Counted from the first letter of the stretch, positions 1 through 30,927 are shown. The stretch: 30,927 nt of DNA from a virus (IMGVR_UViG_3300034072_002219:1-30927); one strand, 5' to 3'. Numbers and translations: made by a program. Notes: generated by a model not told the origin, from the letters alone.

Positions 1-1389
1 TCAGCGACGGCGACGCGCCGAGGCAAGTTCCGCCACGTTGGTATCGCGCTGGTATCGCAAGTGTGCGTCGGTGTGCTCGCCAACGGCCGCCCAGAACGCC
101 TCGGTGGAGGCGATGAACTCGCGCAGATACTCGGGGCGGAGGTGGGTGTAGTTCGCGCCGGTGCCCTCTTCGCTGTGACCGGCGGCCGCGTCGATCTGCG
201 CGTCGGGCACGCCGTAGCGCTTGTGCCAGGTATGGATGGTGTGGCGTAGGGTGTTCGGCGTGCCGATACCGCGCAGCTTCGGCCGAGGCCGCGTCTCGCC
301 CAGCTTGCGGCGCGGCGGAAGCCAGACCTGGTCGCCGGCCTTGTCGCGCACCTGCTCCGCAAAACCCAGATCCGGCCGGGCCGCGTGCGCTGCGAGCAGC
401 ACGCCTTCGAAGGCGTTGCCGATGTCGCTAGTCGGGCGTTCGTAAAAGTCGGGGCCGCCGGCGGCGCGCGTCTTGAGTGACGTCGGAACGCGATAGCGGA
501 TGATCTTGCCGGTTGCGCCTTCCAGCCACGGAGCGAGCGTGGGGCAAATCGGCACGATCGGCCGCCGCTTGCGGGTCTGTTCTTCGCCGGGGCGAAGGAA
601 GTGGATCATGCCGCGGCGGACCTGCGCGGCGTCCAGCTCGAGCGTCGCTTCGGCGCGGCCGTGGGTGCTCAGCATGATCATCGTGAACAGGAAGACGTGA
701 TCGCGTTCAGGCGTGGCGCGCGCCGCGTCCAGAATTGCGGCCACCTGCTCGGGGCTCCACTCCAGCTCCTTCGGCTTCTTGCGGCCCTTCACGTCCTTGA
801 TCTTCGGCGCGCTCGACAGCCGATTGATCTCCGGTCTCATGGCCCAATTGATCGGACCGCGCAGCGCCGCCAGGTCGCGCGAGATCGTCGGCGCCGAAAC
901 GCCCTGGGCCGCACGCCACGTAATGAAGGCATCAACCAGTGCGTTGGATACGCTGGCGACGGCGAACGGTTCGGGCAGCAGCTGCTGCGCGCGCAGCTCC
1001 GCCCAGAACGCCTCGAGGCGATCGACGCTGTCGAGATAGCGCTCGGGGCTTTCAAGGTGCGCGACATGCTCTTCCAGCCAGGCGGCGGTGAGATCCGCGA
1101 GCAGCACCTCGTGGGGACCGCGCGGCCCGGTGGGCGTGATCGCCTCGGCCCGAGCCTTCCATGCGGTCCAGTGATCTATGAGGGCGAGTTTCGCCGCTTC
1201 CGGCGGATTTCCGCCGTCACCGCCGATACCCGTCGATGCGCGCCGAGTGACACGTCCATCGAGCCAGCAGATATTCCAGTCGTCGCGGTCCCGGCGGTAC
1301 CAGAGCCAGAAAGGACCGAGCTCGAAGCGCTGGGCTTCGCCGGCCGTGGTCTTTCCGGAACCTGCACCGCTCCGCCGCTTGCCTGCCAT
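1..1389 (-). CDS. int: Tyrosine-recombinase integrase (phage Int)
   Basis: A 462-residue site-specific recombinase that would insert and excise the prophage. The C-terminal half carries the family landmarks: the first Arg in STHGRAEATLEL (about residue 245), TLRHT in the box II region (about 380), GHSEEGTGANY with the second His and the likely nucleophile Tyr (about 405-415). The N-terminal 200 residues hold a charged arm region and a core-binding segment (ISRDLAALRGPINWA). Box II reads TPNTLR where most relatives have HxLR, so the first box II residue is Asn, not His. ATG at 1389. It is the last gene of the minus-strand early operon, so an attachment site should lie just left of position 1. 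Confidence 0.93.
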   Translation of the reverse strand: MAGKRRSGAGSGKTTAGEAQRFELGPFWLWYRRDRDDWNICWLDGRVTRRASTGIGGDGGNPPEAAKLALIDHWTAWKARAEAITPTGPRGPHEVLLADLTAAWLEEHVAHLESPERYLDSVDRLEAFWAELRAQQLLPEPFAVASVSNALVDAFITWRAAQGVSAPTISRDLAALRGPINWAMRPEINRLSSAPKIKDVKGRKKPKELEWSPEQVAAILDAARATPERDHVFLFTMIMLSTHGRAEATLELDAAQVRRGMIHFLRPGEEQTRKRRPIVPICPTLAPWLEGATGKIIRYRVPTSLKTRAAGGPDFYERPTSDIGNAFEGVLLAAHAARPDLGFAEQVRDKAGDQVWLPPRRKLGETRPRPKLRGIGTPNTLRHTIHTWHKRYGVPDAQIDAAAGHSEEGTGANYTHLRPEYLREFIASTEAFWAAVGEHTDAHLRYQRDTNVAELASARRRR

Positions 1390-1547
1390 CCTGCCCTGAA
1401 TTCCTCCGATTCGATTTCACACAGCACCGCGTAGACGCGCGGGTCCATCAACGTCCGCGCATGCTCCGTATCGAGGTGCAGGCGCTCGCCCAGCCGGGCG
1501 GCGCGCCGCACGCGCTTGAGCAAGACGCTGATAGGAAGGTCATCCAT
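1176..1547 (-). CDS. Small unknown protein overlapping the integrase start
   Basis: A 123-residue ORF of no recognised family. The first 60 residues (MDDLPISVLLKRVRRAARLG...) look like real helical, charged protein. The last 70 residues lie over the integrase N-terminus in another frame and are Ser/Gly/Arg-rich low-complexity sequence, so the reading may be conserved only up to the integrase start. ATG at 1547 overlaps the methyltransferase stop by 8 bases; an in-frame start at 1583 also exists. Its place directly before int would suit an excisionase or recombination-directionality factor, but no HTH motif is clear. Confidence 0.6.
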   Translation of the reverse strand: MDDLPISVLLKRVRRAARLGERLHLDTEHARTLMDPRVYAVLCEIESEEFRAGWQASGGAVQVPERPRPAKPSASSSVLSGSGTAGTATTGISAGSMDVSLGAHRRVSAVTAEIRRKRRNSPS

Positions 1548-2319
1548 GCCCGATAGCTTCCGATTCGGCGAATCGAGCCCCACCGCGTTCCATGGTGGCT
1601 CGATAGGCAGCGGCGATGCGATCGACGGCGGTGGCGAAGTGCGTGGGGTTGTGCTCGATCCCGGTGAACACTTTGCCGGCGCCGATCGCGGCGACGCCGG
1701 TGGTACCGCTGCCCATGAAGGGATCGAGCACGGTAGTACCGGCGACGTTCACCATGATGCTGGCCATCAGCGCGACGGGCTTGCATGTCGGGTGTCCGTG
1801 GCGATCGGCCCCGCGCGGGGAGTCGAAGCGGCGGACGCGTAGCTTCTCGCCGACGTCGCCGGCGGGGTGATAGCCGCGGGTCCAGGCATGCACGTAGAAT
1901 TCGCAGTCGCTGCGATAGTGCTTGTTGGCGATCGGCTGCGGGTTGACCTTCTGCCAGATGCAGAGCGCGTGCCGGTCGAAGCTGCCGGCGACATGGGTGA
2001 GCAGCTTGGCGAGCTGGTTGTTGCTGGCGAACACAACGGCGCTGCCGCAGAGCAGCGGGTTGATGATGCCGAGGTCGAACCCCTTGTGCAGATCCTCCGC
2101 CACCATCCGGTCGAAGTTCGGGCGGCGCTTGCGGTAGTGGCCGCCGCCGCTGGCATCGATCAGGTAGGGCGGGTCCATCACCTCGGCGTCGAAGAAGCCG
2201 AGGCGTGGGCGCAGGGTATAGGCGTCGGCCTGGTAGAGCCGGTGGGGGCCGATCTGGACGACGCCGACGTCGCCAGCGCGGTCGCCCAGATCAACCCCGA
2301 TGAGGACGGGGGCGTTCAT
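1540..2319 (-). CDS. DNA methyltransferase (DPPY, beta-class amino-MTase)
   Basis: A 259-residue S-adenosylmethionine-dependent DNA methylase of the N6-adenine/N4-cytosine type. Catalytic motif IV is MDPPYLID near residue 48, and the cofactor-binding motif I, LDPFMGSGTTG, is near residue 205. This order (IV before I, with target recognition between) is the beta class, as in CcrM-like and many phage orphan enzymes. DPPY favours adenine N6 methylation; the target sequence cannot be read from the gene. No restriction endonuclease partner lies nearby, so it is an orphan that may protect phage DNA from host restriction. Its ATG overlaps the upstream DUF5131 stop as ATGA. Confidence 0.88.
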   Translation of the reverse strand: MNAPVLIGVDLGDRAGDVGVVQIGPHRLYQADAYTLRPRLGFFDAEVMDPPYLIDASGGGHYRKRRPNFDRMVAEDLHKGFDLGIINPLLCGSAVVFASNNQLAKLLTHVAGSFDRHALCIWQKVNPQPIANKHYRSDCEFYVHAWTRGYHPAGDVGEKLRVRRFDSPRGADRHGHPTCKPVALMASIMVNVAGTTVLDPFMGSGTTGVAAIGAGKVFTGIEHNPTHFATAVDRIAAAYRATMERGGARFAESEAIGHG

Positions 2320-3242
2320 GCGGGAAATCCGTTGTGCTGGACGCCGTCGAGCAGCTTGCCGGCAGCACGCTTGCCGACGCGGAAGAACCCGCCTTCTGAC
2401 CTGCAGCGCTCGATCGCTTCATCGCCGTAATACCACCAGCCGAGCTGGTCGCCGTGAAGCCATTCTCCAACCTGCTTGAACAGGAATGCGACGCCCGCAG
2501 CTGCGCACTGGTCGCGCAAGCTCCGAGCCCAATCCGGGTGCATTGGCCGCGCGCCCGGGCCGCTCTCGCCGCCGACAATTATCCAATCGATTTTCCCAAG
2601 CGAATGCTTGGTTGCGCCGTGATATAGCCGCCCGCCACCATAGCGATCCGGATTCATGCCCCATCCCATTCCGACCAATGCGTCGAATGGGTCGGTGCAG
2701 TTCTCCAGTTTGATGGAGGTGAGGTCGACTGGCCCTAGCAGCGGCTCCATCGATAGAAAACGCACGCTGGCGGGCGTCGCCAGCAGCTTCGGGATGTCGC
2801 GGTTCGCCTCTTCCTGGCTAACGATCGTTGCGCCCAGCCAGACGTTCTCGGGCATGCCGCCCGCCGCCTCGATCATCACGGAGGCGTTGCCGATGCGCTT
2901 CGTCAACAGCAGCCAATCGAGGTGCGGCGTCTCGCGGATCAGCTGGAATAATTCGGCGCGGACGGCCGGATCTGCGCGGTTGTCGAACACGTCGGCCAGG
3001 CTGGCGCAGAAAACGCGCTCCCGCACGCCCAGCTTGGCCGCCCGGTTATTCCAGCGGCGCGGTTGCTTCCACGTCGATGGGGCGGTGCGGCGGCGCTCGC
3101 CCTCATTGCCCCAGACTACGCCGAGGCGGGCGATAGCCACCGCCTCGGCGTAACAGTGGTCGCAGCCTGGCCCGACCTTCGTGCAGCCGATCCAAGGATT
3201 GAAGGTGTGGTGTGTCCATTCGATTGCGCTGTTCTCAGCCAT
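2316..3242 (-). CDS. Phage Gp37/Gp68 family protein (DUF5131)
   Basis: A 308-residue protein of the DUF5131 family, common in phages and prophages and of unsettled function. It opens with the family signature SAIEWTHHTFNPWIGC and a C-x6-C-x2-C cluster (Cys20, Cys27, Cys30), suggesting an iron-sulfur or metal centre like radical-SAM enzymes. Further family blocks are FCASLADVFDN, DWLLLTKR, WLGATI, RFLSMEPLLG and WIIVGGESG. The ATG at 3242 is chosen because homologues start near MAEN; an in-frame start 15 bases upstream is possible. It overlaps the lar-like stop by 8 bases. Elsewhere this family can neighbour three-Cys-motif partner proteins; none is visible here. Confidence 0.87.
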   Translation of the reverse strand: MAENSAIEWTHHTFNPWIGCTKVGPGCDHCYAEAVAIARLGVVWGNEGERRRTAPSTWKQPRRWNNRAAKLGVRERVFCASLADVFDNRADPAVRAELFQLIRETPHLDWLLLTKRIGNASVMIEAAGGMPENVWLGATIVSQEEANRDIPKLLATPASVRFLSMEPLLGPVDLTSIKLENCTDPFDALVGMGWGMNPDRYGGGRLYHGATKHSLGKIDWIIVGGESGPGARPMHPDWARSLRDQCAAAGVAFLFKQVGEWLHGDQLGWWYYGDEAIERCRSEGGFFRVGKRAAGKLLDGVQHNGFPA

Positions 3243-3654
3243 GGGCCACCTCAGCATGGTCTACGGCTGGCAAACTTTGCAGAAGGATGCGTGCGTTGCG
3301 CAGATCGCCAAGCCTGACGGCAATGGCCACCTTCACGTTGGTGGCGATCTCCCAAGACTCACCGCACAGCGGCGGAGGTACGAGCTTCTCGAAGGTGGCC
3401 CGTATCTCTGCAGCTACGGGTTCGGTGCGGTAGCGTGCTGACCATGCCCGGCGAGCGGCCATTTCGCCCGGCTCGGCGCCGTGATCTTCGGCAGCGACAT
3501 CGGCATCGACCTCATTGCACCGCGTCGGCCCGCGCGCGCCGCACGCATTGCAGATGACATAGCAACTGGAGAAGTCCGCCCGCTCGACGAACGTGTCGGC
3601 GCTGCCGCAAAAGGGGCAGTCGGGAAGGGGCGGCATATTCAGGTAGTCGGTCAT
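3235..3654 (-). CDS. Lar-like restriction alleviation protein, zinc ribbon
   Basis: 139 residues. The N-terminal 80 residues match the Lar pattern: PDCPFCGSAD, then CYVICNACGARGP, then AARRAWSARY, giving a CxxC...CxxC zinc ribbon (Cys13, 16, 35, 38). Lar of the Rac prophage relieves type I restriction by modulating host methylation; that role is inferred here by family. A C-terminal extension of about 55 residues has no known match. The ATG at 3654 is preceded by AAGGGAACCATC, a good ribosome-binding site; an in-frame ATG at 3669 lacks one. The same leader precedes the Ogr-like gene at 9750. Confidence 0.75.
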   Translation of the reverse strand: MTDYLNMPPLPDCPFCGSADTFVERADFSSCYVICNACGARGPTRCNEVDADVAAEDHGAEPGEMAARRAWSARYRTEPVAAEIRATFEKLVPPPLCGESWEIATNVKVAIAVRLGDLRNARILLQSLPAVDHAEVAHG

Positions 3655-3670
3655 GATGGTTCCCTTCATG

Positions 3671-3697
3671 TGCCCCCGCTGCCGGAGCGGCGGGGGC
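3671..3697 (-). other. GC-rich hairpin upstream of lar-like gene
   Basis: Seven-base perfect arms CCCCCGC (3673-3679) and GCGGGGG (3690-3696) with a 10-base loop, in the 88-base gap between the 3743-4105 gene and the lar-like start. No T-tract follows, so it may be an mRNA processing or stability element rather than a full terminator. Confidence 0.4.
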
Positions 3698-3742
3698 TGG
3701 CGACCCGGGGGCTTTGCCCGCCTCGGGGATCGGGTTCGGCCG

Positions 3743-4105
3743 TCAGGAGACGTGGGAGGGGGCCGCGGCGCGGATGCGTTCCGCCGCCTCGACGGCTTCA
3801 CGCTGGATCTGCTCCAGGGCGCGGCGCGCGGCGACGGGGCCGAATGCTTCCTCGTCTTCCAGGCAGTGGGTGGCGAGGCTGGCGATATCGAACAGATCGT
3901 CGTGCGCCTGGTCGATCGCGGCGCGCAGGCCGCCATGCCCGGCGGCGCGGGCCAGGGCTTCCCGGGCAAGCCGTGCAGCCTTCTCGCGGCGGATGCGTCG
4001 GCGGGCGAGGATGGCGCGGGGGATCTCCAGCACCACCAGCTGCGCTGCGAGGCCGCACGCCAGATAGGCGGGAAGATCGGCGAGCAGGGTACGAAGGTCG
4101 GTCAT
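3743..4105 (-). CDS. Small unknown early protein, possible membrane anchor
   Basis: 120 residues, family not recognised. Residues 8-32 (PAYLACGLAAQLVVLEIPRAIL) are hydrophobic and could be one membrane segment; the rest is a basic patch (ARRRIRREKAARL) and then acidic, Ala-rich helix that could form a coiled coil. The ATG is preceded by GAAGGAGAAGAT, a strong ribosome-binding site. It lies in the minus-strand early operon, 10 bases after the 4116-4595 gene. Confidence 0.7.
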   Translation of the reverse strand: MTDLRTLLADLPAYLACGLAAQLVVLEIPRAILARRRIRREKAARLAREALARAAGHGGLRAAIDQAHDDLFDIASLATHCLEDEEAFGPVAARRALEQIQREAVEAAERIRAAAPSHVS

Positions 4106-4115
4106 ATCTTCTCCT

Positions 4116-4595
4116 TCAGGCGGCGGCGCGCAGGGGCTTGCGCGTGTCGGGGTGGTTGGCGGGTTCGAAGTTCGCCGGCGCGGCGGGCGCCTGCAGGCGC
4201 CTGCGCAGTTCCTGGTTGGTTTCGTGCAGCATCAGGATGTGCGGCAGGTCGATCGCGGCCGACCAAGGGCGGTGGTGCCAGGCCAGCGCCTTGACCCGCT
4301 CGAACCGTTCCGGATCCGGGCCGGGATCGGCGGCGAGCTTTGCGAGGATGTCCGCCAGCTCGGCGCGGATCTCGGCATGGCTGGTGCGCAGCTCGGGGGC
4401 GTCGCGCCGCTTTTCGACCGCGCGCCAGATCGCGGCGAGCGCCCGCATGATGCGCGCCTTGTCCGCCGCGACGGCCGCTTCGGGATCGCCGACCTTGGCC
4501 AGCGCCTGGGCATGCTGGGCGCGCACCGCATAGATCCGCGCGGCTTCCTCGGCGAGGGCGGGATAGTCACGGGTGGTGATGGCGAGGGGCGTCAT
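4116..4595 (-). CDS. Unknown helical early protein
   Basis: 159 residues, Ala/Arg/Glu-rich and predicted mostly helical, with no recognised domain. Residues 15-60 (ALAEEAARIYAVRAQHAQALAK...) have a heptad-like pattern. ATG at 4595 is chosen because it forms an ATGA overlap with the upstream gene's stop; a TTG at 4601 in the same frame is less likely. Possibly a replication or packaging accessory; nothing in the sequence decides this. Confidence 0.7.
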   Translation of the reverse strand: MTPLAITTRDYPALAEEAARIYAVRAQHAQALAKVGDPEAAVAADKARIMRALAAIWRAVEKRRDAPELRTSHAEIRAELADILAKLAADPGPDPERFERVKALAWHHRPWSAAIDLPHILMLHETNQELRRRLQAPAAPANFEPANHPDTRKPLRAAA

Positions 4596-4858
4596 CGCCA
4601 ACCTTCGACAAAGCGGGAGAGGGCGGCGAGCAGTTGGCCCGTCATTTCGTCCAGCGGTTCACCGGCGGCGATGGCGGCCTCGATCGTGAGCTTGGTGGCG
4701 TCGGCCATGTGCTCGATCGCTTCGTTGTCGAAGGCGATGTGGTCGCCGATCGGGCCGGAGCAGGCGCGCTCCAAGATCTCGGCGCAGGCGGTGGTGGCCT
4801 GGCTGGCGGCCACCATGGCGAGGCGGCGGAACGCCGGGCTGTCGACGACGCCGGTCAT
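4592..4858 (-). CDS. Small unknown early protein
   Basis: 88 residues (MTGVVDSPAFRRL...RFVEGW). No recognised family; mostly helical, mildly acidic, no transmembrane segment or Cys cluster. It is joined on both sides by ATGA overlaps (to the ASCH gene upstream and the 4116-4595 gene downstream), so it is almost certainly translated as part of the early operon. Confidence 0.72.
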   Translation of the reverse strand: MTGVVDSPAFRRLAMVAASQATTACAEILERACSGPIGDHIAFDNEAIEHMADATKLTIEAAIAAGEPLDEMTGQLLAALSRFVEGWR

Positions 4859-5364
4859 TCGGCACCGCCGATCAGCTGGCTGGGCGTGGGCCAGTTCCAG
4901 AAGCCCTGGGCGCCGCGCATCGGCACGGGTTCGGGCCACGCCTCGATGTCGAGCATGGGCCAGCCCCAATTGGCATGGGCGTCGCGGTCGCTGTCGTTTG
5001 CGCGGGGGACGCCGAATTCCTCGGCAATCTCGGTGCCGACGCGCGGCTCTCCAACGATCGCGGTTCCCAGCCCGACCGAAAGCGGAAGTTCGTTCGTCTG
5101 TGCCAACGCAAGGATGGGCCTCGCCTTGTCCGCGTGGAGACAGGTCTCTGCCCAGGCGAGAGCATAATCTTCGCCAAGCGTCCGCTCGAGCAGCATGTTG
5201 AACAGCAGAAGGGTGTCGAAGCTGTCGGCCTTGCGGGCAGCTGCATGAATGACGATGCGCTGGCCGATGATCGACCGAGGAGCGCGCCAGCGTCGGAACT
5301 CGTAGGGCTTGGCGCCAGCGATGATAAGGCTGGCCCAGGGCTGCCAGACGGTGAGCGCCTTCAT
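4855..5364 (-). CDS. ASCH-domain protein
   Basis: 169 residues with the ASCH/PUA-like opening KALTVWQPWASLIIAGAKPYEFR, followed by RIVIHAAAR and AIVGEPRVG strands of the same beta-barrel. ASCH domains bind nucleic acid, probably RNA or modified bases; some members are ribonucleases or amidohydrolases acting on modified nucleosides. Many phages carry one, often among early genes. The C-terminal part (ANWGWPMLDIEAW...GFWNW) is Trp-rich, typical of the phage versions. ATGA overlaps link it to both neighbours. Confidence 0.83.
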   Translation of the reverse strand: MKALTVWQPWASLIIAGAKPYEFRRWRAPRSIIGQRIVIHAAARKADSFDTLLLFNMLLERTLGEDYALAWAETCLHADKARPILALAQTNELPLSVGLGTAIVGEPRVGTEIAEEFGVPRANDSDRDAHANWGWPMLDIEAWPEPVPMRGAQGFWNWPTPSQLIGGAE

Positions 5365-5621
5365 GCTGCACCGCCTTCCGCGCCGGCGGCCGGCGCAGCG
5401 GGTTCGGGATCATAGCGCGTGCCGCAGAACGGGCAGAAGGTGTGGGCGAACAGGCGCGGCTTGCTCGATCGGCGTTCGGGGTTGCCGGTATCCTTTCTGA
5501 TCAGGCCGGAATAGGTCCGCGAAACCAGCGCGCCGTGGCCAAAGCAGATGGCGGTGTCGAGCCGGTGTTCTTCGAGCTTCGCGTCAATGTCGGATATGCA
5601 ACTGCAGGGTTGGTGGGCCAT
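5361..5621 (-). CDS. Small Cys-containing unknown protein
   Basis: 86 residues. It has an N-terminal CSC and a later CPFCGTRYDPEP, resembling half of a zinc ribbon with Cys6, Cys8, Cys68 and Cys71 as possible metal ligands. The Pro/Ala-rich tail looks disordered. The ATG has a clear ribosome-binding site (GAAGGAG, 8 bases upstream), and the stop overlaps the ASCH start as ATGA. Function unknown. Confidence 0.68.
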   Translation of the reverse strand: MAHQPCSCISDIDAKLEEHRLDTAICFGHGALVSRTYSGLIRKDTGNPERRSSKPRLFAHTFCPFCGTRYDPEPAAPAAGAEGGAA

Positions 5622-5646
5622 GTGCGGGGCTCCTTCGGGTAAAGGG

Positions 5647-5949
5647 TCAGTCCACCCGCTCGCCGAGCATGGCGGCGGTGCGGGCGTAGGTGCGGGCGGC
5701 CTTGGCGGCGGGGCCGTTAGCCTGGTCGGCGGGCTTGCGGCCGAGGTGCTGCAGGATGTGCTGTTCCGTCCGCCGGACGATCCGGGTGAGGCCGAGGCGG
5801 CGGAGCTTGGACAGGTGATTGCGCATCAGCGCCGGCACCTCGTCCCAGCATTGCAGGCAGACGAGCTGCCAGCGCTCGCGGGCCGCGGTGCAGCCGCGCC
5901 GACGGCAGCGGCAGGTGCGCTTGGCGTGGAAGCTGGCGGGGCGCTTCAT
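5647..5949 (-). CDS. Small basic Cys-rich unknown protein
   Basis: 100 residues, strongly basic. The first 35 residues hold the cysteines (RTCRCRRRGC...LVCLQCW), a likely zinc knuckle or ribbon, followed by a helical region (NHLSKLRRLGLTRIVRRTEQHIL). The composition suits a nucleic-acid-binding protein. It starts at an ATGA overlap with the 48-residue gene upstream. Confidence 0.68.
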   Translation of the reverse strand: MKRPASFHAKRTCRCRRRGCTAARERWQLVCLQCWDEVPALMRNHLSKLRRLGLTRIVRRTEQHILQHLGRKPADQANGPAAKAARTYARTAAMLGERVD

Positions 5950-6092
5950 GCCTGCCTCCGCCGGCGCAGGTTCACCGCCTGGTCGAGCCGTTCGAACTCG
6001 CGGCGTTCCTCGGGCGTGAGCCGCTTCGCATGGGGGCGGCGGGCGTCCAGCTCGCGCCAGCGCGGCATCAGGTTGGGGATGGGCGCGGGCAT
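5946..6092 (-). CDS. Very small unknown protein (48 residues)
   Basis: MPAPIPNLMPRWRELDARRP... is basic and helical with no known family. It shares one base with the upstream stop (TGATG at 6090-6094) and four with the downstream start (ATGA), so although tiny it fits the coupled operon well. Confidence 0.6.
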   Translation of the reverse strand: MPAPIPNLMPRWRELDARRPHAKRLTPEERREFERLDQAVNLRRRRQA

Positions 6093-6370
6093 CAGAGCGG
6101 CGCCCCCGCCAGTGCCAGCAGCGCGACCATGACGATCAGCACCACGCCCCACCCGCGCCAGCCCGGTCCTTCATCGGGGAAGCGGCGGTGCGCGTCCGGC
6201 TGCGCCAGATCGTAGCGGAGGTGGAGCCGGCCCCAGCGCTCGCTCTCCGCGCGGGGCAGGCGGCGGGAAACCACGTCCGGCCCGGCGGTGGTGCGGGCGG
6301 TGACTTTGCGCAGGCGGCCATGGTGGCCGGGCACGGATCGGGATGCAGCGCTTCGACGGAAGAATCGCAT
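6092..6370 (-). CDS. Small tail-anchored membrane protein
   Basis: 92 residues. The N-terminal 70 are basic and Arg-rich, and the C-terminal 20 (WGVVLIVMVALLALAGAP) form one hydrophobic segment ending at the C-terminus, so it should be tail-anchored with the basic part in the cytoplasm. The ATG at 6370 is preceded by GGAGAGCATCC. Longer in-frame readings upstream only shadow the primase gene. Function unknown. Confidence 0.6.
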   Translation of the reverse strand: MRFFRRSAASRSVPGHHGRLRKVTARTTAGPDVVSRRLPRAESERWGRLHLRYDLAQPDAHRRFPDEGPGWRGWGVVLIVMVALLALAGAPL

Positions 6371-6420
6371 GGATGCTCTCCAGACAAGGGAAGGGGTGCG
6401 GGGCGAGGTGAAGGGGGGCG

Positions 6421-9066
6421 TCACAGCAGCCGCTCCGGTCGGGCGGGCTGTTCGAAAACCCAGCAGGTCAGGTGCTTGCCCGATGGCGGATTGACGCTGC
6501 CGTGGCTGACGAATTTGCGCGACTTGGACCCGCGCAGCAGCTTGTGGAGCTTGTCGCGATCCACCGGGGTGAGGTTGGCCTGGCGGGCGCGGGCCTCGTA
6601 CTGGACGAGGTTGATCGCGATCTTGGTATCCGCGGCGCGGTGCTGGTTGAGCGACTTGCCGTTCGCGTGATCGTCCGGCCCTTCGCGGCCGATCAGGTAA
6701 TCGACCTGTTCCCAGAATGCGGAGACCAGCGGGTGATCGCCGCCGCAGCTCTGCTGGCGATCGAACGCCATGGCGTCGACCAGCTGCAGCGTCTCCGCAA
6801 TCCATTCGGGGCGCATCTTGCCGGGGAACAGATGGGCCAACGCCTCGACGCCGGCGGCGAGCTGGGAATGCGTCTTGATCGGGCGGGTGTTGACCAGGCC
6901 GGAGACGCGGCGCGGCATGTCGCGATCGTGGTGGGTGAAGCGTTCGAAGAAGAAGGGCAGGTATTTGCCTTCCTTCCGCGCGATATCGACGACGGTGCCG
7001 CTGATCTCCTCGATCGGCCAGCCTTCCAGCCGGATCGCCGCTTCCTTGGTCGCTTCGGACCAGCGCGCCTTGTCGATGTTGATCGACATTAGGCGTTCCA
7101 GCACGGCGGGAATCGCGTCGATCCGCTCGTTCTGCATCAGGTAGATGGAGCCCAGGAACGGCGGTTCGCTGGTTTCGTACCCGCCGGACTTTTGACCGAT
7201 GCCGCGCGGGGAGCGGCCGTTATAGAGCACCAGCAGCTCGTTATAGTCGAACTGACGATTGCCGGTGCGCTTGTCGTCGTCGCGATTGCCCTCGATCAGG
7301 CCGACCGGCAGGTTGGCGACCTTGAGCAGGCTTCGCGCCAGGAACGCGGTGGTGCCCTTGTTCGGGTCGAAACCCTCGTAGCCGGATCGACCGAGCAGCT
7401 TCCACGCGAATTCGACCAGGGTGGTCTTGCCCGAGCCGGGCAGGCCGGTGATCTCCAGGAAGCCGAGCGACTTGTGCCGTTCGCGGATCTGCTGGGCGAA
7501 CAGCGACATGGTGAAGAAGGCAAGCGTCACCACGCCCTTGGGGCCATAGGCGGTCCAGAGATCGGCAATCCATTCGAGGTCGATCCGATCGGGATCGTAC
7601 TGGATATCTAGCAGCCGCTCGGGGCTGCGGAGCTTCACCGCCTGCTTGCCGAAATCAAAGTAATTCTCGGCGTTGATCTTCTCGACGCGGCCGTCGCGCA
7701 CCGCGATGTCGCCGAACAGCCAGGCGCGGTGCGGCGCCGAATAGCCGGTGAACGGGATCGGCTCGACCACCTTGAGCTTGCGGGTTTGCTTGCGCATCAG
7801 CCGGTCGAGCTGTTCGCCGGTGCCGCTCCACATGCCGGCAAACGCCATCAGGCGCTTCTTGAACTCCGCGCTGTTGGCGCAGCAGGCGGACGAAAAGCGA
7901 GCCTTGACGGTGGGTGCGTCGGGGAAGTCGACCTGCAGGAAATAGTTGGTCTCGTCCGCGATTTCGTCGCGCTCGCGGTAGAGCAGGCGGAAGGCGCAGT
8001 TGGCGATTTCCTCGACCGCCAGGTCGCGATCGTCGTCCTTGTAGACGACCTTGCACCACCAGAGCCGGTTGCCATGACGGAAGTCGAAGCTGGCGAGCAG
8101 CAGCCGCTCGTAGATCAGCTTGGCCTTTTCGCGCGGCGTCTCCGCCACGGTGACCGCACCGTTCCAGAGATATTGCTCGATCGCCGCTTCGGCGAACGGC
8201 GCCTTTTCGGGATCCCCCTTCCATTGCTGGTGGCGGAGCAGGAGATCGTTCCAGTCGAGCGTCGTGCCCTCGCCATCGGGGCGCACCTGGGCGGCGGTGG
8301 CGTTCCACCCTTCGTCTTTCGCCTGCTGTACGAATCGGCGCGACCATTTTACGCCGGCGGCGCCGGGATCGAAGGCGAAGACCAGGCGGGGGCGGGTGGC
8401 GCGCTTCTTGGCGCGCAGCGCGTCGCGCAGCTGCTCGAGGAAATGCTCGGGCCAATAGTTGCACGACATGGCCGAGGCGGCGGCGAGGCCGGCGCCCTGG
8501 TGCAGCGCGGCGGCATTGAAGATGCCTTCGGTGATCCAGATGTCGTCGGCATCGGCGAAGTCTTCGATGGTGAGGGTATTGGGCCACCAGCAATGGCCGC
8601 CAGGCTTGCCGCCCTTCTGGAAATGGGCCTTCTTCCCGAACCGTCCGGGCTTATCGATGATGCGTTCCCACCAGGTGGGGCCGACCGGGAAGCGCACCGT
8701 GGCGCCGGACTGGCCGCTATCGGGATCGCGATAGACTTCCTGGCTGTACAGCCCGCGCAGCAGGCGCAGATCGAGGCCGCGCTCGTGGAGCAGATAGGCG
8801 TCGGCAGCGGCGTTCGGATCGGCTTCTGTGGTGGGGAAGCGCTTCGACCATTCCTCGAACAGGTCGGAGAAGAGCTCGCGGACCGACCATTCGGAGCCGC
8901 ATTTCTCCTCGCGTCCGCAACGGACGATCTTGGGCTCGCGCGCCGCGGCGAATACCTTCCATTCGCGGCAATCAGGGCACTGGCCTTCCTGCAGCCAATC
9001 GCCCTTGTCCTTCCGGAAGCGAAAGCGTGCCTTGAGGCGCGTCAGAATTTCATCCTGCAGGTTCAC
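6421..9066 (-). CDS. Phage primase-helicase (TOPRIM plus P-loop ATPase)
   Basis: An 881-residue fused replication protein that should unwind phage DNA and lay down primers. Zinc ligands CPDC (Cys30, Cys33) and Cys50/Cys56 form a primase-type zinc motif. A TOPRIM-like region follows (ITEGIFNAAAL near residue 180; LVFAFDPGAAGVKW near 230). The C-terminal half has Walker A GLPGSGKTTL at about residue 540. The closest functional parallels are P4 alpha and P2 gpA-region replication proteins, but the domain order is primase then helicase. It starts with GTG at 9066, forming a GTGA overlap with the upstream gene. It is by far the largest early gene. Confidence 0.85.
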   Translation of the reverse strand: MNLQDEILTRLKARFRFRKDKGDWLQEGQCPDCREWKVFAAAREPKIVRCGREEKCGSEWSVRELFSDLFEEWSKRFPTTEADPNAAADAYLLHERGLDLRLLRGLYSQEVYRDPDSGQSGATVRFPVGPTWWERIIDKPGRFGKKAHFQKGGKPGGHCWWPNTLTIEDFADADDIWITEGIFNAAALHQGAGLAAASAMSCNYWPEHFLEQLRDALRAKKRATRPRLVFAFDPGAAGVKWSRRFVQQAKDEGWNATAAQVRPDGEGTTLDWNDLLLRHQQWKGDPEKAPFAEAAIEQYLWNGAVTVAETPREKAKLIYERLLLASFDFRHGNRLWWCKVVYKDDDRDLAVEEIANCAFRLLYRERDEIADETNYFLQVDFPDAPTVKARFSSACCANSAEFKKRLMAFAGMWSGTGEQLDRLMRKQTRKLKVVEPIPFTGYSAPHRAWLFGDIAVRDGRVEKINAENYFDFGKQAVKLRSPERLLDIQYDPDRIDLEWIADLWTAYGPKGVVTLAFFTMSLFAQQIRERHKSLGFLEITGLPGSGKTTLVEFAWKLLGRSGYEGFDPNKGTTAFLARSLLKVANLPVGLIEGNRDDDKRTGNRQFDYNELLVLYNGRSPRGIGQKSGGYETSEPPFLGSIYLMQNERIDAIPAVLERLMSINIDKARWSEATKEAAIRLEGWPIEEISGTVVDIARKEGKYLPFFFERFTHHDRDMPRRVSGLVNTRPIKTHSQLAAGVEALAHLFPGKMRPEWIAETLQLVDAMAFDRQQSCGGDHPLVSAFWEQVDYLIGREGPDDHANGKSLNQHRAADTKIAINLVQYEARARQANLTPVDRDKLHKLLRGSKSRKFVSHGSVNPPSGKHLTCWVFEQPARPERLL

Positions 9067-9293
9067 CGGCCGGCGTCTCCGGCGGGCAGACCATAGATCC
9101 GTGCGTTCTCATTGCCGGCTGCCAGCGCTGCGATGGCAGCGGTAATGGGATAGGGGCCGCGATAGGCACGGGCCGGGCCAGCAGGCGGCGCGCAGCACTC
9201 GGCGCAGCGCTCGCGCCAGCCTATGCCATTGAGGAACAGCGGTTGCAGTCTGGGCCGTACCTTGCCGCAGCCGCCGCAGACCCGTGGGAACAT
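9063..9293 (-). CDS. Small Cys-rich unknown protein before the primase
   Basis: 76 residues with CGGC near the start and CAECC near residue 35, a probable zinc ribbon. Function not known. The ATG at 9293 is used; a TTG at 9305 sits at better spacing behind an AAGGGGGAAG ribosome-binding site and may be the true start, and a further TTG at 9338 is in frame. It ends in a GTGA overlap with the primase, so it probably couples primase translation. Confidence 0.6.
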   Translation of the reverse strand: MFPRVCGGCGKVRPRLQPLFLNGIGWRERCAECCAPPAGPARAYRGPYPITAAIAALAAGNENARIYGLPAGDAGR

Positions 9294-9372
9294 CGAAACG
9301 GGCAAAACTTCCCCCTTCGGCCGCGAGCGGCCGTTCAAAATTTCAGTGGTGGTGGTCGGTCGGGGCGGCCGA

Positions 9373-9750
9373 TCAGGCCGCGTCGAACATGCTCATCTGA
9401 TCGTCATCCTCGGGGCCGTCGCGCCGGGGCGGCAGCACGTGGGGGATCTGTTCGCGGGGGCATTGGGGCAGATCGAGGTCCGGCCGTTCGATCAGGCCCG
9501 GGTTGAAGGAATGGACGAACACCACCTGGGCAAGGAAGGTGTGTCCGCAGCCGCTGTTGGTGCAGTGGCAGATCAGGTGCTTGACGGTGGGCGTCACCCG
9601 CTCGCTCTTGCGGATGAAGGCCGGTGCTTCGCATTTGGGGCAGAGGATGAACGCGCTGTCCCGCGTCGCCTGGGTGGCCGCCGATCGCAGGCGGAACTGC
9701 AAGGGCGCCTCGATCAGACGGGCGCTGGCAATCATCCCTTCACCGCTCAT
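9373..9750 (-). CDS. ogr: Ogr/Delta-type late gene transcription activator
   Basis: 125 residues containing the exact metal motif of P2 Ogr and P4 Delta: C-x2-C-x22-C-x4-C at Cys37, Cys40, Cys63 and Cys68 (ILCPKCEAP ... CTNSGCGHTF). These proteins bind a dyad near -55 and recruit RNA polymerase to phage late promoters. Two candidate target dyads lie upstream of gpJ and gpW here. In P2 ogr follows gene D; here it sits in the early operon. The acidic tail (GPEDDDQMSMF) is an extension. ATG at 9750 has the leader AAGGGGAACCATC; earlier in-frame starts lack one. Confidence 0.82.
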   Translation of the reverse strand: MSGEGMIASARLIEAPLQFRLRSAATQATRDSAFILCPKCEAPAFIRKSERVTPTVKHLICHCTNSGCGHTFLAQVVFVHSFNPGLIERPDLDLPQCPREQIPHVLPPRRDGPEDDDQMSMFDAA

Positions 9751-10201
9751 GATGGTTCCCCTTTTCCAAGCGATCCAGCCCCGCCAGCCCATCGGTGAGG
9801 CTATCGATCGCTTCCTGAATTTCGGTGCGGGCGCGGGTCACCGCGCGGCGATCGGCATTGACGCCGGCGTCGAGCAGCGCGGCGATAGCCTCGCCCGCTT
9901 CCTTGGCCGCCTTGCCGCCCAGCGCGACCAGATCGCGATCCGGCGTCTCGCGATTGGCGAGATCGAGCCGGAGCGCATGCAGCCGGTGGAAGGGCGCATG
10001 GTCGCCGCCATGATCGAGAAAGGCACGGTCCAGCCGCTCGGCGTCGATCATGCGGATCTTGGTCTCGCAATCATGGTCGGAGAGGTAGCGGGCCATGCGC
10101 TCGCTGATGCCGAGAATGGCGCCGACCCGATCCCAGCCGATCGCGGCCGCGACGTTGGTCAGCGTGCGCTCATAGGTGAGGGGCTCGCGCAGCTTCGTCA
10201 T
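9740..10201 (-). CDS. CII-like phage regulatory protein
   Basis: 153 residues. The N-terminal half (LTYERTLTNVAAAIGWDRVGAILGISERMARYLSD) reads as a helix-turn-helix like the phage CII/CP76 regulators, and AERLDRAFLDHGGDHAPFH continues that pattern. The C-terminal half is Ala/Arg-rich helix, possibly for oligomerisation. It is the first clearly minus-strand gene of the early operon, and its stop overlaps the Ogr-like gene start by 11 bases. It may set lysogeny timing or replication licensing; family assignment is by pattern only. Confidence 0.65.
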   Translation of the reverse strand: MTKLREPLTYERTLTNVAAAIGWDRVGAILGISERMARYLSDHDCETKIRMIDAERLDRAFLDHGGDHAPFHRLHALRLDLANRETPDRDLVALGGKAAKEAGEAIAALLDAGVNADRRAVTRARTEIQEAIDSLTDGLAGLDRLEKGNHHER

Positions 10202-10231
10202 GCCAGGGCGCCCTTCATTTCGCCGCGCCCA

Positions 10232-10264
10232 TTGAAAGCGACGTGCGCGCTCTCGCGATATAAT
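10232..10264 (+). promoter_or_regulatory. Possible plus-strand promoter
   Basis: A perfect TATAAT (10259-10264) in otherwise GC-rich DNA, with TTGAAA at 10232-10237. The 21-base spacer is longer than usual, so either the -35 is elsewhere or the promoter needs an activator. It would drive the plus-strand ORFs that follow. Confidence 0.3.
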
Positions 10265-10359
10265 ACGCCCTTCGACAGAGCGGCGCGTGAACCGACCCCG
10301 CGCCGGAGGAGAGCTGCTACCAGGAAGAACGAAACGGGGAAGATTGAAATGGTTAGCCG

Positions 10360-10650
10360 ATGCTTGCCGACCAGCGTCGGGAACGACCAGAATTTGCACC
10401 AGGGCGCATTCATGCGAAAGTTCGACCAAAGAAAGGTCGCTCGTTGCAGCCCATTTACGTGCAAGGAACCGTCGACGTCGCGGTCAACGGAACGGATCTC
10501 TACCTCACTCTCCCTGACGATCTGGGCACAATCGTCATGCCGGTGCCGTGTGGCTTCCGACTCGGCGTCCGCATGCTCGACGCGCTGGCCGATCACTACC
10601 TCGGCTTCCCTCCGGCGGATGGTTCTCCAGATAATAGCAAGGCCGCTTAA
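10360..10650 (+). CDS. Small unknown protein in the switch region (plus strand)
   Basis: 96 residues of unknown family. From residue 30 the sequence alternates like beta strands (PIYVQGTVDVAVNGTDLYLTL) and ends in an amphipathic helix (RMLDALADHYLGF), and its codons avoid the rare Leu codons CTA and TTA. The second codon position is clearly AT-richer than the first and third, as in real genes. A minus-strand ORF covers the same DNA codon-for-codon, so strand is uncertain. A TTG at 10445 behind AAAGG is an alternative start giving only the well-formed part. Confidence 0.5.
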   Translation: MLADQRRERPEFAPGRIHAKVRPKKGRSLQPIYVQGTVDVAVNGTDLYLTLPDDLGTIVMPVPCGFRLGVRMLDALADHYLGFPPADGSPDNSKAA

Positions 10651-10770
10651 GGGCTTGGAGGAAATGGCAATCGCACGGGAGTTCCGCACTTGCGTAAGCG
10701 CAACGAGAAACCCAGATTGGGAGAGCGCGATTTCTTCGGGGGAAGGAGTTGCTCCGGGGGAAGAAGCAAG

Positions 10771-11010
10771 TTGCGGCATTACGTTGGACTGCTCATCGAG
10801 CAAGATCTCGAGTTTGAGCGCATCCCGGGTACGGATAAGGTGCTCATCCGCAATGCGGTTGAAGGACGTGATCTGTGCATTCGGATCCACCACCTCATGC
10901 GAGCCCAGGTGGAGATGCGCCGCGTCGTCACCGACTTTTTCAACGATACGAAGAAGCCCAAGGGGAACGTCATTCCTCTTCATGCGGCACCGCCCAGCAG
11001 GTCTTCGTAA
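10771..11010 (+). CDS. Small unknown protein convergent with the Cro-like gene
   Basis: 79 residues from a TTG at 10771 that follows GGGGGAAGAAG. The body (HYVGLLIEQDLEFERIPGTDK ... VEMRRVVTDFFND) looks like a compact soluble protein, and second codon positions are strongly AT-rich. The same frame opens at TTG 10690, but residues from there to 10770 look non-coding. Its end overlaps the Cro-like gene's end by 31 bases on the other strand. The competing minus-strand reading of 10198-10983 is discussed in the findings. Function unknown. Confidence 0.45.
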   Translation: MRHYVGLLIEQDLEFERIPGTDKVLIRNAVEGRDLCIRIHHLMRAQVEMRRVVTDFFNDTKKPKGNVIPLHAAPPSRSS

Positions 11011-11180
11011 GAAACCTTCCCATCCGTTGCCTTCACGATCGCCCGCGCTGCGGTCAGCGACGGCGTCTGGAGGCCGCGGCTGATGCGCGACACCGATGCG
11101 ATGGACATGTTCACGCGGGATGCGAAGGCCTCCTGCGTGACCGCTGTATCTTTCAAATATGCACCGAGCTTCATCGACAT
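10980..11180 (-). CDS. Cro-like HTH regulator (XRE family)
   Basis: 66 residues, almost entirely one helix-turn-helix domain: TQEAFASRVNMSIASVSRISRGLQTPSLTAARAIVKAT. This length and content match phage Cro-type or YdaS-like regulators. It is transcribed away from the repressor at 11287, the layout of a lambda- or P2-type switch, and the 17-base palindrome lies just upstream of its ATG (11180). An in-frame ATG at 11174 is an alternative. It should help commit the phage to lytic growth; target sites are inferred. Confidence 0.8.
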   Translation of the reverse strand: MSMKLGAYLKDTAVTQEAFASRVNMSIASVSRISRGLQTPSLTAARAIVKATDGKVSYEDLLGGAA

Positions 11181-11190
11181 GGCTGCACCA

Positions 11191-11207
11191 TTTACATCAG
11201 GCGTAAA
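11191..11207. promoter_or_regulatory. Repressor/Cro operator palindrome
   Basis: TTTAC-ATCAGGC-GTAAA, a perfect five-base dyad in a 17-base site, 11 bases upstream of the Cro-like start and inside the divergent gap. A matching 10-base half-site, TTTACGCCTG, lies at 11236-11245 (the reverse complement of 11198-11207). Length and position fit a phage switch operator that would cover the Cro promoter. Confidence 0.65.
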
Positions 11208-11286
11208 AAATCGGCAAGCGGGGCGGTATAGAAAATTTACGCCTGGCGCCGTTCAGGCAATTTGCGCGCCATGCAAAACTGCGCGC

Positions 11287-11661
11287 ATGCCCCGCCGATC
11301 TAGCGAACCTGCTACCGATTTCGCCTTCCCGACCTATCTGGCGGCATGGAGAAAGCACGCGCAATTGACGCTTGAGGAGGTAGCGCAGCGGCTAGAGGCG
11401 TTCGACAAGGTCCCATCGACCGCTGCTTCCCTAAGTCGGATCGAGCAGGGTCACATGCCCTATAACCAGCGCCTTCTGGAGGCGCTTGCTGTCATCTATG
11501 GCACTGATCCCGCTGCGCTTATCTCCCGCGATCCTAGCGATTCCAGTATCGTCGACATCTGGGGCTCGCTGGACGCCAGGGGGCGTCGGCAGATCGAGGC
11601 GATCGCCAAGGCTATGATCTCAACCCAGGACGATACGGGCAACGCAAAGGCTGCGGGTTGA
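11287..11661 (+). CDS. Prophage repressor, XRE/CI-like
   Basis: 124 residues. Residues 12-70 form a helix-turn-helix domain (LAAWRKHAQLTLEEVAQRLEAF ... AASLSRIEQGHMPYNQRLLEALAVIYG), followed by a short helical tail (LDARGRRQIEAIAKAMI). No LexA/S24 peptidase domain is present, so like P2 C it probably does not self-cleave on DNA damage. It is divergent from the Cro-like gene with the operator between. The ATG at 11287 is chosen because the frame upstream is part of the control region and does not look coding. Confidence 0.8.
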   Translation: MPRRSSEPATDFAFPTYLAAWRKHAQLTLEEVAQRLEAFDKVPSTAASLSRIEQGHMPYNQRLLEALAVIYGTDPAALISRDPSDSSIVDIWGSLDARGRRQIEAIAKAMISTQDDTGNAKAAG

Positions 11662-11669
11662 AGTAGGGC

Positions 11670-11687
11670 GGCAGTCGTAAGGCTGCC
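11670..11687 (+). terminator. Weak hairpin after the repressor gene
   Basis: GGCAG and CTGCC arms around an 8-base loop begin 9 bases after the repressor stop and are followed, after a GC stretch, by a T-rich GTTGTTTGTTGT. It could terminate the repressor transcript; the stem is short. Confidence 0.35.
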
Positions 11688-11837
11688 TGCGGCGCGTTGT
11701 TTGTTGTAACTGCCCGGGCGCATTCCCGCGTAGTGCGTGTGGCGTACATTCAGGGGTCGCTTGAGCGCAAGCCGGGGGCGGCGCTTTCCGGAATTTACAT
11801 CGGGAAGAGCCGAATGTGTGCCGCCCAACGATGAAAT

Positions 11838-11854
11838 TTTACGCTGAAAGTAAT
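11838..11854. promoter_or_regulatory. Second operator-like palindrome
   Basis: TTTAC-GCTGAAA-GTAAT keeps the 5-7-5 layout of the operator at 11191 with one arm mismatch. A TTTACATCGGG half-site lies 44 bases before it. It might let the repressor or Cro control transcription downstream, or act as a looping site. Confidence 0.4.
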
Positions 11855-11985
11855 TCTTTTGTCTGATGTCGCTCGGCAGGCGAGTGCTTGGCCGGAGGTG
11901 GCGGCAGCGTGGACGACATGGGGGGGTGGGCAAGGGGTGCCGCCGCGCTCGTGGCTCGAATCAACATTGAGACGGGTGAATGATT

Positions 11986-12050
11986 AAACCATATTTTACC
12001 TAATTATTGTTGCTGTGGTAGATGCTTAAGCGCCATGTAAAATATAGTTT
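11986..12050. repeat. Spaced 14-base inverted repeat pair
   Basis: AAAC-C-ATATTTTAC at 11986-11999 and its inverse GTAAAATAT-A-GTTT at 12037-12050, matching at 13 of 14 positions with a 37-base spacer. Each arm contains the TTTAC core of the operators. It lies about 130 bases before the acyltransferase. Confidence 0.5.
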
Positions 12051-12176
12051 AACGGGTTATGTCGTAAAAATTGGCGATATATTGTTAGACTGGGTGGAGC
12101 TTATTGCAAGTTTAGCAATGGTGCCATAAGCGTTCTATGGCGTATGCCGATTTTGGCGTGATATATGGAATGTCAT

Positions 12177-13283
12177 ATGGCCAGACAGCGACTTGATAAT
12201 ATCGACGGGCTTCGTGGCCTTGCTGCACTCTCCGTTATTGTAGGTCACTGGCTCGAAATGTTGGTTAAGCATTTCGAGCTTACGAGGGTCGCGGGACCCT
12301 TGGTAGAGAACGTCGATTTCATATACTTCAGTCCAGGGCGGCTTGGTGTAGTAACTTTCTTCTGTATTTCAGGGTTCGTTATTCCATTTAGCTTTGGGGG
12401 TGATAGGCCTTTACGCACGTTCTTGCTAAGTCGGTTCTTCCGGCTGTACCCTGCGTATTGGTTTTCGCTTGCAGTCGGCATTCTCATAATACCAATGCTC
12501 GGTTTCGATAGCTTCAGTATGAAGCAGATACTGGCCAATATCACGATGGTTCAATTTGCTCTGAAGCAAAGGGACGTCCTCGGTGTCTACTGGACGCTGT
12601 TCGTTGAGATATTGTTCTACTCTATCTGCTTCGTCTCGGCTTGGCTAGGAATGCTGCATTCCCGCAGATTTAACTTCATCGCCATGGCAAGCTTTATGTC
12701 TCTTGCGGTCATCGGCGGCGTCTACCGTTACACGCACCCGGGAAGTACAATCTCGATTGGGGTTTTCACCTACCTCGCGGCTATGCACTTCGGAACTCTT
12801 GCGAGAATTGCATATCTGGAACAGCAGAGTGGCGATATGCGCAGCATCTACAGGAATGTCTCACTGTTGTTAGTGGGAGCGATATCAGCTAATACGCTCG
12901 GCTATATCCACGCGCACGACAAAACGACTGGTTGGATAGCAAGCAACACTAGCTACGTTGTGGGTGTTGCTCTGTTTATGCTCTGCGTACAGTTCCGACT
13001 ATTTACCAATGTGAGGTTGGTGTTCATCGGTGCGATCAGCTATTCGCTATATCTAATTCATCCGATTTTCATCGAGCTGGCGCGATACCTGCTCGCGGAA
13101 CAGGGGGTAGCTGCCGCGGCGGCGCTGTCTTTGCCAATAATCGTTATCGGCAGTTTCGGGGCGGCCTTCGCTATGCGCAAGGCGATCGAGCAGCCCGCCG
13201 TTCGGCTAGGGAAGCGGGTCGTTCGTCTGCTCGATCGCCGCCCGACCGGTCGACTGGAGGTTTCACCTCGCGCGTCGGTTTGA
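12177..13283 (+). CDS. Acyltransferase 3 (OafA/YrhL-type), lysogenic conversion
   Basis: 368 residues of the membrane acyltransferase 3 family, which acetylates or acylates cell-surface sugars such as O-antigen. The opening RLDNIDGLRGLAALSVIVGHW carries the family signature with the catalytic His; LSRFFRLYPAYWFSLAVGI is the second signature, and about ten hydrophobic segments follow (ending in ISYSLYLIHPIFIELARYLL). It would change the host surface and exclude related phages. Base composition is visibly more AT-rich than all neighbours and the strand is opposite to the late genes: a moron gene gained by transfer. ATG 12177 follows GGAA at 6-base spacing; ATG 12165 is an alternative. Confidence 0.88.
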   Translation: MARQRLDNIDGLRGLAALSVIVGHWLEMLVKHFELTRVAGPLVENVDFIYFSPGRLGVVTFFCISGFVIPFSFGGDRPLRTFLLSRFFRLYPAYWFSLAVGILIIPMLGFDSFSMKQILANITMVQFALKQRDVLGVYWTLFVEILFYSICFVSAWLGMLHSRRFNFIAMASFMSLAVIGGVYRYTHPGSTISIGVFTYLAAMHFGTLARIAYLEQQSGDMRSIYRNVSLLLVGAISANTLGYIHAHDKTTGWIASNTSYVVGVALFMLCVQFRLFTNVRLVFIGAISYSLYLIHPIFIELARYLLAEQGVAAAAALSLPIIVIGSFGAAFAMRKAIEQPAVRLGKRVVRLLDRRPTGRLEVSPRASV

Positions 13284-13312
13284 TTTGATTACTGCTCGCG
13301 GACGCCGGTGCT

Positions 13313-13345
13313 CCGCTCGATCTCGCCGTTTAGGCGTTCGAGCGG
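13313..13345. terminator. Hairpin between converging acyltransferase and gpD
   Basis: Arms CCGCTCGA (13313-13320) and TCGAGCGG (13338-13345), with an inner CGCC/GGCG pair, form a stable stem-loop midway between the two converging genes. There is no clear T-tract on either strand, but place and symmetry suit a bidirectional terminator. Confidence 0.5.
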
Positions 13346-13400
13346 ATTGATCAGATGCTGCGTGGTGCGATGTTGCGGCGGAAAGGACATGTGGCGCGGG

Positions 13401-14393
13401 TTAAGCGCTTTCCAGCTTCAGTTTCTGTGCCATGCCCCGCGCGCTGGAACTGGTTTCGATCGACTCGACCAGCCACCCGATCGCATCGATCTTAGCGCCC
13501 CAGCCTGACAGGGTGATCCGCTGGTTAGGCTGGAGCGCGCAATTGGCGCGGGCAAGGTCGAGGTCGAACTTGTAGCCGCCGCGCCCGCGCTTCTTCTTCT
13601 CCGCCTCGGCCGCCTGTGTTGCTTCCGCCTCGGTGGCATAGACCCGCTTCAGCCGCTTCGGATTGTCGCCGCCCGTCGAGACGGTGCGGCGCCTGCCGGC
13701 GTCCTGGTCGTGCCATTGCGCCTGCACCCCGTCATTCTGGTCGCGCTGGGCACGGGTGAAGCTCCATCGGCCCGCATCGGCGCGGGTGAGGGTGTGCGCG
13801 GCGATGGTCGCGCCGCCGGCGGTGGTGGTGCCGCCGATCGGCATGAAGAGCAGCAGGCGGGCCTTCCATGTCGCCACCGCGTCGTAGCGACTGCCCAGAT
13901 CCCGCACCAAGGCCATGTCGCTCTTGGCGTGCTGATCGAGCGTCGCGATGGCCTTGCTTGCCAAATCGGGGTGGACGCGCGCGGTGATGCCGTGGCGCTT
14001 GGCGATCGTGGCCAGGACGGCGCCGAGGGTCGTATTGTGCCAGGCGTGGGAGCGCCGCTTGCGATAGGCGCCGGCGAAGTCGGCCGACCGCGCGGTGATC
14101 CGGATCTGGTCGGGCGGGCCGCTCGCCTCCACCTCGTCCACCGTGAACCGGCCCTTGTCGATCAGGCCCGGATTGACGTCGTCGCCCGATTTCCAGCCCA
14201 GGGACAGCGCCAGGATCTTGCCAGGCTCGGGCAGCGCCAGCTTGCCGTCCGCGTTGTGGAGCGTGAGGGCCAGCTCGTCCGCCTCGCCGCCGCGCTTTTC
14301 GGTGAGCGTCAGCTCGAGGAATCGCGGGTCGACCTTCTCGGCCAGGTCGACGCCGTCGAGCGTCAGCCGCAGCTGGGCGATGGCCGCGGTCAT
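13401..14393 (-). CDS. D: Tail hub / late control protein gpD
   Basis: 330 residues, the P2 gpD family that forms the tail hub carrying the baseplate spike. Typical blocks are FLELTLTEKRGGEADELALTLHN, PGLIDKGRFTVDEVEASGPPDQIRITARSADF, LGAVLATIAKRHGI and the C-terminal NQRITLSGWGAKIDAIGWLVESI. Length and position as the last tail gene after U match P2. The start ATG at 14393 overlaps the U stop as ATGA. In P2 ogr follows D; here a hairpin and the acyltransferase follow instead. Confidence 0.9.
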   Translation of the reverse strand: MTAAIAQLRLTLDGVDLAEKVDPRFLELTLTEKRGGEADELALTLHNADGKLALPEPGKILALSLGWKSGDDVNPGLIDKGRFTVDEVEASGPPDQIRITARSADFAGAYRKRRSHAWHNTTLGAVLATIAKRHGITARVHPDLASKAIATLDQHAKSDMALVRDLGSRYDAVATWKARLLLFMPIGGTTTAGGATIAAHTLTRADAGRWSFTRAQRDQNDGVQAQWHDQDAGRRRTVSTGGDNPKRLKRVYATEAEATQAAEAEKKKRGRGGYKFDLDLARANCALQPNQRITLSGWGAKIDAIGWLVESIETSSSARGMAQKLKLESA

Positions 14394-14791
14394 CCGTCGA
14401 TCCGCTTGAGTTCCATCGCGAAGTCGATGCCGCGCGGGATGCCGCCGGCCAGCACGCCCTTGTGCGACTGGTCGATCGTTTCGATCCGGAAATCGCCGAG
14501 CACCCGACCGGTGCCGTCCATCAGCGGCCAATGATCGCCGGTGTCCGCCATCTCGATCAGCGTCTCGATTGCCGAATAGCGGCCGGCCAGTTCGGGCACG
14601 ACCAGGCCGGCGATCGTGATGCTGTCCTCGCCGGCCCCGACGAACTGGCTGGCGGGGCGGGCGCCGAAACGCTCGCTCTGTTCGTGGCGCCAGGTCATCC
14701 GGCGCTGCAGATCCTGATAGGGCACGGTGTCCATGCCGAAGACGAACATGCCCAGCGTCATCAGGTGGGCGGGGGAGAGGGTGGTGGCCAT
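14390..14791 (-). CDS. U: Tail protein gpU
   Basis: 133 residues matching the P2 gpU family: MTLGMFVFGMDTVPYQDLQRRMTWRHEQSER, then VGAGEDSITIAGLVVPELAGRYSAIE and IDQSHKGVLAGGIPRGIDFAMELKR. The protein caps or completes the tail tube and is needed for tail termination. The ATG shares one base with the tape-measure stop (TGATG), and the end overlaps D. Longer upstream readings shadow gene T. Confidence 0.88.
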   Translation of the reverse strand: MATTLSPAHLMTLGMFVFGMDTVPYQDLQRRMTWRHEQSERFGARPASQFVGAGEDSITIAGLVVPELAGRYSAIETLIEMADTGDHWPLMDGTGRVLGDFRIETIDQSHKGVLAGGIPRGIDFAMELKRIDG

Positions 14792-17196
14792 CAATTGTCC
14801 CCATATTCGCGGCGGCGCTTGCGGTCGGCCGCCTGCTCGATCAGCTCCTGCACGCGTTTGGCGAACGCCTCGGCATTCTCCCCGGGCTGTTGGGTGATGT
14901 GGAAGTGGTAGGTATCGCCGCCGCGCTGGGCGGTGACGGTCGGGCCGGCAGCGGGGCGGGCGGCCGAGGCGAACGGGGTGAGGGACATGGCGCCTGCGGC
15001 CATGACGCCGCCGGCCAGGCGGGACATCGATGCCTGAGCGCGCGGCGCCCCGCGATCGACGCCCAGAGCGAGCCCGTCCGCCACATTGCCGCCCATGCGC
15101 ATGAACACCCTGGAGGGGGAGTGAATTTCCCACTTCCTCCGCATCGATTCGGGCAGGTAGCTGACGATGGTGTTCCAGACGCTCTTGAGGCCAGACCAAC
15201 CCGCCTTCAGGCCGTTGATGATGCCGTCCATCAGGTTGCCGCCGACGCCGGAAATCCAGTTCTTGAAGGCGGTCCACCCGGCCGTCAGGAACGCCCAGCC
15301 GGCCTGGAACGTGGCCTTGATGCGATCCCAATGGGTGTAGATCAGATAGGCGGCCACGCCGATCGCGACGACGATGGCGGTGATGACCAGCACGATCGGG
15401 TTGGCCATCATGAATACGCCGAGGCGGACGATGCCCTGGGCGAGGGTCGTCATTGCACCCCAAATCGCCTTTCCCATGACGACGGCGCCCTGCGCGATGC
15501 TCGTCATCGCCGAGCGCGTGCGGGTGGCCGCCTTCCCGGCGGCCAGAGATATAGCGCTGAACGAGTTTTGAGCGGCAACCTTTGCGCCGGCGAGCCCGCT
15601 GGAAGCGACAGCCTTGACACTGTTGAACGCCATGTTGGCGACAGATGACGCGTACTTCACCTTGCCAGCCATTTGGGTGTAGGCGGTCTTAATCCCGCCG
15701 ATCGCATCTTTTGACTTTCGCAGCATCGCCCAGACATCGCCTATCGGACCCAGGATGGAGCCGAACGCGATCTGCGCGGCGCCCAGGCCGATCTTTAAGG
15801 TGATGAGCGCTGCCGCGCCTTGCATCAATGTGGCAGCTAGTTCGGGATTGGCTTTCGCCCAATCGGAGACTTTGGCCGCCGCCATGGAAAGGTTGCCCAT
15901 GACCTGCTTGGCGACCGGGAGCAGGGTGGTGCCAAGCGTGATCGCCACGGCGCTCGCGGAGCCCATCAGCTCGCGCCAGCTGACCGTCGCATCGTTCGCC
16001 ACACGCTGGTCGAACGCCTTGTCGACCAGGCCGCCGGCCGCCGCGATCTTACCCTGCATCTGCAGGAACAGCTTCTGATCGATGATCAGCTGGCGGAGCG
16101 CGCTCTGCGCCTGCATGTCCTCGAAAATATAGCCGAGCTTCGACAGGTCGCCCTTGGTCGCCTTGTTGGTGAGCGCGATCAGGGTCTGGATCGGAGAGAT
16201 GCCGGCGGCGGTGCCCTTCTTGATCGCCGCAGGAAGATCGATCCCGAAATTCTTCTTGAACGCAGCCGTGGTCGCGGGTGAACTCACCTTGGCCAGCAGG
16301 TTTTCGGCATTGGTGGCGGCGGCCGCGGAATCGCCGGTGCCGCGCCGGATGGTTTCCAGCATGGCGATCAGCTCGGTCGCGCCGCGTGTCCCGGTCTGGC
16401 CCAGCGCCTGCATCTGGGCGGTGAGGCCGGGGAAGGCGGCGGCCATGTCGCGCACTTCGAACGCGCCCTGGTTGCCGCCCGCCGCCATCATGTCGAGCAG
16501 CTTGGCGGTCTGCGCGAGCGGGATCTTGAGGTTGGACACGCCGGCATAGACCGCGGCGGCCGCATCGGTCCCCTCCACCTTGAAGGCGGTCATGAACTTG
16601 CCCATCGGCGCGGCAGCCTCGACCGCCTGTTTGGGATCGAGGCCGAGGCCGGATAGCGTGTCGACCGCCGCCGCCATGTCGGCCGGCAGCAGCCGCGCGG
16701 CGCGCGCCGACAGCAGGATGTTATTGGCCAGCCCTTTGGTCGCCTGGTCGGACAGCTCCGCCTTTTGCTGGATGTCGACCATGACGCTGGAGAATTCCGC
16801 CGCCTTGGTGACGGCGTAGATCAGCGGTGCGGCAGCGGCCACGCCGCCGGCGACATTCTCGGTCCCCTTGCTGCGCAGCTCGGTCCCGCGCCGTCGCATC
16901 GCTTGGCGATCGGCCTCGATCGCGGCCAGGCGCTGCTGGCGCGCGATCCGGCGCTGCACCTCTTCCAGCCGCTCCATCGCCTGGCGCTGCTGGCCGAACA
17001 GGTTGGTGACGTTGCCGGTGGTGCGCTCGATCTGGCGATCATAGTCGGCGATCTCGCGCTGCAGCTTCTTCGCTTCGCCGCCCAGCTCGCGCAGGGATTT
17101 CGAGCCCTTGCCGCCCAGGCCGATGATGTTGCGCAGCGCGCCGGACATCTTGTCGACGCCGACGAAGTTGACCAGCAGCGAGAGCTTGTTGTTCAC
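14791..17196 (-). CDS. T: Tape measure protein gpT
   Basis: 801 residues. It sets tail length and is probably ejected with the DNA. The N-terminus is a coiled coil (LGGEAKKLQREIADYDRQIER ... RLEEVQRRIARQQRLAA), followed by the conserved TP901-type tape-measure core (AEFSSVMVDIQQKAELSDQA, SGLGLDPKQAVEAAAP). A hydrophobic segment near residue 595 (ANPIVLVITAIVVAIGVAAYLIY) is usual for the family. The late motif SPSRVFMRMGGNVADGLALGV is also typical. It starts with GTG at 17196 in a GTGA overlap with E'. Confidence 0.92.
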   Translation of the reverse strand: MNNKLSLLVNFVGVDKMSGALRNIIGLGGKGSKSLRELGGEAKKLQREIADYDRQIERTTGNVTNLFGQQRQAMERLEEVQRRIARQQRLAAIEADRQAMRRRGTELRSKGTENVAGGVAAAAPLIYAVTKAAEFSSVMVDIQQKAELSDQATKGLANNILLSARAARLLPADMAAAVDTLSGLGLDPKQAVEAAAPMGKFMTAFKVEGTDAAAAVYAGVSNLKIPLAQTAKLLDMMAAGGNQGAFEVRDMAAAFPGLTAQMQALGQTGTRGATELIAMLETIRRGTGDSAAAATNAENLLAKVSSPATTAAFKKNFGIDLPAAIKKGTAAGISPIQTLIALTNKATKGDLSKLGYIFEDMQAQSALRQLIIDQKLFLQMQGKIAAAGGLVDKAFDQRVANDATVSWRELMGSASAVAITLGTTLLPVAKQVMGNLSMAAAKVSDWAKANPELAATLMQGAAALITLKIGLGAAQIAFGSILGPIGDVWAMLRKSKDAIGGIKTAYTQMAGKVKYASSVANMAFNSVKAVASSGLAGAKVAAQNSFSAISLAAGKAATRTRSAMTSIAQGAVVMGKAIWGAMTTLAQGIVRLGVFMMANPIVLVITAIVVAIGVAAYLIYTHWDRIKATFQAGWAFLTAGWTAFKNWISGVGGNLMDGIINGLKAGWSGLKSVWNTIVSYLPESMRRKWEIHSPSRVFMRMGGNVADGLALGVDRGAPRAQASMSRLAGGVMAAGAMSLTPFASAARPAAGPTVTAQRGGDTYHFHITQQPGENAEAFAKRVQELIEQAADRKRRREYGDN

Positions 17197-17324
17197 CGCC
17201 CCTTATCCCCGTGCATGTGGTTCCAGCGGCTGATCGCGCGGTCGCGCCAGTCGAGCAGCTCGTCGGCGGAGAGGGCGACCAGCTCGGACAGCGGCCAGTG
17301 GAAGATGGCGGCGATGTCGGCCAT
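17193..17324 (-). CDS. GpE' domain (P2 GpE-type tail chaperone extension)
   Basis: 43 residues (MADIAAIFHWPLSELVALSADELLDWRDRAISRW) that match the small P2 GpE/E' family. It is normally reached by -1 frameshifting from gene E. Its own ATG shares a base with the E stop (TGATG), so separate initiation is also possible. Confidence 0.75.
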   Translation of the reverse strand: MADIAAIFHWPLSELVALSADELLDWRDRAISRWNHMHGDKGR

Positions 17325-17659
17325 CAGGTCTTCGGCTGATGTTCCGCGATCAGCGTTTCGACCACCTGGCGCTCCGCCTTGGTCATAAAAAAACCGCGCA
17401 GCGTGCCGCCGATCTCGGCCAGGTCCTCGGGCTCCAGATCTTCGGCCTCGGCGCCGGTGAGCGGCGGTTCGGTGACGCGCGGGATCAGCTTGAGCAGCGC
17501 GGCCACGTCGCTGGTCAGCACCTCCTGCAGGTTGAGGCCGCGCAGCTCGCCGGCCTTGGGCTTGCGTAGGTTCAGCTTCTCGATACGCGTCTCGCCGCGC
17601 ACGATCGGCGCGGACAGGGTGACGGTTTCGAAGCGGTTGGCGGCGGCGCTGTCGGTCAT
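17193..17659 (-). CDS. E+E': Frameshift product E+E' tail assembly chaperone
   Basis: Predicted 155-residue fusion: 91 residues of E, then a -1 shift, then 64 residues in the frame that ends in the GpE' domain. The shift site is seven T in the transcript at 17387-17393, read GGT TTT TTT, an ideal T TTT TTT slippery heptamer. P2 and most long-tailed phages make a minor long chaperone in this way to assemble the tube around the tape measure, whose gene comes next. The geometry was checked base by base; use is by analogy with P2. Confidence 0.78.
17324..17659 (-). CDS. E: Tail assembly chaperone gpE
   Basis: 111 residues of the P2 gpE / phage tail assembly chaperone family: ETVTLSAPIVRGETRIEKLNLRKPKAGELRGL, then LLKLIPRVTEPPLT and LEPEDLAEIGGTLRGFF. 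It acts with E+E' to load tube subunits on the tape measure and is absent from the virion. A ribosome-binding AGGAG lies about 9 bases upstream of ATG 17659. The slippery site lies 20 codons before its stop. Confidence 0.85.
   Translation of the reverse strand: MTDSAAANRFETVTLSAPIVRGETRIEKLNLRKPKAGELRGLNLQEVLTSDVAALLKLIPRVTEPPLTGAEAEDLEPEDLAEIGGTLRGFFMTKAERQVVETLIAEHQPKT
17387..17393 (-). other. -1 ribosomal frameshift slippery site
   Basis: Seven A on the plus strand, T TTT TTT in the mRNA sense, in register so that both P- and A-site tRNAs can re-pair after a one-base back-slip. P2 uses T TTT TTG at the equivalent spot. Confidence 0.78.
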
Positions 17660-17692
17660 GGGGCGGGGCTCCTGGTGGGGCGGGGCGGGTTC

Positions 17693-17726
17693 GGGCCGGG
17701 AGGAAAACGAACAAACCTCCCGGCCC
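17693..17726 (-). terminator. Strong hairpin between tail tube and gpE
   Basis: Perfect 11-base arms, GGGCCGGGAGG (17693-17703) and CCTCCCGGCCC (17716-17726), with a 12-base A-rich loop, in the 119-base gap after the tail tube gene. No T-run follows. It could attenuate transcription or protect the 3' end of sheath/tube mRNA so that structural proteins outnumber the chaperone and tape measure. Confidence 0.6.
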
Positions 17727-17778
17727 TGCCACCGGACGGCGCCCCGCTACTGGACCGCCCGGCGGATCTGGGGCTGCG

Positions 17779-18288
17779 TCAGCCGGTGAGGATCGCCATG
17801 ATCTCGGCATAGCGATCGGTGCCGTCGACTTCGAAAATGCCGCCCACCATGTCGATCAGCACGTCGGTGGTGCCGTCGACGACGCGGCGGTAATAGGCGC
17901 ATGGCAGCGTGTATTTGTGCTCGGTATCGTCGCCGGGCTTGGACTTGCCGAAGTCGATCTCCGAGAAGCGGCCGTTGAGATAGATCTCCACCGCCTGGGC
18001 GGCGCTGCCGTCATCGGCGCGATAGGCGCCGACCAGGCGCAGGCCGACGCCGTCGACGCTGGTGGTGCCGAACTTGCGGACCAGCGAGGCGACATGGCCG
18101 GCCATGGTGACCGTGGCCTCCATCGCTTCCAGGCCCTTGTCGACCTTGACCGGGCCGAGCATGCCGCCGGTGCGCAGATCTTCGGTCGAGAGCGCGAGCT
18201 TGGGCTCCTCGAACTCGGCGATCTCGCCCAGGAAGCCCTGGCCGTCGGCATAGGCGTTGATGTTGATGAGCTTGCGGGCGAGACCCAT
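17779..18288 (-). CDS. FII: Major tail tube protein gpFII
   Basis: 169 residues of the P2 FII tail tube family: LARKLININAYADGQGFLGEIAEFEEPKLALSTEDLRTGGMLGPVKVDKGLEAMEATVTM is diagnostic, as are VGLRLVGAYR and the acidic C-terminal segment. It forms the inner tube through which DNA passes. AAAGGATC lies upstream of the ATG at 18288. It follows the sheath gene by 26 bases and is followed by a strong hairpin. Confidence 0.93.
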   Translation of the reverse strand: MGLARKLININAYADGQGFLGEIAEFEEPKLALSTEDLRTGGMLGPVKVDKGLEAMEATVTMAGHVASLVRKFGTTSVDGVGLRLVGAYRADDGSAAQAVEIYLNGRFSEIDFGKSKPGDDTEHKYTLPCAYYRRVVDGTTDVLIDMVGGIFEVDGTDRYAEIMAILTG

Positions 18289-18314
18289 GGCGCGATCCTT
18301 TCAGTGGGGGCTGG

Positions 18315-19493
18315 TCAGCCGAGCTGGTCGGCGAAGCCGGCGTAATATTCGTCGCTGCTGACCAGCTCGACGATCGGGTTCTCCAGCGGCGCGGCCGGCG
18401 TGTAGGTGAGGGTGAAGACCGGCTTGCCGGCGGCGAGCTGGGCCGGCGTGTTCTTCGTCGCATCGAACGCCACCCGGGCGCCGATCACCTGGCCGCCCAG
18501 ACCATTGTTGGGCTTGGTGAGGCGGGTGAGGGTGGCGTTGATCTTCTCGAGCAGCGCCTTGACCATGCCGACCGTCATCGGCTGATCGATGAACGGGAAG
18601 ACGATTCCCATGATCAGGTCCTGGAGCGCGTAGCTGGTGCGTCGCGCGCTTTCGAACAGGAACTCGGGCTCGGTCTCGCCCGCGCAGGTGCGGTTGCCCC
18701 AGAAGCGCCAGCCATTGTGCTGGATCAGCGTTGTGATGCCGGCATCGTTGAGCACCCCGGCGGTGGTGGAGCTGTCCAGCAGATCCCAATGCACGTCCCT
18801 GGTGATCGCGGTGATCCCGTCGACCGCGACGTTGCTGATCGTCTTGTGCCAGCCCTGCTGCTCGTCGATCAGCGCGCGCAGGGCAAGGGCGCGGGCCACG
18901 GCATCACCGGCGAAGCTGGGCGACGTATCCGGCCAGATCAGCATCAGCTGGCTGGCGCCGAACGGTTCGCGATAGGTCAGCGCGGCCGCTTCATCCTCGG
19001 CGTGAACGGCGGCATAGACCATGGCACGCAACTTCTTCGCGGCAACCACCAGCGCAGCCGTGACCGTCGCGCTGTCGAGCCCGGGGGCGCCGAGGATCCG
19101 GGGAGACTTGCCGACGCGCTGCTGCGCGGCGAGCAGTGCCTGGATGCCGGTGTAGCTGTTGCCGGCGACGGCGCCGATCACATTGGCGTCCATCTCCGCC
19201 TGGTCGTCGCCCGCCTCGACGCGCACCAGCACCAGCACCGGGCTCGCAATCTCGCTGATCGCCGTCAGCGCCGGCCGGATCGTGCCGGTTACGCTGGCGG
19301 GGAGCCGGGCGAGCGCGGCGGTGATGTCCGTCACCAGTACCGGCGTGTTGAGCGGGAAGGCCGCGTTCAGCGCCGTGGTGTCCGCGCCGGCGGTAGCGGC
19401 GCCGGTGACGATCATGCCGATCGTCGACAGCGTCGCGGCGGTGGCGACGGCGTTGCTGGTGGTGCGTTCATTGATGGTCAGGCCGTGCGTCAT
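18315..19493 (-). CDS. FI: Contractile tail sheath protein gpFI
   Basis: 392 residues of the P2 FI sheath family, seen in TTALNAAFPLNTPVLVTDI, GNSYTGIQALLAAQQRVGKSPRILGAPGLD, GDAVARALALRALIDEQQGWHKTISN, and HNGWRFWGNRTCA near residue 255. The sheath contracts to drive the tube through the envelope. GAGGACCCGCC precedes the ATG at 19493. Second gene of the predicted W-FI-FII late operon. Confidence 0.94.
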   Translation of the reverse strand: MTHGLTINERTTSNAVATAATLSTIGMIVTGAATAGADTTALNAAFPLNTPVLVTDITAALARLPASVTGTIRPALTAISEIASPVLVLVRVEAGDDQAEMDANVIGAVAGNSYTGIQALLAAQQRVGKSPRILGAPGLDSATVTAALVVAAKKLRAMVYAAVHAEDEAAALTYREPFGASQLMLIWPDTSPSFAGDAVARALALRALIDEQQGWHKTISNVAVDGITAITRDVHWDLLDSSTTAGVLNDAGITTLIQHNGWRFWGNRTCAGETEPEFLFESARRTSYALQDLIMGIVFPFIDQPMTVGMVKALLEKINATLTRLTKPNNGLGGQVIGARVAFDATKNTPAQLAAGKPVFTLTYTPAAPLENPIVELVSSDEYYAGFADQLG

Positions 19494-19502
19494 GGCGGGT
19501 CC

Positions 19503-19886
19503 TCAGCTGGAGCGCTTGCCGCCCATCGTGGCGGGCAGGGGGATGGAGAGGGTGGAGGCGGCGTTGGCCGCCGCGGTGCCGGTGGGGCGATAGCGAACCG
19601 AGGCGGTAAGGTTACCCTCGGTCGCGACGCCGGTGATCGCGATGCCGGTGACCTTGCCCAGGCCGATCTCCGGCCCCCAGATGCGGAGCGCGATCGCGCA
19701 GGCCGCGCGCATCAGCATCGCGGTGACCGGGGTAACGGGCTGGTCGATCAGCTCGAACAGGAGCGAGCCGTAGTCGCGGCGCATGACGAGACTGCCCAGC
19801 GGCGTGCCGAGCACGTCCGCAACCGACTGCGCCAGGTGCGCAGCGCCGCCAAGGGCCTTTCCGGTGGTGGCGTCCATCCCGTTCAT
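19503..19886 (-). CDS. W: Baseplate wedge gpW (gp25-like)
   Basis: 127 residues of the P2 gpW / T4 gp25 baseplate wedge family: HLAQSVADVLGTPLGSLVMRRDYGSLLFELIDQPVTP is the signature, followed by AIALRIWGPEIGLGKVTGI. It links sheath to baseplate. In P2 it lies between V and J; here it directly precedes the sheath gene and is parted from V by a nuclease gene. ATG 19886 is supported by its fixed spacing from the late-promoter candidate; ATG 19877 is an alternative. Confidence 0.9.
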   Translation of the reverse strand: MNGMDATTGKALGGAAHLAQSVADVLGTPLGSLVMRRDYGSLLFELIDQPVTPVTAMLMRAACAIALRIWGPEIGLGKVTGIAITGVATEGNLTASVRYRPTGTAAANAASTLSIPLPATMGGKRSS

Positions 19887-19950
19887 GGGCCTGCGATGGC
19901 GCCGTTGGCGCCACGCGCGAAGGGGGTGGCTGTGTAGAGCGGCGGTTTAC
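19887..19950 (-). promoter_or_regulatory. Ogr-type late promoter candidate upstream of W
   Basis: Dyad GTAGA-N7-TTTAC (19934-19950, plus-strand reading) centred 56 bases before the W start, a C-rich block shared with the J promoter, and GCGCCAT (19902 to 19896 on the minus strand) ending nine bases before the ATG. P2 late promoters carry the Ogr dyad near -55 and lack a -35. That would place the transcript start almost at the ATG. Confidence 0.6.
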
Positions 19951-19954
19951 CCGG

Positions 19955-20332
19955 TCAGCGCCACGGGCGAGCGAGATTCCGCTGGATCAGATACGCGCCG
20001 GCGTCGCGGCCGTTGACCGCCAGCGTCGCCAAGGTGCGGCCATAGCGATCGGTGCCGATGCGGTGGACGGTGACGCGGCCCGATGCGAGGAAGGCTGCCA
20101 GGGCATTCCGGCTCCGCTCGGCCATGGCATAGTCGCACCAGCCATGGCCCTGCCGGCGGCGACATTTCGGGCTACCGCGCAACTCGGGCGCATCGATGTT
20201 GGCGATACGGATGCGCTCGCCCGCGCAGCTGCGCACGGTGTCGCCATCATGAATTGTGGCGAGGCAGAGCGCGGGGGCGGCGATAAGGGCGAGCAGCAGC
20301 ATGGCGCCGCGATATCGCCGATCAGACCGCAT
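19955..20332 (-). CDS. Secreted staphylococcal-nuclease-like protein
   Basis: 125 residues. A signal peptide (basic MRSDRRYRG, then AMLLLALIAAPALCLA) precedes an SNase domain with HDGDTV, ERIRIANIDAPELRG and TDRYGRTLATL, where the Asp, Glu and Arg residues expected for calcium binding and catalysis are found. It would be exported and cut DNA or RNA in the periplasm or outside. It overlaps the V stop by 11 bases and sits between V and W, an unusual place. Roles might include degrading DNA from lysed cells or competing phage DNA, or an accessory moron; none is shown. Confidence 0.85.
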   Translation of the reverse strand: MRSDRRYRGAMLLLALIAAPALCLATIHDGDTVRSCAGERIRIANIDAPELRGSPKCRRRQGHGWCDYAMAERSRNALAAFLASGRVTVHRIGTDRYGRTLATLAVNGRDAGAYLIQRNLARPWR

Positions 20333-20894
20333 CGCCAGTTAGACCGGTACCGGGCTGGACCTTGTCGTGATGGTGGCCCTTGAGGCTGATCGCCCCTGCC
20401 TTGACGTCGCCATCGGCGGTGGCGTCGCCCGTAACCGCCAGATCGCCCTCGATCCGCACCGGGCCGCGCAGGGTGATGCCGCCAGCCGCATCGACCAGGG
20501 CCGTGCCGCCGGCCGGCAGGATGGCGGTGAGCGCATGGGCCTCGGGATCGTAGCCGATGCGCGCGCCGTCCGCATATTCGATCAGCTCGGCCGGCGTGCT
20601 GCCCGGGGCTGGGAAGGCGTCGCTGTAGATCCCGACCAGCGCGACGGCGCCGGCGAGCTGCCCATCCGCCGCCAGCACGATCGCCTGTTCGCCGATGCTG
20701 GGCGGGGACCAGCTGCGCGTCTTGCCGGCGCGGATCGCCAGCCATCGGATCGGCGGCGTGACGGCGCCGCCATCGTCGTCATCCGGGTCGCCATAGCGGA
20801 CGGTGCATTTGCCGGCGGCGAGATCGACCGAGGCGATCGAGCCCAGCCGGATCAGCTCGGACAGGTCGGCGGGGATGTCTTCCTGCTGCCTCAC
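20322..20894 (-). CDS. V: Baseplate spike assembly protein gpV
   Basis: 190 residues of the P2 gpV / phage baseplate assembly V family: LSELIRLGSIASVDLAAGKCTVRYGD, WLAIRAGKTRSWSPPSIGEQAIVLAADGQL, then a repetitive beta region (ITLRGPVRIEGDLAVTGDATADGDV) and the metal-binding tip motif GHHHD. It forms the membrane-piercing spike. GTG at 20894 overlaps the Rz stop as GTGA; longer upstream reading is arginine-rich shadow sequence. Confidence 0.88.
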   Translation of the reverse strand: MRQQEDIPADLSELIRLGSIASVDLAAGKCTVRYGDPDDDDGGAVTPPIRWLAIRAGKTRSWSPPSIGEQAIVLAADGQLAGAVALVGIYSDAFPAPGSTPAELIEYADGARIGYDPEAHALTAILPAGGTALVDAAGGITLRGPVRIEGDLAVTGDATADGDVKAGAISLKGHHHDKVQPGTGLTGDAV

Positions 20895-21451
20895 TTGGCG
20901 GCGGCCTCTGCCGGCACCGCGACGCCGGCGGCGATCAGGTCGAGGGCTTGGCGGTGCATTTCGGCGGCACGGGCAGCAGCGGCCACAAGCTGTCGATCCT
21001 CGACGGCGGGGCGACAAACCAGGTCGGCAGCGGGATCGGATCCGTGAAGGCCCGGCTGAGCGGGATCGGGCTGGGGCAGATCGGCACCGCTGGGCTGACC
21101 TGCAACTGCCGGGCAGCGCAGGCGGGCAGCAGCATCGGCAGCGCTGCGGACGCGATCATAATAGGCAGGCGCTTCATGGTCGGACTTTCCTGCAAGGGCG
21201 CCGGCGATCGTCGCCGGGGCGTGGTTGACGGTGGCCTGGTCGATGCCCGCGCGCTTCGACGCGTCCTGCTTCCGGGTGATAGTCGCAGTGGCGGTGGCGA
21301 GGCGGGCGCTCAGCCCGTCGATCCAGAGGAAACCCTCGATCCGAATGGTCTGGACGGCGAGCGCCACGGCCAGGCCGATCGCCACGATCGCGGTGGCGAG
21401 TGCGGCACCCTGGGCAGCGCGTTGCGTGAGCGAGGCAAAGGGGTTGGGCAT
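20891..21451 (-). CDS. Rz: Rz-like inner-membrane spanin
   Basis: 186 residues with one N-terminal membrane segment (about residues 17-36, LATAIVAIGLAVALAVQTI) and a periplasmic helical part (GLSARLATATATITRKQDA; QLVAAAARAAEMHRQALDLI), the plan of an i-spanin. It lies after the endolysin and contains an out-of-frame lipoprotein ORF, the classic Rz/Rz1 arrangement. Together they would disrupt the outer membrane at lysis. The middle part (GQPSGADLPQPDPAQPG) is low-complexity where Rz1 overlaps. Confidence 0.78.
   Translation of the reverse strand: MPNPFASLTQRAAQGAALATAIVAIGLAVALAVQTIRIEGFLWIDGLSARLATATATITRKQDASKRAGIDQATVNHAPATIAGALAGKSDHEAPAYYDRVRSAADAAARLRCPAVAGQPSGADLPQPDPAQPGLHGSDPAADLVCRPAVEDRQLVAAAARAAEMHRQALDLIAAGVAVPAEAAAK
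20935..21177 (-). CDS. Rz1: Rz1-like outer-membrane spanin lipoprotein embedded in Rz
   Basis: 80 residues lying wholly inside Rz in another frame. MKRLPIMIASAALPMLLPAC has a lipoprotein signal peptide ending in a lipobox, with Cys20 as the lipidation site. The mature part is very rich in proline (PAVPICPSPIPLS, DPIPLPTW, LPVPPK), as in lambda Rz1. Start ATG at 21177; an upstream in-frame ATG at 21195 would add six residues. Confidence 0.78.
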   Translation of the reverse strand: MKRLPIMIASAALPMLLPACAARQLQVSPAVPICPSPIPLSRAFTDPIPLPTWFVAPPSRIDSLWPLLPVPPKCTAKPST

Positions 21452-21455
21452 GGCA

Positions 21456-21989
21456 TCAAGCCTCGTTGCTGGAGACCGCGGCGCCGGCGCCCGACGCGAC
21501 TTGGCGCGCGCCGGTGCGGGGTACGCCATCTGGCCAGCGGCGCGCGACGCAGCGCGACTTGCCGATGCGCATCACGTTGACGGCGTCGCTCTGGTTGCCG
21601 CCCAGGACATGGTAATAGGCGGCGTCCTCGGCGACGTAGAAGCCGACATGGCCGCCGCCCTCGCGTTCGAACACCAGCACGGCGCCGGGGGCGAGCTGGT
21701 CGGCGGTGAGCGGCGTTCCCCAACTCGCCCAGGACTTGGCGCGCAGCGCGATCTTCGGCGGAGTGAGGCCGGCCTGCTTGACGCACCAGGCCGCGAACAG
21801 GCCGCACCAGGGCACCGAGTCCGCGTTGTAGGCGGCGCCGAGCACGCCGACGCCGAGCCGCGCCGCCCAGCCCATGATCGTGGCGCTGTTCGGCACGCCG
21901 GGCACTTCCCGGGTGCCGATCAGCCCGCGCGCGATGGCGAGATAGGGCGGCTCGGCTGCGGTGGCGGGGCGGTTGGGCTGATCGGTCAT
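21456..21989 (-). CDS. Endolysin, NlpC/P60-CHAP-like peptidase (TIGR02594 type)
   Basis: 177 residues of the small cysteine-peptidase endolysin family. The catalytic core is VPWCGLFAAWCVKQAG (Cys62) with GGGHVGFYVAED (His114) and YYHVLGGNQSDAVNV. It should cut peptide bonds of peptidoglycan. There is no signal peptide, so release relies on the holin. ATG at 21989 overlaps the upstream gene as ATGA, and the gene lies between holin-like and spanin genes, a complete lysis cassette. Confidence 0.87.
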   Translation of the reverse strand: MTDQPNRPATAAEPPYLAIARGLIGTREVPGVPNSATIMGWAARLGVGVLGAAYNADSVPWCGLFAAWCVKQAGLTPPKIALRAKSWASWGTPLTADQLAPGAVLVFEREGGGHVGFYVAEDAAYYHVLGGNQSDAVNVMRIGKSRCVARRWPDGVPRTGARQVASGAGAAVSSNEA

Positions 21990-22150
21990 GGCTTTTCCTT
22001 TCGGCCGGCGCGGTCGAACAGGCGGTGGCCGGCGCGGGAGCCGGCGGGTTCGATGGCGCGGATGCGGGCATGGAGGCGGCGGGCGCGCCAGTAGCCGAAC
22101 AGGCAGAGCGCGGCCGACGCGAGGAAGACGACGAGGAACAGGTCCTTCAT
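21986..22150 (-). CDS. Small membrane protein in the lysis cassette
   Basis: 54 residues with one N-terminal hydrophobic segment (MKDLFLVVFLASAALCLFGYW) and a basic tail. Coupled to both neighbours by ATGA overlaps. It may be an antiholin, a second holin or a spanin-related part; the sequence does not decide. Confidence 0.7.
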   Translation of the reverse strand: MKDLFLVVFLASAALCLFGYWRARRLHARIRAIEPAGSRAGHRLFDRAGRKEKP

Positions 22151-22506
22151 GCGGCACCGTCCTGGGCTTCGCCCTGGATGCCGAGCCGCTTGCGGAAAAT
22201 GGTCTGGAGCGCATCGAGCGCAAAGGCGAAGCCTAGCGCGCCCATCACCATGGTGGCGATCACCACGCCCCAATCAGGCCAGGCCTTGAGCCGGCCGATG
22301 CCGAGCGCGACGGTGGCGAAGGCGGGCAGGGCGGACAGCTCGCTGAACACCAGCCAGCGGCGCTTGCGCTCCCACAGGCCAAGTGCTGCGGGATCGAGCG
22401 GCGGCTCGGGGGCGATGCCCCACAGCATCCAGCCGAGCCGCGCACCGACCATCGCCATGCCGCCGCACAGCGACCAGAGCCAGAGCAGGATATCTTCGAA
22501 TTTCAT
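22147..22506 (-). CDS. Holin-like membrane protein
   Basis: 119 residues with hydrophobic segments at about 5-28 (ILLWLWSLCGGMAMVGARLGWMLW), 52-70 (LVFSELSALPAFATVALGI) and 78-98 (DWGVVIATMVMGALGFAFAL), and a short polar tail. Size, three-segment plan and position just before the endolysin indicate a phage holin of the Sphingomonas/Rhizobium type. GGGAGG precedes the ATG at 22506. Confidence 0.72.
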   Translation of the reverse strand: MKFEDILLWLWSLCGGMAMVGARLGWMLWGIAPEPPLDPAALGLWERKRRWLVFSELSALPAFATVALGIGRLKAWPDWGVVIATMVMGALGFAFALDALQTIFRKRLGIQGEAQDGAA

Positions 22507-22534
22507 AGGTAAAGGCCTCCCGGCTCCTTGCGGA

Positions 22535-24964
22535 TCAACTATTGTTCCACTTCTCGACGATCGCGTAATAGGTGGCGCTCGTCACATCGACGGCCGACGA
22601 TGTTGGATTGAACACGCTGACACTGACGACGTCATTTGCGCTCACGCGCCCAGACACGATCAGGTCGCCGTAATTGAGCGAGCATGCGATATTCACCATG
22701 TCGCGCACCCGCGCGCCGGGCATCGGGATATCGAAACTGGCGTACCCAAGTGCTGCGATCGGCGGCAGGTTGTAGGTCAGCGGGCCGAGCAGCGTCTTGG
22801 CCGCATCGCGCCGCCAATAGGTGCCGTCCCACCGCCATCCGGTCTCACCGCGCGCGGCTTGATATTTGTGGAGGACATCGCCTGGCGCCCAGGTGCCGAC
22901 CGTGAGAGGTAGCACCCATTCGGCGGCAACCGCGTCGAAGGCTTCGGATACGCCAACGATAGACCAGCCGCCGTCAAGGGAAGGGTAGAAGCTGATATTC
23001 TGATTTGCGAGCAGGACGCGCTGGTTCAAATTGCGGTAATTATTCAGGTTGAACCCGTCCGCGCTGGCGACCAGTTCATTGAAGACGCCGCCATCCGAAG
23101 CGCAATTCTCGATGATGTTACCGAGAACGGTGGAAGCGACGGCACGTCGCGCCGTTCCGCTGGTACCGGTCATGCGGCTATTGCGGATGATGTTCGGCGC
23201 CGACTGAACGACAATCGCGTGCGTTCCGCCGGCGGCGACTTCCCAGCTACCACTTACCTCGAAGCCGGCAATGTCGGGATCGATCGTAATCGGCGACCTC
23301 GCTTTCGCGCGCCCGGTGATCACCGTATCGACGGACATGCCTGGGGCGTTCGGAAAGCGGGCATAGACGCCGATGCCGGAATCGTTTTCGACATCCACGT
23401 TCAGCGTCAGATCGCGCTGGTACCCACCGGCGAGCGCGTTGTTATCGCCGAACTCCATCTTGACGCCCGACGCGGTCGGATCCCCAAACACACGAACGAA
23501 CACGTCGAAGCGGCTGCGGCAGCAAATCCCTTTGATGTTGACCAACGCCTCGTTGGTCGGGGTTGCCCGGCGTCGCGTGACCGATGCTCGGCAGTCGCAG
23601 TCGACGGCATTGAAGAATTCCACGCCGGTGCAGTCCGGCTCCTGGACCGTGGCACTGAGACGCGCGCCGCGACCAAATTGAAGGTGGACGGTATCGTTGC
23701 GGTTCTCGGTGGTGATGTTGTTGTCGAGATTATAGACGCCGGGTCCCACAGCAACGACGTCCACCGATCCGCCGATGATCCCCTCCACCACGCAGACCGC
23801 CATGCCGACATCGGTGGCGAGAATGTTGATGCGGGATGCTGTCCACGAGCGGCCGCGTACCGCCTTCGGGGTCCCCACCGAAGGACTGGGGCTCGCGGCG
23901 ACACAGGTCAGGTTGAAGTCGCAGCCATAGATCCAGTTCAACTGGATATTCTGCGTCGCCTGATTGGTGTTGCGTGCGCGCGACGTGATGTTGCCGCGAC
24001 AGTTGGTAGCCCATTCGAGGAGGAGCCCGACGCCGGAACTTTCGCTGTCAAGCCAGTCGGCGTCGATGTTGCTGTCGATCACATAGCGCAGCGTGACCGA
24101 AACGTTGCGCAGCTTGAGGCGGGAAAGATCCACCCGCTTCGGCAACACCTTTGCGGCACTGATCGCGTACAGGGTATCCGTGCCGGCGTTATTGCTGACC
24201 GTCTGCGCATCGAGACCATAGGGGATGGACTGATGCAGCTTGATGACCAGGTTGGCGGTGTCCACCGCACGCACCTGCATCATCGCCGACCAGACGACAT
24301 TCCGCCCGCTGTTGTCGGTCCAGGCGCCGGGAAGATGGCCGCTCAGGACAACCCAATCGCCAGCCGCCAAGGGGCCGGTCAGTTCGGTGTATGCAAATTC
24401 CCGAGCGCCGGCGGTGATCGCCGTTTGCGCGGGCGTGATGGTGGTTCCCGTATCAACCGATCCGCCGAGCGTAAGCGACACCGGGCTTGCAGCCGTCAAC
24501 GTCGCATAGTCGATCGCGGTGACGGTGAGGGCAGAGAGCGAGGCGGCAAGCGCGAAGCTGCTGCCGCCGCCCGCAAAGGCGCCGCCGGTGGCCAGCGCAT
24601 CGGCAGCGCTCGCATAACGGGAAAGCTGCTTTCCCAGCGCGTCGATCATCGCGCGCGTAGCGACGACGCCGATCGCCGTACCGGCAGCATTGTACCAGGT
24701 CAGCGTGCCGGTCTGGTCGCTGATAAAGGTGCTGGGGGCGACCGTGTCTGCCACACCCTCTGCAATGGTCGCGTAATAGCGCGGCGGGAGGGAAGCGATG
24801 TCGCCGGCGGCTTGCGCCAGCGCCTCGGCATAGGGGGCTGCGATCCGTTCGAAATACTGGGCGCCGGAGGTCCGGCGGGTAACGCCGCCCTTTACCACGG
24901 GCATCAGCTCGGTGCCGTCGACATCGGCCGTGGCGAGGATGGGCAGATTGCTGATCTTTGCCAT
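22535..24964 (-). CDS. Tailspike-like receptor-binding protein (beta-helix)
   Basis: 809 residues. The N-terminal 110 residues (AKISNLPILATADVDGTELMPVVKGGVTRRTSGAQYF) match the virion-attachment head found on many phage tail proteins. Residues about 300-620 have repeated short strands with Asn/Asp turns (SRINILATDVGMAVCVVEGIIGGSVDVVAVG), typical of a parallel beta-helix as in pectate lyases and tailspike depolymerases. The C-terminal 160 residues would be the trimer or receptor domain. It may bind or cut host polysaccharide; no catalytic site can be assigned. It is a second adsorption protein beside the gpH-type fibre. Codons are somewhat less GC-rich than in the structural genes. Confidence 0.75.
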   Translation of the reverse strand: MAKISNLPILATADVDGTELMPVVKGGVTRRTSGAQYFERIAAPYAEALAQAAGDIASLPPRYYATIAEGVADTVAPSTFISDQTGTLTWYNAAGTAIGVVATRAMIDALGKQLSRYASAADALATGGAFAGGGSSFALAASLSALTVTAIDYATLTAASPVSLTLGGSVDTGTTITPAQTAITAGAREFAYTELTGPLAAGDWVVLSGHLPGAWTDNSGRNVVWSAMMQVRAVDTANLVIKLHQSIPYGLDAQTVSNNAGTDTLYAISAAKVLPKRVDLSRLKLRNVSVTLRYVIDSNIDADWLDSESSGVGLLLEWATNCRGNITSRARNTNQATQNIQLNWIYGCDFNLTCVAASPSPSVGTPKAVRGRSWTASRINILATDVGMAVCVVEGIIGGSVDVVAVGPGVYNLDNNITTENRNDTVHLQFGRGARLSATVQEPDCTGVEFFNAVDCDCRASVTRRRATPTNEALVNIKGICCRSRFDVFVRVFGDPTASGVKMEFGDNNALAGGYQRDLTLNVDVENDSGIGVYARFPNAPGMSVDTVITGRAKARSPITIDPDIAGFEVSGSWEVAAGGTHAIVVQSAPNIIRNSRMTGTSGTARRAVASTVLGNIIENCASDGGVFNELVASADGFNLNNYRNLNQRVLLANQNISFYPSLDGGWSIVGVSEAFDAVAAEWVLPLTVGTWAPGDVLHKYQAARGETGWRWDGTYWRRDAAKTLLGPLTYNLPPIAALGYASFDIPMPGARVRDMVNIACSLNYGDLIVSGRVSANDVVSVSVFNPTSSAVDVTSATYYAIVEKWNNS

Positions 24965-25425
24965 CAGGCGTCTCCGAACACTGGCCAGAGGGGGTTGGTG
25001 GCGACGGGAAAGCCGGGCAGCGCATCGTCTTCGGCCGCGGCAACCAGCTCCTCGATCGCGCCAGAGGCAGCGCGGATCGCGTCGATCGCCGAGAAGCGCA
25101 CCGAGCCTTCGTCGTTCGGCATCCGCAGGTCATTGAGCTGGCGCCAGATCGGGCTGACCAGACCGATGCGGCGATAGGCTTCCGCCTTGATCGCGCGGAC
25201 CAGCGCGGCCCGGCGCTCCGTGGGGGCGATCACCGGGGCGGCCGCGATCGGCGCGCTGGTTTCTGGGCAACAAGACAACACCCCGCCGGCCGCGAGCTGC
25301 GCCATGCAGTTCGCATGCACGCTTGCATCGACCGGCACCGCGTCCTCGGGGATCTGGCTGGAGATGTCGGGGAGGTAGAAGCCGTGGGTGGACGGGCTCC
25401 ACAGCAAGTTGTCCTGGTCGGTCAT
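24964..25425 (-). CDS. Tail fibre assembly protein (Tfa-like)
   Basis: 153 residues. NLLWSPSTHGFYLPDISSQIPEDAVPVDASVHANCMAQLAAGG resembles the start of tail fibre assembly chaperones, and the C-terminal part is helical with a short aromatic end (LPGFPVATNPLWPVFGDA). It follows the fibre gene with an ATGA overlap, where Tfa proteins are expected, and precedes the tailspike with a TGATG overlap. It may help fold either one. Confidence 0.65.
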   Translation of the reverse strand: MTDQDNLLWSPSTHGFYLPDISSQIPEDAVPVDASVHANCMAQLAAGGVLSCCPETSAPIAAAPVIAPTERRAALVRAIKAEAYRRIGLVSPIWRQLNDLRMPNDEGSVRFSAIDAIRAASGAIEELVAAAEDDALPGFPVATNPLWPVFGDA

Positions 25426-26471
25426 GCGATGCCCTCCGCCCGCCAGTTGACGCCGGAGAGCGCACCGTCGCCGCCGCTGGACGGGTCCTGGATCCAGAGC
25501 TGCACCTGGGTGGTGCTCCGGGTGCCGACGATTTCCTGGAAGAAATTGTCGTAGTCGCCGCCGCCAGGGATCACGGGGGTCAGCTGCAGATCATAGTCGG
25601 TGTTGGCGAAGGCGATCGGGAAGGTGATCGTAACCGCCTGCTGCCCGTTGTAGCTGGAACGGGCCAGTCCGCGTTGCACCAGCGTGCCCCCGGGGAAGAC
25701 CTCATAGCCGATAGCACCGCGCTGCCGGGGAAGGCCGCCAAACGCCGCCGGGGTGACCGCCTTGTCGGTCGCCAATGCCGCCTGCAGTTCGGCGGCGCTG
25801 GCCGCCGTGACCGTCAGGTTGCGATCGGCGCCCAGATCGCCGCCGCCGGTGACCAGCCCGCCGCCCGTAATGGAGCGGCTGGCGACTGCCGATATCGCTG
25901 TCCCCAGGTCGACAATCGCCGACAGGATCGAGGCCAGTCTCGCGCGGAGCGTCTTCGGCGTGACGATGGTTTCGGCGTCGTCGCCAGCGTCGTCCGCTGC
26001 GTTCACCCGGTCCTGCGTTGCCAGCTTGGCCACGCCGCGCGTCGTCTCGGTGGCGGGCGGCCAGGTGAAGATGGCATTGCCGAAATCGATCGACGCGCCG
26101 AAATCGCCGGCGAAGCGGATATCGAAGGCGAGCAGCGCGAAGGCGAGCGACGCCTTGAACAGCACGGGATCGGCCTGGCTGTAGGTGGCGATCAGCGTGC
26201 CGTCGCTGGCGAACAGGCCGAAGCCGGTGGCCGTCCAGACATCGGCGGAGGTGTCGTAGACCGTCACGTGCGCGATGTTGGGCGCGGCCGCCACGCCCGA
26301 GGTAACCGGCAGCCGCTTGAACTCGCCGGGCAAGGCGGTGATCGTCGGCGCGGCATCGAACGGCGTGGCCGTGAGACCGAGCTGCGAAATCACCATCTGG
26401 TCGGAGCCAGACTCGCCCTGGACGGCGGCGGCGCCGGCCTCGGTGAGTTGCAGGATTAGCGGATTGGCCAT
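25422..26471 (-). CDS. H: Tail fibre protein (gpH-like)
   Basis: 349 residues. The N-terminal 130 residues match P2 gpH-type fibres (LTEAGAAAVQ ... VTVYDTSADVWTATGFGLFASDGTLIATYSQADPVLFKASLAFALLAFDIRF). The motif ATETTRGVAKLATQDRVNAADDAGDDAETIVTPKTL is a widespread fibre linker, and the C-terminal domain (QAVTITFPIAFANTDYDLQLTP) is a gp53-like tip found on short fibres. It is shorter than P2 gpH (669 residues), lacking most shaft repeats. It follows I by 3 bases. Confidence 0.85.
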   Translation of the reverse strand: MANPLILQLTEAGAAAVQGESGSDQMVISQLGLTATPFDAAPTITALPGEFKRLPVTSGVAAAPNIAHVTVYDTSADVWTATGFGLFASDGTLIATYSQADPVLFKASLAFALLAFDIRFAGDFGASIDFGNAIFTWPPATETTRGVAKLATQDRVNAADDAGDDAETIVTPKTLRARLASILSAIVDLGTAISAVASRSITGGGLVTGGGDLGADRNLTVTAASAAELQAALATDKAVTPAAFGGLPRQRGAIGYEVFPGGTLVQRGLARSSYNGQQAVTITFPIAFANTDYDLQLTPVIPGGGDYDNFFQEIVGTRSTTQVQLWIQDPSSGGDGALSGVNWRAEGIA

Positions 26472-26474
26472 CGC

Positions 26475-27125
26475 CTATTGCTCCAGATATTCGGCGCCGT
26501 CGCCGTCGCCGTCGCGGATCGGCTCGCCGTCTTCGGTCTGCAGGACGAGGCCCCAGTTGCGGCTGGTATCGAGCGCCGCATCATAGTCGGCGCGGGCCAG
26601 CGTGCCGGTCATCCCGGCGGTAGCGAGGTAGATCGACAGCTGCGCCGACAGCGTCTGGACGAAATCGAAGTGTGCGCGCAGCGGCTTGGCGGCGGCGACG
26701 TCGCGGATGATCGCATCGGCCACCTCGGCGGTGAGGAAGCTGGTGGGCACCTCGGCGATGTCGGCGCGGATCTGGAAGCTGTGCGGGCGGCCGCGCGGGG
26801 TGGTTTCCCACCATTCGAGGATGCGCAGCAGCGGGTGGAAGCGGGCCAGCACCTGTTCCACCGCCGCGCGGCTGCCCTTGATCTTGTGGAAGGCGACGGC
26901 GCCGGCGACGGCCGCGCGCTTTTCCGCCACGCTCCAGTTCGTGTCCCAATGGCTGATCGCCAAGCCCCAGCCGAGGAACGGCAGCACCTCCGCCGGGCAG
27001 GCGGCGGGATCGAGCATGGTCTCCAGCGTCGAATAGTCGATGTCCGCGCGCATCGCGGCCTCGATCGCGCGCATGCTGGCGGTGGCGTTAGGCGGCAACA
27101 GGGTGGTGGCGCGGGTGTCGGTCAC
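26475..27125 (-). CDS. I: Baseplate protein gpI
   Basis: 216 residues of the P2 tail protein I family: LLPPNATASMRAIEAAMRADIDYSTLETMLDPAACPAEVLPFLGWGLAISHWDTNWSVAEKRAAV and HKIKGSRAAVEQVL are conserved. It belongs to the baseplate wedge to which fibres attach. GTG at 27125 overlaps the J stop as GTGA. The C-terminal 60 residues extend beyond P2 gpI. Confidence 0.92.
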   Translation of the reverse strand: MTDTRATTLLPPNATASMRAIEAAMRADIDYSTLETMLDPAACPAEVLPFLGWGLAISHWDTNWSVAEKRAAVAGAVAFHKIKGSRAAVEQVLARFHPLLRILEWWETTPRGRPHSFQIRADIAEVPTSFLTAEVADAIIRDVAAAKPLRAHFDFVQTLSAQLSIYLATAGMTGTLARADYDAALDTSRNWGLVLQTEDGEPIRDGDGDGAEYLEQ

Positions 27126-28117
27126 AGCTCGGTGCCCCCAATGGTGACGGACACGCTGGTGGGATTGCCGATCTGCGCGTCGCTGATCGGGATATCGTCC
27201 GGCGGCGAGATCAGGTTGACGCGCTGGACGTTGCCGACGTGCAGCGCCGCGATGATCGCAGAGCGGGCGACGTCCCGGCCGAGCTTGCGGATGCTGGCGA
27301 GGTGGGCGGCAAGCGCGGCCCGGGCGGTATCGAGGATCAGCGTCTGATCCGGGCCGGCGAAGACGTAGATCTCGGCGACGATTGCGAAGTCGACGCGCTG
27401 GGCGGGCTGGACGATCACGCGATCGGTGAGCGGGCGGACATCGCCCTGCAGCGCCGTGTCGACCGCAGCGAGCAGCGTCGCATCTGGCACGCCGGTGGTG
27501 GTATTGGCCAGCACCGTCACGCGGACGTCGCCGGGCCAGTCGGCGCTATCGAGCGCCGTTGTCATCGCGCCGGTCAGCGCGGCAGAAGCGCCGTGGTCGG
27601 CGAGCACCTGCAGCACCAGCGCGCGAATGTCTGCCGGCGTTGGCGAGGTCGCGGTAGCATCGGCGACTTGGCCCGAGGCGGACAGCGCGTGGTAGATATA
27701 GGCCTGTTCCGGCCCGGCGACGCTGAACTGGTGGGGGGCAAGCTGGATCCGGCGCTTATAGTCGGTGTCGCTCTCCATCACGGCGGCGGTGGTGCCGGTG
27801 GCCGGCGTGACGGTGAGGCGCGGGCAATCGACCATGGCGCCGAGCTGGTCGAGGTCATCGCCTTCCGCGAATGCCAGCAGGCGGGCCTTGGCGACTTCGT
27901 TGAACGCCTGCGCGAGGTTCAGCTCGTCATAGCTGTCGGCGAGCAGCAGCTTGTAGGCGGGATCGCTTTCGACCAGCGCCGTGAAGTCCGGGTAGAGCCC
28001 CGTGAGGCGCGCGACCTTGGCGGCCAGCCGCGTCTCGAAATCCGGCTGCGTGACCAGCGTCGGCGCGGGCAGCGCGGAAAGGTCCACCGAGGGAGAGGAG
28101 GCGATCGAACCGACCAT
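27122..28117 (-). CDS. J: Baseplate wedge protein gpJ
   Basis: 331 residues of the baseplate J family. Landmarks: LVESDPAYKLLLADSYDELNLAQAFNEVAKARLLAFAEGDDLDQLGAMVDCPRL, SDTDYKRRIQLAPHQFSVAGPEQAYIYHALSASGQVADA and VRPLTDRVIVQPAQRVDF. First gene of a predicted Ogr-driven operon; its ATG at 28117 has no good ribosome-binding site, which fits a leaderless or nearly leaderless mRNA. Confidence 0.94.
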   Translation of the reverse strand: MVGSIASSPSVDLSALPAPTLVTQPDFETRLAAKVARLTGLYPDFTALVESDPAYKLLLADSYDELNLAQAFNEVAKARLLAFAEGDDLDQLGAMVDCPRLTVTPATGTTAAVMESDTDYKRRIQLAPHQFSVAGPEQAYIYHALSASGQVADATATSPTPADIRALVLQVLADHGASAALTGAMTTALDSADWPGDVRVTVLANTTTGVPDATLLAAVDTALQGDVRPLTDRVIVQPAQRVDFAIVAEIYVFAGPDQTLILDTARAALAAHLASIRKLGRDVARSAIIAALHVGNVQRVNLISPPDDIPISDAQIGNPTSVSVTIGGTEL

Positions 28118-28182
28118 GGCCCCGGCATGGCGCGGTGCCCCGCGCGCGCGGAAGGGGGCAGCGGTGTAGAGGGGCGTTCTAC
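28118..28182 (-). promoter_or_regulatory. Ogr-type late promoter candidate upstream of J
   Basis: Dyad GTAGA-N7-TCTAC (28166-28182), a perfect five-base palindrome centred 57 bases before the J start. CTCTACAC, CCCCCTTC and GCGCCAT (ending nine bases before the ATG) recur with nearly equal spacing upstream of W, while the coding sequences around them differ. The fixed layout and the Ogr-like gene make an activator-dependent late promoter likely. Confidence 0.65.
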
Positions 28183-28665
28183 CTAGCGCCTATCGGGATC
28201 GAGCAGATCGGATGCGACTTCCAGCGCGGTAAGGCGATCGCTTTCGGAGAAACCGAGCAGGCGTCGCACCGGATATTTGGCGCGGATCGTGCGGCCGTTG
28301 CGCAGGCGGCCAACGCGATCGGTCTCGCCGAAATGGTGGACGGCGGCAACCCGGTCGATCGAGCCGGCGGACGGGGTAATCTCCACGCCGTCAGCATCCA
28401 CGATCAGGCGCCAGGACTTCATGACCCGAAGGCGGCGAAACATCCTGCTTCCCGCCTTCTTCCGCACCCTGCCCCGCTCGTTGACCGAGGCCTTGCGCGG
28501 CCGCATCGCGCCGCCCTCCGGTTCGACGTTTGCGGAGATGCGCAGCAGGTTGGCGCGGCGCAGGGCCTGGCCCAGCTTGAACGCAGCCGCGCGCCGGCGG
28601 CCCGGTTCCATGCCGGCCAGGATGCGGGCGAACCAGCGCTCGAATTCCGCCAGGTCCTCGGCCAT
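28183..28665 (-). CDS. S: Tail completion protein gpS
   Basis: 160 residues of the P2 gpS / virion morphogenesis family: LAEFERWFARILAGMEPGRRRAAAFKLGQALRRANLLRISANVEPEGGAM, then VMKSWRLIVDADGVEI and HHFGETDRVGRLRNGRTIRAKYPVRRLLGFSESD. It is needed to finish tails. ATG at 28665 shares a base with the R stop. Its TAG stop touches the J promoter dyad. Confidence 0.9.
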   Translation of the reverse strand: MAEDLAEFERWFARILAGMEPGRRRAAAFKLGQALRRANLLRISANVEPEGGAMRPRKASVNERGRVRKKAGSRMFRRLRVMKSWRLIVDADGVEITPSAGSIDRVAAVHHFGETDRVGRLRNGRTIRAKYPVRRLLGFSESDRLTALEVASDLLDPDRR

Positions 28666-29138
28666 CAGTAGGGCAGATCTTCGATATCGACGCCGGCCAG
28701 ATTGGGCACCGGCGAGACGCCGCCCAGGCCCTCCTCGTCGGTGAACAGCGGCGCCGGCTCGGGCAGATAGGCGAGGTTGGTGCCGCTCGGCTGCGCGGTG
28801 ACAGCGACGTTCTGGACCATCTGGATTTTCACCAGGACATCGGCGGTGGCGTTGTCGAGAATGTCGACGTCGAAGCTGAAGCATTCGCGGCCCGGGTTGA
28901 GCAGCTCGGGCTGGTTGACCCGCGCCCAGCGGAACAGCGCCAGCGCGAGGACCGCGACGTCCGATGCCATTTCGACGATCAGCACATTGGCTTCGAAGCG
29001 GAAGGCGAAGTTTTCGGTGGCGGTGCCCAGGCTCTGGCCGGCGCCGCGCTCGATCCAGATGCGCAGGTTCTCGGGGCTGCGCGCCAGCTCGGGCAGGGCG
29101 GTGGCGATGGCGGCGCGGAGCGTATCGAGCTTCAGCAT
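28665..29138 (-). CDS. R: Tail completion protein gpR
   Basis: 157 residues of the P2 gpR family: LKLDTLRAAIATALPELARSPENLRIWIERG, YRFEANVLI-like FAFRFEANVLIVEM and LALALFRWARVNQPELL. It acts with gpS in tail completion and head joining. In P2 the lysis genes lie between X and R; here X and R are adjacent with one base between, so the lysis genes have moved. Confidence 0.9.
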   Translation of the reverse strand: MLKLDTLRAAIATALPELARSPENLRIWIERGAGQSLGTATENFAFRFEANVLIVEMASDVAVLALALFRWARVNQPELLNPGRECFSFDVDILDNATADVLVKIQMVQNVAVTAQPSGTNLAYLPEPAPLFTDEEGLGGVSPVPNLAGVDIEDLPY

Positions 29139-29139
29139 G

Positions 29140-29352
29140 TCAGTCCCACAGCTGCACGATTTCGGTGACGGCGGGGGCGAGATCGGCCGTGTCCGGCAGG
29201 GTGACGACGGTGCCCGCGGGCAGCTTCGGTCCCTTGGCCGCCAGGCCCGGGTTCAGCGCCAGCACCTGTTCGGTGACGTCGCGCGTGCGGCCGAGGACGC
29301 GCCAGCAGATCGCGTCGACGGTTTCGCCGGCGCGGGCGGTGGCGGTGGTCAT
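29140..29352 (-). CDS. X: Tail protein X (LysM-like)
   Basis: 70 residues. TTATARAGETVDAICWRVLGRTRDVTEQVLALNPGLAAKGPKLPAGTVVTLPD is the P2 gpX family, a small LysM-like fold needed for tail assembly. ATGA overlap with the gene upstream. Confidence 0.92.
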   Translation of the reverse strand: MTTATARAGETVDAICWRVLGRTRDVTEQVLALNPGLAAKGPKLPAGTVVTLPDTADLAPAVTEIVQLWD

Positions 29353-29564
29353 TGCGCGTCGAAGCAGGCGGCCAATTCCGCCTCGAGCTGCTCGGCAGTG
29401 CGCTTGGGAATCGCGTTCTTCGGGGTGAAGATGGCGGTATGTCCAGATGCCAGCTCGACGATCAGCGACGGACCATCGATAGCTTCGGGCGCAACCCACC
29501 ACCGGGCGACGTGCGCGAGCACCACGGCCTGGTTGTGGTAGCGGAAGATTTTCGGAGTTCGCAT
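29349..29564 (-). CDS. Small unknown protein between L and X
   Basis: 71 residues (MRTPKIFRYHNQAVVLAHVARWWVAPEAI...), no recognised family and no counterpart between L and X in P2. The short aromatic beta-rich start and acidic helical end suggest a small soluble fold. ATGA overlaps on both sides leave little doubt it is translated. Possibly a head-tail connector accessory or a regulator. Confidence 0.7.
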   Translation of the reverse strand: MRTPKIFRYHNQAVVLAHVARWWVAPEAIDGPSLIVELASGHTAIFTPKNAIPKRTAEQLEAELAACFDAQ

Positions 29565-30055
29565 CAAAGCAGCTCCACCATGTTGCGAGCCATCGCCGGG
29601 CCACCGACGCTGCGTAGATCGGTGACCGCGGCGAGCGCCCGGCGGCGCAGTTCATCGCTGGTCAGATCTTTCTGCTCGGCGCGATCGAGGCCCTGATCGG
29701 TGGCGGTGACGTCGCGATAGTCGGCCGCCAGATCGGCGCCGGCGAAATAGCGGACGATTCGCTGCCACAGCAGGACGGCATAGTTCTGGCCGTTCAGCGT
29801 CATTTCCGTCACGTCGGCGAGCTGGACGACGCCGGCGGCGGCATGGGCCGATCGCCAGTCGGCCAGTTCGCGCAGCGCGTGGACCATGCCGCCCTCGATC
29901 GCCTCGGTCAGGCGCGCGGTGGGCACGGCGCCTTCGCCCAGGCGCAGCCGGTCGCGGACATCGGCCAGCGCGATCGGCGGGAACCAGCCATCGGCCACCA
30001 CCTGCGCCGCCGCGGGATCGGGGATCGGAACGGGGGAGGAGATGAGGCCGGTCAT
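29564..30055 (-). CDS. L: Head completion protein gpL
   Basis: 163 residues of the P2 gpL head completion/stabilisation family: DGWFPPIALADVRDRLRLGEGAVPTARLTEAIEGGMVHALRELADWR, ALNGQNY-like MTLNGQNYAVLLWQRIVRYFAGADLAADYRDVTATDQG. It closes the head portal after packaging. A 107-base gap with a hairpin separates it from gpM. Confidence 0.92.
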   Translation of the reverse strand: MTGLISSPVPIPDPAAAQVVADGWFPPIALADVRDRLRLGEGAVPTARLTEAIEGGMVHALRELADWRSAHAAAGVVQLADVTEMTLNGQNYAVLLWQRIVRYFAGADLAADYRDVTATDQGLDRAEQKDLTSDELRRRALAAVTDLRSVGGPAMARNMVELL

Positions 30056-30162
30056 GACGGGCGGTTCCTAGGATAACCGGGGGGTGGGGATGGCTGGGCG
30101 GTGCGACCGCGAGCGATCGACGGCCAGGCCATCCGCCCCCCGGGCGCCGTGGGGCGTTCGGT
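30056..30162 (-). other. Gap between M and L with a hairpin
   Basis: The 107 bases hold arms CGCCCC (30134-30139) and GGGGCG (30151-30156) and, next to the L start, an imperfect palindrome GGTTCCTAGGATAACC. No gene is seen. No dyad with the J/W promoter spacing is present, so L probably depends on the upstream M transcript. Confidence 0.45.
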
Positions 30163-30927
30163 TCATTTGATGCCAGCGGGCGCCGGATCGGACAGCGCCT
30201 TGAGCTGGCGTTCCAGCGTGCGGATGTCGGTCTTCACGCCGACATTGCTGTCGAGCTTGAGCGCGCGCTGCAGCTGCTCGATCGCCTGTTCGGTATAGGC
30301 GGCCTTGCCGCCGGCGGGGGCATTGTCCGCGGTGGGATCGAACGCCTCGGCCTTGCGGGCGTAGCTGCGACCGATCGCCTTGTGCAGCTTGGCCTTGGCC
30401 TGGTCGGGCATGTCGAAGCCGTCGACCAGCGCCAGCACCTGCAGCAGATGCTCGTGGCTGATCATCTCGGCATGGGCGAGCGACAGCTCGGCGAAGCTTT
30501 CGGCGACGAAGCACGCCGCGGTGCGGTTGTAGCGCTCGGGCAGGACCAGGCCGTGGCGCAGCACATGGGCGGCGATGCGCAAGGCATAGTCGAAATCGCG
30601 ATAGTCGATCGCCCAGATCAGGTTGGTGACAACGATTTCGTCCTGGGCGGCGGCGCCCTGTTCGCCCGCGATGAGCACGCCCTCGATCCAATCGGCGAAC
30701 GCCTTGGCCATCTCCGCCTTGATCGGGTTGCGCGCCTCGATGCTGGCGATGTCGGCGAGCTGGCGGAGATTGTCGTGGAGCAGTACGCGCAGGCCCGCAT
30801 ATTCGTGGCCGGCGACAGTGTCCGCCGGCAGCTCCGGCGGCGCTTCGGCGATGGCGGCGGGGGCGGCGGTACCGGCGCTCTGCTGGGCGCGGACCAGTTG
30901 CTGGTGACGGCGGAACGGGCTGACCAT
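30163..30927 (-). CDS. M: Terminase endonuclease subunit gpM
   Basis: 254 residues of the P2 gpM small-terminase family. Conserved parts are the start SPFRRHQQLVRAQQ, RNPIKAEMAKAFADWIEGVL, GAAAQDEIVVTNLIWAIDYRDFDYALRIAAHVLRHGL, the domain FDMPDQAKAKLHKAIGR and the closing tetratricopeptide-like YTEQAIEQLQRALKLDSNVGVKTDIRTLERQLKAL. It cuts phage DNA at cos sites for packaging. The start codon is the last three bases of the window. Confidence 0.93.
   Translation of the reverse strand: MVSPFRRHQQLVRAQQSAGTAAPAAIAEAPPELPADTVAGHEYAGLRVLLHDNLRQLADIASIEARNPIKAEMAKAFADWIEGVLIAGEQGAAAQDEIVVTNLIWAIDYRDFDYALRIAAHVLRHGLVLPERYNRTAACFVAESFAELSLAHAEMISHEHLLQVLALVDGFDMPDQAKAKLHKAIGRSYARKAEAFDPTADNAPAGGKAAYTEQAIEQLQRALKLDSNVGVKTDIRTLERQLKALSDPAPAGIK

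Follow-up and report, generated by a model that had tools for sequence, protein, structure and literature searches.

Late transcription in phage P2 (AF063097) starts at the four promoters PP, PO, PV and PF, which are served by the zinc-finger activator Ogr, carry a dyad roughly 55 to 58 bp upstream of the start, and have no −35 box. The published P2 late-promoter consensus is TGT-N12-ACA (PMC3931495). In the P2 record, the distance from the site centre to the annotated start is 56 (P), 55 (O), 55.5 (V) and 57 to 59 nt (F), a TRGC element lies near −37, and P and O diverge from a shared site. P2 leaders are annotated as 23 nt at P, 40 nt at O and ~25 nt at F; P, O and FI combine a leader with a Shine-Dalgarno sequence, and the PV start is annotated exactly on the V ATG, giving a leader of 0 nt and no Shine-Dalgarno sequence. 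Phage 186 (U32222), in which B is the Ogr homologue, has three late promoters (p12, pV and pJ) whose site centres lie 54.5 to 58.5 nt from the annotated starts (individual values 54.5, 57.5 and 58.5 nt), with TAGC near −37 at pJ and p12 and leaders of 23 to 31 nt on all three annotated late mRNAs. The Stenotrophomonas phage Smp131 (JQ809663) encodes an Ogr-like protein, and promoters have been proposed before its J gene and its V/W-FI operon, with published TGT-N12-ACA sites inside P and J (PMC3931495). Leaderless mRNAs are numerous in the Sphingomonadales and other Alphaproteobacteria, with 119 in Zymomonas mobilis, a member of the Sphingomonadales (PMC7566282), and 375 in Caulobacter, where they are translated as well as others (PMC4117421). 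A literature search whose scope excluded subscription papers on P2 returned no paper linking P2-like late promoters with leaderless mRNAs.

The DNA analysed here, called the window throughout and meaning the whole stretch, is a 30,927-base virus record with a P2-like late region on its minus strand, as assigned with PHROGs and Pfam. Late genes run from the head completion genes L, S and R (called as tail terminator and neck) through J, I, fibre, fibre assembly, CHAP, gpV-like and SNase-like genes to W, the sheath gene FI, the tube gene FII, E, the tape measure gene T and D, followed by the Ogr gene, primase and integrase; capsid scaffold, portal and terminase genes lie outside the window. The order is the same as in Smp131. 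The window represents part of a P2-like phage and is kin to sphingomonad prophages, the closest relatives with named hosts being prophages of Novosphingobium, Sphingobium, Sphingomonas and Erythrobacter. The Ogr-like protein belongs to the Ogr_Delta family (PF04606, 47.7 bits against a cut-off of 26.3), its translation contains the exact cysteine spacing given in Table 1, and PF04606 was found in 48 of the 50 records searched. A search for relatives of the protein among solved structures gave no meaningful match.

Table 1. Features of the J and W late promoter regions and of the candidate activator gene in the window
Feature	Position	Strand	Remarks
Ogr/Delta-type zinc-finger activator gene	9373..9792	-	CX2CX22CX4C; predicted to bind both dyads
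Gene W (GPW_gp25 baseplate wedge)	19503..19886	-	heads W-FI-FII-E-T-D operon; ATG; predicted near-leaderless; no Shine-Dalgarno core
GCGCCAT at W	19896..19902	-	weak −10-like element
CCCCCTTC at W	19919..19926	-	includes conserved T at dyad centre +21 (19921)
W operon Ogr-type dyad GTAAACCGCCGCTCTAC	19934..19950	-	centre 19942, 56 nt before W ATG
Gene J (baseplate)	27122..28117	-	heads J operon; ATG; predicted near-leaderless; no Shine-Dalgarno core
GCGCCAT at J	28127..28133	-	weak −10-like element, A/T at ~−11/−10; weakly conserved
CCCCCTTC at J	28151..28158	-	includes conserved T at dyad centre +21 (28153)
J operon Ogr-type dyad GTAGAACGCCCCTCTAC	28166..28182	-	centre 28174, 57 nt before J ATG

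An earlier reading made from the sequence alone (the sequence-only reading) had described, upstream of J and W, a shared dyad whose centre lies 57 (J) and 56 nt (W) ahead of the start codon, common stretches and a GCGCCAT element, and all of these were confirmed. On the minus strand the J dyad reads GTAGA-ACGCCCC-TCTAC and the W dyad GTAAA-CCGCCGC-TCTAC, the latter appearing as GTAGA-N7-TTTAC on the plus strand, and both are 17 bp long with the form GTA-N11-TAC. Both upstream regions also carry CTCTACAC, CCCCCTTC and GCGCCAT, the last of which stops nine bases short of both start codons. The J and W sites were also tested against the literal P2 consensus TGT-N12-ACA and do not match it, their outer base being G and not T, and they are therefore classed as a variant; TGT-N13-ACA is found in symmetric relatives, and P2 PV itself is TGT-N11-ACA. 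Separately, an inverted repeat, TGGCGCC-AAC-GGCGCCA, lies closely upstream of the W start at 19897-19913 (dyad centre +29 to +45), and GGCGCC-N3-GGCGCC is retained at this position with a different loop in four relatives (L002, L013, L014 and L016). Directly before the W promoter ends a staphylococcal-nuclease homologue (PF00565; 19955-20332), and several relatives have a similar coding end there.

The pattern GTARA-N7-TCTAC occurred at only two places in the 30.9 kb, before J and before W, and none of 100 dinucleotide shuffles matched this. A 36-column weight matrix built from 43 non-redundant promoters of relatives, with the window and its nearest relative (L002) excluded, ranked the W site first in the window (26.4 bits) and the J site second (23.8 bits), against a maximum of 14.1 bits in 30 Markov shuffles. 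The looser pattern GTAR-N9-YTAC added one place, a GTA-N11-TAC dyad at 24879-24895 that the matrix ranked third with 18.9 bits. This dyad was rejected as a promoter: it sits within a long open reading frame of the fibre region, where it codes for VKGGVTR, and the ATG that follows 56 nt further on is in a different frame. The third dyad is probably a coding coincidence.

The suggestion that the dyads are Ogr-type sites was strengthened by their behaviour in related phages. As in the window, matching sites stood before the J and W operons of related phages and, beyond the reach of the window, in the divergent gap between the terminase gene P and the capsid scaffold gene O, where a single dyad faces both sides; these positions suggest a late regulon driven from common sites. 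The arms of the dyad co-varied as a palindrome (GTAGA/TCTAC, GTAGC/GCTAC and GTAAC/GTTAC), in Sphingomonas prophages the window dyad formed the core of TTGTAGAA-N5-TTCTACAA, and GTTGT...ACAAC stood at an unchanged distance in other related phages. Moreover, the J, W and P sites within one phage resembled each other, matching at 6.97 of 8 variable arm bases compared with 4.0 expected from shuffled partners (0/2000 permutations), and two phages (L053 and L003) carried identical 17-mer dyads at J and W. The scan also picked "dyads" at J of L047 and at W of L073 and L004, which were discarded as false. We note that in seven phages (L004, L006, L007, L008, L009, L010 and L020) the J operon and W-FI lie on opposite strands; W has no dyad there, and the J promoter has a GTTGT..ACAAC site with a spacing of 56 to 58.5.

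Divergence of the sites followed divergence of Ogr more than that of the tail sheath. Across 34 phages, site distance correlated with Ogr distance (r = 0.66), with a partial r of 0.34 given tail-sheath distance (0/2000), and the partial r between site and sheath distance given Ogr was only 0.10. Within the window's clade alone, the partial value for site and Ogr was 0.33 (39/2000). The correlation supports, without proving, Ogr as the probable partner of the dyads.

The spacing of the dyad was kept across dozens of related phages. In regions unselected for spacing, which came from relatives and so form a non-independent sample, the start codon lay 56 to 60 nt from the dyad centre in 39/39 dyad-bearing J regions (38 ATG and one GTG), in 19/20 W regions and in 18/19 P regions. 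The J regions include viral contigs without a named host and a Brevundimonas prophage at 58.5; the one W exception was L038 (75 nt), and the P region left out of the 18 was that of L120. These tallies (39, 20 and 19) are the only ones made without selection; the 67 sites behind the conservation profiles and the Shine-Dalgarno count were picked by an ATG at 54 to 61. Upstream of W in L038, ATGATCGGC occurs twice, 17 nt apart and out of frame; the copy further upstream stands at 58 nt, the usual distance, and the aligned W start lies at 75. The spacer from +26 to +55 of the J, W and P promoters had a mean identity of only 38 to 39%, and thus the spacing has held while the sequence drifts. The O gene, on the other side of the P dyad, has its ATG 87 to 124 nt away, in most cases with GGAG or a comparable site in front of it. 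The spacing of 56 to 60 nt is not universal, because J of the Stenotrophomonas relatives lies at 77 nt.

To place the transcription start, the sequence-only reading had relied on a P2 rule that sets the dyad near −55, and the P2 and 186 records uphold it, with site centres 54.5 to 58.5 nt before the annotated starts. Because the start codons of J and W lie 56 to 57 bp from the dyad centre, transcription is predicted to begin at the ATG. A second anchor is a T at dyad centre +21, which was present in 42/42 non-redundant J and W promoters and in half of the P promoters, usually with a G at +23. The T of TAGC lies at −37 in P2 PF and PP and in 186 pJ and p12 and at −36 in PV, and PO has TGGC at −35; 186 pV does not fit the pattern. 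The conserved T lies 36 nt from the ATG of J and 35 nt from that of W in the window, and 35 to 39 nt from it over the promoters. Taken together, the dyad centre and the T predict starts within ~3 nt of both ATGs. The −10 element is weak and loosely conserved, and the predicted start nucleotide thus rests on the spacing rules of E. coli phages; the CAT-like −10 of J and W fits the alphaproteobacterial −10 element, which has no conserved T at −7 (PMC7566282). For leaderless late starts P2 provides a precedent that the sequence-only reading did not mention, the annotated PV start coinciding with the V ATG.

Translation signals agreed with the near-leaderless starts that had been proposed. A Shine-Dalgarno core of four bases, counted at −16 to −5, preceded only 2/67 of the J, W and P genes but 17/20 of O, 35/36 of FI, 35/35 of FII and 17/18 of T, compared with 9.5% of random places, and predicted anti-Shine-Dalgarno pairing energy at J, W and P was at the random level. 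Shine-Dalgarno sequences are thus used where there is a leader or an upstream gene and are absent where the spacing leaves no room. An apparent pairing at P over 20 nt was due to a distant GGGGTG run and was set aside in favour of the −16 to −5 window. C at −1 was considered as an initiator signature and rejected: it was enriched, but also at the Shine-Dalgarno-led FI and L genes, and so does not discriminate. Leaders of 0 to 5 nt on the J, W and P mRNAs of an Ogr-type late regulon appear to be the best reading.

We conclude that the J and W regions are probably Ogr-dependent late promoters of a P2-like phage that would start transcription at the ATG and support leaderless translation. In this scheme the Ogr/Delta-type protein would bind each GTA-N11-TAC dyad ~55 to 58 bp upstream of the start and recruit host RNA polymerase, such that a −35 box would not be needed and a weak −10 element would be enough. 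Transcription of J and W would then begin on the A of the ATG or no more than ~3 nt from it, and translation would start in leaderless mode without Shine-Dalgarno pairing. The same design would apply to the terminase gene P in relatives, with O and the inner operon genes retaining leaders or Shine-Dalgarno sites.

One could instead suppose that the sites are of the Ogr type but that transcription starts 8 to 25 nt ahead of the ATG, so that mRNAs with short leaders and no Shine-Dalgarno sequence would be translated by ordinary 30S initiation. Alphaproteobacterial genes often lack Shine-Dalgarno sequences even with leaders (75% of Caulobacter genes lack them; PMC4117421), the weak −10 makes the start uncertain, and Sphingomonas J genes at 59 to 60 nt have room for up to ~5 nt. 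Nevertheless, both anchors taken from annotated P2 and 186 starts, the dyad centre and the T at −37, point to the ATG; the ATG is fixed at 56 to 60 from the dyad and that of O, behind the same dyad, is not; and the same phages use Shine-Dalgarno sequences at O, FI, FII and T. We consider such leaders unlikely. Short leaders could also arise if the J and W start codons were misassigned and the true starts lay further in, and W indeed has a second ATG at codon 4 (MNGM) that would leave a leader of ~9 nt. That is highly improbable, as both proteins are conserved from the first ATG onwards (N-termini MVGS in J and MNGM/MIGM in W), the W homologues of operons that lack this promoter and have W at an internal position start at the same residue, and the inner starts have no preceding Shine-Dalgarno sequence.

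Binding of the dyads by a repressor or a host regulator in place of Ogr would account for a site that departs from the literal P2 consensus, and dyad operators are common. The position near −55 agrees, however, with the activator sites of P2 and 186, the site types form a continuum from GGTA..TACC through TTGTA..TACAA to the P2-like GTTGT..ACAAC at constant distance, and the change in sites tracks the change in an Ogr protein that nearly all of the records encode; we regard a different protein as improbable. That the motifs arose by coincidence in unconstrained intergenic DNA might be entertained because they are short and the DNA is GC rich, but conservation in over 30 phages, together with the shuffles and the cross-validated matrix, leaves this next to no credibility.

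Promoters of this kind are already known from P2; what makes the present one a variant is its site sequence, together with the leaderless starts predicted for three of the four late operons. In contrast to the P2 promoters before V and FI, the promoters of the window stand before J and W and have sites of the GTA-N11-TAC type. The mRNAs of J and W, and in relatives also of P, are predicted to be nearly leaderless, unlike the P, O and F mRNAs of P2, with their leaders and Shine-Dalgarno sequences, and the late mRNAs of 186, with their leaders. Smp131 resembles the window in its GTA-N11-TAC dyads, one lying in the P-O gap and one ahead of J (4642-4658 and 10877-10893), but its J start lies ~77 nt from the dyad, which would leave a leader of ~20 nt. 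The published Smp131 sites lie elsewhere, inside P and J, and those late-promoter assignments look misplaced. The predicted J and W mRNAs would resemble the leaderless mRNAs of Caulobacter (PMC4117421) and Zymomonas (PMC7566282) in having a start codon at or within 5 nt of the 5′ end and no Shine-Dalgarno sequence, a form frequently met among bacteria of the host class. In those bacteria it concerns host genes with ordinary promoters, whereas here a phage activator would fix the spacing of a late regulon.

The sequence-only reading had called the site alphaproteobacterial, and in this respect it was partly too narrow. The V gene lies 55.5 to 58 nt from a dyad in P2, Wphi, Fels-2 and the Burkholderia phages FLC5 and FLC10, and P of FLC5 lies at 56, in a non-sphingomonad sample that is small and relies on annotated starts; V of Mannheimia phage PHL101 lies at 83 and has an annotated ribosome-binding site. 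Leaderlessness of the first baseplate gene may therefore go far back in P2-like phages, with loss in some hosts, and the sphingomonad phages may extend leaderless starts to J, W and P. It is quite possible, if somewhat short of probable, that this is a class of P2-like phages in which the spacing from activator to start is tuned onto the start codon of the first gene in three of four late operons, such that leaderless entry would be normal for terminase, baseplate and tail genes, leaders would be kept only for the capsid operon, and a leaderless PV would be old in the group as a whole. If so, leaderless entry could set protein ratios or favour 70S initiation late in infection. The arrangement would amount to an explicit late-promoter code for sphingomonad P2-like phages, consisting of a dyad, T at −37, a weak −10 and the start codon at +1. 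Such a code would link the activation of transcription with leaderless translation of the virion genes, and it would predict starts of late genes that annotation programs may overlook. P2, with one of its four late mRNAs annotated as leaderless, offers a ready system for the effect of leaderlessness on late expression.

Two further observations concern neighbouring sequences. Six phages (L003, L107, L112, L113, L122 and L123) carry, at dyad centre +41 to +65, a perfect palindrome of 21 to 25 bp, GTGCATGGC-N3-GCCATGCAC, which extends over the −10 region and the start codon of the terminase gene P. If the mRNA has no leader, an RNA hairpin is excluded, and the palindrome may therefore be an operator. 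In the window, the region 11750-13300 has a GC content of 45 to 50%, compared with ~66% overall, and contains an acyltransferase gene on the plus strand (12165-13283). The region is likely a recent insert, and its O-acetyltransferase could alter the host surface.
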